In this document: positions 1 through 64,000 of the stretch, one piece after another
Layout: every line of letters starts with the position of its first letter
Position numbering within the stretch: position 1 is the first letter of the stretch
From: Marinactinospora thermotolerans DSM 45154
Lineage (GTDB): Bacteria; Actinomycetota; Actinomycetes; Streptosporangiales; Streptosporangiaceae
Assembly: GCF_900167435.1 (NCBI RefSeq)
Contig: NZ_FUWS01000004.1
Span: 62,001-126,000, forward strand
DNA length: 64,000 nt
Direction of reading: 5' to 3'
The notes under the pieces: generated by a model
Seen by the model: only the letters and a program-made list of their open reading frames with translations
The model's database searches: none
Told to the model about the DNA's origin: nothing
Program-made: the position numbers and the translations under genes

Positions 1-296
1 GCCTCCCGCCGCCAAGACGCCCTCGACCACCACGTGGTAACCGCGCTCCAGGGCCAGGCCGGCCACCACCGGGACCATCTCGATGTGCACGCCGTCAGCG
101 CCGTCCCTCCCCTTGAGGACGAGCCCGCGGACGCCGTCCTGTCCGGCGAGCGCGACCGGGGAACCGTGACGCCGACGGATCTCCATGGCGATGGCCGACT
201 TGCCCGCGCCGGAGCCCCCCGAAGCACGGTCAACCGGGTGTCGGCGGAGCCGACCCGGCCCAGGCGGCCAGGAGAACGGGACGCGGCCCGGTCCAC
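1..296 (-). pseudogene. P-loop kinase-like ATPase, 5' part, apparent frameshift, runs off left edge
   Basis: Reading leftward from a GTG at 296, the product contains TVLRG, then a Walker A of the form GGSGAGKSA, then AMEIRRRHGSP, a QDGVRG segment and GYHVVVEGV. This is the layout of the small actinobacterial AAA/kinase-like proteins (RGNSGSGKS near the N-terminus, HGYHVVVEG about 70 residues on). The TVLRG part and the GKSA part lie in different frames. They join if the six-base C run at 215-220 (G run on the coding strand) is given one more base, so either a sequencing indel or a real frameshift is present. The gene continues beyond base 1, so its C-terminus is not visible. GTG 296 is the best start in the upstream frame; TTG or GTG codons closer to the P-loop are alternatives. 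Function is inferred only as an ATP-dependent small-molecule kinase or ATPase. Confidence 0.6.
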
Positions 297-327
297 AGGA
301 GAACCGGGCCGCGCGGGAACTGCGGGA

Positions 328-924
328 TCACCTCGCCGACCACGCGCGGACGAACGCCTCGCCCACCAGGCGGCGGGGGTCCTGGCCGGCCTCACGCAGT
401 TCCGTCGAGAACCGGGCCGCGCCCGCGCAGTCGTCCAGCAGCGTTCCGGCCAGCCAACGCGACGGCAACGCCGGGTTCAAGATCCCCGCGGCCTGCCCCC
501 TGGCCAGGGCCAGGCGCAACGGTTCGAGGCAGTCGGCGTAGTCGTGGGGGAGGCCACCGCCGACGGCCACGTCCAGACCGGGGCCGTTGACCAGGACCGG
601 ATAGGCCTGCACCGCCTCCATCGTCGCGGTCACGGCGCGCTCCACCAGTTCCCCCAGAGGGCACTCCGTCAGCTGTGCGGCGACGAACACCTGACGGGCC
701 CCGGTGAAGGCGTCCTGGTAGACCTCGCCGACCAGCTGCTCGCGGGTGTGGAAGTGGCGGTAGACCGTCGTCCGTCCCAGGCCGGTGGCCGCCGTCAGCT
801 CCTCCATCGTGGCGCCGGGGTGTTCGGCCAGCAGGACGCCCGCCGCGCGGATGATCCGTTCGTGGTTGCGGCAGGCGTCGGCGCGCTGTCCCCGGACCGA
901 GGTTCTCGATGGCTCACCGGTCAT
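328..924 (-). CDS. TetR/AcrR family transcriptional regulator
   Basis: A TetR-type regulator of about 198 residues. The N-terminal helix-turn-helix is clear (TMEELTAATGLGRTTVYRHF, with REQLV following), and a helical ligand-binding domain fills the remainder, including DPRRLVGEAFVRAW at the end. I chose ATG 924, which has AGGG just upstream; a GTG at 945 in the same frame would add seven residues. The gene stops about 30 bp before the P-loop kinase gene on the same strand, so the two may be co-transcribed. No palindromic operator is obvious in the short gap upstream. The ligand and targets cannot be told from the sequence. Confidence 0.85.
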   Translation of the reverse strand: MTGEPSRTSVRGQRADACRNHERIIRAAGVLLAEHPGATMEELTAATGLGRTTVYRHFHTREQLVGEVYQDAFTGARQVFVAAQLTECPLGELVERAVTATMEAVQAYPVLVNGPGLDVAVGGGLPHDYADCLEPLRLALARGQAAGILNPALPSRWLAGTLLDDCAGAARFSTELREAGQDPRRLVGEAFVRAWSAR

Positions 925-989
925 GCCCTCATGATCCCATGTCACGGAGACAGGGAGGGCGGACCGGACGCTTGAGACGCCCAGAGACC

Positions 990-1808
990 TCAGTCGATGA
1001 TGGCCACACCGCCGATCTCCCAGATCGACTGCTCGGGTGTGGCACCGTCGGGGTTGCGCCAGGTGCGCACGTCGGTGAAGCCGGGATCGACCATCTCCAG
1101 CCCCTCCACGTAGGCTCGGGCCTCCTCGACGGTGCGGATCCGGCCCCAGTTGCCCCTCGTGGAGCTGAGCATGAAGTCGGTCAGCTCGGCCGCCGCGGCG
1201 GGGTCGTCGCTGACCAGGTGTGAGAACGCCAGCCGGCTGCCGGGCACCAACGCGCTCAACATCGTCTGGAGGGCCTCCTTGGGCCGCGCCGAGTCGGGGA
1301 TGCAGTGCATCAGGGCGATGAACAACAGGCCCACCGGCTTGGAGAAGTCGATGAGGGCGGTGAGGTCGGGGTGTTCGAGGATGGAGTGCGGATCGGTCGC
1401 ATCGGCCGTGATGACCGTGGTGTTGGGATTGTCGGCGAGGATCGCGCGGCCGTGGGCGAGCACGATCGGATCGTTGTCGATGTAGACGACCCGGGCGTCC
1501 GCGGCGATGGACTGGGCCACCTGGTGGGTGTTCTCCGCGGTGGGAAGACCCGAGCCGACGTCGATGAACTGGGTGATCCCGGCTTCGGCGGTGAGGTGCC
1601 GCACCACCCTGGACAGCCAGGCCCGGTTGTCCAGGGCGACCCTGCGGATCTCGGGGAAGCTCTCCATGAGCTGAGCCGCCGCGTCACGGTCGGGACCGAA
1701 GTTGTCCTTGCCGTACAGCAGCGCGTCGTAGATCCGCGCGACCTGGGGGGTGGTGGGGTCGATCTCGGGAGGGAAGGAGCCGGCAGTGCGGACGTCCTGG
1801 GCGGCCAT
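990..1808 (-). CDS. SAM-dependent methyltransferase, DUF574 type
   Basis: A 272-residue protein matching the actinobacterial DUF574 (S-adenosyl methyltransferase, Methyltransf_19) family. The signature N-terminus (PTTPQVARIYDALLYGKDNF), the SAM-binding loop FIDVGSGLPT and the acidic VVYIDNDPIVLAHGRA segment are all present. These proteins are abundant paralogues in streptomycetes and relatives; their substrates are mostly unknown. ATG 1808 is preceded by GAGGTG at a suitable distance. A GTG 12 bp further upstream overlaps that site and is less likely. The gene is monocistronic between the TetR gene and the SWIM gene, all on the minus strand. Confidence 0.9.
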   Translation of the reverse strand: MAAQDVRTAGSFPPEIDPTTPQVARIYDALLYGKDNFGPDRDAAAQLMESFPEIRRVALDNRAWLSRVVRHLTAEAGITQFIDVGSGLPTAENTHQVAQSIAADARVVYIDNDPIVLAHGRAILADNPNTTVITADATDPHSILEHPDLTALIDFSKPVGLLFIALMHCIPDSARPKEALQTMLSALVPGSRLAFSHLVSDDPAAAAELTDFMLSSTRGNWGRIRTVEEARAYVEGLEMVDPGFTDVRTWRNPDGATPEQSIWEIGGVAIID

Positions 1809-1889
1809 CAGGGGAAGCACCTCGCGATTCTGCGTACATGGATGATGACGCGATTGCCGGAATCCTAGACCCCCAAGGGCTCTACTGCG

Positions 1890-2693
1890 CTACCCTGTCG
1901 GCCCTCTCGTCTCACCCCCGCGGGGCCCGCGCGGACGCGTCCCCCGCGCGCTCACGCCTTCACCGCATGGGTTTCCGCTGATCAACACCTCGTACAGCGG
2001 AGTCAGCGCCTCGGCCGCCTCCGCCGCCTCCTGCGGATCCGCCAGCGCGTGGACGGCCGGTTGCGGACGCGGGGGCGTGGACGGGAGCGGGGGCAGGTCC
2101 GGGGCCGTCCAGAAGTCGGGGCCGTCGGGCAGCGGACCGATCTCCACGGGCGCGGGGGCGGGGAGCGCCTCCCCCACGGGGGCGGCGGCAGGTCCGAGTT
2201 GACGCACCTGTCCGAGGAAGGCGCGGCGTTCCCGCCCCAGCCACGCCAGGAGGAGGAACGGATCGTCGTCCAGCCGGGCGGCGAACGCGCCCAGACAGGC
2301 CGTGACGTGTCCGCACGGGTCCTCCCAGCCGGCGCAGGAGCAGGTCGTGACGAGATCGAGCGGACCTTGGGGCAGGAGGGCGGAGCCGAGCAGGTCGAAG
2401 ACCCGCTCGACCTCCAAGGGCAGTTCGCCGGAGAGGAGCCTGGCCCGAAACAGCGGCTGACCGGCGAGCGCCGCGCAGATCCGGTCCCACGTCCCGTCGT
2501 CGAGTGTCTCGCGGATCAGGCTGACGTGGTGGGAGCGGCCGGCCGTCCCGCCCACCTTGGCCACCACCTCGCCCGCGCGTACCCGTAGCTCGGTGACCGC
2601 GCCGCCGGCCGCGTGGAAGCGTCCCCGTTCCAGCGGGTCCGCGCCGGTCACCGCCTCGGTGAACCGCTGCGACCAGCGTGCGTGCCGGCTCAC
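1890..2693 (-). CDS. SWIM zinc-finger protein, partner of the SNF2 helicase
   Basis: A 267-residue protein with a SWIM zinc finger of the form CSC-x6-CGH (TTCSCAGWEDPCGHV) near its middle and a Pro/Ala-rich C-terminal third. It starts at GTG 2693, which overlaps the TGA of the SNF2 gene (GTGA, 4 bp), so translation is almost certainly coupled. SWIM proteins paired with SNF2 ATPases are a known actinobacterial arrangement in which the SWIM finger probably supplies DNA or protein binding for the ATPase. The exact role of the pair (repair, transcription recycling or defence) is not established. The C-terminal tail is very basic and low-complexity. Confidence 0.88.
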   Translation of the reverse strand: MSRHARWSQRFTEAVTGADPLERGRFHAAGGAVTELRVRAGEVVAKVGGTAGRSHHVSLIRETLDDGTWDRICAALAGQPLFRARLLSGELPLEVERVFDLLGSALLPQGPLDLVTTCSCAGWEDPCGHVTACLGAFAARLDDDPFLLLAWLGRERRAFLGQVRQLGPAAAPVGEALPAPAPVEIGPLPDGPDFWTAPDLPPLPSTPPRPQPAVHALADPQEAAEAAEALTPLYEVLISGNPCGEGVSARGTRPRGPRGGETRGPTG

Positions 2694-5600
2694 TGCGCCA
2701 CCGCCTCGGGAGACAGCCGTACCACCTCGCGCAACTGCTCGGTGGACAGTTCCGTCAACCACTCCTCCCCGGTTCCCACCACGCTCTCGGCCAACGCCCT
2801 CTTGCGCTGGATCATCTCGTCCACCCGTTCCTCCAGGGTGCCCACGCAGACGAGTTTGCGCACCTGGACGTCGCGACGCTGCCCGATGCGAAACGCCCGA
2901 TCGGTCGCCTGCTCCTCGACGGCGGGATTCCACCAACGGTCGATGTGGATGACGTGGTTGGCGGCGGTCAGGTTCAGTCCCGTCCCCGCGGCCTTGAGGG
3001 ACAGCAGGAACACCATCGGCTCCGCCGTCTCCTGGAAGTGAGCCGTCATCTCCTCGCGGCGGTGTCGCGGGGTCCCGCCGTGCAGCCACAACACCCGACG
3101 GCCCAGCCGCGCCGCCAGGTAGGGCGCGAGCCGGTCGCCGAAGGAGGTGTACTGCGTGAAGCACAGGGCCTTGTCCCCTTCGGCGAGCGCCTCCTCCAAC
3201 AGCAGCTCCAGGCGCTCCAGTTTGCCCGAGCGGCCGGTGAGGGCGGAGCCGTCGGCGAGGAACTGCGCGGGATGGTTGCAGATCTGTTTGAGGCGGGCCA
3301 TCGTCGCCAGCACCAGTCCCTTGCGTTCGATGCCCTCGGTCTCCTCGACCCGCTCCAGCATGTCGTCCACGGTCGCCTTGTACAGGGAGGCCTGTTCGGG
3401 GGTGAGCGTGCACCAGGCCGTCATCTCCAGTTTGTCGGGCAGGTCGGAGATGATCGAGCGGTCGGTCTTGACCCGGCGCAGGATGAAGGGGCCGGTCAAC
3501 CGCTTGAGGAGAGCGGTGGCCTCGCGGCCGGCCACACCGTCGGCGTCCGCCTCGATCTTGGCGGAGATCGCCTGACGGAAACCGAAGGCCGACCCCAGCA
3601 GTCCGGGATTGGCGAACTCCATGATCGACCACAGCTCGCCGAGGTTGTTCTCCACCGGCGTCCCGGTGAGCGCGATACGGGACGTCGCGGGAAGCTCGCG
3701 CACCGCGCGGGCCTGACGGGTCTCGCTGTTCTTGATCGCCTGGGCCTCGTCGCAGACGACGCGCCGCCACGGCATCGCCGCGAGTTCGGCGCGATCACGC
3801 ACCACCACCCCGTAGGTGGTCACGACCAGGTCGGTGTGCCCCAGCAGACGGGCCAGGTCGTTGCCGCGCGGCCGGCCGGGACCGTGGTGGACGTGGACGC
3901 GCAGGTTCGGGGCGAACGCGGCCGCCTCACGTTGCCAGTTGCCCACGAGGGAGACCGGACAGACGAGCAGGGTCGGTCCGGCGGGGGCGCGGTCGTGTTC
4001 GTCGGCGATCAACGCGAGCAGCTGTACGGTCTTGCCCAGGCCCATGTCGTCGGCCAGGACCGCGCCCAGACCGAGCTCGCCGAGGAAACGCAGCCACGCC
4101 GCGCCCCGCTCCTGGTAGGGGCGCAGCGTCCCGGTGAAGCCCGCGGGGGTGGGCATCGGTTCGAGGTGACGTTCGGCGCTGCCGTCCAGCAGCGCGCCGA
4201 GCGCCCCGTCGGCGTCGACGTCGCGTACCGGCAGCGGCGTCCCGGGGTCGGGTGCGACGGCCAGCCGCAGGGCCTCCTCCCGGCGCATCCGCCCGCGCCC
4301 GCGCCGGCGCAGGAACTCCAATGCGGTGCGCAGGTGGGCGGGATCCACCTCCACCCACCGTCCGCGTACCCGGACCAGGGGTTGTTTGAGGCGGGCCAGC
4401 TCGGCGAGTTCGTCGAGGTCGATGGTGTCCTCGCCGAGGACCGCGTCGAGGGAGAAGTCGACCAGGTCGTCGGTGCCGATGCCGCCGCTGCCGCCCGGAC
4501 CCCGCTCCCGGGTGGTCAGGCGCAGCCCCAGGGAGCGCCGTCCGGCCCACTGGGGCAGCACCACGCCGAATCCGGCGGCGCTGAGCCGAGGGGCGACGTC
4601 CCGGATGAAGGCGTGCGCGCCGCCGGTGCCCGTCTCGACGGCCTCGGGGGCGAGTTCGCGCAGGACCGGGGAGAGGGCGGGGTAGTACCGCGCGGCGCGG
4701 GCGAGGTCGCGTAGCAGTCCCGTCTCGACGCCTTCGGGCAGCCACGCGGCCCCCTCGCCCAGCCACAGGGAGCGCAGCGGCAGTTGCAGGCTCGGTTCGG
4801 TTCCGGACTGCACCCAGAACTCCACCCGCCACGTCTCGCCGGTGGCGGGGCCGTCCTGTTCCGGTTCGGCGAGGCGGAAGAGCAGCCGGGCCGATGCGCC
4901 CGCGCGGTGGGCCTCGTGCTGCCAGGCGCGTGTCCGCCCGGCCAGGTGCACGGGGACGCCGGATGTGGGATCGGGGCGGCGCAGCGGACGTGTCCAGGCG
5001 GGGGCGGACAACGGCCCCGCCACGGTGAGGCGGGCGCGCGCGATCGCGTCGGTGAGCGCGCACAGCGCGTCGAAGACCAGGGCGCTCGCCTGACCACCGG
5101 TGTCGCCCGGGTCGAGGTGGGCGCGGGCCGACGGGGGCAGGGCGCGCACCAGGGCGGTGAAGTGGGCGGCGTCGGGGCCGGTGAGCACGGGGCGCCAGCG
5201 TGCGCTGGGGGGCTCACCGTCCACGAGGGGGAGAAGACGTCCCGACGAGGTCAGGCGGGCGGCGAATGCGGCCACCGCGCTGAGATGGCGCAGCCCCGGG
5301 CCGAGGGCGAGGCCGTCGGAGGCGCCGTCGTGCGGGGCGGAGAGCAGGGTGGCGGCGTCGACCGGCGGGAGGAGGCAGGCGGGCACCTTCCAGGGCCGAA
5401 GGGCGGGTCGCCGTACGGTCGCCGGGTCGGACGGTGTGCCGAGGGCGGGGGAGGGGAGGGGGCGGGAAGCGGCCCCCGGGAGGAGGAGGGGGAGATCGCC
5501 GATGGGGGCGTCGGCGATGCGGGCGGCCAGGGCGCCGTCGTCTCCGGCGAGTGTGCGCAGCGCGGCGCGGAGCGCTTTGGCGGAGGCCGCGTAGGGGTGG

Positions 5601-5701
5601 GGGCGTACGGCGGCCTGGGGGACGGTGCGCGTGGGCGCGGCGGAGTCTTCCGCCCATAGCGCCATGCCCTTCGTGTCCCACAGGGCGTGCACCACCAGCA
5701 C
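2690..5701 (-). CDS. SNF2/SWI2-family DEAD-like helicase
   Basis: A 1003-residue SNF2-type ATPase. The N-terminal half (about 1-550) is the poorly conserved SNF2-associated region. The RecA-like core follows: motif I LADDMGLGKTVQ, motif II VVCDEAQAIKN, motif III region LTGTPVENNLGELWS, then the C-terminal helicase lobe with LHGGTPRHRREEM, LKAAGTGLNLTAANHV and the arginine-finger segment EEQATDRAFRIGQ. GTG 5701 is chosen because AAGGAGG sits five bases before it and the encoded VLVVHALW is the usual start of the family. An in-frame extension upstream runs into the transposon end and is spurious. It is coupled to the SWIM gene. It is probably a dsDNA translocase; the specific role is unknown. 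Confidence 0.92.
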   Translation of the reverse strand: MLVVHALWDTKGMALWAEDSAAPTRTVPQAAVRPHPYAASAKALRAALRTLAGDDGALAARIADAPIGDLPLLLPGAASRPLPSPALGTPSDPATVRRPALRPWKVPACLLPPVDAATLLSAPHDGASDGLALGPGLRHLSAVAAFAARLTSSGRLLPLVDGEPPSARWRPVLTGPDAAHFTALVRALPPSARAHLDPGDTGGQASALVFDALCALTDAIARARLTVAGPLSAPAWTRPLRRPDPTSGVPVHLAGRTRAWQHEAHRAGASARLLFRLAEPEQDGPATGETWRVEFWVQSGTEPSLQLPLRSLWLGEGAAWLPEGVETGLLRDLARAARYYPALSPVLRELAPEAVETGTGGAHAFIRDVAPRLSAAGFGVVLPQWAGRRSLGLRLTTRERGPGGSGGIGTDDLVDFSLDAVLGEDTIDLDELAELARLKQPLVRVRGRWVEVDPAHLRTALEFLRRRGRGRMRREEALRLAVAPDPGTPLPVRDVDADGALGALLDGSAERHLEPMPTPAGFTGTLRPYQERGAAWLRFLGELGLGAVLADDMGLGKTVQLLALIADEHDRAPAGPTLLVCPVSLVGNWQREAAAFAPNLRVHVHHGPGRPRGNDLARLLGHTDLVVTTYGVVVRDRAELAAMPWRRVVCDEAQAIKNSETRQARAVRELPATSRIALTGTPVENNLGELWSIMEFANPGLLGSAFGFRQAISAKIEADADGVAGREATALLKRLTGPFILRRVKTDRSIISDLPDKLEMTAWCTLTPEQASLYKATVDDMLERVEETEGIERKGLVLATMARLKQICNHPAQFLADGSALTGRSGKLERLELLLEEALAEGDKALCFTQYTSFGDRLAPYLAARLGRRVLWLHGGTPRHRREEMTAHFQETAEPMVFLLSLKAAGTGLNLTAANHVIHIDRWWNPAVEEQATDRAFRIGQRRDVQVRKLVCVGTLEERVDEMIQRKRALAESVVGTGEEWLTELSTEQLREVVRLSPEAVAQ

Positions 5702-6007
5702 GCGAACCTCCTTGTCCTCGGGCGTCGCCGCCTTGGCGGCCCCGTCCAGTATGGCGAGGTCGCGGGCCGGGCCGGACCGGGGTGACCGTTCACCTGCCAG
5801 GGCGACCGAAAGGAGATCTACAACGTAAAGTAGAGGAGTCGAAGAACTCCCTTCCCTCGCGAACGGCCCCTCACACGTCCACCGGTCGAGGGAAGACTCC
5901 CGAAAAGTACGGACCTCGTCGGCTCGCCGGACAGGACACGGTGGCGGGCCGTGTGCCGGGTCGATGGTGAAGGCGTGACACGGCAGGGGCGGGCCGGGGG
6001 GTTCGCC
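5702..6007. other. SNF2 upstream region, target of the transposon insertion
   Basis: About 300 bp with no supported gene. It holds the leader and promoter side of the minus-strand SNF2 gene. At 5815-5830 it contains TCTACAACGTAAAG followed by TAGA, so the arms TCTAC and GTAGA are inverted. The same 14-mer recurs at 19570. Before the transposon arrived, this segment was contiguous with the sequence now starting at 15641. Confidence 0.6.
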
Positions 6008-6012
6008 ATCGT
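6008..6012. repeat. Target-site duplication ATCGT, left copy
   Basis: The 5 bp directly outside the left terminal inverted repeat are ATCGT. The identical 5 bp lie directly outside the right repeat at 15636-15640. Five-base duplications are the hallmark of Tn3-family transposition. Confidence 0.9.
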
Positions 6013-6049
6013 GGGGTGCCGTTAACGAACGTGTCACCAGCCGCAAACG
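6013..6049 (+). repeat. Left terminal inverted repeat (37 bp)
   Basis: Begins GGGGTGCCGTTAACGAACGT and ends CCGCAAACG. It is identical, in reverse complement, to 15599-15635. Identity breaks immediately inside (C versus T, then unrelated sequence). Confidence 0.95.
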
Positions 6050-6059
6050 CAGCTGAACC

Positions 6060-6300
6060 TCACCGGTCGGTGGTGAGAGCCTTCAGGGCGCGGATCTTGT
6101 CTGCCTCGGTCGGTAGCGCGTAGCGGCGGGTGGTGTTGATGTCGGCGTGGCCCATCAATTCGACGACCGTGACCAGGTCGACCGGCTCGCTGGCGAGGTC
6201 GCCGCGGCCTCGCACGAGGTCGGTGCCGAAGGTGTGGCGCAGCACGTGCGGACCGAAGGATTCGCCGCCGTCGGCCGGCCCGACCCCCGCCGCGGCCCCT
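6060..6300 (-). pseudogene. Tyrosine recombinase (TnpI/XerD-like), C-terminal fragment
   Basis: This encodes the C-terminal catalytic box of a tyrosine recombinase: FGPHVLRHTFGTDL supplies the H-x-x-R block, VVELMGHADINTTRRYA supplies the second His/Arg region and the catalytic tyrosine, and the frame ends at 6060. The N-terminal two thirds, including the first catalytic Arg, is missing. The frame loses similarity around 6290-6300, where an opposite-strand fragment begins. Tn3 elements of the Tn4430 type use such a TnpI in place of a serine resolvase, so this may be the wrecked co-integrate resolution gene. It could equally be an unrelated integrase remnant. Confidence 0.75.
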
Positions 6301-6497
6301 CCGTTCCCGGGGAGGCTCCGACGCTGGGGGAGATCTCCGCGACCCCGGCGTCACAGCGCCGCCAGCTCAACATCGGGGTGCCCGAGTCCTTGATGCTGCA
6401 CCGGCGTGCTGGACTGTACCGGCTCGACCACCGCGTCGATGTCCAGGACCAGGTTGCCGCGGCGCTGGACGCCTGGCTCCGCGAACGCGGCTACTGA
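6295..6497 (+). pseudogene. RHH/partition-like small protein, 3' fragment
   Basis: The frame ending at 6497 encodes TPASQRRQLNIGVPESLMLH, then RLDHRVDVQDQVAAALDAWLRERGY. This resembles the C-terminal ribbon-helix-helix-type region of plasmid partition or copy-control proteins. No start codon with a ribosome binding site fits, and the upstream part overlaps the recombinase fragment on the other strand, so I read it as the 3' remnant of a gene broken near 6290. The similarity is by pattern only and the family assignment is tentative. Confidence 0.4.
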
Positions 6498-6509
6498 CGC
6501 GCGTGCGCG

Positions 6510-6539
6510 CCTACCTAGGTGGCTAGTCACCTAGGTAGG
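6510..6539. repeat. 12-bp inverted repeat, candidate recombinase core site
   Basis: Perfect arms 6510-6521 and 6528-6539 separated by GCTAGT, lying 200 bp from the tyrosine recombinase fragment. Arm length and 6-bp spacer match dif/IRS-type sites. Function is inferred from geometry only. Confidence 0.5.
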
Positions 6540-6573
6540 TCGGAGGAACGGTCCAAAGCCGTTCCTCCGACCT
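6537..6573 (+). terminator. Stem-loop terminator, 15-bp stem
   Basis: AGGTCGGAGGAACGG (6537-6551), loop TCCAAAG, perfect complement 6559-6573. It lies 40 bp after the RHH fragment stop. There is no clear U tract. Confidence 0.55.
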
Positions 6574-6831
6574 CGCGTTGATTACGTCCTTTACCGGCCT
6601 ACTTCCGTGACGATCCCCCAGGTCAGCGGACTGCCGACGACGCCGGTGTCGTCCTGCGGGTCATGAAAAGTAGGCGAAAGGTCAAGGTCGTAGGCCTTTG
6701 TGTGACCTCATCTGAGGGCAGGTGAAAATGTAGCTTTAAGTGATGAAGCTCGACGCCTGCGGCTGATCCCCGCGGGCAGGAGAGGCCAGAGGCTCCAGGC
6801 TCGGGCCTCTTGCATCCCGGGAGAGACCTGA

Positions 6832-7745
6832 ATGAGCACGTCCTCCGTCTGCGACAACTGTGGTTCGCTGATCGTGAGAACCAAGCCCCGTGGCCCGTTG
6901 CCGCGTCAATGTTCTAAGCGGTGCAAGGCCGAAGTTCGCTCCCGCCGCGAAGCGGATAATGGAGTGGCTGAACGGAATAGGAAGCGATCACAAGAAAAGT
7001 CCACGCGCCAAAAATCGGAGCGTGCCGCCAAAAATGCCCCCATTGTGGTACCCCTATAGCTGCCCGGCGAGTTCAATGTGGGTCTCCTGAATGTAAGCGT
7101 GAATACGCGAATCAGCGTGCTCGGGATTACCTGAAGCGGTGGCGCAACAGGCGAGGCAACAGCGGGCACAGGAAGGTCGAGCAGCAGTGCATCCAGTGCG
7201 GCAAGAAGTGGGAGACGCGATCAAGGTCAGTCAAGTATTGTTCCTTCTCCTGCCAGGCCGCCCATCAGCATGGAGAATCTCGAACTAGGAAAACGCCTCG
7301 CGCTGAACGGCGGCGAGCCTCAGCTATACGTCGGTTGGAACGTGCAGCTCACGGCTCGCATGGACGTACTCCGTGGGTGACTGGCGCCTGCTCAGAGTGC
7401 GGCGAGCTCTTCTCTAGTCAGTTCCCTGATGCGCGGACTTGCTCCACGAAGTGCCGAGTAGAACGTCGTCGACAACAGCATCGAAGCAAGGGAAAATGGA
7501 TCGATGACGCAACCCGGTATGCGACCTATGAGCGTGACGGATGGGTCTGCCAGCTCTGTTTCAAACCGGTTGATCCAGACCTGAACTTCCTTGACAATTG
7601 GTCGGCAACTCTCGATCACATTGTGTGTCGCTCCTGGACTGAGAATCCTGACCATTCTCCGAGCAACCTTCGTTTGGCACATCGCTGGTGCAATTCGGTA
7701 CGTGGCAACGAATCGTTCTACAACGCTGGCATGCTAACGACTTGA
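6832..7745 (+). pseudogene. HNH endonuclease with repeated zinc fingers, single -1 frameshift
   Basis: The first frame (6832-7059) encodes a zinc knuckle (CDNCG ... CSKRCKAE). The second frame, open from 6981 to 7745, encodes KCPHCGTPIAARRVQCGSPE and CIQCGKKWETRSRSVKYCS (two more CxxC/CxxxC fingers), then CSECGELFSSQFPDARTC and an HNH nuclease domain: CQLCFKPVD, LDHIVCRSW and SNLRLAHRWCN. The frames join exactly if the A5 run near 7030 has one more A (RAAKK-CPHCG), giving an approximately 300-residue protein of the multi-finger HNH family common in actinophages. Either a base is missing from the assembly or the ribosome slips -1 on the A tract. ATG 6832 follows GGGAGAG. It is lower in GC than its neighbours, consistent with phage origin. 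Confidence 0.75.
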
Positions 7746-7818
7746 CAACACTCCCCCCTTTGTCGCGGCTGCTGGTAATCGGGGGTCGAGAAGGATCACT
7801 ACGGACGGTAAGCCTGGG

Positions 7819-8160
7819 TCAGGTGGAGCGGGAGCCCTTGTCGGTGTTGCCGTAGTCAGGACAGCGGCGGTAGTAGGTGGGGTCGATGTTGTGGGTCGCA
7901 GTGGCCCGGCCGTGGTGTGGTTGCCATCCGCGCCAGTGGCGGGTGTTGTAGCGCGTGCACAGCGGAGCACGGACGTAGCCGTGGGTGTGGCAGTGGTCCC
8001 ACACCTGCGCCCGTTCGGTGAGACAGCCCGCGCACATGAACTGTGACGCCTTTGGCCAGGTCCTGCGGATCCGCTCGGCACGGGTTGCGCGACTGCGATG
8101 CGGCACTGGTGTGCACGGCCAGTTCCGGCCATGCGACCCAAACGTCCACCGGGGAGGCAT
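7819..8160 (-). CDS. Endonuclease VII-like zinc nuclease (Endonuclease_7 family)
   Basis: A 113-residue protein with the recombination endonuclease VII fold signature: CAGCLTERAQVWDHCHTHGY followed by VRAPLCTRYNTRHW. This is the CxxC, DHCH and C-x-x-N pattern in which zinc-binding cysteines bracket the catalytic DHCH. ATG 8160 is preceded by GGGAGG, a strong ribosome binding site. The usual second CxxC is reduced (LCTRYN instead of LCxxCN), so one zinc ligand appears to be missing. Relatives occur in phages and integrated elements and cleave branched DNA; here it is transposon cargo beside the HNH gene. It runs convergently to that gene and divergently from the small secreted protein. Confidence 0.7.
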   Translation of the reverse strand: MPPRWTFGSHGRNWPCTPVPHRSRATRAERIRRTWPKASQFMCAGCLTERAQVWDHCHTHGYVRAPLCTRYNTRHWRGWQPHHGRATATHNIDPTYYRRCPDYGNTDKGSRST

Positions 8161-8223
8161 AGGGTCCTCCCGGTGTCGGAGAGCACGCCGAATACGAGAA
8201 ACAGTCGGACGCAGGAGAACGTG

Positions 8224-8469
8224 ATGAAGCGCTTGCATCTGGGGCTGGCCGCTGCCTTCTTCGCAGGGGCGGTGGTCTTCACCGCCGGGGCACCTGCCAG
8301 CGCCGCCAGCGCCCCCAGCGATGTCAGTATCGCCAGCACCGCTGGCCCCTACGACACCGAAGGGGACTGCCTGATTGCCCGAAACGAGTACAACCGCTAC
8401 TACGACATCGACAGTTACTGCTTCCAGTATCCGCCTCTCTTTGGTCTCTGGTGGTTCCACTACTCCTAG
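8224..8469 (+). CDS. Small secreted protein (signal peptide, two cysteines)
   Basis: An 81-residue protein starting MKRLHLGLAAAFFAGAVVF with a textbook Sec signal peptide and an AGAPASAAS cleavage region near residue 28. The mature part is about 50 residues, rich in Tyr/Asp (NEYNRYYDIDSYCFQY), has two Cys that could form one disulfide, and ends FGLWWFHYS. Start ATG 8224 is immediately preceded by GTG 8221, and either may be used; AGGAG lies upstream. I do not recognise a family. It lies directly left of the internal terminal-repeat copy and is part of the transposon cargo. It could be an exported peptide, a toxin-like peptide or an orphan. Confidence 0.65.
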   Translation: MKRLHLGLAAAFFAGAVVFTAGAPASAASAPSDVSIASTAGPYDTEGDCLIARNEYNRYYDIDSYCFQYPPLFGLWWFHYS

Positions 8470-8488
8470 AGCGAAGGGCGTCAAAATC

Positions 8489-8524
8489 GGGGGCCATTAA
8501 CGAACGTGGTACCAGCCGCGAACG
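8489..8524 (+). repeat. Internal degenerate copy of the Tn3 terminal repeat
   Basis: Starts GGGGGCCATTAACGAACG and ends CCAGCCGCGAACG. It matches the left terminal repeat at all but about five positions plus one indel, in the same orientation as the left end. It could be the left end of an inner transposon that shares the right end at 15635. Confidence 0.75.
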
Positions 8525-8625
8525 AGATGGACCCACCGTGATCGTCCTGCCCTACCAGGGGAGCGAGGAGGATCGCTTCAGGTTCTGGCGGCAGCCCCCC
8601 ACCTGAGGTCACAGCAAAGTCACGA

Positions 8626-8666
8626 GCCCCCGTGCAGCGGAGCGTTGCGCGGGGGCCGGTTTTTGT
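8626..8666 (+). terminator. Intrinsic terminator
   Basis: GCCCCCG (8626-8632) pairs with CGGGGGC (8650-8656) around an internal TGCA/TGCG stem, followed by CCGGTTTTTG. It follows a short open stretch ending ACCTGA near 8606 that may be a gene remnant. Confidence 0.6.
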
Positions 8667-8730
8667 GCCACGGATTGTTCTAAGTGTCGATAAGGTTCAC
8701 TGATCGGAGGCCGTAAACCTGAACAATCAG

Positions 8731-8798
8731 GACAGACGGAGTGTCCCTCCCCGCGAGGGGAGGGACACTCCGTCTGTCACCTTTGTGGTGACAGACGG
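8731..8798. repeat. 22-bp perfect palindrome with overlapping alternative stem
   Basis: GACAGACGGAGTGTCCCTCC plus CC (8731-8752), loop GCGA, perfect complement 8757-8778. The right arm also forms a second stem: 8770-8781 pairs with 8787-8798 around TTTGT. The two stems are mutually exclusive. The structure overlaps the stop codon of the minus-strand HTH gene, so it may act as a terminator or attenuator, or as a recombination site. Confidence 0.75.
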
Positions 8799-9343
8799 AC
8801 GGGGCGATCGGCCGCGCGCGCTTGGTGGCGGCGGTGGGCGACCTGGCGGGCCACCCCCAGCGCGCGTCCCAGATCGGTGTAGGAGACGTCGTCGAGTTCC
8901 ATGGCGCGGTCCATCGCGGCGCGCTCTTGTGCTTCCAGGGCACGGCGTAGGTCCCCCAGCAACGCCACCACGGCCAGACGGGTGGCCCGGTCGGCGTCCG
9001 CGTCGGCCAGGGCGGCCTCCACGGCCGCCGGCGGATCCAGGACGGCCAGGCGCTGGCGCCACGCCTCGACGGCGGCGAGCCCGCCGACCCGCACCGCGTA
9101 GCGGTGGGTTAGGTGCTCGATCGGAGTCATGGATGGGGCGGGGCCGGTGTAGGGGTGCAGCAGGGCAGGCAGCCCGCCCAGGCCCTCCAGGCGCTCACGC
9201 ACCCGGTAGGGCTCGGCCGCGTCGAGGGCGTCGTTCAACGCGGTGGCCAGGGCCTCGGCCATGGCGGCGATGCGCTTATCGACCGCGGCGTCGTCGACCT
9301 GTAGCTCGTGGGCGGGCTGCCCGGTGATGGAGGAGGTGATCAC
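8777..9343 (-). CDS. Helix-turn-helix protein, plasmid/ICE-like
   Basis: A protein of about 188 residues with a long alpha-helical N-terminal region (VDKRIAAMAEALATALNDAL, then LADADADRATRLAVVALLG) and a C-terminal helix-turn-helix of the form DVSYTDLGRALGVARQVAHR. This C-terminal layout (DxxxxELGxALGVSRQAAHRR) is frequent in small actinobacterial DNA-binding proteins on plasmids and integrative elements. GTG 9343 is the best start I can see, but it lacks a clear ribosome binding site and the true N-terminus could be truncated. It ends inside a strong palindrome. Targets are unknown. Confidence 0.55.
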   Translation of the reverse strand: MITSSITGQPAHELQVDDAAVDKRIAAMAEALATALNDALDAAEPYRVRERLEGLGGLPALLHPYTGPAPSMTPIEHLTHRYAVRVGGLAAVEAWRQRLAVLDPPAAVEAALADADADRATRLAVVALLGDLRRALEAQERAAMDRAMELDDVSYTDLGRALGVARQVAHRRHQARAADRPVRLSPQR

Positions 9344-9610
9344 GGCAAGGGCGGTGGTGCGGGGGCTGGGCCAGCGGCCTCGCCAAGCACTGCGGCCACG
9401 GTGGCCGGGGCAGGGCTGTCGCTCCACTCCCACTCCCAGCGCTTGGCAGAGGAATCGTACTCGGGTGCTCGTTTCCAGAAGTGTCCAGTGTCAGTGAACT
9501 TGTTCCGTTGGCAGGCAGTTGATCTGCTGCGTCAGCCGTTTTGCCCCCAGGCCGGGCTTGCGCCAGCAGGGTTGCTCCACACCGAAAGTGAGCGCCTGAA
9601 AGCGGTACGG

Positions 9611-9778
9611 ATGCAGCCTGGGCATGGGGTGCGGGAGACCGGGGCATCGGTGAGGTTCGAGGTCGTCCTCCTCGCCCCCGACGGCACCGAGGAGCGCCTG
9701 CCGCTGGAGCAGGCCGCCCGCTACCCCTTCGAGTCCGTGCTGGGTCGCTTCTACTCGCGTCCCGCCTTGCGCGCGTAG
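9611..9778 (+). pseudogene. TnsA-like transposase endonuclease subunit, N-terminal fragment
   Basis: From ATG 9611 the frame encodes SVRFEVVLLAPDGTEERLPL, then ARYPFESVL, then unrelated residues to a stop. FEVVyLgaDGaerRLPLE...PFEkVLPVR is how TnsA-like heteromeric transposase endonuclease subunits begin in streptomycetes, from memory of the family. Similarity stops right after FESVL near 9740, so only the first 45 or so residues survive. The rest has been replaced by the oppositely oriented CGNR gene. It suggests that a Tn7-like element once sat here, or that the cargo was assembled by recombination. Confidence 0.45.
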
Positions 9779-10344
9779 GCACGCGCGGCCCTGACCCGGT
9801 CGCCACAGCGAGTCGAGCACCAGTGGCGCCTGGCGTGTGTGCGCAACAGGAAACGGCCGCACGAAGGTGCTGCGCAGCGGGCGAGCATCGCGGTGTCCTC
9901 ACTGGAGAGAAGGGCGAGCACGTCCGTCGCGACGGCCGACATCGCGTACTCGACGGCCTGCGTCGCCGGATGCTCGGACACCGAGAGGAAACCCTCGGAC
10001 TCGCTCCATACGAGGCGCTCAACCGCAGGCGCCAACTTCATCGCGGTGTTGACGGCATCGACTGCCGGTGCAGGTGGCCGATCGCGTGTGACCGCCGCGT
10101 CGAAGACCTCACGCACGCTCCCACGGAAGTCACGCAGACGGTTGCTGCAGTACACCTGCACGTCGGCATCGGGCGCGGCCAGCCCTCGCGCGATCATCCA
10201 GTCGGTCGTGCGCCGCGGGTCGCCGAGCAGGTCCACCGCCCCGGCGCCCATCTCCCAGCCGCCGCTGTTGGCGAGCGCGAGGCTCGGGTGCGCCTCCTCG
10301 CCGGGAGCCGGCGGGAGATCAGCGATTCTCATCGTCCTCGTCAT
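9751..10344 (-). CDS. CGNR zinc-finger / ABATE-domain regulator
   Basis: A 197-residue protein of the ABATE + CGNR zinc finger family. The C-terminal finger is ARCAAPSCGRFLLRTHARRH followed by WCSTRCGDRVRAARAYARK: four zinc cysteines and the CGxR box (here CGDR for CGNR). The N-terminal ABATE region starts HPSLALANSGGWEM. The family is regarded as putative stress-induced transcription regulators. It is transcribed divergently from the MBL hydrolase/MFS exporter operon, with an 11-bp-arm palindrome in the 105-bp gap, so it most likely autoregulates and controls that operon. Its 3' end overlaps the TnsA-like remnant. Confidence 0.85.
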   Translation of the reverse strand: MTRTMRIADLPPAPGEEAHPSLALANSGGWEMGAGAVDLLGDPRRTTDWMIARGLAAPDADVQVYCSNRLRDFRGSVREVFDAAVTRDRPPAPAVDAVNTAMKLAPAVERLVWSESEGFLSVSEHPATQAVEYAMSAVATDVLALLSSEDTAMLARCAAPSCGRFLLRTHARRHWCSTRCGDRVRAARAYARKAGRE

Positions 10345-10373
10345 GGTGATCTCATGCTACCGGGTTGCGTAAG

Positions 10374-10403
10374 CCGTGAGAAAGGCTCTACTCTTTCTCA
10401 CGG
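10374..10403. promoter_or_regulatory. Palindromic operator/promoter between regulator and MBL-MFS operon
   Basis: Perfect 11-bp arms CCGTGAGAAAG (10374-10384) and CTTTCTCACGG (10393-10403) around eight bases. A possible promoter toward the operon, TTGCGT at 10365-10370 and TCTACT at 10387-10392 (16-bp spacer), has its -10 element inside the palindrome, so bound regulator would block transcription. Confidence 0.65.
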
Positions 10404-10449
10404 TAAATAATTCTGTTTGCCATGATCCCATCGAGATCGAAGGACACCC

Positions 10450-11220
10450 ATGCAGCTCACCCACGTGCGCAACGCGACGATGCTCATCGAGACCGCCGGC
10501 AGCCGGATCCTCGTGGATCCGATGCTCGGCGCGAAGGGATCCTCCATCGCCGCGCCGACGGTGGTCGACAACCACCGGCGCAACCCCCTGGTCGACCTCA
10601 CGACACCGCTCGCCGAACTCCTCGACGTCGACGCCGTGATCGTCACCCACACTCACCCCGACCACTGGGACGAAGCAGCCGCAGCCCTGCTGCCCCGCGA
10701 GCTCCCCCTCGTCGTGCAGCACGAAGAGGACGCGATGAAGATGCGGGAGATCGGCTTCTCCGACGTCCGGGTACTCCAGACGTCGCTCGACCTGCTCGGA
10801 GCGACCGTCACCCGCACGGAGGGCCGACACGGGTCGAAGGAGTTCCTCGCGGCCAATCCCGCGATGGGCGAGGTCAGCGGGTTCGTTCTCGACGCGCCGG
10901 GAGAGCCGGTCGTGTACGTCGCCGGAGACACCGTCTGGACCGACGACGTGGCCGCCGCCCTTGCGGACCACACGCCCGACATCGTCGTCCTGAACACCGG
11001 CGAGGCCACCTGGATCACGGGGGACGCGATCATCATGGGCGCCGACGATGTGCTCCGCGCGCACCGCGCCCTGCCGGACGCGCAGATCGTCGCCGTGCAC
11101 ATGGAGGCGCTCAACCACTGCGTCGTCACCCGTGACCAGGTGCGAGCCCTCGCCGCCGAGCACGGGATCACGAACCTCGTTCACGTTCCCGAGGACGGAG
11201 AGAAGATGACCTTCGCATGA
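10450..11220 (+). CDS. MBL-fold metallo-hydrolase (UlaG/lactonase-like)
   Basis: A 256-residue metallo-beta-lactamase-fold hydrolase. Metal ligands are visible in HTHPDHWD (HxHxDH), in the GDTVWTDD loop, and probably in the AVHMEALNHC segment near the C-terminus. Length and the early RILVDPMLG fit the single-domain UlaG-like lactonase/hydrolase branch rather than true beta-lactamases. No signal peptide is present, so the product is cytoplasmic. Its stop overlaps the MFS start (ATGA), indicating a two-gene operon under the divergent CGNR regulator. A plausible inference is that it hydrolyses an intracellular toxic ester or lactone whose product, or residual substrate, is exported by the MFS protein. 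Confidence 0.88.
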   Translation: MQLTHVRNATMLIETAGSRILVDPMLGAKGSSIAAPTVVDNHRRNPLVDLTTPLAELLDVDAVIVTHTHPDHWDEAAAALLPRELPLVVQHEEDAMKMREIGFSDVRVLQTSLDLLGATVTRTEGRHGSKEFLAANPAMGEVSGFVLDAPGEPVVYVAGDTVWTDDVAAALADHTPDIVVLNTGEATWITGDAIIMGADDVLRAHRALPDAQIVAVHMEALNHCVVTRDQVRALAAEHGITNLVHVPEDGEKMTFA

Positions 11221-12455
11221 CGGCCACGACGACACCGGACACCGTCCGGATCGCACGTCTCCAGCGCCGCATCGTCTGGGCGCTCTCCGCAGGACAGGTG
11301 CTCGGCGGCATCGGGACGGGCGCGACGATCAGTCTCGGACCGCTGCTGATCGTGGTCACCGCCGGCTCCGAGGGCCTCTCGGGCCTGGCCGCGACAACGG
11401 GAACGCTCGGTGCGGCCGTCCTCGCGATCCCCCTCGCGCGCCTGGCGCAGTCGCGGGGGCGGCGCGTTTCTCTCACCACGGGTGCGATCCTGGCCGCGCT
11501 CGGCGGACTCCTCGTGATCGCGTCGGCCGGGCTCATGAGCCTGCCGCTGTTGCTCGTCGGCCTCACACTGATGGGCGCGGCGCAGGCGCTCAACCTGCAG
11601 GCCCGGTTCGCCGCGGCCGACCTCGCGGCGGACCGGACGCGCGGGCGTGATCTCTCGCTCGTTGTCTGGTCCACGACCATCGGCGTGGTCTTGGGACCCA
11701 ACCTGTTCGAACCGGGTGAGGCGCTCGGCGCCTGGCTCGGACTGCCGGAGATGTCGGGCGGGTTCGCGATCAGCATGGCGGCGCAGCTCGTCGGGATCGT
11801 GCTGTTCCTGGTGTTCCTGCGCCCGGATCCGCTTCTCACCGCGGCGGCGCTGGCAACGCGCGGCGACGACCCTGTCGCTCCCCGACCCACGGGAGCCCTG
11901 CGGACGCTTCGCCACAACCGGCTCGCCCTGCGTGCGGTCGTCACGATCGCGCTCTCGCACGCCGTCATGGTCTCGCTCATGAGTATGACGTCGGTGCACA
12001 TGACCGGGCACGGCTCGGCCATGGCGATCGTGGGGCTGACGATCAGTCTCCACATGGCTGGCATGTACGCCCTCGCGCCCGTTTTCGGTTGGCTCACCGA
12101 CCGCTGGGGGGCCCGCGCCGTCATTCTCGGCGGGCAGGGGCTGTCGGCGCTCGCACTGGTCGCCGGGGTGCTCGGCTCGGACTCCGAGGCAGGCGTGATG
12201 AGCGCACTGATCCTGCTGGGGCTGGGCTGGTCGGCTTCCACGGTCGCCGGGTCGACGCTCGTGACCGAGTCCGTCGCGCCTGCCGAACGCCCGCGGGTCC
12301 AGGGGGCTTCGGACACCCTGATGAACCTCGCGGGCGCGATCGGCAGCGCGGCCGCGGGGCCTGTCCTGGCGGTGATTGCCTTCCACGGCCTGGCCGCCGT
12401 CCTGCTGGTCCCCGTCGCGATCGTCGTGGTGATGCAGCTCCGACGTGCCGACTGA
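11217..12455 (+). CDS. MFS transporter (drug-efflux-like), transposon cargo
   Basis: A 412-residue major facilitator protein with about 12 hydrophobic segments. The loop 2-3 motif reads ARLAQSRGRRVSL, and the equivalent second-half loop reads GWLTDRWGARAVILGG. It starts at ATG 11217, overlapping the MBL stop by four bases, so both are translated together. Its place after an MBL hydrolase and behind a palindromic operator argues for an inducible exporter. The substrate cannot be predicted. The gene ends about 100 bp before the transposase gene, which runs the other way. Confidence 0.88.
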   Translation: MTATTTPDTVRIARLQRRIVWALSAGQVLGGIGTGATISLGPLLIVVTAGSEGLSGLAATTGTLGAAVLAIPLARLAQSRGRRVSLTTGAILAALGGLLVIASAGLMSLPLLLVGLTLMGAAQALNLQARFAAADLAADRTRGRDLSLVVWSTTIGVVLGPNLFEPGEALGAWLGLPEMSGGFAISMAAQLVGIVLFLVFLRPDPLLTAAALATRGDDPVAPRPTGALRTLRHNRLALRAVVTIALSHAVMVSLMSMTSVHMTGHGSAMAIVGLTISLHMAGMYALAPVFGWLTDRWGARAVILGGQGLSALALVAGVLGSDSEAGVMSALILLGLGWSASTVAGSTLVTESVAPAERPRVQGASDTLMNLAGAIGSAAAGPVLAVIAFHGLAAVLLVPVAIVVVMQLRRAD

Positions 12456-12560
12456 CTGCTGCGCGTCGCGGGTCAGTCCTCCTGTTGGAGGACGCCCGCG
12501 GCTCGCGGTTCGGCGGCCTGAAAGTCCCTGGTCCGCGACCGGGCGGCCGAAGCCGACCGC

Positions 12561-15541
12561 TCACGCGGGTGCGGGACCTTCGGGTGCCACACCCGCGCCG
12601 AGGTCCAGGCGCGCGCCCAGGTCCAGGTTGACCTCGCCGTAGGGGCGCACGTGGGACCAGAACAGCGGCGTCAGCCCGCGTCGGTCGGCCGGGGTGAGCT
12701 TGTCCGCCCACGCGGGTTCGGCGAGCACGTCCTGGAGCATGAGGGTGTTGACGTAGACCAGGGACGCCTGGAGGATCCGCAGGCACAAAGCGGCCATCTC
12801 CACCTCCTCGCGCCGGTTGGTGGAGATCTCCCCGCCCTTGCCGTAGTAGATGACCGCGTTTGCGGCGTTCCAGGACTCCACCACGTTGAGGCCCTCCTCG
12901 ATCTCGCGCTGCAACTCGCGTTCTCGCAGGTAGCGGGCCACGAAGCAGGTGCGTTGGGCGCGACCGATCTCCAGCATCGCCTGGTAGGCCGGGTGGGAGG
13001 CGGCGCGGGTGAAGCGGGACAGGATCGCCTCGGTGGAGGCGGTTCCCGAGTGGATCGCGGTGGCGTACTTGATAACCTGGTCGTAGTTGTTCTCGATGAC
13101 GTCCCAGCGGATCGGCCGCGTCATGGCCGCCACCAGGTTGGGGTAGGCGTCCGGCTCGCCGACGTTTGGGCGGTAGAGCCGGACGTGGTTGATCTGCTTG
13201 ATGCGCGGCAGAAGGTCCACGTTCAGCAACCGGGTGATGCCGAACCCGATCTCGGACTGGCCGTGGGAGTCGACGTAGTTGCCTTCCACCTTCATCGTCG
13301 TGCCGTGGCGGATGGCGCCCTCCACCATGGCCGCGACTTCGGAGGCTGAGGCCCGCAGTGTCTGGGAGTGCACCACCACCGAGCCGCGCTCGACGTGCCA
13401 GTACACCAGGATCCCCCGGCCGCCGTAGCGGGAGTGCCACTCGGTGAACAGGTTCTGCTCCCAGGCCCGAAAGTGCGTGGAGTCGGAGGCCACCGCTGTG
13501 GAAGAGGCGCCCCACAGGCCGGTGTCGCGGGCGGTGAAGGTGGCGTTGGCGATCTCCACGGCGATCTGCCGGGCCGCCTCGGGGGTGAGGTAGCGGCGCC
13601 GCACGTAGCGGATGTCCTCCTCGGTGTGGCCATGCGTGCCGCCCGCCACGGCACGGATCCCGGTGTTGGTGCCATATCCGTAGATGGACAGCATCAGCTT
13701 CTCGGCCAGCACCTCGGGCGGCATGCTCCCGCCGTCGGCCACCGCGGTGACCTGTTGCGCAGGATCGCCTCCTTGAGCATGTCGATCAGCGGCACCCCGT
13801 CCCACCTGCGTCGGACCTCGCCCTTGATCCGGCGCAGGTTGCGCGGCTCGGGTGAGGCCTCCGGCGCGGTGAACCGGATCGCCCCCGCCTTGCGCTCAGT
13901 GATGTCGACCCACTCCAGATCAGGCAGGGCGGCGTCCAGCGCGCCGAGCTCGGCCTCCATCTCAGTGCGCAGCGCGCGGGTGAAGGCCTTGGGGTCGCGG
14001 GGTTTGCGCAGCTCGGTGTAGTGCTCGGCGCGGCGCGAGGCGAAGTCGGCGGGCAGGTCCTCGTCCGGGTTGCGCCACCGCCCGGCCCCGAGGACCCACA
14101 CCTCCTTGCAGCGCAACTGTTCGCGCAGCGCCTGGAAGGTGGCGACTTCGTAGACCATGCGCACCGTCCGGGTGCGGCCGCGCTTGTCGTCGCGGCGCAC
14201 CACCTCGGCCCACTGGCCTGAGGTGCCCCGGTGCTCGGGGATGTGCTCGCCCAGCGGGTAGTAGGTGGTGTTGCCTACCTTGGCGTAGCGCTCCACCAAC
14301 TCCAGGGCCTCGATGACCGGCCGATGCGCGGAGTTGTTGAACCGAAACTCCAACACCTGGAGCAGTTCGATCAGGCCGCGCCGGTAGTGGTTGGTGTAGG
14401 AGGCCTTGAGCGTGGTCTGCACCGTGCGCCGGTACACAGGCCCCTTGGTCCGGTACTCGTGCACCAGCTCCTTGAGCGTCTGCTCCCCGCCGCTCACCGC
14501 GCCGAACACCACCTCGCGCACCTCGCGCACCTGGCCGTCCGGGTCGGCCACGGAGGCCTCGGCGATGTGGAACAGGATGTTCTCCTTGCCCGGTGACCCG
14601 CTTGAAGGCGTTGATCAGCTCGTTGGTCACCTTGCGCTCGGCACGGGCCCCGATGCGGTGCACGGTCGCGATCAGCAGGTCCACCAGTGAGTCGGTGACC
14701 TCCCGCTCCCGCTCGACCAGCAACGCCGACAGCAGGGTCACGGCGGCCTGAGGGGAGCGGCGGCGCAGGTGGGAGGGCGACTCCACCGCCGCCCGCTGCC
14801 GCCAGGAGGCCAGCACCTTGGGCGCAACGTCGGCGAACAGGTGCGGCGGCAGGCCGATGGAGCGGATCGCGTTGAGCTTGCGGATCTCCCGCAGCATCGA
14901 CTCCAGGCTGATGTTTCCCGGCATTGCCTTGACCAGGGACAGCACCGACTCGGCGTCTTCGTCGTCGGCCTCGGTCTCTGGGTTGTGCTCCACCAGGCCC
15001 AGCACCCGTGCGCGCAACTCAGGCGCCAGGCGGGATTCGATCGCGGTGAACCACGTCTCCTCGGCAGTGCTCAGGGCCGAGCGCACCATCCGCATGACGC
15101 GGTCAGCGGTGGGGGGGGCTCGATGCGCTCGGCGAAGCAGTGCTTGAGCAACTCCTCGCGCACCCGGTCGGTGCTGCGCTCGGCGTGAGCGACGTTGGCG
15201 GCCAACCAGTCGGTGAGCTTGTCGGCGTCGGCCACCCCGCACACCCGAAATCCCAGGTGGTCGCGGATCTGCTTGCGGTGGTACTCGATCGTGCGCCCGG
15301 ACCACTCATAGAAGCCGAAGTCGGCGGCGGGCACCTTCACCTGGCGGGCGACGAAGCCGACGACCTCGTCAGGGAAGTCCGCTCGACCGCGGGGGAAGCG
15401 GCCGTGCCGCGTGTAGTACTTCAGCAGCAGCGCGAACCCCAGCTTCGTCGCGCCGCGCTTGCCCGTCACCAGGTCCTGTTCGTCGTCCAGCACGGTCCAA
15501 TGCTCGACAAGTTCGTCCATGCTCACCGGCTGCCGACTCAT
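12561..15541 (-). pseudogene. tnpA: Tn3-family transposase TnpA, full length but three single-base frameshifts
   Basis: About 990 codons of a Tn3-type DDE transposase, read right to left in four frame segments. The N-terminal DUF4158-like region contains DELVEHWTVLDDEQDLV and RTIEYHRKQIRDHLGFR. The middle contains TTYYPLGEHIPEHRGTSGQW. The catalytic domain contains LMLSIYGYGTNTGIRAV, VASDSTHFRAWEQN, YVDSHGQSEIGFG and VVESWNAANAVIYYGKGGEI. Frame changes occur at the G8 run 15111-15118 (one base short), near 14585-14592 (one base extra in GGG), and near 13760 (one base short in the CAACAG region). All are single-base, so the open frame is otherwise preserved. Start is taken as ATG 15541. With perfect ends and target duplication, the element looks recently active, so sequencing indels are as likely as decay. 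Confidence 0.88.
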
Positions 15542-15598
15542 GGACCGCATCATGCCGAAAGACCCTGGTTCAGGGTGGTCGATCACCGAAACTGGTCA

Positions 15599-15635
15599 CG
15601 TTTGCGGCTGGTGACACGTTCGTTAACGGCACCCC
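15599..15635 (-). repeat. Right terminal inverted repeat (37 bp)
   Basis: The reverse complement begins GGGGTGCCGTTAACGAACGT and is identical over 37 bp to 6013-6049. It is followed outward by the target duplication. Confidence 0.95.
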
Positions 15636-15640
15636 ATCGT
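15636..15640. repeat. Target-site duplication ATCGT, right copy
   Basis: Identical to 6008-6012. Together they mark a single Tn3-type insertion event. Confidence 0.9.
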
Positions 15641-15788
15641 GGACGGGGGCCGGTCTCGACCCGGACGAGCCGTAGGGGCGCCCAGGACGCTTGCCGGTGG
15701 GGGCGGACCCGCCCCGTCCGGATCGGGCGCGCCGCGGCGACGCCCTCCCGGGCGCGTGTCCGTCCAGGAGGGGCGGAGAAAAACCAAA

Positions 15789-15815
15789 GGCAAGGAGGTC
15801 TGGTCACTCCTTGCC
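15789..15815 (+). terminator. Stem-loop upstream of rox
   Basis: GGCAAGGAG (15789-15797) and CTCCTTGCC (15807-15815) around nine bases, then ACTCTTAAT. It may end transcription entering from the left, insulating the rox promoter. Confidence 0.45.
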
Positions 15816-15823
15816 ACTCTTAA

Positions 15824-17479
<1,656 letters not shown>

Positions 17480-17720
17480 GCCATGCCTCCCGGAGGGGAC
17501 ACACACCCCGTGGCGGACTTGGGCGATCCCCGCCCGGAAGCGCGCAGGTCAGGGCAGGGCGGTGGTCGCCCCGCTCGCCGCGGAGTCCGCCGGCCGTGGC
17601 CGAACCGTCGCGCGTCCCCTCCAGTCGCGGGCCGGAGAGGCGCACAGAGCCTCTCCGTGGCCGAGGCGGCCCGGCCGGGCCTGGGCGGGCCGGCCGGGCC
17701 ATCCGTCACCCTCGGGCAAC

Positions 17721-18554
17721 TCAGGTTCCGTGCAGATGGAGGAAGAGGTCCACCCACCGGTCAGGGGGGACGAAGGCGACCACCCGGCGGGGGTCCACCC
17801 CCGCCGCGCGGAACGCGGCGTCCAGCCGCCGCCGCGGATGGTCCCGGCGCAACGAGGCGTGCAGGCAGCCGCCGACCCCGCTGAATCCCGTGTCGACGAA
17901 GTGGCGGTAGGCGCCGGCCAGATGGTCGGGGACCAGCGGGACCGGGCGGCGACGCAACCGCAGTACCCCCGCGTCGACGCGGGGGACCGGGAAGAACCTG
18001 TCACGGGGAACGCGGCCCGCCAGGGTCCACTCGAACCAGGGCCAGGTTCGCACCGTCAACCTGCTCCACCTCCCGAACCCGCCGGTGCGCTTGCGGGCGT
18101 ACTCCACCTGGGTGATCAGGGTCGCGCTGGTCAGGGTGGGAGCCCGCAGACACCAGTCGACGATGTCCGAGGTGATCGAGTAGGGGATGTTCGCGACGAC
18201 GGAGAACGGGGCGCGGGGCGTTCTGGAATCCAGGAAGTCCCCGCTGATCACCCGGACGGAGGGGACGGCCCGGTAGCGCTTCGCGAGCCGGGCGGCGAAA
18301 CCGGGGTCGATCTCGTAGCACAGCAGTGTCCCGCAGACCGGCGCGAGGAAGCGGGTCAGCGCGCCATCGCCCGGACCGACCTCGATGACGAGATCGTCAC
18401 GGCCGGGGGCGGCAAGGCGCACCAGCCAACGGGCGACGGAGGGGTCGGTCAGGAAGTTCTGGGAGAGGGCTCGGCGCCGGTTCGCCCGTCTCCCCCGGGA
18501 GGGGACACGGGTGCCGGGGGCGGAGCCTGCGGGGGTGCCACGGTGGTGGGACAT
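17721..18554 (-). CDS. erm: 23S rRNA (adenine-N6) methyltransferase, Erm family
   Basis: A 277-residue Erm-type methyltransferase. Characteristic elements in order are RRRALSQNFLTDPSVARWLV, the SAM motif I EVGPGDGALTRFLA, the acidic CYEIDP, VISGDFLD, the catalytic NIPYSITSDIVDW and the C-terminal RFFPVPRVDAGVLRLRRRP. Dimethylation of A2058 of 23S rRNA gives macrolide-lincosamide-streptogramin B resistance. KsgA is the nearest alternative, but the basic N-terminus with SQNFL and the absence of KsgA-specific C-terminal features favour Erm. ATG 18554 is used; an in-frame ATG at 18665 lies in the untranslated leader. Upstream are a leader ORF and a WblC-type promoter. It faces rox tail-to-tail across a 240-bp gap. 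Confidence 0.88.
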   Translation of the reverse strand: MSHHRGTPAGSAPGTRVPSRGRRANRRRALSQNFLTDPSVARWLVRLAAPGRDDLVIEVGPGDGALTRFLAPVCGTLLCYEIDPGFAARLAKRYRAVPSVRVISGDFLDSRTPRAPFSVVANIPYSITSDIVDWCLRAPTLTSATLITQVEYARKRTGGFGRWSRLTVRTWPWFEWTLAGRVPRDRFFPVPRVDAGVLRLRRRPVPLVPDHLAGAYRHFVDTGFSGVGGCLHASLRRDHPRRRLDAAFRAAGVDPRRVVAFVPPDRWVDLFLHLHGT

Positions 18555-18807
18555 GAGAGGTCCGTTCCTGCCACACGGAGAGGTGGCGGAGGCGGACGGG
18601 GCCGTGGAGCGCGTGCGCCTGGGGCGACGCGGTGATGGGACACGGGCCCGTCCGAGGGCGGTCATGGACTGCGCATGCCGCCCGGTCCCAGGAGTGGGGA
18701 ACAGGACGCCTCAGGGCACGGCGAGGCCGCGCGGCAGGGGACGGGGACCTAGAGCACCCGGCCGGACGGGCTCCCCGAGACGGTGGTCGGGGAGCCGGAC
18801 GGGCGTG
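18555..18807 (-). other. erm leader region between leader ORF and erm start
   Basis: A 250-nt transcribed spacer with no separate gene. GC-rich stretches that can pair are plentiful here, so attenuation of erm by ribosome stalling on the leader ORF is possible, but I cannot fold it by hand with confidence. Confidence 0.45.
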
Positions 18808-18936
18808 TCAGTCGCCGGCGCGTCCTGGTGGAACCGGGACGGCGGACCGGTGACGGGGACGGATCACGAGGTCGGCCCCCCACCGGGAGCCGAAGCCGGT
18901 CACCGCGCAGCAGGCCGCGGCGGAAGAAGCACTCAT
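18808..18936 (-). CDS. Candidate 42-residue leader peptide upstream of erm
   Basis: An ORF starting ATG 18936 encodes MSASSAAACCAVTGFGSRWG and then LVIRPRHRS to a stop at 18808. The -10 box of the promoter ends nine bases before this ATG, so the transcript would be leaderless or nearly so, as for many Streptomyces resistance-gene leader ORFs. Leader peptides that stall under macrolides regulate many erm genes. Here the sequence gives only position and geometry, not proof of stalling. No conserved stalling motif is obvious, although RWG and RPRHR are basic/aromatic stretches. Confidence 0.5.
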   Translation of the reverse strand: MSASSAAACCAVTGFGSRWGADLVIRPRHRSAVPVPPGRAGD

Positions 18937-18945
18937 GGTGGGATC

Positions 18946-18984
18946 ACCCTAGGCCGCCCCCGTGGCGGGGACAACAGGTTTTTT
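18946..18984 (-). promoter_or_regulatory. WblC/WhiB7-type promoter of erm
   Basis: On the minus strand: A6 tract (18984-18979), CCTG, -35 TTGTCC (18974-18969), a 17-bp spacer, -10 TAGGGT (18951-18946), then ATG of the leader ORF nine bases later. An AT-rich block placed a few bases upstream of a TTGnnn -35 box is the known recognition feature of WhiB7/WblC with the principal sigma factor, which switches on intrinsic resistance genes when ribosomes are inhibited. Confidence 0.75.
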
Positions 18985-19077
18985 CCCTGTCCGGATTGGG
19001 GGATTACCTGGTTTGTTTTCCCGAATACCCAGCCGACCCTTGGGTAGCTGCCCCGCCGTTGTGACCGAGGGGGGAAG

Positions 19078-19302
19078 ATGATTCGCAAGCTCCACGAGAT
19101 GGGTGTCACGTCCGAGATGGCCTACACGGCTGGTTTCGGGTCGATCGGGTTGACCGTACTGATCTGGCTGGCCTCCAAGAAGGGCGAGGACGCCGGCATC
19201 GACCGGGCGGACCGCTGGGGGCTGTTCGTCGGAGAGTGGGCTCCGACGTTCTTCGCGCTGGGGGTCGCGCTGAAGTTGGAGGAACAGCGCTTTCTCAGGT
19301 GA
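19078..19302 (+). CDS. Small membrane protein, 74 residues
   Basis: A protein starting MIRKLHEMGVTSEMAYTAGF with a hydrophobic segment around 20-33 (FGSIGLTVLIWLAS) and a second around 50-63 (GLFVGEWAPTFFALGVAL), ending EEQRFLR. ATG 19078 is preceded by GAGGGGGGAAG, a strong ribosome binding site. I recall close relatives as conserved small hypothetical proteins in actinomycetes, with no known function. It is divergent from the erm leader promoter, and the AT-rich block between them could serve both directions. A perfect hairpin follows it. Confidence 0.8.
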   Translation: MIRKLHEMGVTSEMAYTAGFGSIGLTVLIWLASKKGEDAGIDRADRWGLFVGEWAPTFFALGVALKLEEQRFLR

Positions 19303-19330
19303 GGTCGCCCCGCGGCCGATAGGCGCTTCC

Positions 19331-19360
19331 AGAGGTCCCGCGCTCAGGCGCGGGACCTCT
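19331..19360 (+). terminator. Perfect 13-bp stem terminator
   Basis: AGAGGTCCCGCGC (19331-19343), loop TCAG, perfect complement 19348-19360, 29 bp after the small membrane protein stop. There is no U tract, as is usual in high-GC actinobacteria. Confidence 0.75.
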
Positions 19361-19586
19361 GTGCTGGGGGAGGGGCCTGCCCGCTCGCGCCGCGAACCGC
19401 TCGGGGAGGCAGGCGCCGGCGGGAGGCATAGGACGCCCCCGTGTCCCCTGGAGCCGAGGGGCCGGGGAACCGTTCCCGATGGGACGGGACGCGGCGTCGT
19501 CCCGATGCTCGGGCGGATCCTCGGAGTCCTACCCGTGTCCCGTTTCCCGTCCTCACACAGGAGTTATGAATCTACAACGTAAAGGT

Positions 19587-19647
19587 AGTGGTCTCTAAAA
19601 AAACAAAAAGTGAAAAATTAAACAAAATAGGAGGCGGCTACGCCGCC
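19587..19647 (-). terminator. Hairpin plus long T-rich tail (minus strand)
   Basis: GGCGGC-TAC-GCCGCC stem (19633-19647), followed on the minus strand by a roughly 40-nt U-rich tail, 35 bp after the stop of the YdeI-like gene. The tail is unusually long for this genome. Confidence 0.6.
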
Positions 19648-19681
19648 CAGCTCAGAAGACGCTCCGCGACCGGTCAGGGCC

Positions 19682-20263
19682 TCACACGGGCCGGGAGAGG
19701 GGCCGAAGAGGAAGGCGGCGGGCGCGGGCCGAGGCCGCCACGAGGGCGGACAGGCGACGGGCGCTCGTCTCCTCGTCCTCGGCGTCCATCACCCACGACG
19801 TCGCGGCGCGTCGGTAGGGGAGATCCTGAGCGCGGAAGAAGGCCCAAGCCGGGGGGTTGGCCTGGAAGAGCGCCAGATAGCTGTCGCACAGCTCGTCCCC
19901 CGGGCCATGTGGGCAGGGGCCGGCCTGGGCGGACGCGGACGGGCCGAAGGCGGCGTGCCCGGCGGGATGGACGAGCCCTCGCTCGGCAAGCTCGGCCACC
20001 CGGGCCGCGCGTAGTTCCTGGAAACGGTCGCCGGGCGGGCAGGGGGCGAGCCGGACCGCGTGGTGGTGGGCGTCGACGCGCACGCGCGCGGTGTCGACCC
20101 AGCCGAAGCACAGTGCCTGGTCGAGCGTTTCGGCCCAGCTCGGAGCCTGTTCCCCGACGTGGTCGTGGTCGGGGAGACCGACCCACACCTCGGTGGCGCT
20201 CGCGTGGTTGGCCGTCAGCCAGGCGCGGAGTTCGGCGACGGTGGAGAAGAAGGTGGGGCGCAT
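19682..20263 (-). CDS. YdeI/OmpD-associated family protein
   Basis: A 193-residue protein of the YdeI/OmpD-associated (YdhG/YjbR-like) family: STVAELRAWLTANHASATEV near the start, WVGLPDH, then SWAETLDQALCFGWVDTAR, which is the conserved EAVDEALCFGWIDG element. The C-terminal half contains the usual FQANPPAWAFFRAQDLPYRR. Members are cytoplasmic and have been linked to envelope or peptide stress, but no biochemical activity is known. ATG 20263 gives the family N-terminus. It is divergent from the alcohol dehydrogenase gene. The middle (about 110-130) carries a less typical Pro/Gly-rich insertion. Confidence 0.8.
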   Translation of the reverse strand: MRPTFFSTVAELRAWLTANHASATEVWVGLPDHDHVGEQAPSWAETLDQALCFGWVDTARVRVDAHHHAVRLAPCPPGDRFQELRAARVAELAERGLVHPAGHAAFGPSASAQAGPCPHGPGDELCDSYLALFQANPPAWAFFRAQDLPYRRAATSWVMDAEDEETSARRLSALVAASARARRLPLRPLSRPV

Positions 20264-20463
20264 GAGAGCCCTCCGGACGTCGCGGGTCCCGTGTCCTGAA
20301 TCTAGTCGAAGAGGCGGCGGAGGATACCGCGGGAAAAACGCGGCTCGGTAACGACGCCGCAGGTGGGCGTGGGGGGAGGGGCATTTCGTGAGGGTTGTGG
20401 TGGGAAAGTAGCAAAGGATGTTCCCTCGTGGGACGTCCTCACAAAGGAGCGAAAGGAGTTCTC

Positions 20464-21504
20464 ATGCGAGCCGTCCAGTACACCGAGGTAGGTCGTCCCC
20501 CGGTCGTGAACGAGGTCGCGGTCCCCGAGCCGGGGCCGGGACAGATCCTGCTTGAGGTGACCGCCGCGGGGGTCTGCCACTCGGACCTCGCGGTCATGGG
20601 GTGGTCCGCTGACGAGTTCCCCTATCCGTTGCCGTTGACGCTGGGCCACGAGGGAGCCGGCCGTGTCGCCGCGGTGGGGGCGGAGGTGCGTTCCGTTTCC
20701 GTCGGCGATTCCGTGGTGGTGTACGGCCCGTGGGGGTGCGGTGTCTGTCACGCGTGCGCGAAGGGGGCGGAGAACTACTGCCCGCGCGCGGCGGGCATGG
20801 GGATCATGCCGCCGGGGCTGGGCCGGCCCGGTGCCCTGGCCGACTACATGCTGGTGGATTCCGAGCGGCACGTGGTTCCGATCGGTGACCTCGACCCGGT
20901 GCAGACGGTGCCGTTGACCGACGCCGGGTTGACCCCCTACCACGCGATCCGGCGTTCACTGGACAAGATGTACGCGGGCAGCACGGTCGTGGTGATCGGT
21001 GTGGGCGGTCTGGGGCACATCGGCGTGCAGTTGCTGCGGGCGATGAGCGCGGCGACGGTGGTGGCGCTCGACGTCCGGCCGGAGAGCCTGGAGTTGGCGG
21101 AGCGCAGTGGGGCCCACCACGTTTTCAAGTCGGACGCGTCCGCGGTGGACAAGGTCCGTGAGCTCAGCAACGGGGAGGGCGCCTCGGTGGTGCTGGACTT
21201 CGTCGGCGCTCAGGCGACGGTCGACCTGGCGGCGAAGCTGGTGGGCATGGACGGTGACGTGACCGTCGTGGGGATCGGTGGCGGTGTGCTTCCGGTGTCC
21301 TTCGCTTCGGTTCCCTATGGGGTCCGTGCGGGTGTGACCTACTGGGGGACGCGTAGCGAGCTGATCGAGCTGATCGATCTGGCGCGCGCGGGCTCGGTGA
21401 GCGCGCACGTGGAGCGTTACGAGCTGGCGGAGGCCCCGCAGGTGTACGAGCGGCTGCACGAGGGGCGGATCCAGGGGCGCGCGGTGATCGTGCCGCAGCG
21501 GTAG
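20464..21504 (+). CDS. Zinc-dependent alcohol dehydrogenase (MDR superfamily)
   Basis: A 346-residue medium-chain dehydrogenase. Catalytic zinc ligands are in GVCHSDLA (Cys) and LGHEGAG (His-Glu); the structural zinc loop is CGVCHACAKGAENYC; the nucleotide fold is VVVIGVGGLGHIGVQLL followed by LDVRPESLELA, whose Asp favours NAD(H). These features match NAD-dependent alcohol dehydrogenases of the AdhA/ADH_N + ADH_zinc_N type. ATG 20464 follows AAAGGAG with good spacing. It is monocistronic and convergent with the SpoIIE phosphatase gene. Substrate (primary or secondary alcohol, or aldehyde reduction) cannot be fixed. Confidence 0.9.
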   Translation: MRAVQYTEVGRPPVVNEVAVPEPGPGQILLEVTAAGVCHSDLAVMGWSADEFPYPLPLTLGHEGAGRVAAVGAEVRSVSVGDSVVVYGPWGCGVCHACAKGAENYCPRAAGMGIMPPGLGRPGALADYMLVDSERHVVPIGDLDPVQTVPLTDAGLTPYHAIRRSLDKMYAGSTVVVIGVGGLGHIGVQLLRAMSAATVVALDVRPESLELAERSGAHHVFKSDASAVDKVRELSNGEGASVVLDFVGAQATVDLAAKLVGMDGDVTVVGIGGGVLPVSFASVPYGVRAGVTYWGTRSELIELIDLARAGSVSAHVERYELAEAPQVYERLHEGRIQGRAVIVPQR

Positions 21505-21559
21505 GCGATCGACGGTTGTGGACGCCGTCCGGTGGGGGTTCCCGTCGGGCGGCGTTTTC

Positions 21560-22755
21560 TTATGGGTGGGGCATCCATTCGATGAGCAGGATGGTGGCGT
21601 CGTCGCTGAGTTTGCAGTGCTGGTGGTCGAGGATGGCGTGGATGAGGCGGCGGAGTGCTTCGGGGGCGGGGTCGCCGACGGCGGTGGCGCGGATGATGAA
21701 GTCGGTGAAGCGTTCGAGTCCGAAGAGGGCGCCGTTGGCGTCGCGGGCTTCGGTGACGCCGTCGGTGTAGAGCAGGATGCGGTCGCCGGGTTGGAGCCGG
21801 AGTCGCTGGACGCTGCGTTCGAGGGGTGTGTCGAAGAGGCTGGGCAGGCCGAGGGGGGGTTCGGGGGTTCCTTCGAGGGCGTTGTCGATGACGCGCTGGT
21901 CGCGGATGAGCAGGGGTGGGGGTGGCCGCAGTTGGTCCAGTCCAGGGTGCCGGTGGTGAGGTGGAGTTGGAGGAAGATGCCGGTGCAGAACTGGTCGGGG
22001 AGCCAGGTGGAGAGGGCCTGGTCGATGCGGGCGGTGAGTTTGTCGAGGCCGTTTCCGGTGCGGCGGGCGTTGCGGCAGGCGGCCATGGCGACGGAGGTGG
22101 CCAGGCCGGAGGCGAGGTCGTGGCCCATGGAGTCGAGGATGGCCGCGTGCAGGGTGTCGGAGGTGAGGGCGTGGTCGAAGGCGTCGCCTCCGAGGTTGTA
22201 GGCGGGTTCGAGTACGGCGGTGGTGATGACGCGTTCGGTGCCGATGGTGCGGGGTGGGAGGAAGGCGCGCAGCATTTCTGAGGGGAGCCGCATGGGGGCG
22301 GTGCGGGTGTGCTGGGTGTAGGTGTCGCTGTAGGTGCGTTTGGAGGTGATGGTCATGGCGAGGAGGGCGGCGAGGGAGCGGCAGCGGCGCAGGGTGGTGC
22401 TGTCGAGGGTGGTGGTGTGGATGCCGAGGACGCCGAGGCGTTCGGCGCCGTCGATGAGGGGGAGCCAGGCGGTGAGGGTGCCGCTGTCGTTCTCGGTGAT
22501 GCGCAGGGATTGGGCGCGGTAGGCGGCTCCTGCGGGGGAGGTTTCGACGGGGAGGGTGGGGAGTTTCTCGTCGAGGGGGATGAGGTGGTTCTGCTGGAGG
22601 TCGACGAGGTAGGCGGAGGCGTGTTCGAGGCCGATGCTGGCGGCGTAGTCGTCGATGACGCGGGGGACGTCGTTGGGGCCGCAGGTGTGGGTGTGCTCGA
22701 TGAGGCGTTGGAGCAGGTGTTCGCCTGGGCTGATCCGGAGTTCGTCGTCAGTCAT
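21560..22755 (-). pseudogene. SpoIIE-type PP2C serine phosphatase with GAF-like sensor, one frameshift
   Basis: Corrected for one base, this is a 398-residue protein. The N-terminal GAF-like sensor runs to about 150. The PP2C/SpoIIE domain follows: AFLPPRTIGTERVITTAVLE, NLGGDAFDHALT, LDSMGHDLASGLATSVAMAA, LDWTNCGHPHP, then in the second frame LLIRDQRVID, GDRILLYTDGVTEARDANG and SDDATILLIEWMPHP. The frame breaks in the C4 run at 21913-21916 (G on the plus strand); one more C restores NCGHPHPLLIRD exactly, as in all relatives. Both halves are otherwise fully conserved, including the metal-binding Asp residues, so a missing base in the assembly is the likeliest explanation. The role is dephosphorylation of anti-anti-sigma factors in stress signalling. 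Confidence 0.85.
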
Positions 22756-22874
22756 GTGTCCCCCCGTTCACCAGTCTCACATTGGGCGCGGTGTGGCGGG
22801 GGGTGTTGGGTGCCGTGTCGCGGTTCGGGTGTGGGGGGTTGGCCGGGGCCTGTGGTGGGGCCCCGGCGTGGTGG

Positions 22875-23255
22875 TCAGCGTACGAGGAGGTCGAGGAGGC
22901 GGGTGGCTTCGGCCGCGGGATCGGTGGTGAGTCCGGTGTGGATGGGGCCGGGTTGGACGATGGTGCTGCGGGGGGCGGTGAGCCAGCGGAAGCGTCGGCC
23001 GGGGTCGTCGTGGCCGGCGGGGCCGGCGTCGGGGCCTCCGGTGCAGATGAGTTGGGTGGCGCGGAGGGCTCGGTGGACGCCGTCGATGTCGACGTCGGGG
23101 TCGAGGGCGCGGAGTCGGTCGGGGTCGAGGTGGCAGTGTGCTGCGAGGTAGGAGCGTGCTTGGCAGTAGACGATGACGCCGGCGTTGACGAGTTCGCCGC
23201 GTTCGAGGCGGGGGACGACCCGGATGAGGGCGTATTCGAAGACGTCGCGGTTCAT
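22875..23255 (-). CDS. DUF3037 protein
   Basis: A 126-residue protein beginning MNRDVFEYALIRVVPRLERG, then ELVNAGVIVYCQARSYLAAH. This is the DUF3037 signature (YALIRVVPRVERGEFVNVGVIL). Function is unknown; the domain is nearly always adjacent to a HipA-like kinase gene, as here. ATG 23253-23255 overlaps the stop of that kinase gene (ATGA), so the two are translated together and probably act together. Confidence 0.88.
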   Translation of the reverse strand: MNRDVFEYALIRVVPRLERGELVNAGVIVYCQARSYLAAHCHLDPDRLRALDPDVDIDGVHRALRATQLICTGGPDAGPAGHDDPGRRFRWLTAPRSTIVQPGPIHTGLTTDPAAEATRLLDLLVR

Positions 23256-24007
23256 CGGGGCAGCTCCGGCAGCCAGGTGCGGTCGGTGGCTCGGGTGAGC
23301 AGGTGGGTGGTGTAGGCGTCGCGGACGTCGTCGGGTGTGGGGAATCCGGGTTCGTCGTGGAGCCATGGGTCGGGGATGAGGGCGGTGATCTCGCGGAGGA
23401 GGGGTTCGGTGATGCGGGGGGCGAGGTCGTTGTCGGCTGCGGTGAGGTCGGGGTGGGTGTGGATGAGGACGTGGTCGGTGGCGTTGTAGGGGCGGGTGGC
23501 GGCTTTGGCTGCGCCGGGCCAGTTGTGGTGGAAGATCAGGGTCGCGCCGTGGTCGATGAGGTAGGGGCGGCCGTGCCAGACGAGCATGTTGGGGTTGCGC
23601 CAGCTGCGGTCGACGTTGCCGACGAGGGCGTCGAACCACAGGATGCGGCCGGCGAGGCCGGGGTCGATGGGGTAGACGAGGGGGTCGAAGCCGAGGGCGC
23701 CGGGGAGATAGTCCATGCCGAGGTTGAGGCCGCCGCTGGCTTTGAGGAGGTCTTGGACTTCTTCGTCGGGTTCGCCGCGTCCGATGAGGGGGTCGATGTG
23801 GAGGAGGGCGAGGTCGGGGACGGGGAGTCCGAGGCGGCGGGCGAGTTCTCCGGCGACGATCTCGGCGATGAGGGTTTTGCGGCCTTGGCCGGCGCCGATG
23901 AATTTGGCGACGTACATGCCGAGGTTGTCGGCTTCGACCAGGCCGGGGAGTGATCCGCCTTCGCGTAGGGGCGTGACGTATCTGGTGGCGGTTATCTCTT
24001 CGAGCAC
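23252..24007 (-). CDS. HipA-like kinase family protein (HipA_2 type)
   Basis: A 251-residue protein starting at GTG 24007 (VLEEITATRYVTPLREGGSL). Kinase-like features are NLGMYVAKFIGAGQGRKTLI (ATP-binding lysine region), the catalytic loop-like WFDALVGNVDRSWRNPNML (DxxxxN) and the metal-binding YLIDHGATL in place of DFG. These match the stand-alone HipA_2 kinase-like family rather than full toxin HipA, and no HipB antitoxin gene is present. Partner DUF3037 is coupled by a 4-bp overlap. A role in translation or stress control is guessed from the family, not shown. The upstream DNA is a degenerate GNAT gene. Confidence 0.82.
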   Translation of the reverse strand: MLEEITATRYVTPLREGGSLPGLVEADNLGMYVAKFIGAGQGRKTLIAEIVAGELARRLGLPVPDLALLHIDPLIGRGEPDEEVQDLLKASGGLNLGMDYLPGALGFDPLVYPIDPGLAGRILWFDALVGNVDRSWRNPNMLVWHGRPYLIDHGATLIFHHNWPGAAKAATRPYNATDHVLIHTHPDLTAADNDLAPRITEPLLREITALIPDPWLHDEPGFPTPDDVRDAYTTHLLTRATDRTWLPELPR

Positions 24008-24159
24008 GCGCGCCAGCTTAGGGCGTGTTCGGTGGGGTGGGTGACCGTCGCGTCGGGGGTGTTTCGGCTGGCGGGGGCTGGGCGCCTGCGGGGGTGTGGG
24101 TGGTGGGCTCTGTCTCCTTGGGGTGTCCGTGGTCGTCGGTGTGGGTGGCGGGGCGGTGG

Positions 24160-24760
24160 GGTCAGGGGCGGGGGGCGATTCGGTGGTGGCGTAGAGGTGG
24201 CGGGCGGCGTGGTTGTCGCGCTCGACTTGGAGGTGGAGCCGGTGGGTGCCGGTGCGGGTGGTCCAGGCGACGCCGGTGCGGCGGTGGTGAATAGGGCGGT
24301 GCCCGCGGTGGGGCCGTCGATGTCGAGGTGGGCGAAGGCGGTGGGGTGTGGATGCGGGTGAGGACGGGGGTGTCGTCGTGGCCGGTGAGTTGGTGGTGGC
24401 TGTGTGTGGGGGTGGTGGTGTAGCCGCGTTGGGTGAGGTGGGTGTCGAGTTCGGTGTGTTGGTGTGCGGGGGTGAGGTCGCGTTGGGTGTGGAAGGTTTC
24501 GGTGGCGTCGATGTGGTGGGGGCGGTGCTGGGGATGTGGTGGGAGGGCGGAGCCGGGGCGGTTGCGGGTGACGCCGGGGGGTGGCCGTAGGAGCCAGCCG
24601 TGGTGGTGGCGGGTGGTGGGGGTGGGCCAGGCGCGGTTGGCGTGGAGGTCGATGAGGTGGGGGGTGGTGGCTTTCTGGGGGTGAGTGGTGCCCGGGATGG
24701 TGGGGGGTGGTTCGGGGAGGGGTGTGGCTGTTGTGGGTGGTGGGAGTGCCCCTCACCCAT
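24160..24760 (-). pseudogene. Degenerate GNAT acetyltransferase
   Basis: Three frame pieces on the minus strand reassemble into a GNAT protein. Piece 1 reads HLIDLHANRAWPTPTTRHHH then GWLLRPPPGVTRNRPGSALP and FHTQRDLTPAHQHTELDTHL. Piece 2 reads TAFAHLDIDGPTAGTALFTT. Piece 3 reads RLHLQVERDNHAARHLYATT. The first break is one C missing in a C4 run near 24350; the second is near 24290. The acetyl-CoA pyrophosphate loop (R/QxxGxA) expected between pieces 2 and 3 and the C-terminus are missing, so this is a real pseudogene, not only a sequencing slip. The sequence is extremely His/Pro/Thr-rich because codons are almost all C-ended. No start codon with a ribosome binding site was found. Confidence 0.65.
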
Positions 24761-24764
24761 TTGT

Positions 24765-24781
24765 TTAGTTAGCCTATCTAA
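24765..24781. promoter_or_regulatory. MarR operator candidate
   Basis: TTAGTTAG-C-CTATCTAA, inverted arms matching at 7 of 8 positions, 14 bp before the MarR start in an AT-rich patch (TTTAGTTAGCCTATCTAAG). MarR proteins typically bind such 16-20-bp TTAG-type palindromes in their own promoters. Confidence 0.65.
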
Positions 24782-24795
24782 GTTATAGTCGGGGC

Positions 24796-25221
24796 GTGCG
24801 ATCCGATCCCCGTGAACTGGCCGAGGGGTTCTCCCTCGTCCTTCGCGATCTCGTCCTCCTTCTTCGTCAGGTGACGGCGGAACAGCCGGTCTCCGCCCAG
24901 CAGCTGGGAATCCTGGGGTCGTTGGAGGCCGGCCCGCGCAGGGTGACCGAACTGGCCCGCGAGCACGGTGTGCGCGCGCCCACGATGACCGCGCACGTGT
25001 CGCGGTTGGAGGAGGCCGAGGCGGTCTCTCGTGGGGTCGACACCGATGACGCCCGGGTGGTGACGGTGGGGTTGACCTCGCGCGGCCGTGACCTGCTGGC
25101 CGCGGGCAGGGCCGCGCGGACCGCCTTCCTGGCGGAGCGACTGGAGGCGTTGGGGGAGTCGGAGCGTGCCGCGCTGGCGGCGGCGCTGCCGGTGCTGTCC
25201 AGGATCTGCGCCGGCGGTTGA
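24796..25221 (+). CDS. MarR family transcriptional regulator
   Basis: A 141-residue MarR protein: helical N-terminus (ELAEGFSLVLRDLVLLLRQV), winged helix with SAQQLGILGSLEAGPRRVTE and ARE HGVRAPTMTAHVSRLEEA, and the wing VSRGVDTDDARVVTVGLTSR. The GTG start at 24796 lies right after an AT-rich palindrome that is probably its operator. An MFS gene follows 46 bp downstream on the same strand, the classic regulator-pump layout, so it most likely represses itself and the pump until a ligand binds. Confidence 0.9.
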   Translation: MRSDPRELAEGFSLVLRDLVLLLRQVTAEQPVSAQQLGILGSLEAGPRRVTELAREHGVRAPTMTAHVSRLEEAEAVSRGVDTDDARVVTVGLTSRGRDLLAAGRAARTAFLAERLEALGESERAALAAALPVLSRICAGG

Positions 25222-25267
25222 GGCCGGCGGCCGGTCTCGTCTCGTTCGAAGAGGTAGTGCGAAGGTC

Positions 25268-26479
25268 ATGTCCACCCGTGCCGACACCGAGTTATCCGGT
25301 TCCCCGTCCCCAGGGTCGTTTCGGGCGAGTCCGTGGCGTCAGCCCCGCGCGGTGTGGGCGACAGCGTTCGCGGCGGTAGTCGCCTTTGTGGGGATCGGCC
25401 TGGTTGATCCGATCCTGCCCTCGATCGCCCAGGGGCTGGCGGCCTCGCCCAGTCAGGTCTCGTTGCTGTTCACCAGTTACTTCCTGGTCACGGCGGTGGC
25501 GATGCTGGTCACCGGGTTCGTCTCCAGCCGTATCGGCGGTAAGGCGACCCTGCTGGTGGGGCTGGCCATCGTGGTGGTGTTCGCGGCGCTGTCGGGCTCC
25601 TCGCAGTCGGTGGGGGAGCTGATCGGGTTTCGCGCGGGCTGGGGGCTGGGCAACGCCCTGTTCGTGGCGACGGCGCTGGCGGTCATCGTGGGCGCCTCCA
25701 GCGGTGGGGCCTCCGCGGCGATCGTGCTGTATGAGGCCGCGTTGGGGGTCGGGATCGCCTCGGGGCCGCTGTTGGGGGCGCTGTTGGGCGGATGGCATTG
25801 GCGGATGCCGTTCTTTGGGACGGCGGCGCTCATGGCGGCGGGTTTCGTGTCGATCCTGGTCCTGCTGACGGCGCCGCCGCGGCCGGCGACGCGGACGCGG
25901 TTGTCGGATCCGTTGCGGGCGTTGGCGCACGGAGGGTTGGCGACGACCTCGGTGACGGCCTTGTTCTACAACTTCGCGTTCTTCACCGTGTTGGCGTTCA
26001 CGCCGTTCGTGTTGGGCATGTCGCCCTATGGGATCGGCGCGGTGTTCTTCGCCTGGGGCGTGCTGGTGGCGGTGTCGTCGGTGGTGGTGGCTCCGCGCGT
26101 GCAGCGGCGTATCGGCACGGTGGCGACGTTGCACCTGGCGTTGGGGTTGTTGCTGGTGTTGCAGGTGGCGATCGCGTTGGGCGGCCGGGTGGAGGTCGTG
26201 GTGTTCGTGGTCTTGACCGGTGTGCCGATCGGGTTGAACAACACGGTGTTCACCGAGGCGGCGATGGAGGTGTCGCAGGCGCCGCGGCCGGTGGCCTCGG
26301 CCGGGTACAACTTCGTGCGTTGGATGGGGGGCGCGTTGGCGCCGTTCGTGGCCACGGAGCTGGGGGAGAAGGTGCATCCGTCGCTGCCCTACCTGGTGGG
26401 GGCGTTGTGCTGTCTGGCGGGGATGCTGGTTCTGGTGGCGCGCCGTGGGCATCTGCGGCGGCTGGACGCGGTGCGGTGA
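25268..26479 (+). CDS. MFS transporter under MarR control
   Basis: A 403-residue MFS protein with 12 predicted hydrophobic segments. The first helix contains GIGLVDPILPSIAQGLAASP, the typical D/ILP start of DHA1-like arabinose-efflux/EmrD-type drug transporters, followed by FVSSRIGGKATLLVGL (motif A variant) and LYEAALGVGIASGPLLGALL (motif C, the antiporter signature GxxxGPxxGG). ATG 25268 is preceded by GAAGG. It forms a two-gene unit with the MarR gene. Probable drug/H+ antiporter; substrate unknown. A good hairpin terminator with a T run follows. Confidence 0.9.
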   Translation: MSTRADTELSGSPSPGSFRASPWRQPRAVWATAFAAVVAFVGIGLVDPILPSIAQGLAASPSQVSLLFTSYFLVTAVAMLVTGFVSSRIGGKATLLVGLAIVVVFAALSGSSQSVGELIGFRAGWGLGNALFVATALAVIVGASSGGASAAIVLYEAALGVGIASGPLLGALLGGWHWRMPFFGTAALMAAGFVSILVLLTAPPRPATRTRLSDPLRALAHGGLATTSVTALFYNFAFFTVLAFTPFVLGMSPYGIGAVFFAWGVLVAVSSVVVAPRVQRRIGTVATLHLALGLLLVLQVAIALGGRVEVVVFVVLTGVPIGLNNTVFTEAAMEVSQAPRPVASAGYNFVRWMGGALAPFVATELGEKVHPSLPYLVGALCCLAGMLVLVARRGHLRRLDAVR

Positions 26480-26481
26480 GC

Positions 26482-26512
26482 GGCCTGCGCCCCCGGGGCG
26501 CAGGCCGGTTTT
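26482..26512 (+). terminator. Terminator between MFS and AfsR-like genes
   Basis: GGCCTGCGCCCC (26482-26493) and GGGGCGCAGGCC (26495-26506), then GGTTTTCGG. It serves the plus-strand MFS gene and possibly the convergent regulator. Confidence 0.75.
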
Positions 26513-26516
26513 CGGA

Positions 26517-29500
26517 TCAGCGCAGGGCGCGCGTTGCCGTGCGCGCGGCGTCGGCCCAGAGGGCGGATCCCGCCGTGAGGGCGACGCGCCTGGCCTGACG
26601 GTAGTGGGCCGCGGCGTCGGCCGGGCGTCCCTGGGCGGCGGCCAGGTCGCCGAGGTGGTGGGCGACGGGTCCCATGGTCAGCAGGCCGCTGCCCGCGCCG
26701 GCCAGCTCCGGCGCCGCGGGCAGGAGGCGCCGGTAGGCGCGGTCCATGGCGGCGTGGTCGTTCGCGGTGATCGCGGCTTGGGCGGCCAGGCAGGTGAGTG
26801 CTTCGTCGAGGTGGCCGCGGGGCGGCGGGGGCGGGGTGGGAGCCTGCGGGGTGGTCAGCGCGAGGAGCCATGGCGCGTAGGGAGAGTCGTGTGGCGTGGT
26901 GGTGGGGGCGGGGCCGGGCAGGTGCAGGCTGGCCAGGGCCAGGGAAAGCAGGCCGTGGCGCATGCCGGGCATGCCGGATGTGGCGAGCAGGGCGTCGGTG
27001 GCGTGGTAGGCGGATGCGGCCTCGTCCCGCTTGCCCGCGATGGCCAGCCGTAGCGCCGTGTAGCCCTGGGTGAACACGCCGATGAGCGGGATCTCGTGGC
27101 GGTCGCCCAGCCTGTCCAGGGCCGTGGCGTGGGTGTCGGCGGAGGCGAGGTCGGCACGGGCGCTGTGGGCCTGCAGGAGGATGAGGTGGCCCAGGATCTC
27201 GAAGGTCACCAGGTCGTGTCGGGTGGCCAGGTCGAGTAGTTCGGTGCCGATCTCGGCGCGTTGCGGGGCGAGCCCGGTGCGGTCGAAGGACTGGAGGAAG
27301 CGGGCGTTGAGGGCCAGGGCGAGCAGGCCGGGGTCGTCGAGGCCGCGGGCGATGGTCTCGGCCTGGAGGGCGGCGCGGCGGCCGTGGGGGGTGGCGCGCA
27401 GCTCCAGGGCGATGGTGCTCAACAGGCGGGCGCGCTGGTGTGCGTCGTTGCGGGGGAGGGCGTCCAGGGTGGTGCGGGCGGTGTCGGCGATGCGTTGGGC
27501 CAGTTCGGGGTCGTCGCCGCGGGTCCAGACGGCGGGGACGTCGAAGGTGGTGAGGACCTGCGCGGTGAGGTGGGGGTCGCCGAGCTGCGCGGCTGTGGTG
27601 AGGGCGTGTGAGCGTTGCCGGCGGGCCTCGTCCAGGCGGCCGGTCACCGCCAGTGCCCGCGCCATGCCCATGGTCGCCTCCAGTCGGCCGCGCAGGTCGG
27701 TGGTTGCCGAGCGGTCGTGGGCGGTGGCGGCGGCCCGCCACAGTCGGGCGGCCTCGTAGGGGGCGAAGTGGCGTTGGGCGTGGAGCGCCGCGAGGCGGGC
27801 GTGGTGTGCGGCGCGTCGGGCGGCGGCGGGGGTGCCGGCGCGGCCGTAGTGGTGGGCGAGGGCGGCGTTGTCGTCGGGGCGCAGGGTCTCCAGGGCCGCG
27901 GCGACGGCGGCGTGCCGGCGTGTCCGGCGGGCGTGTGACATCGCGTCGTAGATGGCGTCGCGTACCAGGAGGTGGGTGAAGCGCAGTCCGGTGGCGCCCT
28001 CTTCGGTGAGGAAGCCGGCGAGCAGGACGGTGTCCAGGGTGTCGAGGAGTTCCTCCTCGTCGTCGGCGAGGGCGGCCAGGATGGCGGGGTCGACGTCGCG
28101 GCCGATCACGGCGGCCTGGTCCAGGAGTCGCCGGGCGGGGCGGGGCAGTGTGGCGAGGCGGTGGTGGATGATATCGCCCACTCCGGCGGGGATCGCGTCT
28201 AGGGCGTCGGCTCCTCGGCTGCGTAGGAGGCGGGCGAGTTCGCGGGCGAAGAAGGGGTTGCCGTCGCTGCGCCGGTGGATCAGCGCGAGGTGGTGCGGGG
28301 TGACGTCGTGGCCGGTGATGGCGCGTACGAGGTCGTCGGTGGCCGGTCGGGTCAGGCCCCGCAGGTGGATGCGGTCTGGTTCGTGGGGGGCGAGGCGGGC
28401 GAGGGCGGCGGTCAGCGGGGGCCGGTTCGTGCCGGGGTGGTGGGTGCCGACCAGGAGGAGGGGGCCGGGTGGGGTGTGGGCGGCCAGGGTGGTGAACAGT
28501 TCGAGGGTCTCCTCGCCCGCCTGGTGCAGGTCGTCGAAGACGAGGAGGAGGGGGCCGCGCCGGGTGGTGTGGGCGATGAGGTCGGTGGCGGCGCGCAGGG
28601 CGTGGAAGCGGGTTGTCACGGGGTCGGGGTCGGGGGGTGGGGTGGTGGGGGCGGTTGCGGTCAGTGTGGTGGCGATCTGTGTCCAGGGCCAGGTGCCGGG
28701 CGCTCCGTCGTGTTCGGGTGCGCGGCCCCAGGCGGTGGTCCATCCCCGTGTCGCCATTCGGTGGGTGAACGCTTCGGCCAGGGCGGTCTTGCCGGTCCCG
28801 GGGTCGCCGCTGATCAGGACCGTTGTGGGCGTTGTGGTGCGCGTGGCGGTGGCGGCGGCCTGTTCCAGGCAGCGCAGTTCGCGGTCTCGGCCGAGGAGGA
28901 GGTGGGAGGGGGGTGCGGGCGGGCGGGGTGGGGCGAGGTGGGGGGCGTGGGCGAGGATGTCGTCGTGGACGCGGCGCAGCCGGGGACCGGGGTCCACGCC
29001 GAGTTCGTCGGCGAGGATGTCGCGGGCGCGGCGTAGCGCGGTGAGGGCTTGGGCCTGTTGGCCGCTGCGGTACAGGGCCAGGGCGAGCTGTCGCCAGGCG
29101 TCCTCGCGTAGCGGGTGGGCGAGGGTGTGGGCGTGGAGGAGGGGGACGGCTTCGTTGTGGCGGCCGAGGTTCAGCAGCGCCTCGGCGCGTCGTTCCACGG
29201 CCACCAGGCGTGTCTCCTCCAGCCGTTCGGCGATGCCGCGGGCCCATGGCCGGTCGGCGAACTCGGCGTAGGCGGGGCCCCTCCACAGGGCGAGGGCCTC
29301 CTCCAGGATGGACAGCGCGCGGGCGGGGTCTGCTTCTTCGAGGAGGGTGCCGCTGTCCGCGGTGGCGGTTTCGAAGCGTTGGGCGTCGACGGTGTGGGGG
29401 GTGGTCCGCAGGGCGTAGCCGGGTGGGGCGGTCACCAGGAGGCGGGCGGGCCGGCGTGGGGGGCGGTGGGGTTCCAGGGTGCGGCGCAGGGCGGAGACGA

Positions 29501-29717
29501 AGGTGCGTATCGCGGCCGTCGCGCCGGGTGGGGGGACGTCCCACAGGTCGTCGATGAGCTGGTCGAGGGGGACGACGCGGCCTTCGGCGGCGATGAGTCG
29601 GGCCAGGACCTCGCGGTGGCGTGGTCCTTTGAGGGCGAGTGGCCCGTTGCCGTCGTGGACTTCCAGTGGGCCTAGCACGGCGAAGGAGAGGTGTGTGCCC
29701 GTTCCTTCCCCTCCCAT
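26517..29717 (-). CDS. AfsR/SARP-type large transcriptional regulator (BTAD + NTPase)
   Basis: A 1066-residue regulator. Residues 10-100 are an OmpR-like winged helix (SFAVLGPLEVHDGNGPLALK, then REVLARLIAAEGRVVPLDQL); 105-250 are the BTAD (ALWRGPAYAEF, ILADELGVDPGPRLRRVH). An AAA/STAND NTPase follows with Walker A SGDPGTGKTALAEAF (about 305) and Walker B-like LLLVFDDLHQA. The C-terminal half is helical TPR-like repeats. This is the AfsR/SARP architecture that activates antibiotic clusters or stress genes in response to a bound ligand. No biosynthetic cluster is visible in the window, so the target may be distant. The plus-strand neighbour is the divergent hydrolase gene. Confidence 0.9.
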   Translation of the reverse strand: MGGEGTGTHLSFAVLGPLEVHDGNGPLALKGPRHREVLARLIAAEGRVVPLDQLIDDLWDVPPPGATAAIRTFVSALRRTLEPHRPPRRPARLLVTAPPGYALRTTPHTVDAQRFETATADSGTLLEEADPARALSILEEALALWRGPAYAEFADRPWARGIAERLEETRLVAVERRAEALLNLGRHNEAVPLLHAHTLAHPLREDAWRQLALALYRSGQQAQALTALRRARDILADELGVDPGPRLRRVHDDILAHAPHLAPPRPPAPPSHLLLGRDRELRCLEQAAATATRTTTPTTVLISGDPGTGKTALAEAFTHRMATRGWTTAWGRAPEHDGAPGTWPWTQIATTLTATAPTTPPPDPDPVTTRFHALRAATDLIAHTTRRGPLLLVFDDLHQAGEETLELFTTLAAHTPPGPLLLVGTHHPGTNRPPLTAALARLAPHEPDRIHLRGLTRPATDDLVRAITGHDVTPHHLALIHRRSDGNPFFARELARLLRSRGADALDAIPAGVGDIIHHRLATLPRPARRLLDQAAVIGRDVDPAILAALADDEEELLDTLDTVLLAGFLTEEGATGLRFTHLLVRDAIYDAMSHARRTRRHAAVAAALETLRPDDNAALAHHYGRAGTPAAARRAAHHARLAALHAQRHFAPYEAARLWRAAATAHDRSATTDLRGRLEATMGMARALAVTGRLDEARRQRSHALTTAAQLGDPHLTAQVLTTFDVPAVWTRGDDPELAQRIADTARTTLDALPRNDAHQRARLLSTIALELRATPHGRRAALQAETIARGLDDPGLLALALNARFLQSFDRTGLAPQRAEIGTELLDLATRHDLVTFEILGHLILLQAHSARADLASADTHATALDRLGDRHEIPLIGVFTQGYTALRLAIAGKRDEAASAYHATDALLATSGMPGMRHGLLSLALASLHLPGPAPTTTPHDSPYAPWLLALTTPQAPTPPPPPRGHLDEALTCLAAQAAITANDHAAMDRAYRRLLPAAPELAGAGSGLLTMGPVAHHLGDLAAAQGRPADAAAHYRQARRVALTAGSALWADAARTATRALR

Positions 29718-29845
29718 GTCGCCAATCTATCGGCTCGCGGGTGTGGTGCGACCCTCGTGGCCTGGGCACTCATCGGTTGCTCATTGGTGGCTGAGGTGGG
29801 TGCGGCAGGGTTTCGGGTGGACCTTCGATTCGGAAAGGCATCACC

Positions 29846-30724
29846 GTGGAACCGATCATTGATGGATTTGACTATCGGCGTGTTCAGGTCGCGCCGGGGG
29901 TGGAGCTCAACGTCGCTGTTGGCGGCGCGGGGGAGCCGGTCGTGCTCTTGCACGGGTTTCCCCAGACCCATCTGATGTGGCGGCATGTGGCGGCCGACCT
30001 GGCCGGCGAGTACCGGGTCATCTGCCCGGACCTGCGCGGGTATGGCGACAGTGACAAGCCGGCCGACGTCGATGGGCGGGTCTATTCCAAGCGGAACATG
30101 GCGGCTGACGTTGTGGCGTTGGCGCGCGCCTTGGGCCATGAGCGTTTCGCGTTGGCCGGCCATGACCGGGGTGCCCTGGTCGCCTTCCGGGCGGGCCTGG
30201 ACCATCCCGACGCCATTACCCGTCTCGCCCTGCTCGACGTGGTGCCGACCGTGGACACGTGGGAGGTGATGAGCGGGGTGTCGGCGGCGGTGGGCTTCCA
30301 CCTGTATTTGATGGCCCAGCCGCCGGGGCTGCCCGAGCGGTTGATCGGGGCCGAGCCCGACGTGTTCTTCGGGCATTTCCTCGACCTGTGGGCGCGTGAC
30401 CCGCGGGCGATCCCCGCCGAGGTGCGCGCCGCCTATCTGAGGGCGTCGCGTGGCGCCGTCGACTCCATCGTCGCCGACTACCGGGCCTCGGCCGGTGTCG
30501 ATGTGGAGGACGACCAGGCCGACCGGGCTGCGGGGAACCGGCTGGGCATGCCGGTGCTGGTGCTCCAGCAGGATTGGGGGGCGGCGTTGGGCTATGACGC
30601 TGCCGGGGTGTGGCGGGCCTGGGCGCCGGATCTGCGCCATGTCACGGTGGAGTGTGGCCATTTCATGGCCGAGGAGGACCCGGCCGCGGTGGCCAAGGCG
30701 CTGCGGGAGTTGCTGGCCGGGTAG
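29846..30724 (+). CDS. Alpha/beta hydrolase, haloacetate dehalogenase / epoxide hydrolase-like
   Basis: A 292-residue alpha/beta hydrolase. Family features are the oxyanion motif LLHGFPQTHLMWRHVA, DLRGYGDSDKP, the nucleophile elbow LAGHDRGALVAFR (catalytic Asp in GHDRG), and the base His in ECGHFMAEEDP. The GHDRGxxVAxR elbow and HGFPQT match fluoroacetate dehalogenases and soluble epoxide hydrolases. RVYSKRNMAADVVALARALG is also typical of the former. Both attack a C-halogen or epoxide carbon via an aspartyl ester. The GTG start at 29846 is preceded by GGAAAGG. It is divergent from the AfsR-like gene and ended by a strong terminator. Confidence 0.88.
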   Translation: MEPIIDGFDYRRVQVAPGVELNVAVGGAGEPVVLLHGFPQTHLMWRHVAADLAGEYRVICPDLRGYGDSDKPADVDGRVYSKRNMAADVVALARALGHERFALAGHDRGALVAFRAGLDHPDAITRLALLDVVPTVDTWEVMSGVSAAVGFHLYLMAQPPGLPERLIGAEPDVFFGHFLDLWARDPRAIPAEVRAAYLRASRGAVDSIVADYRASAGVDVEDDQADRAAGNRLGMPVLVLQQDWGAALGYDAAGVWRAWAPDLRHVTVECGHFMAEEDPAAVAKALRELLAG

Positions 30725-30753
30725 GCGGGGCGTGGTCGCCGTGGCTCGGTGAA

Positions 30754-30793
30754 GCGGACGTCCCCCGCACCACGCGGGGGACGTCCGCTGTTT
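30754..30793. terminator. Bidirectional terminator, 15-bp stem
   Basis: GCGGACGTCCCCCGC (30754-30768), loop ACCAC, perfect complement 30774-30788, then TGTTTTC. It lies between the hydrolase gene and the convergent MFS gene. Confidence 0.85.
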
Positions 30794-30812
30794 TCGTCGC
30801 GTCGTGGCGGGG

Positions 30813-32090
30813 TCAGGCGGTGGCGCGCGCCTTGCGGCGGCCCAGCAGGGCCGAGGCGACGAAGACCGCGAGCGCGAGCAGGCCGGTGCCGGCCATGACG
30901 GCGCTCATGCTCGCCAGTGACGCCTCGCCGGTGGAGGTCAGCCCGGCCAGTGAGGACAGGCCGCCGCCCAGTGCGAACTGCAGCGATCCCACCAGGGCCG
31001 AGGCGCTGCCGGCCACGGCGGCCGGCTGGCTGGAGATCGCCAGCGTGGTCGCGTTGGGGAACACCAGTCCCACGCCGAACATCATCACGAACAACGCGGC
31101 GGTCAACGTCACGGGGGAGGCCAGTCCCGTGGCGGTCAACGCGCCCACCACCGCGACCGCGCCCAGGGCGCCCACCAGGCCGAACAGCAGCAGCCGTGAG
31201 GTGGTGACCTTGCCGATGAGGGCGGCGTTGACCTGGGTTCCGGCGATCAGGCCGATCGTGTTGACCGCGAACATGAGGCTGTAGCCCTGGGCGCTGACGC
31301 CCAATTCGTTCTGCGACACGAAGGAGAAGGCGGAGATGTAGGTGAACATCATCGCGAAGCTCAGCGACAGGGTCAGGGTCGGGCCGATGAACCGGACGTC
31401 GCCGAGCAGGCCGGCCAGGGTGCCCAGGAGCGCCTTGGGGCCTTGGCGGCGCCGTTGGTGGACGGGCAGGCTCTCGGGCAGGCCGAAGAAGACCACGGCC
31501 ATGCTCAGCGCGCTGACGGCGCCCAGCACGACGAACAGCATCTGCCAGGGGCCCACCAGCAGCAGCTGGCCGCCCAGGATGGGGCCGAGCATCGGCGCCA
31601 GGCCGCTGACGAGCATGAGCCGGGAGAAGAAGCGGGCGGCGGTGTCGCCGTCGAACATGTCGCGCACGATCGCCCGGGAGATGACCGCGCCGGCCGCGCC
31701 TGCGACGCCTTGGAGGAACCGGATGGCGATGAACGCCTCGGCGGAGGTCACCAGCGCGCAGGCGAAGGAGGTGAGCGTGAACACCGCCACGCCGACCAGC
31801 AGGGGGACGCGTCGGCCCCAGGCGTCGCTCATCGGGCCGATGGCGAGCTGGCCCAGTGCCATGCCGACCATGATCGCGGTCAACGTCAACTGGATCCGCG
31901 ACTCCGGCGCACCCAGATCCGCGGCGATCTGCGGAAACGCCGGCAGATACAAGTCCGTGGCCAACGGCCCGGTCGCGGTGAGGGTTCCCAGGACCAGCAC
32001 GAGTAGCGCCACCGAGCGGCGCGGGCGTGGCTGCCGCGCCTGTGGGGAGGCCAGGTCCGTGGCGGGCGGGGATGACGTGGATGACGTCAC
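30813..32090 (-). CDS. Bcr/CflA family multidrug efflux MFS transporter (copy A)
   Basis: A 425-residue drug:H+ antiporter of the Bcr/CflA type: TGPLATDLYLPAFPQIAADL in helix 1, GQLAIGPMSDAWGRRVPLLV (motif A, GxxxDxxGRR), FLQGVAGAAGAVISRAIVRD, and the helix 5 antiporter motif GLAPMLGPILGGQLLL. GTG 32090 follows CGAGGAGCC and gives a short hydrophilic Ser/Thr/Pro lead; an in-frame extension further upstream lacks a site. It is a close paralogue of the gene at 32834-34105, which is transcribed the opposite way. Bcr/CflA proteins export sulfonamides, bicyclomycin, chloramphenicol or similar drugs; the substrate here is unknown. Confidence 0.9.
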   Translation of the reverse strand: MTSSTSSPPATDLASPQARQPRPRRSVALLVLVLGTLTATGPLATDLYLPAFPQIAADLGAPESRIQLTLTAIMVGMALGQLAIGPMSDAWGRRVPLLVGVAVFTLTSFACALVTSAEAFIAIRFLQGVAGAAGAVISRAIVRDMFDGDTAARFFSRLMLVSGLAPMLGPILGGQLLLVGPWQMLFVVLGAVSALSMAVVFFGLPESLPVHQRRRQGPKALLGTLAGLLGDVRFIGPTLTLSLSFAMMFTYISAFSFVSQNELGVSAQGYSLMFAVNTIGLIAGTQVNAALIGKVTTSRLLLFGLVGALGAVAVVGALTATGLASPVTLTAALFVMMFGVGLVFPNATTLAISSQPAAVAGSASALVGSLQFALGGGLSSLAGLTSTGEASLASMSAVMAGTGLLALAVFVASALLGRRKARATA

Positions 32091-32833
32091 AAAGGCTCCT
32101 CGGGAACGAGATGGGGGCAGGATGGGCCGTCCGGCGGCGCGGGCCGGCACCATCGCCAACACGTCCTATGTCCCCGGCAATCCGTATTGGCCGGACTTAG
32201 TCACGTGATGTGGATTACTCGCCCGCGGGCGGGTGGCCGTGGCGGGGGCTGTGGTGGGGGAGCGCCTGGCCTGCCGGGGTGCGGCGGGCCGGTCCCCGCG
32301 GGCGCGGCGCGCGAGGGGGTGGTGGTGTCCGGGGCGTCGCATGGGTTCTTCGCGCGGGGTGGGAATGTCTTCGGTCCGTCGCACGCTATCGCTGTGTCCG
32401 GGGCGTCGCATGGTGAAGGCGTTCACCGTCGCTTACGCGCGCGTGACCGTCAAGAGGTGTGCGGCGTAGCGCAGATCACCCCGGTTTGGCGTGCAAACCC
32501 GGACTACTTCGCGGGTAGCGTCGTGTTGCACGCGACGTGTCCTGCTCTAGGACGCGGTGTCTTGGTCTAAGACACGTAAAAAGCCCTGGTCAGGGCGTGC
32601 CTTTCCGGTCACGGAAGTGCGCGGCGGATATCTTCGGCCCATAGCGCAGATCACGTGGATCCGGCGGGAAGCGCAGGACTACACATCCCGTGAAGCCGTG
32701 GTGCACACGGCGGATCCCGTTTCGGGGAGAGTGCGGACGCGCCCATTCGAAGCGTGGACTATCACGCGGTCGGGTCCGATTCCTCTCCCTTTTCTTCCTA
32801 ATTACTTCACCCCTGCTTCGTTGTGGAGATTCA
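32091..32833. promoter_or_regulatory. Divergent promoter region of the two Bcr/CflA genes
   Basis: A 743-bp gap without a supported gene. It holds a 20-bp direct repeat GTGTCCGGGGCGTCGCATGG (32325-32344, 32394-32413), two tandem palindromes (32537-32555, 32557-32575), and a repeated 13-mer TAGCGCAGATCAC (32467-32479, 32642-32654). The length and repeat density suggest a complex control region or the scar of the duplication that made the paralogues. Confidence 0.6.
32537..32575. promoter_or_regulatory. Two tandem palindromic operators
   Basis: GTGTCCTGCTCTAGGACGC (32537-32555) and GTGTCTTGGTCTAAGACAC (32557-32575) share the pattern GTGTCyT-n5-ArGACrC. Their centres are 20 bp apart, two helical turns, as expected for cooperative dimers of a repressor. 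The repressor gene is not next door. Confidence 0.6.
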
Positions 32834-34105
32834 ATGACGCATGTCCTCACACGTCCACGTCTGCGTCCACGTCACGATGGCGTGGTCCCGGGTGGGCCGC
32901 GCCCGCGCCGTTCGGTGGCGCTGTTGGTGTTCGTCCTGGGAGTTCTGGCGGCGACCGGGCCGTTGGCCACGGACTTGTATCTGCCGGCGTTTCCGCAGAT
33001 CGCCGCGGATCTGGGTGCGCCGGAGTCGCGGATCCAGTTGACGTTGACCGCGATCATGGTCGGCATGGCACTGGGCCAGCTGGTGATCGGGCCGCTCAGT
33101 GACGTGTGGGGGCGGCGGGTTCCGCTGCTGGTCGGCGTGGCGGTGTTCACGCTCACCTCCTTCGCCTGCGCGCTGGTGCCCTCGGCCGAGGCGTTCATCG
33201 TCATCCGGTTCGTGCAGGGGCTGGCCGGTGCCGCCGGCGCGGTCATCTCCCGGGCGATCGTGCGCGACATGTTCGACGGTGACGCCGCGGCGCGTTTCTT
33301 CTCCAAGCTGGCGTTGGTGACGGGTCTGGCGCCGATGCTCGGCCCTGTCCTGGGCGGCCAGCTGCTGCTGGTGGGTCCCTGGCAGATGATGTTCGTGGCG
33401 CTGGGCCTGTCGGGTCTGGTCAGCTTCGTCTTGGTGCTGGCCGCGCTGCCCGAGAGCCTGCCCGCGGGAGAGCGGCGCGCGTTGGACGTCTCCTCGATGG
33501 TGCGCACCTTCGGCCGGCAGTTGCGTGACCCGCGTTTCATCGCGCCCACGTTGACGCTGTCGCTGAGCTTTGGGATGACGTTCACCTACATCTCCGCGTT
33601 CTCCTTCGTGTCACAAAACGAGCTGGGGGCCACCGCGCAGCAGTTCAGCCTGATCTTCGGGGTGAACACCCTGGGCATGATCATCGGGAACCAGGTCAAC
33701 GTCGCCCTCATCGGCAAGGTGCACACCTCGCGTCGGCTGCTGGGCGGTCTGGTCGGCAGCCTCGCCGCGATCGTGGCGCTGGTCGCGCTGGGGATGAGCG
33801 GGCATGCCGGGTTGTTGTCGGTCACCGCGATCCTGTTCGTGATGATGTTCTTCACCGGGTTCATTTCGCCCAACGCCACCAGCATGGCGATCTCCAGCCA
33901 GTCGGCGGCCGACGGCGGGTCGGCCTCGGCCCTGCTGGGCACGTTGCAGTTCGCCATCGGTGGCGGGCTGGCCGCCACCGCGGGGCTGACCCCCACGGGG
34001 GAGGCGTCGCTGGTGAGCATGTCGCTGGTCATGTTGTTGACGGCGGTGGCCTCGTTGGCGCTGTTCGCGCGCGCGATGGTGCGGGGCCAGGCGCGCGCGG
34101 TGTGA
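32834..34105 (+). CDS. Bcr/CflA family multidrug efflux MFS transporter (copy B)
   Basis: A 423-residue paralogue of copy A, nearly identical through the first six helices (ATDLYLPAFPQIAADLGAPE, QLVIGPLSDVWGRRVPLLVG, IVRDMFDGDAAARFFSKLAL) and still similar after the central loop, where the two diverge (ERRALDVSSMVRTFGRQLRD here). The antiporter motif reads TGLAPMLGPVLGGQLLLVGP. ATG 32834 starts MTHVLTRPRLRPRHDG; upstream GTGGAGA is a moderate site. The head-to-head placement of two close copies points to an inverted duplication followed by divergence. A hairpin terminator follows. Confidence 0.9.
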   Translation: MTHVLTRPRLRPRHDGVVPGGPRPRRSVALLVFVLGVLAATGPLATDLYLPAFPQIAADLGAPESRIQLTLTAIMVGMALGQLVIGPLSDVWGRRVPLLVGVAVFTLTSFACALVPSAEAFIVIRFVQGLAGAAGAVISRAIVRDMFDGDAAARFFSKLALVTGLAPMLGPVLGGQLLLVGPWQMMFVALGLSGLVSFVLVLAALPESLPAGERRALDVSSMVRTFGRQLRDPRFIAPTLTLSLSFGMTFTYISAFSFVSQNELGATAQQFSLIFGVNTLGMIIGNQVNVALIGKVHTSRRLLGGLVGSLAAIVALVALGMSGHAGLLSVTAILFVMMFFTGFISPNATSMAISSQSAADGGSASALLGTLQFAIGGGLAATAGLTPTGEASLVSMSLVMLLTAVASLALFARAMVRGQARAV

Positions 34106-34157
34106 CCTGGGCCCGAAGGGTCTCGTCGCAGGGGGACGAGGCGCGGTAGGCACCAGT

Positions 34158-34199
34158 GAAGGCGCGGGTGGGAGCAACGGCGCTTCCCCCCGCGCCTTC
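34158..34199 (+). terminator. Stem-loop terminator, 11-bp stem
   Basis: GAAGGCGCGGG (34158-34168) and CCCGCGCCTTC (34189-34199) around a 20-nt loop, 50 bp after copy B. Confidence 0.65.
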
Positions 34200-34575
34200 G
34201 TCGTGTCCAAGGGCGTGTGGGGGCCCGGGGCCGCAGTCGTGTCTTGGGAAGCGCCGCTGGGGGCGTGGGCTGGTTGGCGGCGGGCTTGTTCGCCGTGGGG
34301 TGCGCCGGGGCTTCGCGGTGGCCGGGCTGGTGGTCGGAGGGGAGCCGCCGGGGCCGTCACCTGTGGTGAGTGTTTCCGGACAGCCCAGAACAGCAGAGCA
34401 CCTTGTCTGGTTTTCTCCATTTATGTATGGACGTGCACTGATCGCGGCGGTCTCTATACAATCCGCCTTGCTGGAACGTGACGGGGGGCGCGCACGGCGG
34501 GTCACCTCCAGGCGATGACGCGTATTCGACGGGCCGCTCACCCCGGTGACCCACCGTGTGTGAGGAGTGGCAGGG
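34200..34575. other. Intergenic region before the synthetase-like gene
   Basis: No supported gene. An AT-richer patch at 34395-34475 (TTGTCTGG...TTTATGTATGG and TCTATACAATC) is the likely promoter zone of the downstream gene. TATACA at 34452-34457 could be a -10 box, but no convincing -35 is spaced correctly. Confidence 0.5.
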
Positions 34576-36333
34576 ATGGGGCAGGCACGGGCGGAGCGTA
34601 ACGACCCATCGGTCACCCCCAGTGGGCTGGCCGACCTGGTCTACCGCAACGCGCACGAGGCGCCGCGCGCGCCGGCGTTCACCCACCGCGTCCATGAGCA
34701 GTGGGTCGACGTCACCACCACCGGGTTCCTGCGTGACGTCACCGCCGTGGCCAAAGGGCTCATCGCCGCCGGCGTCGGCTCGGGGGACCGGGTCGTGGTG
34801 GTGGGCGTCGGCGGTTACGCCTGGCCGCTCCTGGCGTTCGCGCTGTGGGCGGTGCGCGCGGTGGTGGTCCCGGTGCACCCGGCCTGCCCCGCCACGCGCC
34901 TGGCCCACCTCGTGCGCGACTGCCGCCCCGCGGCGGTGGTGCTGCCCGATGGCCGCCACGCCGGTGAGGTGGCCGCCCTCCAACGCGAACTGCACGACCT
35001 GGGCCGCATCTGGCGGCTGGACCGTGAAGGAATCGAGGCGATCACCCGCCCCGGCGCCTACATCGACCCCTCCGCGGTGCGGTTCCGCCGGGAGGAGACC
35101 AGGAGAGCCGACCCCGCGGCGATCGTCTATCCGGCGAGCACCCGGCCGCGGGTGCGCGGCGTGGTCGTGACCCACGGCAACCTGCTGGCCGCCGCGCAGG
35201 GCGTCGTGGAGGTGGTGGGCCCCCTGCGCGGCGGAGACGGCCAGGCCGGCGCGCTGGTGCACCTGCCGCCCGCCGCCCCGCTGTGGCTGGTCGCGATCAC
35301 GGGATGCGTCCTGGCGCGGGCGCGCGCGGTGCTGGCCGGACCGGGCCGGAGCGTGGAACGCGACGCCCGCGAGACGTCTCCCGAGGTGGTCCTCACCCAC
35401 CCGCGCGTCCTGGAGCGGATCGGCGGGGGCGAGCCGGTCGGTCCCGGCCGGGAGACCCCGGCCGCGGGGGAGAGGCGACGCGGCGCCTGGCGGCTGGTGG
35501 CCCGCTCACGCCAGGAGCGGCCCCACACGCGGCTACGCGAGGCGCTGGGCGGGCGCGCCACCGTGGTGGTGTGTGCGGGGGAAAGGCCGCCGGAGCCGGT
35601 GGCGCGCCGCTACGCCGAGGCGGGGATCGCGGTGGTGCACGGGTTCGGGCTGGCCACCACCAGCGGCCCCTTCCTCCTGGACACCGCCGTGGACGGCGCG
35701 GGAACGGGAGGCCGCGCGCTGCCCGGCGCGCAGGTGCGGGTGTCGGCCGAGGGGGAGGTGCTGGTGCGCGGCCCGCTGGTCTCCCCCGGCTGGTGGGGCG
35801 AGTCCGGGGACGACGGCCGCGAGGAGGGCTGGCTGGCCACGGGGGTCCGCGGCGAGGTCGACGGCGAGGGACGGCTGAGCGTGCGGGGAGCGCTCTCCCC
35901 AACCCGGGGCGGGCCACAAGCCGAGGACGGGGTGGCCCTCCGCCTGGAGGCGGCGCTGCTGGAGCATCCCCTGATCGGACAGGCGATGGTGATGGACCGG
36001 GGTTTCGCGCACACCGGCGCGCTGCTCACCTTGGACCGCGACCAGCTGGAGTACTGGCGGCTGGTCAACGGGCGGTCGCTGTCGGCGACACCGGCCGAGC
36101 TGGCCGCCGACCCGCTGCTGCGCGAGGAGATCGACCAGGCGGTGCGCGCCGCCAACGCCGAGGTGGACCCGCGTTCGGCGATCCGCTCCTTCCACGTGCT
36201 GCCCGAACCCTTCAGCCTCCACAGCGGCCTGGTGCTGGCCTCGGGACGGTTGCGGCGCGACGCGGTCCTGCGGGCCTTCGCCGAGGAGATCGCGGCGATG
36301 TACCAGGTGGAGACGGTGCGGGAGGAACAGTGA
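34576..36333 (+). CDS. Acyl-CoA synthetase-like protein with lost catalytic motifs
   Basis: A 585-residue protein with the full-length fold of long-chain acyl-CoA synthetases (AMP-binding superfamily): WVDVTTTGFLRDVTAVAKGL, GVGSGDRVVVVGVGGYAWPL, VVTHGNLLAAAQGV, and a C-terminal ANAEVDPRSAIRSFHVL as in FadD15-type enzymes. Key catalytic motifs are gone. The P-loop TSGTTGxPKG is YPASTRPRVRG; the A5 YGxTE is GFGLATT; the TGD of A7 is TGVRGEV; and the final LKxKR lysine region is LASGRLRR without the lysine. The reading frame is intact, so it is probably a non-catalytic homologue, perhaps a binding or regulatory protein. ATG 34576 follows GAGGAG; a GTG at 34567 is the alternative. Confidence 0.8.
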   Translation: MGQARAERNDPSVTPSGLADLVYRNAHEAPRAPAFTHRVHEQWVDVTTTGFLRDVTAVAKGLIAAGVGSGDRVVVVGVGGYAWPLLAFALWAVRAVVVPVHPACPATRLAHLVRDCRPAAVVLPDGRHAGEVAALQRELHDLGRIWRLDREGIEAITRPGAYIDPSAVRFRREETRRADPAAIVYPASTRPRVRGVVVTHGNLLAAAQGVVEVVGPLRGGDGQAGALVHLPPAAPLWLVAITGCVLARARAVLAGPGRSVERDARETSPEVVLTHPRVLERIGGGEPVGPGRETPAAGERRRGAWRLVARSRQERPHTRLREALGGRATVVVCAGERPPEPVARRYAEAGIAVVHGFGLATTSGPFLLDTAVDGAGTGGRALPGAQVRVSAEGEVLVRGPLVSPGWWGESGDDGREEGWLATGVRGEVDGEGRLSVRGALSPTRGGPQAEDGVALRLEAALLEHPLIGQAMVMDRGFAHTGALLTLDRDQLEYWRLVNGRSLSATPAELAADPLLREEIDQAVRAANAEVDPRSAIRSFHVLPEPFSLHSGLVLASGRLRRDAVLRAFAEEIAAMYQVETVREEQ

Positions 36334-36487
36334 GGAGGCCGCTTGGGCGTCGGGGAGTTAACCGCGTCGCGGGCGGGGTAGCGGAGGCGGCGAAAGGGTC
36401 CGCCGTCTGAGCAAACCCGTCGAGCCGGCCACAGCGCGCCGGCGGCGACGCGGCGGACACGAGCAGCCGAGACAGGGAAGAGAGATC

Positions 36488-37063
36488 GTGTCCGAGGTCA
36501 TCGAAACCGTTGAGGTCGACGTACCCGTACGAGTCGCCTATGACCAGTGGACCCAGTTCGAGTCGTTCCCGCAGTTCATGGAGGGCGTGTCACAGGTCCG
36601 CCAGCAGGACGACACGCACACCCACTGGGTCATCGACATCGGCGGCCAGCGGCGCGAGTTCGACGCCGTCATCACCGAGCAGATTCCCGACGAGCGCATC
36701 GCCTGGCGCAGCACCGACGGTGCCACCCACGCCGGCGTGGTGACCTTCCACCGGCTCGACGACACCCGCAGCCGGGTGACGCTGCAGCTGGAGACGGTCC
36801 CCGAGGGGATCGTCGAAAAGCTCGGGGACAAGCTCGGCATCGTCAAGACGCGCACCAAGGGCGACATGAAGAAGTTCAAGGAGTTCATCGAGTCGCGTGG
36901 GGTCGCCACCGGCGCCTACCGCGGTTCGGTCCCCCAGGGGCAGGACACCGGACGTCCTGGCGCGGTCCCGCCGGGTGAACCCGGCCGGCCGTCGCCGGGT
37001 GGGACGGGCCGGCCCGGCCCGGTGCCCCCGGGCGGGGCGTTTCCCCCCGGGCGTTCGTCGTAG
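36488..37063 (+). CDS. SRPBCC (START-like) family protein with Gly/Pro-rich tail
   Basis: A 191-residue protein. Residues 1-140 are a cyclase/dehydrase-type SRPBCC domain: VIETVEVDVPVRVAYDQWTQ, FPQFMEGVSQVRQQDD, then ERIAWRSTDGATHAGVVTFH and RVTLQLETVPEGI, the pattern of the YndB/CoxG-like actinobacterial set that also includes membrane-associated stress proteins. The tail (145-191) is low-complexity GRPGAVPPGEPGRPSPGG-type repeat and likely disordered. The GTG start at 36488 has GGAAGAGAG upstream. It follows the synthetase-like gene by 155 bp. Ligand unknown. Confidence 0.85.
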   Translation: MSEVIETVEVDVPVRVAYDQWTQFESFPQFMEGVSQVRQQDDTHTHWVIDIGGQRREFDAVITEQIPDERIAWRSTDGATHAGVVTFHRLDDTRSRVTLQLETVPEGIVEKLGDKLGIVKTRTKGDMKKFKEFIESRGVATGAYRGSVPQGQDTGRPGAVPPGEPGRPSPGGTGRPGPVPPGGAFPPGRSS

Positions 37064-37079
37064 CAGACCTCACCTCCAC

Positions 37080-37112
37080 GGAGCCGGCGCGGACCGTCCC
37101 CGCGCCGGCTCC
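37080..37112. terminator. Bidirectional terminator, 13-bp stem
   Basis: GGAGCCGGCGCGG (37080-37092) and CCGCGCCGGCTCC (37100-37112), perfect, between convergent genes. Confidence 0.8.
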
Positions 37113-37121
37113 GGCGTGTTC

Positions 37122-37766
37122 TCACCCGTTGAGGTAGGTCAAGACGGCCAGGACGCGGCGGCTGTCATCGGGGGAGGGAGGAAGGTCGAGTTTGGCGAAG
37201 ATGTTGTTGATGTGCTTGCTGACGGCCTTGTCGGTGATGAACAGGCGGGCGGCGATCGCGGAGTTGGACCGTCCCTCGGCCATCTCCCCCAACACCTCGC
37301 GTTCGCGGGAGGTGAGGGTGGCCAACGGGCCGGAGGGGGCCTGTTTGGCCAGGAGCTGGGAGATGACCTCGGGGTCCATGGCGGTGCCGCCGGCGGCGAC
37401 ACGGCGTACCGCGTCGACGAACTGGCCCACGTCGAAGACCCGGTCTTTGAGCAGGTAGCCCACGCCGCCCTGGCCGCCGGACAGCAGCTCGCGGGCGTAG
37501 AGCTGTTCGACGTGCTGGGAGAGCACCAGTACGGGAAGCCCGGGCACCCGGCGGCGGGCGGTGATCGCGGCCTGGAGTCCCTCGTCGGTGAAGGTGGGGG
37601 GCAGGCGGACGTCGACCACGGCGACGTCGGGACGTTGCTCCAGCAGCGCGGCCAGCAGGTCGGGGCCGTTGTCCACGGCCGAGACGACCTCGCAGTCATG
37701 GGCCTGTAGGAGGCGGATCAGGCCGTCGCGTAGTAGGGCGAGGTCCTCGGCGATGACGACGCGCAC
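37122..37766 (-). CDS. NarL/LuxR-type response regulator
   Basis: A 214-residue response regulator. The receiver shows VIAEDLALLRDGL (acidic pair), the phospho-acceptor in DVAVVDVRLPP and the switch Lys in GYLLKDRV. The C-terminal LuxR helix-turn-helix reads LTSREREVLGEMAEGRSNSA followed by IAARLFITDKAVSKHINNIF. GTG 37766 starts the protein. It is encoded 121 bp downstream of the histidine kinase gene on the same strand, its likely partner. The signal and targets are unknown. Confidence 0.92.
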   Translation of the reverse strand: MRVVIAEDLALLRDGLIRLLQAHDCEVVSAVDNGPDLLAALLEQRPDVAVVDVRLPPTFTDEGLQAAITARRRVPGLPVLVLSQHVEQLYARELLSGGQGGVGYLLKDRVFDVGQFVDAVRRVAAGGTAMDPEVISQLLAKQAPSGPLATLTSREREVLGEMAEGRSNSAIAARLFITDKAVSKHINNIFAKLDLPPSPDDSRRVLAVLTYLNG

Positions 37767-37887
37767 GCGTGACTCCGTTCAGGGGGCGCGACCGGCCGGC
37801 TGCCGGTTCGAGCGGAAACGCACCGGGACCATGCTAGGGGGCGGTGATCGGGCCGATGCGGGCCGTCGCGTCTGCTCGGAGGATCGC

Positions 37888-39159
37888 TCAGGCGCCGCCC
37901 GCCGGGGTGGGGGGCAGCGGCAGGGTGACGGTGACGATGGTGGGGCCGCCCTGCGGGCTGAGCAGATGCATGCTGCCGTCGAACGCCGACAGGCGGCGTC
38001 GGATTCCGGCCAGGCCGCCGCCGGCGGTCGCCTGCGCCCCGCCCTTGCCGTCATCGCCGACCACCATCACCAGCCGGCCGTTGCCGTGGTTGACGCGCAC
38101 CCAGGCCCGCTGTGCCCCGGAGTGCTTGGCGGTGTTGGCGAGGAACTCGGCCACCGCGAAGTAGGCGGCCGATTCCAGCGGATCGGGAAGCCGGCCCGGC
38201 AGGTGGATGTCGACGTCGATCGGTAGGTGCTGGGTGATGGCCAGGGCCTGCACCGCGCCTTCCAGGCCACGCTCCACGAGCACCGGCGGGTGGATGCCGC
38301 GGACGAGGTCGCGTAGCTCGGTGAGCGCCATCCGGGTGGATTCGCGCGCCTCGGCGAGCATGCGCCGGGCTTGGACGGGGTCGCGTGTGAGCGCCTCCTC
38401 GGCCATGCCCAGGCTCATGCCCAGCGCGACCAGGCGGGCCTGCGCGCCGTCGTGCAGGTCGCGTTCGATCCGGCGTATCTCTGAGGCCTGGGCGTCGACG
38501 GTGTCGGCGCGGGAGGCCGACAGGTGGGCGACGCGCGCGGCCAGGCGGGCCTTCTCGGCGGGGGTCAGCAGCCAGCGGGCCAGGTGGGCGTGGGCGCGGA
38601 TGAGGTGGGGAGTCCCCACCCAGAACGCCGCCAGTAGGAGGAATCCCTGGAGGGCGGCGGCCACAGCCGTGGTGGGGGTGGAGACCGGGACCAGTCCCAC
38701 GTGCAGTGTGGCGTCGTCGGGCAGGAACGGCAGTTGCAGGGGCATGGCGAGGGTGAAGAGGCCGCCGAGGAACAGAGCGGCCGGCAGCAGTGCCAGTAGA
38801 AGGCCGAAGACGCCGTTGAGCCACAGCCAGGCGAAGTCGCGCCAGGTGGCGGGATCGCGGAGTACGACCGCGACCCGTCTGGTGATGCCGCTGACGCCTT
38901 GGGAGGCGGGGGTGGGCAGGTAGGGGCGCGGGATCGGCTCGCCCAACAGCTGTCCGGCGATGGTGCGGTGGACGTCGGCCAGACCCCGCGTCAGGGTGAG
39001 GCTTACCAGCAGCAGCGGCAGGCCGATCCACACCACCATCGAAAGGACCGAGACGAGGACCAGCACGGCCAGGATCAGGCCGGTGACGGCCAGGGGGACG
39101 AGGTTGAGTCCCAGGCCGGTCAGGCGTACGCGGTCGGCCCGATCGTCCTTGGCGGCCAT
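37888..39159 (-). CDS. Sensor histidine kinase (HisKA_3, membrane sensor domain)
   Basis: A 423-residue NarL-partner kinase. The N-terminal part carries several membrane segments (LNLVPLAVTGLILAVLVLVS; LPLLLVSLTLTRGLADVHR) of the streptomycete sensor domain class. The dimerisation/phosphoacceptor helix is IRRIERDLHDGAQARLVALG with the phospho-His in RDLHDG. The ATPase region has FLANTAKHSGAQRAWV (N box) and VGDDGKGGAQATAGGGLAG (G box). ATG 39159 with GAGAGG upstream is chosen over an earlier in-frame start. It precedes the response regulator and is divergent from the GNAT gene. Confidence 0.9.
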   Translation of the reverse strand: MAAKDDRADRVRLTGLGLNLVPLAVTGLILAVLVLVSVLSMVVWIGLPLLLVSLTLTRGLADVHRTIAGQLLGEPIPRPYLPTPASQGVSGITRRVAVVLRDPATWRDFAWLWLNGVFGLLLALLPAALFLGGLFTLAMPLQLPFLPDDATLHVGLVPVSTPTTAVAAALQGFLLLAAFWVGTPHLIRAHAHLARWLLTPAEKARLAARVAHLSASRADTVDAQASEIRRIERDLHDGAQARLVALGMSLGMAEEALTRDPVQARRMLAEARESTRMALTELRDLVRGIHPPVLVERGLEGAVQALAITQHLPIDVDIHLPGRLPDPLESAAYFAVAEFLANTAKHSGAQRAWVRVNHGNGRLVMVVGDDGKGGAQATAGGGLAGIRRRLSAFDGSMHLLSPQGGPTIVTVTLPLPPTPAGGA

Positions 39160-39425
39160 GGGGATCCTCTCGCTGAAACGGTCAGCCCAAACGGTGGGGT
39201 GGGGATTCCATTGTGCTGGACCGTCGCGGTGGGACGCAGTGGTGCCAGTCCCACTCATATGGTGAGGAAGGGGCGTCGCCGGCCTGGGGGTGGGAGAAGA
39301 GCACCGCCGCGTCCCCGGCGTTCACCGCGTCCGACATGTGTTCTGCGGGAAAGGTGCCTGAGATCATGGGGTTCGGCCTGGTAGGAGCCTCATGGTGAGG
39401 ACGGCCGTCGGTATAGCGTCGTGGC

Positions 39426-39914
39426 ATGACCAGGCTCCGCAACGCCAAGGACCCCGCCCCCAGCGTCACCATCCTCCCCGTCGCCTGGGACGACCCCGAG
39501 GCGGGCGCGTTGCGCCAAGCCCAGCAGCGCGAGATCTCCGCCCGCTACGGGGTGGCCGACAGCGAACCGGGCCCCAAACCCAGCGCGGCCGATGTCACCG
39601 TGATGCTGGTGGCCCGCGCCGGTGACGGCACGGCCGTGGCCTGTGGCGCGCTGCGCCACCTGGGCGGCGCCGTCGGCGAGGTCAAACGCATGTACGTGCG
39701 CCCCGACCGGCGGGGGCGCGGCCTGTCGCGGCTGGTCCTGTCCGCCCTGGAGGAACGGGCGCGCGGGCTGGGCTGGGAGGTGTTGCGGCTGGAGACCGGT
39801 GACGCCCAGCACGAGGCGATCGGTCTTTACACCGCTTCGGGCTACCACCCCATCCCCTGTTACGGGCCCTACGCCGACGCGCCGCGTTCCCTGTGTTTTG
39901 AGCGGAGGCTGTGA
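39426..39914 (+). CDS. GNAT family N-acetyltransferase
   Basis: A 162-residue GNAT enzyme. Acetyl-CoA site: EVKRMYVRPDRRGRGLSRLV (the R-x-x-G-x-G/A loop is RRGRGL), motif B EVLRLETGDAQHEAIGLYTA and SGYHPIPCYGPYADAP. The ETGxxQxEAIxLYxxxGY ending is characteristic of a widespread actinobacterial subset with unknown substrate. ATG 39426. It sits alone between the divergent kinase gene and the convergent VOC gene, with a perfect 14-bp-stem terminator after it. Confidence 0.9.
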   Translation: MTRLRNAKDPAPSVTILPVAWDDPEAGALRQAQQREISARYGVADSEPGPKPSAADVTVMLVARAGDGTAVACGALRHLGGAVGEVKRMYVRPDRRGRGLSRLVLSALEERARGLGWEVLRLETGDAQHEAIGLYTASGYHPIPCYGPYADAPRSLCFERRL

Positions 39915-40014
39915 ACAGCCTCCTCCTGCCACGGCGCCGCGCTTTGGCCGCGTCCCCGGCTTTGCGCGCGCCACCTGGGAAATGACGCGTCCGGCGCGCG
40001 GCCGCCGGGGTACC

Positions 40015-40044
40015 GTCCGGGTGGCGGGTGCCCGCCACCCGGAC
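40015..40044. terminator. Terminator/palindrome, 14-bp arms
   Basis: GTCCGGGTGGCGGG (40015-40028), TG, perfect complement 40031-40044, between convergent GNAT and VOC genes. Confidence 0.75.
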
Positions 40045-40050
40045 ACGGGG

Positions 40051-40476
40051 TCAGGACGCGTCGTCTCCACCCAAGACGTCCAGCACCCAGGTGACGCCGA
40101 ACCGGTCCGTCAGCATCCCGTACCGGCTCGCCCACTGCGCGGGCCCCATCGGCACCACGACGGTCGAGCCCTCGGTCAGCTTCTCCCAGTAGGCGTTGAT
40201 CTCCTCGGCCCGCTCACCGCGGACCGAGACGAAGAACGCGTTCTCGCCCTGGTTCCACGGCATCTGCCCGGGCACGTCGTAGGCCATCACCTGGAACCCG
40301 TTGTCCGCGCTCACCTGGCCCCACATCACCTGGTCCGCCTGGGAGGGGTCCTGGACGTTCCCGGCGTCCTTGTAGGTGACCACGGCCATCTCCCCGCCGA
40401 ACACCGACTGGTAGAAGGTGAGCGCCGCGCGGGCCTCGCCCCGGAAGTTCAGGTGGGTCACAACGTTGATGGACAT
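40051..40476 (-). CDS. VOC family protein (PhnB/glyoxalase-like)
   Basis: A 141-residue single VOC protein of the PhnB-like type: HLNFRGEARAALTFYQSVFG, GQVSADNGFQVMAYDVPG, AYWEKLTEGSTVVVPMGPAQ, and the final WASRYGMLTDRFGVTWVLDV. ATG 40476 has GAGGAG upstream; another in-frame ATG at 40503 is less well placed. PhnB-like proteins lack a proven common activity; some are metal-dependent isomerases or dioxygenase-like. The divergent WYL-regulator gene 180 bp away probably regulates it. Confidence 0.88.
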   Translation of the reverse strand: MSINVVTHLNFRGEARAALTFYQSVFGGEMAVVTYKDAGNVQDPSQADQVMWGQVSADNGFQVMAYDVPGQMPWNQGENAFFVSVRGERAEEINAYWEKLTEGSTVVVPMGPAQWASRYGMLTDRFGVTWVLDVLGGDDAS

Positions 40477-40657
40477 GCTCGGCTCCTCGGCCTTCGGGGT
40501 CATCGTTCCTGTTCACTTCCGCGGGGCCGGGCCGTGGGGCGCCAAGGCGCCCGTGGGCGACGACGATCGTGTCGATCGGTTCGCCGGCCCCGCTCGGTGA
40601 CCACCGTGACAGTGGAAGAGGTCAGGTTGTGTCCGCTACTTGGGGCATCGTGGAACC

Positions 40658-41659
40658 GTGCAGAAGACCTCGACACGACTGCTGCTGTTGCTCTCGCTGT
40701 TGCAGGCGCGCCAGGACTGGCCCGGGGCGCTGCTGGCCGAGCGGTTGGAGGTCAGCCAGCGCACCCTGCGCCGCGATGTCGACCGCCTGCGTGAACTCGG
40801 CTACCCCATTACGGCCTTCAAGGGACCCCACGGCGGCTACCGGCTCGACGCCGGTGCGCGACTGCCTCCGCTGCTGTTCGACGACGAGCAGGCCGTCGCC
40901 CTGGCCATCGCGCTACAGATCGCCGCCACCACGACCGGTGCCGGTATCCAGGAGGCCGCGGCACGCGCCCTGGACACCGTCCGGCAGGTCATGCCCGCAC
41001 GGCTACGCCACCGGATCGACACCCTCCAGGTCACCGCGGTCCAACAACCCACGGCCCGGCCTGTCTCGCAGGCCGGCGGCGACGTGCTCGCGACGATCGG
41101 CGCCGCCGTCCACGCTCGCGAGGTGCTCCGCTTCGACTACACGAGCCCGCGGGGCGCCGCCGGCGAGACCCGCGCCGACCCCCCGCCGCGGAGGGTGGAG
41201 CCGCACCACCTCGTCGCCTGGGGCGGGCGGTGGTACCTCGTCGCCTGGGACCTCGACCGCGCGGATTGGCGCGTCTTTCGCGCCGACCGTGTCGTCACGC
41301 GCGCCCCCACCGGGCCCCGCTTCACCCCGCGTGAGCTGCCCGCGGCGGATGTGGCCGCCTTCGTGGCCGGCAGGTTCCAGGGTTTCGACGGCACCGGCGG
41401 GTGGCCCTGCCGGGGCGAGGTGATCCTCGACCTGCCCGCCGCCGAAGTGTCCCCCTATGTCTTCGACGGAACCGTCGAGGAGGCCGGTCCCGGCCGCTGC
41501 CGGCTCGTCCTGGGCTCGTGGTCGTGGACCGCGCTGGCCGCCACCATCGGCAGGTTCGACGCCGACATCGAGGTCGTCGGCCCGGTGGAGCTGGAACGGG
41601 CCTTCGCGCGTCTGGCCCGCCGCTACGCCGCGGCCGCCGCGCCACCCCCGCCCCAGTGA
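40658..41659 (+). CDS. WYL-domain HTH transcriptional regulator
   Basis: A 333-residue YafY-type regulator. N-terminal DeoR-like helix-turn-helix: TSTRLLLLLSLLQARQDWPG, then LAERLEVSQRTLRRDVDRLR and ELGYPITAFKGPHGGYRL. The WYL domain is around 140-225, with HHLVAWGGRWYLVAWDLDRA carrying the W-Y-L triad, then the WCX region to the end (poly-Pro tail). GTG 40658 gives the family N-terminus VQKTSTRL. It is divergent from the VOC gene, which is the commonest genomic setting for this subfamily. WYL domains sense small ligands or nucleic acids. Confidence 0.92.
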   Translation: MQKTSTRLLLLLSLLQARQDWPGALLAERLEVSQRTLRRDVDRLRELGYPITAFKGPHGGYRLDAGARLPPLLFDDEQAVALAIALQIAATTTGAGIQEAAARALDTVRQVMPARLRHRIDTLQVTAVQQPTARPVSQAGGDVLATIGAAVHAREVLRFDYTSPRGAAGETRADPPPRRVEPHHLVAWGGRWYLVAWDLDRADWRVFRADRVVTRAPTGPRFTPRELPAADVAAFVAGRFQGFDGTGGWPCRGEVILDLPAAEVSPYVFDGTVEEAGPGRCRLVLGSWSWTALAATIGRFDADIEVVGPVELERAFARLARRYAAAAAPPPPQ

Positions 41660-42545
41660 AGCCGGACGGGAACCGGCCGCGAAGGCCGGGAGTGAGCGGC
41701 ATGCGACGGCGCGGGAGATCCACCCGGGGTCCACGCTTGCCGGCCAGGGCGGGAGGGCGCGCTGGCCGCCGGCCACGTCTTGTGGGGCCGATCCCGGTGG
41801 CGGCGCCGTCGCCTGTGGGAGCCCGGGCGGCGCGCCGTGGCCGACGGAACCGGCAGAAGGGGCGCCGCGCGGTGGGCGAGCCGTCCCCGCGTAGTCTTCG
41901 ACCTCCCGGTCCGGCTCCGCGCGTTCCCGATGCCGTGCGCGCCAGCGTGGACAGGGCGCGCGCCGGGCGGTGTTCCATGCCTGGGAAGGGCATCTCCACC
42001 GAATCCGGCCTGCCGCGCGTGGGCGGCGGGGCACCGTCGGCCCCGGCCGCTCCGAGCGCGCCGGCGCTGTCGAGCACGCCTGTGCGGTCCGCTCGCCACC
42101 GTCCCAAGACGCCCTCCGTCCACCTGGTGCGCTCGCCGACCTGGAACCAGGGCTTCGGGACGACCGTCCACGGCTCCCCGTCCTCGCGAGAACACCGGCG
42201 TCCTGCCACGCCGGTGCCTTCCCAAGGGCGCCGGCCGCACGGCCCAGGCCCGCACCGCCTCTCGGTGTCGTGGCCGCCGACCTCGACAGCCCTCCACAAC
42301 ACATTGGGCCGGGGTGGAGCCGGCCGACCTCGCCCGACTCTTGGCCGCGGTCGACCTATGCGGGTTGCGCCCCCTGGGATCCACAGGGGACTTCGTTGTG
42401 GTCGGCCTGGTCACAAAGGGCCGGGCCGGAGACGGGATGCGGCCGGTCGGGCCCGCGCGGAACGGGTTCATCGATCTGCCGGCCGGCGTCGGCGCGCGGC
42501 GCAGCGGGCCGCCTCCGCCCGGGCCGGCCCCTCTAAAATGAGGGA
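41660..42545. other. 886-bp gene-poor stretch
   Basis: No convincing gene on either strand. Long open frames exist but have Arg/Pro/Gly-biased, non-conserved products. The only protein-like piece is a plus-strand frame at about 42312-42480 reading VEPADLARLLAAVDLCGLRP then LGSTGDFVVVGLVTKGRAGD, perhaps the 3' remnant of a lost gene. The promoter of the isochorismatase-like gene must lie at the right end. Confidence 0.5.
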
Positions 42546-43079
42546 GTGGACCCGGCCGTGACCGCTCTGGTCGTCATCGACATGCAGAACGGCTTCGTGA
42601 CGAGCGCGAGCCGCCATGTCGTGCCGGTGGTCGCCGACCTGGTCGGCCGTTGGCGCAGGGCCGGCGGCGCCACCGTGTTCGTGCGCTACAGCAACCCCGA
42701 GGGCAGCCCCCATGAGCGCCTGCTGAACTGGTCGCGGCTGCGGCGGGCGCCCGAAACCGACATCGTCGACGAGCTCGTGCCCTACCTGGACGAGGCGTGC
42801 GCGGTCATCGACAAGACCGTCTACAGCGCCTTTGCCGACGGCGGTGCGAGGATCTTCGCCCGAGGAGGGTGGAGCGACCTGGTGTTCTGCGGTATCGCCA
42901 CCGAGAACTGCGTGCTGAAGTCGGCGGTGGACGCCTTCGAGCACGGTTACGGCCCCTGGATCGTGCGCGACGCCACCGCGAGTCACCGTGGGGCCGAGGC
43001 GCACCGGGCCGGGCTGCTCGTCGCCTCGATGTTCATCGGCGCGCACCGGCTGGTCGACGCCGTGGACCTTCCGGTCTAA
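42546..43079 (+). CDS. Isochorismatase-like cysteine hydrolase
   Basis: A 177-residue cysteine hydrolase: TALVVIDMQNGFV (catalytic Asp), the Lys in VIDKTVYSAF, and the nucleophile Cys in VFCGIATENCVLKSAVDAFE (GxxTxxCVxxTa pattern). Length and the D-K-C triad fit the nicotinamidase/N-carbamoylsarcosine amidohydrolase-like branch rather than entB-type fusions. Start at 42546 is a GTG (gtggacccg), with GAGG just upstream. Substrate unknown. It is convergent with the secreted-protein gene, separated by a stem-loop. Confidence 0.88.
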   Translation: MDPAVTALVVIDMQNGFVTSASRHVVPVVADLVGRWRRAGGATVFVRYSNPEGSPHERLLNWSRLRRAPETDIVDELVPYLDEACAVIDKTVYSAFADGGARIFARGGWSDLVFCGIATENCVLKSAVDAFEHGYGPWIVRDATASHRGAEAHRAGLLVASMFIGAHRLVDAVDLPV

Positions 43080-43084
43080 CCGGC

Positions 43085-43116
43085 GCGGGTGCGGACGTCG
43101 AAACGTCCACACCCGC
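43085..43116. terminator. Stem-loop between convergent genes
   Basis: GCGGGTGCGGACGT (43085-43098) pairs with 43103-43116 with one internal mismatch, loop CGAA. Confidence 0.7.
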
Positions 43117-43124
43117 GTGGTGCC

Positions 43125-44087
43125 TCAGGGCCAGCGCATGTCCGTGGAGTAGGGCAGCTCGGCCACCTTGGTGTCGGAGTGGGAGTTGAGCTCCTCATAG
43201 AGCTGGGTCCAGGCGGCCTGTGGGGTGTTGTTCGTGGTGGAACAGCCGCCTCGCTGTTCGCAGGCCTTGCGCTGGGACATCGCGCCGACGAAGCGGACGT
43301 TGCCCTTGCCGGACCTGGCCCCCCAGGCGCTGATCGCCGCCCACTGGCGGGCCTGGATGCCGTCGGTCCGGTAGATCTGGGGGATCGCGCGGATCGAGGG
43401 GGCGGCGCCGGTGGCGACGTAGTGGAGGTCGGCCAGGCTCCAGCCGTTGCTGCACGAGGTCGACGACGAGCCGTAGCCGGGGCAGCCGTCGGCGGAGTTG
43501 GCCGCGTACAGGCTGCGCGAGGTGGCGCCGGTGAAGGCGTCGACCCAGCCGCGGGCCCAGGCCCGGTCCGACCAGACGGGTTCGGCGTCGAAGGCCGCGG
43601 CGATGGAGACCGGTCCCGCCGGGACCGTCTTGGCGGCGTCCTCCACCACGCGGGCCCAGGCGCGGCCCGCATCGGCACCCCCCACGCCTCCGTCGGACTT
43701 GTTGTTGACCCCCAGGGCGAGGATGGCCTGTGCCGTGCCGGTCCGGCAGGAGGTGAACCCTTCGGCCCACTGGGCGGCGAAGGCGGCGGCCTGCGCGGCG
43801 GGGACGCGGGGTGTGGAGCTGTCGGCGCGTGTGCCGGGGTGGCGCAGCACGTTGTTCTTCTCCTGGGTGCCGAAGAACAGGATGCGCACTCCGCCGCGTC
43901 CGGTCTTGCCCTCTTCGCATCCGGCGTTGCGTGCGGCTGTGGCGTCGGCGGAGGTGCCGGCGAGGGGGACGTAGCGGCTCACGGTCGCCGCCGGGGCGCT
44001 GGCGGCGGTGGCCGGGAGGGCGGTGAGTGAGAGTGCGGCCAGTGGGATGGTGGCGAGCAGTGCCGCGCGGCGACGGTTGAAACGCAT
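43125..44087 (-). CDS. Secreted protein of unknown function
   Basis: A 320-residue exported protein. MRFNRRRAALLATIPLAALS ends in a Sec signal peptide with an ALPATAASA cleavage region near residue 30. The mature protein has alternating hydrophobic strands and helices with RILFFGTQEKNNVL, AILALGVNNKSDGG, SIAAAFDAEPVWSDRAWARG and SIRAIPQIYRTDGIQARQWA. It has six cysteines in the C-terminal half, likely paired (GCPGYGSSSTSCSNG and CEQRGGC). The D-E placed after a beta strand (AFDAEP) and the order of strands suggest a TIM-barrel glycoside-hydrolase-like fold, but I do not recognise the family. Start ATG 44087 is preceded by GGAGGAAT. Confidence 0.75.
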   Translation of the reverse strand: MRFNRRRAALLATIPLAALSLTALPATAASAPAATVSRYVPLAGTSADATAARNAGCEEGKTGRGGVRILFFGTQEKNNVLRHPGTRADSSTPRVPAAQAAAFAAQWAEGFTSCRTGTAQAILALGVNNKSDGGVGGADAGRAWARVVEDAAKTVPAGPVSIAAAFDAEPVWSDRAWARGWVDAFTGATSRSLYAANSADGCPGYGSSSTSCSNGWSLADLHYVATGAAPSIRAIPQIYRTDGIQARQWAAISAWGARSGKGNVRFVGAMSQRKACEQRGGCSTTNNTPQAAWTQLYEELNSHSDTKVAELPYSTDMRWP

Positions 44088-44326
44088 GTGGATTCCTCCG
44101 GTTCGGCTGCGGACGAGGGCGTACGCCCGGTTTCTCATTCAGCCGTGTGGAGTGAGGGAAGAGGTGAACCACATCGACCGCGGGAGTTTCCCGGGCAAGA
44201 CGGACAGTTCGGGGGTGGGAGGGGCCACGGGTACAGGGGTTCCTTCCCCACCTGGAACACGGTTCCTGCTACCGGGCGGATAGCTTTCCCTACGTGCTGC
44301 TTTCTCGATCCCCGTCGCAAGGGGCC

Positions 44327-45484
44327 ATGTCGGTGGTGCGGTGGGTGGGTGACCTCGTGCTGGTGGTCTTCTTGGCCTCGCCGTGCCTGGTCGGGCCGCA
44401 CCCCGGTATCACTCCCGTTCTCCCGCCGCTGGCCGTGGTCGCGGTGGCGATGACGTTTCCGCCGTTGCTGCTGCGCCGGCGCCACCCGGTCACCGCGGCC
44501 CTGGTGGTGACCGGGGGGGTACTGCTGTCGTTGGGGGTGTTGTCCCTTCCACGGCTCCCCTTCCTGCTGGCCCAGGGGGTGGTGGTGTTCACGGCCGGTC
44601 TTCGGTGCGCGCGCGGCCCCGGGCTGGCCGTCGGGTGCGTCGCCGCGGCCGGGGCGCTGCTCGGCCAGGCCCTGTGGAGCCCGGGACCGCTGTGGGGGCC
44701 GGAGAGGCTGGTCTGGCTGGTGTGGCTGGGGATGGCGTTGGCGCTGGGGGACGCCACCCGGAGCAGGCGCGCCTATGTCGCCGAGATGGTCGAGCGGGCG
44801 CGCCGGGCCGAGCAGACGCGGGAGGAGGAGGCGCGGCGCCGGGTGGCCGAGGAACGGTTGCGCATCGCCCGGGAGCTGCACGACGTCATCGCCCACCACA
44901 TCGCGTTGGTCAACGTGCAGTCGGGGGTGGCCGCGCATCTGTTGCGTAGCGATCCCGCGGCGGCCGAGCAGGCGCTGGCGCACGTCCGCCATTCGGGCCG
45001 GGAGGTGCTGGAAGAGCTGGGGGTGCTGTTGGGGGTGTTGCGTCAATCCGGCGAGCCGGACGCGCCTACCGAGCCGGCGCCCGGCCTGTCCCAGTTCGCC
45101 GCGCTACTGGAGACGTTCGCCTCAACGGGGCTGCGGGTCGACTGCGAGGTGCGCGGTGAGCCACGGGCGGTGTCCCTGGGGGTGGACCTCGTCGCCTACC
45201 GTGTCCTCCAGGAGTCGTTGACCAACGTCCACAAGCACGGTGGTGGATCGCCCGCACGGCTCCTGTTGGACTACACCGGTGACACCCTGACCGTGGAGGT
45301 GCGCAACGACCACGCCGGGGCGGCCGGTCGAGGGGAGGAGGCGCGTGGCACGGGGCTGGGGCTGGTGGGGATGCGCGAGCGGGTGACGGCCGTGGGCGGG
45401 ACGCTGCACGCCGGGCCGCTGGAGACGGGCGGGTTCTTGGTCCGCGCGGTGCTCCCGGCGGCGGAGACGGGGGCGCGGACGTGA
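44327..45484 (+). CDS. Sensor histidine kinase (HisKA_3)
   Basis: A 385-residue kinase. The N-terminal membrane domain has about five hydrophobic segments (LVLVVFLASPCLVG; FPPLLLRRRHPVTAALVVTG); the cytoplasmic helix carries the phospho-His in IARELHDVIAHHIALVNVQS; and the ATPase has ESLTNVHKHGGGSPARLLLD (N box) and RGTGLGLVGMRERVTAVGGT (G box). This is the DesK/LiaS-like group common in actinobacteria. ATG 44327 with AAGGGG upstream is preferred; GTG 44294 is possible. Its stop overlaps the response regulator start (GTGA). Confidence 0.92.
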   Translation: MSVVRWVGDLVLVVFLASPCLVGPHPGITPVLPPLAVVAVAMTFPPLLLRRRHPVTAALVVTGGVLLSLGVLSLPRLPFLLAQGVVVFTAGLRCARGPGLAVGCVAAAGALLGQALWSPGPLWGPERLVWLVWLGMALALGDATRSRRAYVAEMVERARRAEQTREEEARRRVAEERLRIARELHDVIAHHIALVNVQSGVAAHLLRSDPAAAEQALAHVRHSGREVLEELGVLLGVLRQSGEPDAPTEPAPGLSQFAALLETFASTGLRVDCEVRGEPRAVSLGVDLVAYRVLQESLTNVHKHGGGSPARLLLDYTGDTLTVEVRNDHAGAAGRGEEARGTGLGLVGMRERVTAVGGTLHAGPLETGGFLVRAVLPAAETGART

Positions 45485-46185
45485 CGATACGGGTCCTGCT
45501 GGTCGACGACCAGACGCTGATCCGCGCCGGGTTTCGGGTACTCATCGACTCCGCGCCCGACATGGAGGTCGTCGGCGAGGCCGCCAGTGGCGGTGAGGCG
45601 ATCGACCTGGCCCGCCGCTGCCGGTGCGACGTGATCCTCATGGACATCCGCATGCCGGGGGGCGACGGCCTGGCCGCGACCCGGGCCATCACCGCAGATG
45701 AGAGCCTGGCAGGGGTACGCATACTCATCCTCACCACCTTCGAGATCGACGAGTACGTGTTCCAGGCGCTACGGGCGGGGGCCAGTGGCTTTCTCGGCAA
45801 GAGCGTGGAACCGGCCGAGCTGCTGGCGGCCATCCGCCAGGTCGAGCGGGGGGATGCGCTGCTGTCCCCCAAGGCCACCCGGAGCCTCATCGAGCACTTC
45901 CTGGACCAGCCCGAACCGGGCCCGGGCATCGCCCCCGAGCGCGTATCGGCGCTGACCGCGCGAGAACGCGAGGTGGTCGGGCTCGTCGCCGAAGGGCTGT
46001 CCAACGACGAGATCGCCGAGCGGCTTGTCGTCGCCCCGCTCACGGTCAAGACCCACGCCAACCGGGCCATGGTCAAACTCGGGGCGCGTGACCGCGCCCA
46101 ACTGGTGGTCATGGCCTACCAGACCGGACTGGCCCGGCCGCGGGTTCCCCCTTTGAGGGCGGGCCCCGTCGCTGAAGGCCGTTAG
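45481..46185 (+). CDS. NarL/LuxR-type response regulator
   Basis: A 234-residue response regulator translationally coupled to the preceding kinase (GTG 45481 overlaps its TGA). Receiver: VLLVDDQTLIRAGFRVLIDS, phospho-acceptor in CDVILMDIRMPGGDG, Lys in GFLGKSVEPAEL. DNA-binding domain: LTAREREVVGLVAEGLSNDE followed by IAERLVVAPLTVKTHANRAM. It forms a standard two-component system with the kinase; targets are unknown, though the EamA-type transporter gene downstream is convergent and so not in the operon. Confidence 0.93.
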   Translation: MTIRVLLVDDQTLIRAGFRVLIDSAPDMEVVGEAASGGEAIDLARRCRCDVILMDIRMPGGDGLAATRAITADESLAGVRILILTTFEIDEYVFQALRAGASGFLGKSVEPAELLAAIRQVERGDALLSPKATRSLIEHFLDQPEPGPGIAPERVSALTAREREVVGLVAEGLSNDEIAERLVVAPLTVKTHANRAMVKLGARDRAQLVVMAYQTGLARPRVPPLRAGPVAEGR

Positions 46186-46214
46186 CGTGCCGGCAGGTGG
46201 CCTTCAGCGACGGG
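46165..46214. terminator. Bidirectional terminator, 16-bp stem
   Basis: CCCGTCGCTGAAGGCC (46165-46180) and its perfect complement 46199-46214 around an 18-nt loop. It overlaps the ends of both convergent genes. Confidence 0.8.
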
Positions 46215-47082
46215 ACGTCAGGGAGGGGGCCGGGGCGGCGGGCTCGGGGGTGGACAGCAGCACGATTCCGCGCACCGCCACGATCCCGGCGAGCAGGCTC
46301 ACCCCGGCGCCCCAGACGCCGGCCAGGTAGGTCTCGTCCATGAACACCACTCCCACGACGACCGCGGTGGCCGGGTTGGCCAGCGTCATCGTGGCCAGGG
46401 GAGCGCCCACGCCCATGTCCCGGTAGGCGGCCTGGGACAGCAGCAGGCCCGCGCAGGCCAGCAGCGCGAGCCCGACGGGGGACCAGTCCACCAGGCCCAT
46501 GGGGCCGGAGAGGGAGAACTGGGTCAGCACCGTCTTGGTCAGCGCCGAGGCGACCCCGAAGGCCACGCCCGAGGCGGCCGCGAACAGCAGGCTGCGCCGG
46601 ACGGGGTGGGCGGTGCGTGAGGCGGCCAGGCCCATGACCGCCAGGACGGCGAGCGTGAGGAGCAGGACCAGGGGAACGGAGTCGTCCCGCAGCGGGTGTC
46701 CGGAGCTGTCCTGGGAGGTGGTGGCGAGCATGACGGCCAGGGCGAGCACGGTCAGAACCGCGCCATGCCACTCGCGGGGGCCGACCCTGCGGCCGGCCAG
46801 CCAGGCCGACCAGGGCAGCGCGAACACCAGGGTCAAGGTGCCCAGGGGCTGCACCACGATCAGCGCTCCGTAGACGAGCGCGACCGCGTGGAGGAGCGCG
46901 CCGAGGGCGTTCAACGCCACCGACAGCCACCACAGACGTTGCTCCAACAGCGCGCGCAGGGCCGAGCGGGTGCGGGAGCGCCCGTTGAGCAGGGAGGCCA
47001 GACGCCGTTGTGCCACCGCGCCACCGCCGTAGCACAGTGCGGAGACGACCGAAAGGGCGACGGCGATCCAAAAGTCGTTCAT
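46204..47082 (-). CDS. EamA/DMT-type transporter
   Basis: A 292-residue membrane protein with about ten hydrophobic helices, starting FWIAVALSVVSALCYGGGAV and containing LVYGALIVVQPLGTLTLVFA, FGVASALTKTVL and PLATMTLANPATAVVVGVVF, then DETYLAGVWGAGVSLLAGIV. The two-fold repeat and the VQPLGxLxLVFALP motif place it in the actinobacterial DMT-superfamily exporter group. The substrate is unknown. A palindrome TACTGCG-TT-CGCAGTA lies about 130 bp upstream (47213-47228) and may be a regulator site. The C-terminus is a short Pro/Ala tail. Confidence 0.85.
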   Translation of the reverse strand: MNDFWIAVALSVVSALCYGGGAVAQRRLASLLNGRSRTRSALRALLEQRLWWLSVALNALGALLHAVALVYGALIVVQPLGTLTLVFALPWSAWLAGRRVGPREWHGAVLTVLALAVMLATTSQDSSGHPLRDDSVPLVLLLTLAVLAVMGLAASRTAHPVRRSLLFAAASGVAFGVASALTKTVLTQFSLSGPMGLVDWSPVGLALLACAGLLLSQAAYRDMGVGAPLATMTLANPATAVVVGVVFMDETYLAGVWGAGVSLLAGIVAVRGIVLLSTPEPAAPAPSLTSRR

Positions 47083-47827
47083 GCCGCCAGGAACCTCTCC
47101 CGCGGGTGCCGGGCGCGGGGAGGGGGAGTCGGGCGAAGGCGTGCGGTGGGCATGGAAGAACTCTGCCCGGTCGCGGGACGGGTTGTCGTCATCTCAAACG
47201 AGGCTTTCTCTCTACTGCGTTCGCAGTACGGGGGGCGACCGGTGACGTACGGCGCTGTCCCGTCCCACCGACGTCGTTTTCCGGAAAGGACGCGGGAAGG
47301 GGCGGTCCTTTCCGGTTGAGGGACGGGGCGGAATTTCGTCATCGCCGGTCGGGAAGACCGCCGCCGGAGGGGGGAGCGCGGGGCGGCGGCGGTCGGGGGA
47401 GGGTCCTGAGACGGGTGGGGAAGAGGTGACTGTCACGGAAATCTGGAAACGGTCGTCCGCATTCCCCAGGTGATACCCGCCCTGCGGGGAAGTGCCCGAT
47501 CCGGACACGGGCATTTTCAGGCTTTTCCTCATTTGAGGATGTCTCCGGCAACGCCTCGGGGGACAGTATGTCTGCTGAGCCGAGTTCTTCGCCGAGCCCG
47601 GTCTCCGGCTTCAGGCAGGATTTCGCGGAGGTGGTAGCCCGCGGGATCCTGCCTTTCTCCGTTTCCGGGTATGGATGGAATTCCAGGTGACTGGACCATC
47701 CGGATCATGCCTTTTAATCTTTCCTCAACTTGTCACACGGAACGGCGGCCCCATCTACCAGGGCCAATCGCCTTCCGCGGGGACAGGATGGCCAATCGTG
47801 GGCTCGGCGGAGAAAACGGAGAACCCT
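47083..47827. other. 745-bp intergenic region with palindrome and hairpin
   Basis: No gene is supported. It contains the perfect palindrome TACTGCGTTCGCAGTA (47213-47228) next to a pyrimidine-rich CTTTCTCTC tract, and a hairpin CCGGAAAGGAC / GTCCTTTCCGG (47281-47291 / 47305-47315). The right part, from about 47500, is less GC-rich and must contain the promoter of the small membrane protein/Crp unit. Confidence 0.6.
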
Positions 47828-48010
47828 ATGGAACATGTTCCCATCGTCATAGCGGGGGTCGTCTCCCTCGCGGTAATCTTCCTTGTCGGCTTCATCGTCG
47901 CCCGGCTCAGCCGGAAACCCGCCACCGTCCGTTCGATCGCGTCGATCATCACCGCAGTCGCCATACTGTGCGGCGCGATTCCGGCTATTGTCACGGCTTT
48001 CTATGGTTGA
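47828..48010 (+). CDS. Small membrane protein, 60 residues
   Basis: MEHVPIVIAGVVSLAVIFLV then GFIVARLSRKPATVRSIASI and ITAVAILCGAIPAIVTAFYG: two transmembrane helices with a short basic cytoplasmic loop (RLSRKPATVR). ATG 47828 is preceded by GGAGAA. Its last codons overlap the ATG of the Crp/Fnr gene (48003), so the two are co-translated. No family recognised. The coupling suggests that it may sense or anchor something for the regulator. Confidence 0.7.
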   Translation: MEHVPIVIAGVVSLAVIFLVGFIVARLSRKPATVRSIASIITAVAILCGAIPAIVTAFYG

Positions 48011-48842
48011 GCATCTCACCGCGGTGCAGCCGGGCCCGGGAAATCCGCCGTCACAGCGGTTCCTGGGCCAGCTGCGCCGTGAAACCCGCCGTCGGATTCT
48101 CGGCCTGGGCCGGTTGCGCACCTACGGTCCAGGCGACCCCATCGCCCGGCAGGGGGAGGTCGGCGACATCGTCTACCTGCTTCTGCGCGGCCACGCCAAA
48201 ATCAGCGCCGCCACCGAGGAGGGCCGTTCGGTCCTCCTCGCGATCCGTGGTTCCGGAGACCTTCTGGGCGTGCTGGAACTGCTCCGTCCACACACCTGGC
48301 AGCACAACGTCGTCTCCGTCGACGCGGTGCAGGCCGTGGCGATCGGCGCGGAGCGGCTCCGCCGTTTCGTCGAACGCGACTCCGAGACCGCCCTGGCCGT
48401 CAGCGGCTACCTCGCCCGGCTCCTACGCGAGTCCGAGCAGCGTTTCATCGAGGCGGCCACCCATTCCGCCCGGCAGCGCCTGAGTCGTGTGCTGTCGGAC
48501 CTGGCCGACCAGTACGGCCGGGTCGAAGGCGGGCGGGTGCGCATCGACGTCGACCTGACCCAGGGCGAACTCGCCTCGCTCATCGCGGCGTCGGAACCGA
48601 CGGTCCACCGCGAGCTGGGTTTCCTGCGCCGCCGCGGCATCGTCGAGCCGGGATACCGCAGGATCGTCGTCCTCGACCTCCCTGCCCTGCGCCGCGTGGC
48701 GGTTCCCGGAACGCCGGCGGTGGCACCGGTTCAGCCCGCTGTCACCACGCGCAGGGCCGCCTCCCGGGCCGTGCCCGCGGGATCGGCGACGGTGCCGGCC
48801 GAAGCGGCGACGATCGCACCATCGACCAGGAACAGGAGGTGA
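48003..48842 (+). CDS. Crp/Fnr family transcriptional regulator
   Basis: A 279-residue regulator. The cNMP-binding-like beta barrel runs about 20-145 (RLRTYGPGDPIARQGEVGDI, VYLLLRGHAKISAATEEGRS, DLLGVLELL). The winged helix has LTQGELASLIAASEPTVHRE then LGFLRRRGIVEPGYRRIVVL. The cAMP phosphate-binding RxS segment is not evident, so the ligand may differ. The C-terminal 40 residues are low-complexity Ala/Pro/Thr. ATG 48003 overlaps the small membrane protein gene by eight bases. Its 3' end overlaps the convergent TetR gene by 112 bp. Confidence 0.88.
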   Translation: MVEHLTAVQPGPGNPPSQRFLGQLRRETRRRILGLGRLRTYGPGDPIARQGEVGDIVYLLLRGHAKISAATEEGRSVLLAIRGSGDLLGVLELLRPHTWQHNVVSVDAVQAVAIGAERLRRFVERDSETALAVSGYLARLLRESEQRFIEAATHSARQRLSRVLSDLADQYGRVEGGRVRIDVDLTQGELASLIAASEPTVHRELGFLRRRGIVEPGYRRIVVLDLPALRRVAVPGTPAVAPVQPAVTTRRAASRAVPAGSATVPAEAATIAPSTRNRR

Positions 48843-49288
48843 GCGGCGGCCGACTCCGGATCGGCCACGCCATCACGCCGCGCCAGCGCGACCAGCCGGG
48901 TCCGCAGGCGCTCCTTGTGCGACCGCAGGGCCTGGACGGCCAGCGGCGAGACCGCGCCGAGCTCGCCGAAGGCGTTGACGAAGGCGCACCCCCGAAAACC
49001 GGGGGTGGCGAACCACGCGGCGAGGAAGTCGAACACCGCGCAGACACGGGGGGTGGTCGCGGGGGTGTTCTCCACGAAGTCGGTCAGGGCCGTGATCCAG
49101 CGTTCGTCGCGGCGTCGCAGATAGGCGGCGACGAGCGCTTCCTTGGCGGGAAAGCACTGGTAGAGCCGTTTGAGGGAGACCTCGGCCCGTGCCCGGATGG
49201 CGTCCATGCCCACGGCCTGGATGCCCTGCTGGTAGAAGAGGGCGTCGGCGGCATCGAGCACACGTTCACGGATCGGGTCGGCGTCCAC
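48731..49288 (-). CDS. TetR/AcrR family regulator of the DUF1348 gene
   Basis: A 185-residue TetR protein. Helix-turn-helix region: [20 protein letters not shown] then [20 protein letters not shown] and [20 protein letters not shown]. The C-terminal part has [19 protein letters not shown], the signature of the TetR group that regulates small oxidoreductase/SnoaL genes. GTG 49288 is the start. The gene is divergent from a DUF1348 gene, and two identical perfect 7-bp-arm palindromes lie between them, so autoregulation and control of the neighbour are nearly certain. Its tail overlaps the Crp gene. Confidence 0.9.
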
Positions 49289-49311
49289 CGGGCCTCTGCT
49301 TCCTTGCCGGG

Positions 49312-49362
49312 GAGAACGAGCGTTCTCTAGACTACCGGACGGGTGCGAGAACGCCCGTTCTC
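49312..49362. promoter_or_regulatory. Two identical TetR operators, GAGAACG-nn-CGTTCTC
   Basis: GAGAACGAGCGTTCTC (49312-49327) and GAGAACGCCCGTTCTC (49347-49362) are perfect 7-bp inverted repeats with 2-bp centres, centres 35 bp apart, in the 92-bp gap between divergent TetR and DUF1348 genes. One copy probably covers each promoter. Confidence 0.85.
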
Positions 49363-49380
49363 CATTCTTCGGGAGGAAAC

Positions 49381-49839
49381 ATGACAGCACGTCCGCCGCT
49401 TCCGCCCTTTGACGAGGCCGGCGCCCTCCGCAAGGTGCAGGCGGCCGAGGACGCCTGGAACACCCGTGATCCCGAACGTGTGGCGCTCGCCTACACCGAG
49501 GACTCCCTCTGGCGCAATCGAGGGGAGTTCATCCAGGGGCGCGCCGAGATCCTGGACTTTTTGACCCGCAAGTGGAAGCGAGAGCTCGACTACGCGCTCC
49601 GCAAGGAGCTGTGGAGCTTCCGCGGCAACCGCATCGCCGTGCGCTTCCAGTACGAGTGGCACGACGAGTCGGGACAGGCCTGGCGCAGCTACGGCAACGA
49701 GCTGTGGGAGTTCAACGACCACGGCCTGATGCGCCGACGCGAGGCGAGCATCAACGACGTGCCCATCCGGCCGGAGCAGCGGCGCATCCACGGGCCCCGT
49801 CCCGACTCCGAGCGCGGACTGGCCCTGCCGCTTCGCTGA
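49381..49839 (+). CDS. DUF1348 nuclear-transport-factor-2-like protein
   Basis: A 152-residue SnoaL/NTF2-like protein of the DUF1348 family: [20 protein letters not shown] then [20 protein letters not shown] and [19 protein letters not shown]; the ending [20 protein letters not shown] is diagnostic. NTF2-like folds bind small hydrophobic ligands or act as enzymes; the substrate for DUF1348 is unknown. ATG 49381 follows GGGAGGAAAC. It is controlled by the divergent TetR gene through two palindromes. Confidence 0.93.
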
Positions 49840-49849
49840 GAAGACGCGG

Positions 49850-49887
49850 GCGGGGAGGGGGCGGGCCATCGGTCCGCCCCTCCCCGC
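49850..49887. terminator. Stem-loop between convergent genes
   Basis: GCGGGGAGGGGGCGG (49850-49864) pairs with CCGCCCCTCCCCGC (49874-49887), one bulged G, between the DUF1348 and SMI1 genes. Confidence 0.7.
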
Positions 49888-49896
49888 GCCCCGGCT

Positions 49897-50340
49897 CTAA
49901 CGGAACCAACCGTTGCCCTCGGCGGAGCAGCGGAGCAGGTAGTCGCGGAGCGAGACGGCGACCAGGCGTCGCTGATCGGTCTCGTGGTCCCACACGATGA
50001 CGGCCGGACCGTAATCGGTGTAGGCATAGGCGAACTGGGGTCCCATGTCGCTGTCGCCGAAGAACATCAGCGTGTCGAAGGGGGCGTACAGCTCCCGGTA
50101 GTCCGGCTCGGCGCGCATGGCGAGGTTGTCCTCGACGATGCGCGCCGCCGGCCACACCACCGCGTCGCCGTAGCCGTTGACCACCCCGTCGACCTCTCCC
50201 AACAGCCCACGTAGTTCCGAGGGGACGGGCAGGCCGAGCGCCTCCTCGATCCGGTCGAGCACCGCCGCGTCGGCGGGCTCGGGCAGATCCGTTTCGGGAT
50301 ACAGTTCACCGATCAGTTCACGCCACACATGGTGAATCAT
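49897..50340 (-). CDS. SMI1/KNR4 (SUKH) family protein
   Basis: A 147-residue protein starting MIHHVWRELIGELYPETDLP, with the SUKH pattern ADAAVLDRIEEALGLPVPSE, LRGLLGEVDGVVNGYG, then LMFFGDSDMGPQFAYAYTDY and VIVWDHETDQRRLVAVSLRD. SUKH domains are frequent as immunity proteins for contact-dependent and secreted nuclease toxins but also occur alone with unknown roles. No polymorphic toxin gene is adjacent, so an immunity function is not supported here. ATG 50340 is the clear start. Confidence 0.88.
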   Translation of the reverse strand: MIHHVWRELIGELYPETDLPEPADAAVLDRIEEALGLPVPSELRGLLGEVDGVVNGYGDAVVWPAARIVEDNLAMRAEPDYRELYAPFDTLMFFGDSDMGPQFAYAYTDYGPAVIVWDHETDQRRLVAVSLRDYLLRCSAEGNGWFR

Positions 50341-51329
50341 CACAGCTCGTCCAAGGCACGGGAAATCGGCGGGCTCACGCCCCCGGCGGTGGGCACTGCG
50401 GCCGTGAGCCGGAAACACCGCCGTGGTCTGCGGCTTTCGCCCTCCGCCACCCTTGGGGAGGGGAAGCGGCGAGGTGCTTCGAGAGGTGAGCGCGGCCGGG
50501 GCCGCGCGCTCTCGCCGCCCCCTCGGTCGTCCCGGCCCGGCGCAGGGCCGTGCGCGGGCGCCAACAAGGGTCAGCGCCCTCGCGGCCATCACCGGGGCAC
50601 GGGCCGCCCGGCGCCAACGGCCGTCCCGGTGCGTCGGGCGACGCCGATCGCAATCGGACGCGGACTCGCGCAGCCCGCGCGTCCGGCCCGGCGCCTGCGG
50701 AGGAGAGCGCGGTTTCCGGCGGTGGCGACAGCCCCCGCCCCAGGGGCTCGCCGTGATCAGCGCCGGGGGCGGGCCTGGGACTCCGCCGACGACGCGCGGA
50801 AGCGGTCTTGGCGTCTGATTATCGAGTCGTGCAGGGCGGCAGGGACGAGGGCGGCTTTAGGAGCGCCGGGCCGTATCAGGTCGCCGAAGTCGCGTCGCCG
50901 CGGTCGGGGAGCGGGTCTTCGCGGCGACGTCGACCGGGTTCACCGGCCGGCGGCTCTCCCGTGGTCCGGCCAGATGACCACCGAGGGCCGGGGGAACATG
51001 GCCAAGGTGTTCGAGGCCGGCCTGGACGCCGACCCCCGGTTCTGGAGGCCGGCGGTCGATGAGCCGCCCGCGTGGCGCCGCGCGCTCCGTCCGTCCCCGG
51101 GAAGTGCGCGGGCCTTCCGCCACCTCGGCGCTGATCCGCTCCAGGGGAACGGCCACACCAAGAACGGTCCAACCCCCGTCCGCTTCCAGGCGAGGGGAAC
51201 ACCGCGGTGCGCGTCCAGGGCGACGAGGCGGATCCGCCCGGCAGGGCACGCAAGGTCACCGGCGCACGGGTTCCTCGGAGGAAGCGGCGGCGGTGGGGAG
51301 GCGAGCCGGTCGGTACCAAAGGCCGTGCC
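50341..51329. other. 989-bp stretch without a supported gene
   Basis: Both strands hold long open frames, but the products are Arg/Gly/Pro-biased with no motif. A plus-strand segment at about 50970-51130 (GNMAKVFEAGLDADPRFWRP) looks slightly protein-like without a family. It could contain a decayed gene or long regulatory DNA. Confidence 0.5.
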
Positions 51330-51977
51330 CTAGTGGAGGCGGGTCAGCACGTGGGCGTCGAGGAAGCCCCGCTCGGAGGCCGGGTCGTGGAGCAGCCGGG
51401 CGAAGGTGACCAGCCCGACCCCGGCCAGCAATTCGACGAACCGGTCCACCGGCCAGCTGTAGGCGGGCGCCACCTTGTGGTCGAAGCGGACCGGCTCCGG
51501 TCCGTCGGTCGCGAAGAACGAGGTCAGGAGCAGACCGCCCGGCGCCAGGACACGCGCCTGCTCGGCGAGCAGCGCGGGCAGCTCCTCCGGCGGGGTGTGG
51601 ATCATCGAGTAGTGGGCCAGCACGCCGCCGAGCGCGTTGTCGTGGATGGGCAGGGCCTCCATCCGCGCCTCGTCGAACCGCAGCGCCGGATGGGCCCGCC
51701 GGGCGTGGTCGACCATGGCCGGGGAGAGGTCGAGCCCGAAGGCGTCCAGCCCCAGGTCGCGCAGCATGGCCGTCAGGTGCCCGGGGCCACAGCCGACGTC
51801 GGCCGTCCGCAGATTGCCTGTCCCGCGCACCAGCTCAGCGAAGATGCCGATCATGTTCCGCGAGAACGGCTGCGTCTCCAGCCGGTCGGCGAACAACGAC
51901 GCATACAGTTCGACGACCCCGTCGTAGGCCGTCCGGGTCTCGTCCTGGTACTCCGCCACGGGAAAGGAAGCTAGCAC
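51330..51977 (-). CDS. Class I SAM-dependent methyltransferase
   Basis: A 215-residue methyltransferase: YQDETRTAYDGVVELYASLF lead, SAM motif I TADVGCGPGHLTAMLRDLGL, motif II GLDLSPAMVDHARRAHP, motif III region ALPIHDNALGGVLAHYSMIH and EQARVLAPGGLLLTSFFA. GTG 51977 lies 7 bases after GGGGAGG, and the protein then begins VLASFPVAEYQ. This ubiE/Methyltransf_11/25-type enzyme acts on an unknown small molecule. It is monocistronic. Confidence 0.88.
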   Translation of the reverse strand: MLASFPVAEYQDETRTAYDGVVELYASLFADRLETQPFSRNMIGIFAELVRGTGNLRTADVGCGPGHLTAMLRDLGLDAFGLDLSPAMVDHARRAHPALRFDEARMEALPIHDNALGGVLAHYSMIHTPPEELPALLAEQARVLAPGGLLLTSFFATDGPEPVRFDHKVAPAYSWPVDRFVELLAGVGLVTFARLLHDPASERGFLDAHVLTRLH

Positions 51978-52136
51978 CCGCACACCTCCCCTGTTTCTGC
52001 GGCCCCGCGCCGAGACCGATGGCGGCGGGAGCCGATAGGCCGCCGTGAGCACGGCCGGCCACCGGCCGGCCGATTCCTGGAGGAACCGGCGAGGACCGAC
52101 CAGAGGATCGACACCGGTGAGGGCCGCGCACCGGAC

Positions 52137-53090
52137 TCAGGCACCCGCGAAGGCGTCCGCGTGCTCCCGGGTCCACTTCTCGAACGAGGTGACGTCGAGC
52201 CCCAGGGCCCGGGCGTGTTCGGGGCGTCCCACCTGGGGGACCGCGTTCATCCAGTCGTGGCCGACGCCCGCCGGGTGCAGGCCTGCGGCGTGGGCCTCCT
52301 CCAAGGTCATGTCCGGCACCTCCAGGCGCAGGCCCAGCACCTCCGACAAGGTCCGGGTGATCTCGGCCATCGACAGGTGGTCGCCGGCCAGTTCCAGCTC
52401 CAGGCGATGGAACCGCTCGGGGTCGGCGATGGCGGCTGCCGCGGTCGCGCCGATGTCGGCCACCGCCACGAGCGCCAGGCGCGTCGCGGGCTTGATGACG
52501 GTGACGAGTCCCCCCTCGATCCCCCGGGGGAACAGGAACCTGTTGGCGGGCAGGAAGTTCTCCATGAAGGTCCCGGGGCAGATGATCGTCCACCGGGGGA
52601 AGCCCGCCTCACGCACCCGTGCCTGGATCGCCGCCTTGGCGGTGAGCACCGGTCCCACCGTCGCGTCCCACCGCCCCTCGGCCCACCCCGGGGCCAGGGT
52701 GCGGGCGTCGGCGCCGGAGATGGAGGTGTGCACGAACTGCGGGACCCCGGCGGTCCGCGCCGCCGCGATCAGGTTCGTGCCCTGCACCACCTCCCCCTCG
52801 ACCCCTCCGGACGCCGGGTCGGGCCGCTGCACCGAGAACACCGCCCGGGCGCCCCGGGCGGCCCGGACCAGGGAGTCGCGGTCATCAAGGTCTCCGACCA
52901 CCGTTTCGGCGCCCAGTGCCGCGATCGCCCTGGCCGGGGCGGATCCGGGATCACGGACCAGGGCCCGAACGGGCACCCCGGCCGCGAGCAGGGCGCGGGC
53001 GGCGGCGCCGCCCTGCTGTCCGGTCGCCCCGGTGACCAGGACCGGCCGGTCATCGGTGCTGAGCGGGCGGGGTCCGGGGATCTCCGGCAT
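52137..53090 (-). CDS. NmrA-like / NAD(P)-binding oxidoreductase
   Basis: A 317-residue atypical SDR: VLVTGATGQQGGAAARALLA (Rossmann GATGxxG), RALVRDP, ETVVGDLDDRDSLVRAARGA, AVFSVQ, VHTSISGAD, then a C-terminal substrate domain. The TGATGxQG loop and VRDP following strand 2 are the marks of NmrA/HSCARG-like NADP(H)-binding redox sensors. ATG 53090. It is divergent from a TetR gene with two palindromes between them, so it is induced when the repressor is released. Physiological role unknown. Confidence 0.9.
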   Translation of the reverse strand: MPEIPGPRPLSTDDRPVLVTGATGQQGGAAARALLAAGVPVRALVRDPGSAPARAIAALGAETVVGDLDDRDSLVRAARGARAVFSVQRPDPASGGVEGEVVQGTNLIAAARTAGVPQFVHTSISGADARTLAPGWAEGRWDATVGPVLTAKAAIQARVREAGFPRWTIICPGTFMENFLPANRFLFPRGIEGGLVTVIKPATRLALVAVADIGATAAAAIADPERFHRLELELAGDHLSMAEITRTLSEVLGLRLEVPDMTLEEAHAAGLHPAGVGHDWMNAVPQVGRPEHARALGLDVTSFEKWTREHADAFAGA

Positions 53091-53114
53091 CGTGCCTCCA
53101 GAACAGGAACCTAT

Positions 53115-53168
53115 AAACGGCGGGGCCCGCCGTTTTGTGCCGCTAACATAACGGCGGGGTCCGCCGTT
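53115..53168. promoter_or_regulatory. Two TetR operators, AACGGCGG-n3-CCGCCGTT
   Basis: 53115-53135 is AAACGGCGG-GGC-CCGCCGTTT (9-bp arms) and 53150-53168 is AACGGCGG-GGT-CCGCCGTT (8-bp arms). Their centres are 34 bp apart. They fill the 131-bp divergent gap and give almost identical half-sites. Confidence 0.88.
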
Positions 53169-53221
53169 TGGCAACGGGTCCGGATCGCACCGGGCCGGCG
53201 GGCGGCACGAAAGGAGTCGAC

Positions 53222-53785
53222 ATGGCGGTGACCAAACGGGCCGACGCCCGGCGCAACCACGCGCGCATCCTCGAAGTCGCCGAGGCGGAGGTCGCCGAGC
53301 ACGGGGCGAACGCCTCGCTGGAACAGATCGCCCGGGTGGCCGGCGTGGGATCGGCCACCGTGCGCAGGCACTTCCCCGGCCGCCGCGAACTGCTCCAGGC
53401 GGTCTTCGCGCGGCGGATCGAGGCGCTGGCGGCCCTGGCCGCGGAACTCGCCGACACCGCCGACGCGCGCGCGGCCCTGACGCGGTGGCTGGAGGCGTTC
53501 ACCGACTACGCGTCCTCGGCGCGGGGGATGGCCGAGGCCCTGGTGGCGGAGGGGCTCGTGGACACCGACGACACGGAGGCCTGTTCGGCCAGGCTCACGG
53601 CCGCCGTCGCCCCGCTGCTGCACCGCGCCGCACGGGACGGTGCGGCGGCCCCGGAAGCGACCCCGGCGGACCTGGTGACCCTGGTGACCGGGATAGCCCT
53701 GGCGACCGAGGGCCGTGCGGACGCCGCCGGGGAGGCGCGGCGGCTGCTGCGGCTGACCCTGGCGGGGATCCAGACCCCGGCCTGA
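53222..53785 (+). CDS. TetR/AcrR family regulator of the NmrA-like gene
   Basis: A 187-residue TetR protein: KRADARRNHARILEVAEAEV, then ASLEQIARVAGVGSATVRRH and FPGRRELLQAVFARRIEALA. The C-terminal half is helical with a short GIQTPA end. ATG 53222 follows AAAGGAG. It is divergent from the NmrA-like gene, with the two CGG-type palindromes in between, the standard single-target autoregulated pair. Confidence 0.92.
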   Translation: MAVTKRADARRNHARILEVAEAEVAEHGANASLEQIARVAGVGSATVRRHFPGRRELLQAVFARRIEALAALAAELADTADARAALTRWLEAFTDYASSARGMAEALVAEGLVDTDDTEACSARLTAAVAPLLHRAARDGAAAPEATPADLVTLVTGIALATEGRADAAGEARRLLRLTLAGIQTPA

Positions 53786-53943
53786 CCGGATTGCGGCTCC
53801 CCGGAGTCCGTCCGTTCCCGGACCTCGGGCATACCTTGGGGTCGTTGAGCAGGAGTCGGACGCCCTCACGCCCGTGGCCACCCCGGCCCCTGGTCGGGCC
53901 CGGGTGCTCACATCTCGTCGTCGGCCGCTGCCCCGATCCCGGG

Positions 53944-54025
53944 GACGGCGAGCCGCGCGGGAGGCCGATGCGAAGACGGCGCGAGACGGCGAGCCGCGCG
54001 GGAGGCCGATGCGAAGACGGCGCGA
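53944..54025. repeat. Tandem duplication, two 41-bp units
   Basis: A 41-bp unit beginning GACGGCGAGCCGCGCGGGAG is repeated exactly end to end (53944-53984, 53985-54025) just before the stop of the winged-helix gene. Probably replication slippage. Confidence 0.8.
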
Positions 54026-54037
54026 GAGGAAATGAGG

Positions 54038-54616
54038 TCAGGCGGCGGGTCCGGGCGAGGTGTCGGAGTGGCGGCGGGCGGTGTCGCCGGAGGACAGCAG
54101 TGGAAAGATCCGGGTGATCGCGGCCACCGGGGCGGCACCCTCGGGGCGGGCCGAGGGACGCCATTCGCGATCCTGGTAGCGGGCCAGCAGCGCGCGCACC
54201 GCGGTGGCGACCTCGCCCATCTCCTCAGGGGTCAGGTAGACCACGGCACTGAAGGCCTCCTCGCCCCACCCATGGGGGGCCTGGTCGCGGTGGGCCAGCC
54301 AATGGCGCCAACTGGCGTCCTCCAGCCCGCGTTCCAGCGACCCGAACTCCTCGCCGGGGGCGGGGGTGGTGTGCCGCCCGGCGCGGAGCCGCCACGGCCG
54401 GGAGCGCCCCGGCGCGTTGGGCACCTCCTCGACCACGCCGTGCTCGGCCAGCCTGCGGAGGTGGAACGAGCACAGTCCCGAACTGGCCCCGATGCGCCGG
54501 GCCGCCTCGGTGGCCGTGACGGTCCCCGCCTCCTCCAGCAGTTCCAGCAGGGCGGCGCGCACCGGGTGCCGGGCCAGCCCGGCACGGGCGCGGGAGGTCT
54601 TTTCATCCTCGCTCAC
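54038..54616 (-). CDS. Winged-helix (ArsR-like) transcriptional regulator
   Basis: A 192-residue regulator: HPVRAALLELLEEAGTVTAT, then EAARRIGASSGLCSFHLRRL and AEHGVVEEVPNAPGRSRPWR form an ArsR/HTH_20-type winged helix at residues 10-85. The rest is helical with VVYLTPEEMGEVATAVRALL and the ligand-domain-like EWRPSARPEGAAPVAAITRI seen in this actinobacterial group. GTG 54616 (VSEDEK) is preferred to a TTG further upstream. It is divergent from the peptide deformylase gene. Target unknown; its own promoter region overlaps the deformylase leader. Confidence 0.85.
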   Translation of the reverse strand: MSEDEKTSRARAGLARHPVRAALLELLEEAGTVTATEAARRIGASSGLCSFHLRRLAEHGVVEEVPNAPGRSRPWRLRAGRHTTPAPGEEFGSLERGLEDASWRHWLAHRDQAPHGWGEEAFSAVVYLTPEEMGEVATAVRALLARYQDREWRPSARPEGAAPVAAITRIFPLLSSGDTARRHSDTSPGPAA

Positions 54617-54702
54617 TTTGCAAAGGGTGATACCTTCCAAAGGTCGTGTCAAGCGGGGCCGCGTCCGCGGCGGCCGAGATTCTTCGAAAGACGAGCGAAG
54701 CG

Positions 54703-55383
54703 ATGTCCGAGCAGCACGTGTCCGACCAGCCGGCCGAGCCCCAGGTCCGGGTGCAGGGCGAACCCGTGGACTCCTACCCCGAGATGGCGCCGGAAGCCGC
54801 GCGCGGCGAGGTCCGCCGGGTCACCGTGGTGGGGGAGGAGGTGCTGCACCGGCGCAACGCCGACGTCACCGAGTTCGGGACGCCCGAGCTGTCCAAGCTG
54901 ATCGACGACATGTTCCTGACGATGTATGTGGCCGAGGGCGTGGGGCTGGCCGCCAACCAGGTCGGTGTGGACCTGCGGGTGTTCGTCTACGACTGCCCCG
55001 ACGACGAGGGAGTCCGCCACGTCGGGCACGTCGTCAACCCGGTCCTGGACGAGCGTGACCCCGACGAGGGCGGACTGGAGGTAGAGAACGAGGGGTGCCT
55101 CTCGGTCCCGGGACCGCACGCCGAGCTGGCCCGCGCCGGGCGGGCCGTGGTCCGCGGCTTCGACAAGGACGGAACGCCCATCGTGGTGGAGGGAACCGGG
55201 TACTTCGCGCGCTGCCTTCAGCACGAGACCGACCACACCCTCGGCCGCCTCTACATCGACCGGCTGCCCAAGCGCGAGCGCAAGAAGGTGCTCAAGCAGA
55301 TGAACGAGATGAAGAACGACGTCTTCGCGCGCCGCGAGGCCAACGCGCAGGCCCTGGCCTCGGGGGAGACCAATCCGAGCTAG
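54703..55383 (+). CDS. def: Peptide deformylase
   Basis: A 226-residue deformylase carrying all three motifs: [10 protein letters not shown] (motif 1), EGCLSVPG (motif 2, metal Cys) and QHETDHTLG (motif 3, HExxH variant with the catalytic Glu and two metal His). It removes the N-formyl group from new proteins; Fe2+ or Zn2+ enzyme. N-terminal extension of about 40 residues ([20 protein letters not shown]) and a lysine-rich C-terminal helix. Start ATG 54703 is chosen; a GTG at 54646 gives an unconserved extension. No methionyl-tRNA formyltransferase gene is adjacent, so this may be a second, stand-alone deformylase copy. Confidence 0.92.
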
Positions 55384-55760
55384 CCGCCGCGGGCGAGACG
55401 CCCGCGGACCGGCACCGGCTCGGGACGGGGCGACACAGCGCCGCGCTGTGTGGAGCTGCACCAGGCGTCCAGGGCACGGCCGGCCGGGGCCGCTGGGAGG
55501 GAGAGGGCGGTCGGCCCGCTTCCCGGCACATCGAGGGCTTTCCGCGTCGAAGCGACGCGCCGCGACCGCTCGAAGCCGGTGACGGGCTCGACCGGTCCGG
55601 CCGGCACGGCCCCTCCGCCTTCCCGGACCCCCGGGGCATCACGGCGCCGCGCGCCTCGATGCCGCGCCGGGCGGGTGAGATCGGCGGTCCACCATGGTTC
55701 ACCTCCATGCGAAGGGGTAGAAGGCCTCCTTGCACTTACGTCTCTTCTTCGGAGGACGTC
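55384..55760. other. 377-bp intergenic region
   Basis: No supported gene. A possible stress-sigma (SigB-like) promoter, GTTC at 55697-55700, 14-bp spacer, GGGTAG at 55715-55720, lies 41 bp before the DUF4383 start. It is a weak match, reported because DUF4383-type proteins are often stress-induced. Confidence 0.4.
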
Positions 55761-56231
55761 ATGGCGGATCGCATCGGAACGGGTAGGGGAAGCGGAATCG
55801 GTCGGACGCGCCGAAGTCTCGCTCAGACCTTCGCCGCGATCGTGGGAGCGGTGTTCCTTCTCGTGGGGATCCTCGGCTTCATCCCAGGAATCACCACGAA
55901 CTACGACATGATGGAGATAGCCGGTCACCACTCCGAGGCCAAGCTGCTCGGTCTGTTCCAGGTGTCGGTGTTGCACAACATCGTCCACCTGCTGTTCGGC
56001 ATCGTGGGCCTGGCCACCGCGGCGGTCGGCGCCGCCGCCGCGCGGATGTACCTGCTCATCGGCGGCATCATCTACCTGCTGCTGTGGCTGTACGGGCTGG
56101 CCATCGACCACGAGAGCGCGGCCAACTTCGTCCCGCTCAACAACGCCGACAACTGGCTGCACCTCATCCTGGGCCTGGGCATGATCGCCCTGTGGTATCT
56201 CGCGCGGCCCGCTCGCGACGTGCGCGCCTGA
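55761..56231 (+). CDS. DUF4383 membrane protein
   Basis: A 156-residue membrane protein: RSLAQTFAAIVGAVFLLVGI then LGFIPGITTNYDMMEIAGHH, EAKLLGLFQVSVLHNIVHLL, FGIVGLATAA, and VPLNNADNWLHLILGLGMIA. This is the DUF4383 pattern (GLFxVNxxHNxVHLLxG). Four helices; function unknown. ATG 55761 follows CGGAGGACGTC. A hairpin terminator follows immediately. Confidence 0.92.
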   Translation: MADRIGTGRGSGIGRTRRSLAQTFAAIVGAVFLLVGILGFIPGITTNYDMMEIAGHHSEAKLLGLFQVSVLHNIVHLLFGIVGLATAAVGAAAARMYLLIGGIIYLLLWLYGLAIDHESAANFVPLNNADNWLHLILGLGMIALWYLARPARDVRA

Positions 56232-56236
56232 GACCT

Positions 56237-56262
56237 GTGGGCGGCGGGTTACCGCCGCCCAC
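56237..56262. terminator. Bidirectional terminator, 11-bp stem
   Basis: GTGGGCGGCGG (56237-56247), loop GTTA, perfect complement 56252-56262, between convergent genes. Confidence 0.8.
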
Positions 56263-56271
56263 CACACCCGT

Positions 56272-57417
56272 TCAGGCCGACACCCGATCATCGCCCCCCA
56301 CCGCGCTCAGGCCGCCGACGGTCACCCGCGCGAGTTCCTGCACCACGTCTTGGAGGCGGCCCCGACGGGCGAACGCGGCGCGCTGGCGCCGGGCGGCGCC
56401 ACCGGTGCGGCGTAGCGTCGCCAAGACGTCCTCGGCGAAGTCCAGGTCACCGGCCGCGACCAGGGCGGGGCGGGTGGTGTTGACCAGGGTGCGCAGCGCG
56501 GTGTGCACCGGTGTGAGCTCGCCGGTGGCCGGGTTCACGCAGTCGCCTTCCAGGCCGTCGCGGGCGGCCCGCCACAGTTGCGCGCGCAACACCGCCGAGC
56601 TCAGGTCGGGGGCGGGGCGGCCGGCGGCGGCCGCGTCGAGGAAGGTCGTGACCAGTCCGCGGATCAGCACCGCGACGAGCGTGGCCTCCTCCGCGGTGGC
56701 CGACACGTCGCAGATACGCACTTCCAGCGTGGGATGGCGATCCGACAGCCGCGCGTCCCAGTGGACCATGTTGCGGTCCAGGGCCGCCCCGGTGCTCAGC
56801 AGCGCGTCGACGCTCTCCTCGTAGTGCTGCACCGAGTGGAAGAACGGCGGTGGCGCGGCCGAGGGCAGCGTCGACCAGCGCACGTGGCGCCAGCTGGCGT
56901 AGGTGGTGTCGGCGCCGTCCCCGAAGGGGGAGTTGGCGGTCAGGGCCAGCAGAACCGGCAGCCAGGGCCGCAGGTGGTTGAGCACCTGGACGCCGGTCTC
57001 ACGGTCGGGGATCGCGACGTGGACGTGGCAGCCACAGGTGTAGCCCGCGGTGAGCAGCGGTCCCAGGTTGTCGCGCATCCGCTCGTAGCGGGGACCCACG
57101 CTGACCAGGTCGCGGTCGCTCTCCCCTCGAAGGGGCGCCCCCACGGCGGCGAGCCGCAGGCCGCGTCCCCGCGCGGAGGCGGCCAGCCGTCGGCGCAGCC
57201 CTCGCAGCTCCCCCAGCAGTTCGTCGGCGTCGTGGCTCACCGGTGAGGCGCTCTCCACCTGGCAGCGCCCCAGTTCCTGCTGGACCTCGCCGCTGCCCTC
57301 GGTCGCCTGGGTCAGCACCTCCGGACCGAGCTCGGCGAGGTCTCCGTTGTCGTCGAGGAGGAGGAACTCCTCCTCGACCCCCATCGTCGGCACGTCCGTG
57401 CGGCCGTCCTCGCCCAT
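56272..57417 (-). CDS. Carboxylate-amine ligase, YbdK/GCS2 type
   Basis: A 381-residue member of the GCS2 glutamate-cysteine ligase family (YbdK type): PTMGVEEEFLLLDDNGDLAE at the start, then QQELGRCQVESASPVSHDAD, GCHVHVAIPDRETGVQVLNH, RPWLPVLLALTANSPFGDGA and HPTLEVRICDVSATAEEATL. These carry the ATP- and Glu-binding residues. In actinobacteria the family includes EgtA-like and mycothiol-related side branches, but most YbdK proteins form gamma-glutamyl amides of uncertain use. ATG 57417 is the start; a longer in-frame extension is not conserved. Confidence 0.88.
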   Translation of the reverse strand: MGEDGRTDVPTMGVEEEFLLLDDNGDLAELGPEVLTQATEGSGEVQQELGRCQVESASPVSHDADELLGELRGLRRRLAASARGRGLRLAAVGAPLRGESDRDLVSVGPRYERMRDNLGPLLTAGYTCGCHVHVAIPDRETGVQVLNHLRPWLPVLLALTANSPFGDGADTTYASWRHVRWSTLPSAAPPPFFHSVQHYEESVDALLSTGAALDRNMVHWDARLSDRHPTLEVRICDVSATAEEATLVAVLIRGLVTTFLDAAAAGRPAPDLSSAVLRAQLWRAARDGLEGDCVNPATGELTPVHTALRTLVNTTRPALVAAGDLDFAEDVLATLRRTGGAARRQRAAFARRGRLQDVVQELARVTVGGLSAVGGDDRVSA

Positions 57418-57647
57418 CTGTTCCGTCCCGTCCTCGGGGCCCCGTCGCCACGGGGCCGAATTCGCCGGTGACGCAGTGTGGGGGCTGCGCCCCGTTGGTC
57501 GTCGGTCCCCAGGTACCCGGGGGATCAGGGGGGAAACGAGCGGCGGATGTGACGAACGGCGGGCCGCCGGCCGCGCGGAACACACCCGGTTTCCGGCATC
57601 GGCCCCCGGGTAGCGGCCGGACAGCCGAGGACGAAGGAGGCGGTCCC

Positions 57648-58139
57648 GTGGCGGAGGAGACCCACGCGAGGGCGGCGAGGGCGCCGTCGCGTCCGCGTGG
57701 CCCGCCCCTGCTCGCCGGCGTGCTGTTGGGTGTGGGCGCGGTGGCGTTCGTCGACGAGGCGGTCTTCCACCAGATCTTGCACTGGCACCATTTCTACGAT
57801 CGGGCGAGCACCGCCGCGGGGCTGGTCTCCGACGGCCTGTTCCACGCCTTCAGCTGGTTCGCCACGGTCGCCGGACTGTACCTCATGGCGCGCACGTGGC
57901 GGGAGCGGGCCTTCGACGCCCGGCGTTTCTGGGCGGGCCTGCTCGTGGGGGTGGGGGGCTTCCAGCTCTACGACGGCATCGTCAACCACAAGATCCTGCG
58001 GCTGCACCAGATCCGCTACGGCGTCGACATCCTGCCCTATGACCTGGTGTGGAACATCGTCGCGGTGCTGGTGCTGGCGGCGGGGATCGCCCTGTGGGCG
58101 GTGGGGCGGCGCCGCCCGCGCCGGTCCGGCGCGGGCTGA
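57648..58139 (+). CDS. DUF2243 membrane protein
   Basis: A 163-residue membrane protein with the DUF2243 signature: LLAGVLLGVGAVAFVDEAVF, HQILHWHHFYDRASTAAGLV, DGLFHAFSWFATVAGLYLM, GGFQLYDGIVNHKILRLHQI and YDLVWNIVAVLVLAAGIALW. Four helices; many conserved His residues suggest metal or heme-related work. GTG 57648 follows AAGGAGG. It is followed after 7 bp by the CtaG-like gene, so the two form an operon, an arrangement repeated in other genomes with high-potential respiratory genes. Confidence 0.92.
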   Translation: MAEETHARAARAPSRPRGPPLLAGVLLGVGAVAFVDEAVFHQILHWHHFYDRASTAAGLVSDGLFHAFSWFATVAGLYLMARTWRERAFDARRFWAGLLVGVGGFQLYDGIVNHKILRLHQIRYGVDILPYDLVWNIVAVLVLAAGIALWAVGRRRPRRSGAG

Positions 58140-58146
58140 GGCGGCC

Positions 58147-58935
58147 ATGCATCATCCGCCGACCGGGCCCGGATGGGCCGACGTGGTGATCACGCTCCTG
58201 CTGGCCGTCGCGCTGGCGGGCTACACGGTGGGGCTGCTACGGCTGTGGCGGCGTGGTGTGCCCTGGCCCGTCGGCCGGTTCCTGTCATGGGTGATGGGGG
58301 TGGCCGCCGTCGGGGCGGCCCTGGTGGGGCCGGCGGCCGATGCGGCCCATCACGACTTCGCCGCCCACATGGCCGCTCACGTCCTGTTGGGGATGCTCGG
58401 CCCGCTCCTGCTGGTGCTGGCCGCGCCGGCGACGTTGGCGTTGCGCGCGCTGCCCACCCGCGCGGCCCGCCCCCTGGGACGGTTGCTGGGGTCGACCCCC
58501 ATGGGGGTGCTCGCGCATCCGGTCACCGCCGCGGTGCTCAACGTCGGCGGGCTGTGGCTGCTCTACCGCAGCGACCTGTACGCCCTCACCCTCGTTCACC
58601 CGGGCGCGCACCTGCTCGTCCACTTCCACGTGCTCGCGGCCGGCTACCTCTTCTCCTACGCGATCGTCGGGCCCGATCCGGCGCCGCACCGCCCCGGCCC
58701 GCCGACGCGGGCCGTGGTGCTCGTCTTGGCGGTGGCCGCGCACAACGTCTTGGCCAAGACCGTCTACGCCTTCCCGCCCACCGGGGTCCCCGTGGACCAG
58801 GCGCGTGAGGGGGGCCTGGTGATGTACTACGCCGGCGCGCCCGTGGAGATCGCGCTCATCGTGGTGCTGTGCCACCGCTGGCTGGGCCCGGCGGCCCGGT
58901 CGCGGGCCGCCGGGCGGGTCATGGCGCGCGGCTGA
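58147..58935 (+). CDS. Cytochrome c oxidase assembly protein, CtaG/Caa3 type
   Basis: A 262-residue membrane protein of the caa3_CtaG family: ADAAHHDFAAHMAAHVLLGM (conserved His array), LLVLAAPATLALRALPTRAA, VLAHPVTAAVLNVGGLWLLY, VHPGAHLLVHFHVLAAGYLF and FPPTGVPVDQAREGGLVMYY. The family delivers copper for the CuB centre of cytochrome oxidase. ATG 58147. Operon partner of DUF2243; no oxidase subunit gene is nearby. Confidence 0.9.
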   Translation: MHHPPTGPGWADVVITLLLAVALAGYTVGLLRLWRRGVPWPVGRFLSWVMGVAAVGAALVGPAADAAHHDFAAHMAAHVLLGMLGPLLLVLAAPATLALRALPTRAARPLGRLLGSTPMGVLAHPVTAAVLNVGGLWLLYRSDLYALTLVHPGAHLLVHFHVLAAGYLFSYAIVGPDPAPHRPGPPTRAVVLVLAVAAHNVLAKTVYAFPPTGVPVDQAREGGLVMYYAGAPVEIALIVVLCHRWLGPAARSRAAGRVMARG

Positions 58936-59162
58936 CCCGCCGCGCCCCTAGGTTTCGAGGCTGTCCGCCGTGGCGGCGCCGGCGTCCACCCGGACCCGGC
59001 CGGATCACGGGAACGCCCCATCCCCCCGGGGAGGAGGGAGGGGCCGCGGACACCGTGGCGGCGCCGGTCACGGGGCCGGCCGCGGCGATCTCCGCGGTTT
59101 CGAAACGGCGGCGGCCCCGCCCGCTCGCGCGCCGCAGGGAAGCCGGCGCGCGAGCGGACGTC

Positions 59163-60068
59163 TCACCCGTCCAAGGAACGCGAGACCCGGGCCGAGGTGT
59201 CGGCCGCGCCGCCCCGGCCGACGGGGTTGGTGCGGCGCTGCGCGGTGGCCTTCAGCCGCGCGTCCAGTTTGCGGACCTCCCGAGGCCCCATCACCCCGAT
59301 CACCGAGGGCAGGGCGCCGCGGACGAACTGCATCGCGCGCAGCCACCGCTGCCCGTAGACGTGCGGGGAGCGCCGCAGGACCCCCTCGACCAGCGCGTCC
59401 ACGGCGGGCTCCAGGGGGTTGGTGCGGTTCAGCGGCCACGGCAGCCGGGAACGCAGCTCACGCAGCTCGTCGTCCTCGTCCGCGCCCCGCACCATGTCGG
59501 TGTCGGTCCAGCTCAGGTAGCCCACTCCCACACCGACCCCGTGGTGGGCCACCTCGGAGCGCAGGACGTGCGCGAACGCCTCCACCCCGGACTTGCTGGT
59601 GCAGTAGGCCGCCATCAGCGGGGCTGGGGTGATCGCCGCCAGGGAGGCGACCTGGAGCAGGTAGCCCTTGGTGCGCAGCAGCGCCGGCAGGAAGGCGCGC
59701 GCCGTGGCGATACTGCCGAGCAGGTTGACCTCGATCACCCGGTTGAAGGCGACCGGATCGGAGTCGACGAAGGGGCCCCCGATCGCGATCCCGGCGTTGG
59801 CGACGACGATGTCGACGCGCCCGTGGCGCTCCTCCACCGCGCGGGCCACCTCGGCCAGGCCCACCCGGTCGGTGACGTCGGCCTCCCAGGAGGAGGCATC
59901 GGCCCCGCAGGCGGCGGCGTTCTTCTCCAGTTCCTCGGGTTCGAGACCGACCAGGGCGACCTGCGCGCCCCGTTCCGCCAGTCCGCGCGCCATCAACGCG
60001 CCCACGCCGCGGGCCGCACCGGTGACGACCGCGACCCGCCCTTCCAGACTCCGGCGACGACCGCTCAT
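59163..60068 (-). CDS. Short-chain dehydrogenase/reductase
   Basis: A 301-residue classical-type SDR: cofactor loop AVVTGAARGVGALMARGLAE, DVTDRVGLAE, IVVANAGIAIGGPF (NAG), catalytic Ser in LLQVASLAAITPAP, Tyr-Lys in AAYCTSKSGVEAFAHVLRSE, then LSWTDTDMV. The catalytic tetrad N-S-Y-K is complete. A C-terminal extension (RALPSVIGVMGPREVRKLDA) is typical of SDRs next to Baeyer-Villiger monooxygenases in mycobacterial-like operons. ATG 60068; it follows the alpha/beta hydrolase gene on the same strand after about 110 bp. Confidence 0.9.
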   Translation of the reverse strand: MSGRRRSLEGRVAVVTGAARGVGALMARGLAERGAQVALVGLEPEELEKNAAACGADASSWEADVTDRVGLAEVARAVEERHGRVDIVVANAGIAIGGPFVDSDPVAFNRVIEVNLLGSIATARAFLPALLRTKGYLLQVASLAAITPAPLMAAYCTSKSGVEAFAHVLRSEVAHHGVGVGVGYLSWTDTDMVRGADEDDELRELRSRLPWPLNRTNPLEPAVDALVEGVLRRSPHVYGQRWLRAMQFVRGALPSVIGVMGPREVRKLDARLKATAQRRTNPVGRGGAADTSARVSRSLDG

Positions 60069-60180
60069 GACCTGCTGCCCCTCTCCTCGTGTACTGGTGA
60101 CGCGATGGCCTCCGGCGCGGTGCCGGACGCCGTCGCCGTGGGTCGCGCGCCGTCGCGCGGCGGGTTCTGCGCGACCGGCC

Positions 60181-61110
60181 TCACGCCGCGTTCTCCGTCC
60201 GCTGGGCGCCGAGGTCGGGGTCGTGGGGATCCTCGTCCCGCAGGTGGTGGGTGACCAGGTCGGCGATGATCCCGGCCACGCGGTCGGGGGCCTCCAGCGG
60301 CGTCATGTGCCCGATGCCGGGGAGCGCGATCGGTTCGCCGCCCCGGGGCAGCAGTTCGGCCAGCCGTCGGGAGTGCACGGGAGGGGTGAGCCGGTCGGCG
60401 GTTCCCACCAGGACCACGGTGGGCAGATCGAGCTGGCGGGCGGTCCGTTCGACGTCGAGCGTGCCCAGCACGTGAGCCCAACGCGATCGCACCCGTGGGG
60501 GACAGGCCTGGACGATGCGGGCGCACAGGTCGGCGGCCTCGGGGGAGCACCCGCGCCCCATCGTTCCGTAACGCAGCAGGGCCCTGCTCAAAGGGGTGAC
60601 CGGCCCCAGCGGCAGGGGGGCCGACAGCAGCACGCGGTGGCCGAACTCGCGTAGCCGGGCCGCCCTGCCCGCGCCGGGCAGCACCAGCAGTTCGGGCATG
60701 AGCCGGGAGGCTCCGGTGCTGGCCAACAGCGCCGCGGCGGCGCGTTCGCGCACCACGGGGCGGTCCGCGGCGGCCATGATGGTCATCCCGCCCATGCTGT
60801 GTCCGGCCAGGACGGCCCGGCTTCCGGCCGGCACGCACGCCTCCAGCACCGCGCACAGGTCGTCGGCGAGCGCCGTCGTGCTGTAGCCCATGGGGCCGGT
60901 GACCGAGCTGCGGCCGTGGCCCCGCTGGTCGTAGGTGACGACGCGAAGGCCGGGGGGAAGCTCGCGCAGCACCGGCTCCCAGAAGCGGGTCGAGCAGGTC
61001 CAGCCGTGGCTGAGAACGACGGTGGGTCCGTCGTCGGGACCGTGGACCTCGACGTGCAGCAGGGCGCCGCCGCTGGAGCGGACACGCTTTTCTCGGAGGG
61101 GGGAGCTCAT
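60181..61110 (-). CDS. Alpha/beta hydrolase (esterase/lipase LipR-like)
   Basis: A 309-residue alpha/beta hydrolase: TVVLSHGWTCSTRFWEPVLR (oxyanion), VVTYDQRGHGRSS, nucleophile elbow VLAGHSMGGMTIMAAADRP, acid Asp in VVLVGTADRLTPPVHSRRLA, and base His in LPGIGHMTPLEAPDRV. The catalytic triad S-D-H is intact. ATG 61110 overlaps the stop of the monooxygenase gene (ATGA). Probable ester hydrolase acting after Baeyer-Villiger oxidation. Confidence 0.92.
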   Translation of the reverse strand: MSSPLREKRVRSSGGALLHVEVHGPDDGPTVVLSHGWTCSTRFWEPVLRELPPGLRVVTYDQRGHGRSSVTGPMGYSTTALADDLCAVLEACVPAGSRAVLAGHSMGGMTIMAAADRPVVRERAAAALLASTGASRLMPELLVLPGAGRAARLREFGHRVLLSAPLPLGPVTPLSRALLRYGTMGRGCSPEAADLCARIVQACPPRVRSRWAHVLGTLDVERTARQLDLPTVVLVGTADRLTPPVHSRRLAELLPRGGEPIALPGIGHMTPLEAPDRVAGIIADLVTHHLRDEDPHDPDLGAQRTENAA

Positions 61111-62717
61111 CGTGACACCTCCACGGTGGGGGTGGGAACGGCCGGGGGGAGGGCGGCCGGCTCGGGCCGCGGTCGGGAGGGGAGCAGGTGGTATTCCGCC
61201 GGATCCAGGCGGCGGGTCTCGGCGCGAAAGCGCAGGGTGGAGGCGGGCCACAGCGTCGTGTTACGCCCCTTGGGGTCGAGGTACCAGCTGGCGCATCCAC
61301 CCAGCGACCACACGGTGCGTCCCATACGCCGCTGGAGCGTCTCGTTCCAGGCCCGCTGGGCGTCGGGACGGGGATCCAGTGCCGCCACCCCGGGGGAGGA
61401 GAGGTGCTCCAGGGCGCTCATGACGTAGTTGAGCTGTGATTCGATCATGAAGATCATCGACGAGTGGCCCAGTCCCGTGTTGGGGCCGACGATCAAGAAC
61501 AGGTTGGGGAAGCCGGCCACCGTCGTGCCGCGCAGCGCCCGCATGCCCGCCTCGCGCCACTCCTCGGCGAGGGTGGTGCCGCGGGAGCCGTGGAGACGGG
61601 TGGCGATCGGCATGTCGGTGGTGTGGAAGCCGGTACCGAAGATGATGGCGTCGACCTCGCGCTCGGTCCCGTCGGCGGCGATGACGGTGTTCGCGCGCAC
61701 CTCCGCCAGCCCCGAGGCGATGACCTCCGCGTTGGGGCGGGTGAGCGCCGGATAGTAGTCGTTGGACAGCAGGATCCGCTTGCAGCCCATGACGTAGTCA
61801 GGTGTCAGCTTCGCGCGTAGTCGGGGGTCCTCGATGGCGCGTCGCAGGTGGGTCCGGGCCGCCACCGAGGCCAGGCGCAGGAGGGCGGGGTGGCGCACGA
61901 ACGCTCCCACCATGGCCTCGCGGGTCAGGTAGATCCCGGCTCGGGCAGCCCTGCGGGTCAGCGGAAGGTTGCGGTACAGCCATCTCTCCGTGGCGCTGAT
62001 CGCGCGGTCGGCGCGCGGTATCACCCAGGCGGGCGTGCGCTGGAACAGCGTCAGGCGTTCCACCTCGGGTTGGATGCTGGGGACGATCTGGATGGCCGAG
62101 GCCCCGGTGCCGACCATCGCGACGCGCTTGCCGGCCAGGTCGTAGTCGTGGTCCCAACGGGCGGAGTGGAACACCCGGCCGGTGAAGGAGTCCAGGCCCG
62201 GGATGTCGGGGATCGAGGGGTCGGCCAGCGCGCCCGCGGCGCTGACGAGCACGTCGCAGGTCAGTTCGGTCCTGCTGGTGCGTACCAGCCAGCGGGCGTG
62301 CTGCGCCTGCCATCTGGCCTCCAGCACCTCGTTGCCGGTCTCGACATGGGGGCGGACCCCGAACCGGTCGGTGACCTCCTCCAGGTAGGCGCGGATGTGC
62401 GGCTGTCCGGAGAAGCTGCGCGGCCAGTCGGCCTTGGGGGCGAAGGAGAAGGAGTACAGGTGGGAGGGGACGTCGCAGGCGCACCCGGGGTAGGTGTTGT
62501 CGCGCCAGGTGCCGCCGACGTCCTCGGCGCGTTCGAGGATGACGAAGTCGGTCTCACCGGCCTGGCGCAGCCGGATGCCCAGGCCGATCCCGCCGAATCC
62601 GGCGCCGATGATCGCGATGCGGACGTGCCGTCGTGTGCCCTCGTCGGGTTCGGGGTTTGGGGTAGGCGCCGGTGTGTCGGCACGCGGGGGAGTGAGGGGG
62701 TCCTGTCCCGGGCTCAT
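61107..62717 (-). CDS. Flavin-containing Baeyer-Villiger-type monooxygenase
   Basis: A 536-residue FAD/NADPH monooxygenase. FAD motif IAIIGAGFGGIGLGIRLRQA; ERAEDVGGTWRDNTYPGCAC; the Baeyer-Villiger fingerprint FTGRVFHSARWDHD (FxGxxxHxxxWD); NADPH motif VAMVGTGASAIQIVPSIQPE; and GTGFHTTDMP. ATG 62717 or an in-frame ATG 62735 are both possible. It heads a three-gene unit with a coupled esterase and an SDR, resembling the ketone-to-ester catabolic order. An upstream perfect palindrome CCAGTG-TT-CACTGG suggests repressor control. Confidence 0.93.
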   Translation of the reverse strand: MSPGQDPLTPPRADTPAPTPNPEPDEGTRRHVRIAIIGAGFGGIGLGIRLRQAGETDFVILERAEDVGGTWRDNTYPGCACDVPSHLYSFSFAPKADWPRSFSGQPHIRAYLEEVTDRFGVRPHVETGNEVLEARWQAQHARWLVRTSRTELTCDVLVSAAGALADPSIPDIPGLDSFTGRVFHSARWDHDYDLAGKRVAMVGTGASAIQIVPSIQPEVERLTLFQRTPAWVIPRADRAISATERWLYRNLPLTRRAARAGIYLTREAMVGAFVRHPALLRLASVAARTHLRRAIEDPRLRAKLTPDYVMGCKRILLSNDYYPALTRPNAEVIASGLAEVRANTVIAADGTEREVDAIIFGTGFHTTDMPIATRLHGSRGTTLAEEWREAGMRALRGTTVAGFPNLFLIVGPNTGLGHSSMIFMIESQLNYVMSALEHLSSPGVAALDPRPDAQRAWNETLQRRMGRTVWSLGGCASWYLDPKGRNTTLWPASTLRFRAETRRLDPAEYHLLPSRPRPEPAALPPAVPTPTVEVSR

Positions 62718-62746
62718 GGCACCGCCTCTCATCACGGAACATTGAG

Positions 62747-62760
62747 CCAGTGTTCACTGG
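62747..62760. promoter_or_regulatory. Palindrome CCAGTG-TT-CACTGG upstream of the monooxygenase operon
   Basis: Perfect 6-bp arms, 12-30 bp before the two candidate starts of the monooxygenase gene, in an AT-richer stretch. It is the kind of site bound by TetR repressors; no TetR gene is adjacent. Confidence 0.6.
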
Positions 62761-62975
62761 CGTAATGAGAGAGTAAACCATGACAATGCTCATTGGAAGA
62801 GATAGGTCACATTGCGGACGGTGATCAGGCCGTGGCGAAGCGGTGTTTCGGGCGTCCTTCCCGGATACCGCCCCCGGTCACACCGGGGGAGGCCGGCGTC
62901 CAGCCGGGACGGGGAGCCGCGGCCACAACGTGCGCGGTCGGGCAGCGCAGGCGCCCACGACCTAAGCTGAGCGGC

Positions 62976-63749
62976 GTGGTCGACGACGACGCACCCCAGC
63001 CGCACCGTGAATACCGTATCGACGAGCTGGCCGAAGCGGCCGGACTGCCCAACCGGACCGTCCGCTACTACCGGGAACGCCGCCTGCTCCCGCCACCACG
63101 GCGCGAGGGCAGGATCGGCTGGTACTCCGACGCCCACCTGGCCCGGCTGCGCGTCATCACCCGCCTGCTGGAGCGCGGCCACACCCTGGAGGGTGTGGCC
63201 GAACTCCTCGCGGCCTGGGAGAGGGGACGCGACGTCGCCGACCTGCTCGGACTGGAATCCGCCCTCGCCGCCCCATGGTCGGACCCCACCCCGGTCACCA
63301 TGACCTGGGCCGAGCTCGCCCGGACCTACGCCGGCCAGGTCGACGCCGACACCGTGCGCAGCGCGCAGGAGCTCGGATACCTCGAGGACGGCGAGGACGG
63401 CACCGTCCACGTCGACCGCGCCATCCTGCACTCCTCGTCCGGACTGGTGCGCGAGGGGATCCCCCTGGAGGCGGTCCTGGCGGCCAGCCCGGAGGTGCAG
63501 CGTCACGCCGACGACCTCGCCGGGCTGTTCGTCGACCTGGTACGGCGCCACCTGACGCCCAGGCCGGGGGAGGGGCTCAAGGACCTCGCCCGGCGGGTGG
63601 AACGGCTGCGTCCTCTGGCCCAGGCCACCGTCCTGGCCGAATTCGCCCGCGCCATGGACCGCCGCGTCGGCGCGGAGCTCGGCTCGCTCCTGGCCGAACT
63701 GCGCGAACGCGCGGCCGGCGACCAGGAGGACGACCCGCACACGCGATGA
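62976..63749 (+). CDS. MerR family transcriptional regulator
   Basis: A 257-residue MerR regulator: REYRIDELAEAAGLPNRTVR then YYRERRLLPPPRREGRIGWY and LARLRVITRLLERGHTLEGV make the winged helix plus coiled coil. The C-terminal 150 residues have no drug-binding aromatic signature; they contain DLLGLESALAAPW, then QELGYLEDGEDGTVHVDRAI, as in the large MerR group that controls fatty-acid/lipid genes in actinobacteria. GTG 62976 starts it. It is divergent from the monooxygenase operon (259-bp gap) and is a candidate activator of it. Confidence 0.9.
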   Translation: MVDDDAPQPHREYRIDELAEAAGLPNRTVRYYRERRLLPPPRREGRIGWYSDAHLARLRVITRLLERGHTLEGVAELLAAWERGRDVADLLGLESALAAPWSDPTPVTMTWAELARTYAGQVDADTVRSAQELGYLEDGEDGTVHVDRAILHSSSGLVREGIPLEAVLAASPEVQRHADDLAGLFVDLVRRHLTPRPGEGLKDLARRVERLRPLAQATVLAEFARAMDRRVGAELGSLLAELRERAAGDQEDDPHTR

Positions 63750-63819
63750 TCCCGGCCCCGGCATGCGCTAGCGTCACCAGGAGAAAGCCCTGATAGACCT
63801 CGAAGGCGGGGAGCCCGAC

Positions 63820-64000
63820 GTGGACGACGGTACGACGGAGCCGAGAGGGGACGGCGACTTCGCGCGGCCCACCGACCTGCTCACGGCGATCCCCGCATAC
63901 GGTCCGGCCCGCGAGGAGGCCAAGGGGCGCATCACCGCCACCACGGTCCGCCCGGGAGAGGACCGGCCGGTCAAGATCGTCGTGGAGTTCGAGGGCGCCG
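63820..64000 (+). CDS. Partial gene running off the right edge
   Basis: From GTG 63820 (GGCGGGGAG upstream) the frame encodes VDDGTTEPRGDGDFARPTDL, then LTAIPAYGPAREEAKGRITA and VRPGEDRPVKIVVEFEGA. No family is recognised from these 60 residues; an acidic N-terminus followed by beta-rich sequence is all that can be said. Confidence 0.5.
   Translation, partial: MDDGTTEPRGDGDFARPTDLLTAIPAYGPAREEAKGRITATTVRPGEDRPVKIVVEFEGA

Follow-up and report, generated by a model that had tools for sequence, protein, structure and literature searches.

Arrest leaders, attenuation of the ermC kind, the Arg-X-Arg motif, WblC promoters, erm genes driven by WblC and mycobacterial leaderless upstream ORFs (uORFs) are already known, and the attenuator of ermA is of the same kind as that of ermC. 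A translational-attenuation model has been described for ermC (PMC13410324). ErmDL of Bacillus has its arrest site at Arg-X-Arg, a motif said to be conserved among the uORFs that accompany macrolide-resistance genes (PMC8298421). In Streptomyces coelicolor, the WblC motif comprises a GAAAWY box located 3 nt before TKGMNN, followed after 16–19 nt by TANNNT; the start site of WblC-activated transcripts is mostly 7 or 8 bp past the −10, and the Erm(O)-type gene lrm is activated by WblC (PMC7157823). In Mycobacterium abscessus, WhiB7 acts directly on erm41 (PMC10727445). A survey of the roughly 250 bp upstream of erm genes found scattered uORFs, and concluded that they arose independently and that ancestral erm had no uORFs (PMC11264731).

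We analyzed a window of 64,000 nucleotides from Marinactinospora thermotolerans DSM 45154, whose genome comprises 5.66 Mb in 37 contigs and whose genus has no second member among the genomes compared. Promoter, leader ORF and erm all lie on the minus strand of the window (Table 1); the preliminary description had given no strand. The promoter letters it had listed, A6-CCTG-TTGTCC-17-TAGGGT, are read at 18984–18946, and the 42-codon ORF with its ATG nine bases past the −10 is present, starting at 18936. What had been called a 250-nt leader is the stretch of 253 nt from the leader stop to the erm ATG, and the two start codons are 382 nt apart. The leader ORF would have no Shine-Dalgarno sequence, as its ATG is too near the predicted transcript start, while the start codon of erm was chosen on the basis of the conserved Shine-Dalgarno. 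In profile searches, the Erm protein scored 362 bits against NF000337 (the ErmE/ErmH/ErmO/ErmR family), above the curated threshold of 320, and 161 bits against PF00398; by these scores, the gene product is a predicted 23S rRNA (A2058) N6-methyltransferase of the ErmE/H/O/R group. A second, weak Erm relative in the same genome, with 33% identity, is probably the housekeeping 16S rRNA dimethylase.

Table 1. Elements of the erm locus, in positions of the window
Feature	Position	Strand	Remarks
A6 tract	18984-18979	-	followed by CCTG
WblC-type box AAAAAC	18978..18983	-	3 nt 5' of the −35, overlaps the A6 tract (18979-18984); 5/6 to GAAAWY
−35-like TTGTCC	18969..18974	-	fits TKG of the published TKGMNN; the mismatch is M at position 4
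−10-like TAGGGT	18946..18951	-	fits TANNNT; 17-nt spacer
Near-leaderless leader ORF, 42 codons + TGA	18808..18936	-	ATG 9 nt behind the −10
Codons 26–30, Arg-Pro-Arg-His-Arg, predicted macrolide arrest site	18847..18861	-	R[ILMVPFH]R conservation in leaders
Leader tail, segment 2 of the proposed switch	18820..18842	-	predicted to pair with 18678-18709
Segment 3, proposed partner of the leader tail	18678..18709	-	putative counterpart of CCGGUCCAGG in relatives
Segment 5, GGACGGGC	18646..18653	-	covarying helix with segment 6 formed by the counterpart in relatives
Segment 6, GCCCCGTCC, predicted to pair either with segment 5 or with the Shine-Dalgarno	18594..18602	-	in relatives, covariation for 5/6, none for 6/Shine-Dalgarno
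Small hairpin GCCAC...GTGGC between segment 6 and the Shine-Dalgarno	18570..18587	-	78.6% pairing of the equivalent helix in relatives
Shine-Dalgarno region AGGAACGGACC, segment 7	18559..18569	-	similar sequence at the equivalent place in relatives
erm, 277 aa, ErmE/H/O/R group	17721..18554	-	NF000337 and PF00398 scores

Several features were recorded around the locus. A rifampin monooxygenase gene (15838–17479, plus strand; NF033145, 899 bits, cut-off 800), with its ATG probably at 16052, is convergent with erm; about 195 nt 5' of its start, at 15838–15857, lies GGGGGCTTGCGGCAAGACCC, which we take to resemble a rifamycin-associated element. Divergent from the leader, a 74-aa ORF (19078–19302, plus strand) has membrane-like stretches by eye and no match in Pfam, and 19682–20263 on the minus strand encodes an OmdA/YdeI-type protein (PF13376, 36.9 bits, cut-off 25.6). 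A frame at 20956–22755 on the minus strand, SpoIIE-type phosphatase-like by eye, seems to slip and overlaps an alcohol-dehydrogenase-type gene on the opposite strand. Across the nine kilobases from 21001 to 30000, the GC skew is strongly positive (0.16–0.42 per kb) and the AT skew negative.

The combination of promoter and near-leaderless ORF is rare by chance. The pattern AAAANNNNTTGN{20,22}TANNNTN{5,11}ATG has one match in the whole genome (5,663,707 bases), and the reversed control pattern has none. Searches with the Erm protein matched 191 of 341 genomes in the window's family at 1e-40 and 68 of 394 in the class at 1e-30, the window's own genome counted in both. From part of all Erm matches found, we collected 179 upstream regions of up to 900 nt before the match start, 142 from the window's family and 37 from outside it, two of them shortened by contig ends (L001, which is the window; L003, from one named contig; L004–L132; eight of L144–L157; and L158–L197). 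A strict rule requiring GAAAWY with at least 5/6 letters, T[TG]G, 16–19 nt, TANNNT and an ATG 5–11 nt further on, devised from the published box with the first leaders already inspected, matched 107 of the 179 regions, and in 77 of these 107 the ATG is exactly 7 nt from the −10; reverse complements, reversed sequences and 20 block-shuffled sets all gave 0. A looser, extended rule, devised with the misses of the strict rule already inspected, matched 138 regions (119/142 in the family and 19/37 outside), compared with 0 in the reverse complements, 0 in the reversed sequences and 0–2 in ten shuffles. At most 137 upstream regions besides the window's own contain a counterpart of its leader ORF, and one of these matches, in L003, looks false. 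The extended rule found no match in 41 regions; when the −10 alone is required, several of these show leaders too (e.g. L158, L166, L168, L185, L189, L192, L065, L066 and L087), which stay outside the counts. Given the single match in the genome and the near-zero controls among the 179 regions, a chance origin of promoter and leader was rejected.

With AAAAAC (5/6), TTGTCC, a spacer of 17 and TAGGGT, the window promoter agrees with the motif of the WblC/WhiB7 regulon. The genome has six genes of the WhiB family, and one of them (L203, G000:C18:49723-49866) combines a WhiB domain with a C-terminal RGRPRK, a tail that we take to be a mark of WblC/WhiB7 and that points to a gene of this type. L203 has a WblC-type promoter of its own, 562 nt 5' of the matched domain; neither ATG nor GTG occurs within 59 nt of its −10, and it is thus without a near-leaderless leader. 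Transcription of erm in the window is predicted to depend on WblC.

The position of the start codon is highly constrained among relatives. Its distance past the −10 is 7 nt in 99 of the 138 leaders and 6–10 nt in 135; the codon is ATG in 127 and GTG in 11. Taken together with the published start distance of WblC-activated transcripts, this spacing predicts that most transcripts begin at the start codon or 1 base before it, the commonest spacing giving a predicted 5' UTR of 0–1 nt. For the window transcript, the motif spacing would give a 5' UTR of 2–3 nt. Whole ribosomes are able to initiate on leaderless messages, and initiation of this kind leads us to predict unusual drug responses.

The leader peptides share a basic motif. 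R[ILMVPFH]R, a residue class picked with the leaders already inspected, is present in 128 of the 138 leaders, compared with a mean of 32.6 and a maximum of 45 in 500 peptide shuffles and with 69 of 276 in the other two frames of the same DNA; 137 leaders carry [RK]x[RK], against a mean of 73.2 and at most 89 in the shuffled peptides. The X residue is mostly Pro, Leu or Ile, with a full range of Pro, Leu, Ile, Met, Val, Phe and His. The first Arg is encoded by five synonymous codons (CGG 47, CGC 37, CGT 31, AGG 10, CGA 3), suggesting that the residue and not the DNA is conserved. Despite variable N-terminal parts, the distance from motif to stop is 6 (28 leaders), 7 (40) or 14 residues (24) in 92 of the 128, the RPR of the window belonging to the 14-residue class. 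Selection on the peptide is mild, with a dN/dS of about 0.67 in frame and 1.05 and 0.98 in the other frames (38 pairs). Leaders of this type are also found before distant erm relatives with 36–40% identity to the window's Erm, for example MTASMRLRTA (L174), MSAATFFIRIRIA (L187) and MCCFACFTRIRRS (L177 and L193). In L174, from genome G590, the leader begins 7 nt past a −10 with a WblC-type box, and Ser4-Met5-Arg6-Leu7-Arg8 occupy the positions described for ErmDL (PMC8298421); this likeness to the Bacillus leader may reflect either common origin or convergence across phyla. Comparison of the erm upstream regions thus finds a conserved leader ORF with an arrest motif.

We consider it probable that the locus is an inducible macrolide-lincosamide-streptogramin resistance gene with two layers of control, in which a WblC-activated leaderless arrest leader governs erm by translational attenuation. 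In the first layer, as the motifs suggest, WblC/WhiB7 and the main sigma factor would start transcription a few bases 5' of the leader ATG, and the leader would be read as a leaderless message. In the second, a macrolide-bound ribosome would stall at Arg-Pro-Arg(-His-Arg), codons 26–30, masking the initial portion of the leader hairpin and freeing the leader tail, which could then pair with the downstream segment; a chain of alternative helices would in turn release the erm Shine-Dalgarno from its partner, allowing Erm to be made. Without drug, the tail would be folded back and the Shine-Dalgarno kept paired. Such a switch would be a translational attenuator that operates in the manner of ermC and carries an ErmDL-like arrest motif. 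Both the drug-dependent stall and the release of the Shine-Dalgarno are thus predictions of the model.

The RNA elements that such a switch would use were compared in two alignments of relatives. The first, comprising 38 short-spacer loci, shows strong conservation in the leader tail, in the segment GCCCAGGGCC, in a hairpin and in the Shine-Dalgarno GAAAGGGC. The cost of opening the Shine-Dalgarno was computed for 38 of 39 loci in three groups, leaving out L118, where the Shine-Dalgarno pattern is absent. In all three groups, the cost is minimal when the front edge of the ribosome is 12 nt short of the stop codon's last base, with means of 3.05, 3.94 and 2.15 kcal/mol compared with 3.6–8.3 at other edges; an ErmDL-like stall would put the edge 14 nt short of that base in 36 of the 38 loci. 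The mean unpaired probability is out of step with the opening cost, and its minimum in group A (0.29) falls at the predicted stall place.

The second alignment contains 28 Nocardiopsis-like relatives, the label being a guess. Here the helices formed by tail and segment 3 and by segments 5 and 6 are 96.8% paired, compared with 27–50% when slid, a comparison biased by the derivation of the structure from the same sequences. In these helices, 6 pairs are changed on both sides (shuffle mean 3.0, reached in 6 of 500) and 19 cells are (shuffle mean 5.2, reached in 0 of 500), shuffle figures that kinship inflates. The opposite (OFF) state is 87.6% paired, with 2 double-changed pairs (reached by 425 of 500 shuffles) and 14 cells (0 of 500). 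The Shine-Dalgarno helix is 97.3% paired with zero double changes in the 28 relatives and is thus unproven by covariation. A second scan of opening costs, in coarser steps, covered 26 of the 38 loci chosen for it, 18 Nocardiopsis-like and 8 window-like. Among the former, the cost near the predicted stall is under the median in 15, the minimum lies 4–10 nt upstream of the predicted edge in 10, and in 5 the Shine-Dalgarno is easiest to open when the whole leader is unoccupied; among the latter, the cost at the predicted stall is in the lowest 18% in all 8 loci, taking the best of up to four motifs. Against shuffles, the tail duplex has a mean z of −0.42 over 131 leaders, with 17.6% at p≤0.05 compared with 2.3% for an N-terminal control. 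Permutation tests of the pairing between tail and segment 3 gave P values of 0.049 for 13 window-like and 0.0014 for 27 Nocardiopsis-like loci; a pooled comparison was discarded, as it mixed tails of unequal length. What these comparisons show is the architecture, its conservation and, among relatives, covariation in the helices of leader tail and relay.

In the window, the elements follow in the expected order: tail (18842–18820), segment 3 (18709–18678), GGACGGGC, GCCCCGTCC, hairpin and AGGAACGGACC. The duplex of tail and segment 3 has −37.4 kcal/mol, ranking second of 40 partners, and the surroundings of segment 3 form the best partner region along the spacer. This duplex is equalled by 38 of 1000 segment shuffles and by 1641 of the 18274 windows taken across the 64 kb, a different stretch of the leader pairs more strongly with segment 3 (−47.9), and the tail does not stand out (z −0.2) against shuffles of its entire downstream region. 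In view of these results, we regard helix exchange in the window as a prediction. The 3-nt Shine-Dalgarno core used for the opening cost in the window was one of three post hoc choices, and the minimum was given no weight. Rfam gave 0 matches at the gathering score in the window. The 407-nt leader fold has a z of −3.3, and shorter pieces have only −1.0 and −1.8; in view of these shorter folds, a demonstration of the RNA switch from the window alone was not accepted. As for the two layers of the preliminary description, WblC activation finds support by comparison in the fit of the motif, the predicted WblC/WhiB7-type gene and the Erm(O)-type precedent of S. coelicolor (PMC7157823). The attenuation it had thought possible gains from the relatives, with their leader ORF, start position, Arg-X-Arg and covarying helices, and is weakly favored by the window's own RNA.

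Three other explanations bear on these data. Activation by WblC alone could control erm, the leader ORF being an incidental leaderless frame that senses nothing; the motif and the regulator gene are both present, and the RNA tests on the window itself are weak. We consider this improbable, because the leader start position, the Arg-X-Arg motif and the spacing from motif to stop recur across many genera, and the leader-tail helices covary in relatives. Transcription attenuation, in which the leader would choose between terminator and antiterminator as in whiB7/wblC, has a precedent in the action of whiB7 leaders (PMC10727445), would suit the strong GC hairpin directly 3' of the leader stop and gains from the lack of covariation in the Shine-Dalgarno helix. 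However, a scan that detects the U-tract type only found 0 intrinsic-terminator-like sites in 17600–19200, and conserved elements extend as far as the erm Shine-Dalgarno. On these two grounds, we favor translational attenuation and regard control by a terminator as quite unlikely.

The third explanation concerns the signal: the leader may sense general translation stress or other drugs, such as ketolides or lincosamides, and not the common macrolides. This would be in line with ErmDL, where arrest by ketolides requires Arg-X-Arg and arrest by erythromycin hardly does, although the same source describes the motif as conserved in the uORFs of macrolide-resistance genes (PMC8298421). Considering also that erm protects against macrolides, we think this unlikely, and retain the two-layer switch responding to macrolides as the preferred explanation.

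The same design recurs in many actinobacterial relatives, so that it looks like a widespread two-step switch and not a one-off. A broader reading, which we offer tentatively and hold to be slightly more doubtful than probable, is that of an old module of Actinomycetes, inherited with erm contrary to PMC11264731: a WblC-type promoter would produce a transcript beginning at the start codon of an Arg-X-Arg leader, the sensor would be read by leaderless initiation as soon as transcription begins, and stress (through WblC) and drug identity (through arrest) would be combined as in an AND gate. In 88 of the 138 leaders, the start codon is 250 nt or more upstream of the point where the Erm match begins, and a survey reaching about 250 bp could therefore miss many of them (PMC11264731). 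If true, the module would enlarge the known arrest peptides by a sizeable, testable class whose translation starts without a leader, illustrate how one gene can be placed under both a stress regulator and a sensor for a particular drug, and challenge the view that erm leaders arose independently. The natural variants at X (Pro, Leu, Ile, Met, Val, Phe and His) would then constitute a ready set to study macrolide stalling on the ribosomes of actinomycetes, which produce many of these drugs. Our literature search, with older papers on ermSF and ermSV and those listing arrest leaders outside its scope, found no account of leaderless, WblC-linked erm leaders. The older Streptomyces work on ermSF and ermSV may contain parts of the combination.

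Each of the described systems resembles the locus in some of its parts. M. abscessus erm41 (PMC10727445) and S. coelicolor lrm/SCO6089 (PMC7157823) are erm genes under the same regulator; the available text of the two papers makes no mention of a leader peptide for either gene, and the word 'leader' is absent from that of PMC7157823. Six loci of the genus g85, Streptomyces-like by guess (L144, L148, L150, L151, L153 and L155), have GTG leaders exactly 7 nt past the −10 with the common sequence M[AG]AxNAI...GLGRG...R[MK]RRGPGALTG, and their RMRR or RKRR leaders may be compared with lrm/SCO6089. The mycobacterial leaderless uORFs likewise place a small ORF first on a leaderless transcript, and attenuation has been proposed for the Cys-rich ones (PMC4633059); they differ in sensing amino acids and not drugs, and neither 'erm' nor 'WhiB7' occurs in the available text of that paper. 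The uORF-attenuated whiB7/wblC genes also have a WblC-type promoter followed by a leader that senses stalled ribosomes (PMC10727445), but a terminator is controlled there, whereas translation of erm is the likelier target here and the uORF begins at the predicted transcript end. ErmDL shares the Arg-X-Arg motif (PMC8298421), which in the window is located at codons 26–30 of a near-leaderless leader and in the set has mostly Pro, Leu or Ile at X. In the attenuators of the ermC and ermA type, a leader ORF also precedes erm and a stall is predicted to remodel hairpins and free the erm Shine-Dalgarno; the locus would differ from them in a leader that starts without a Shine-Dalgarno at the predicted transcript end, in its predicted activation by WblC and in its long GC-rich relay.
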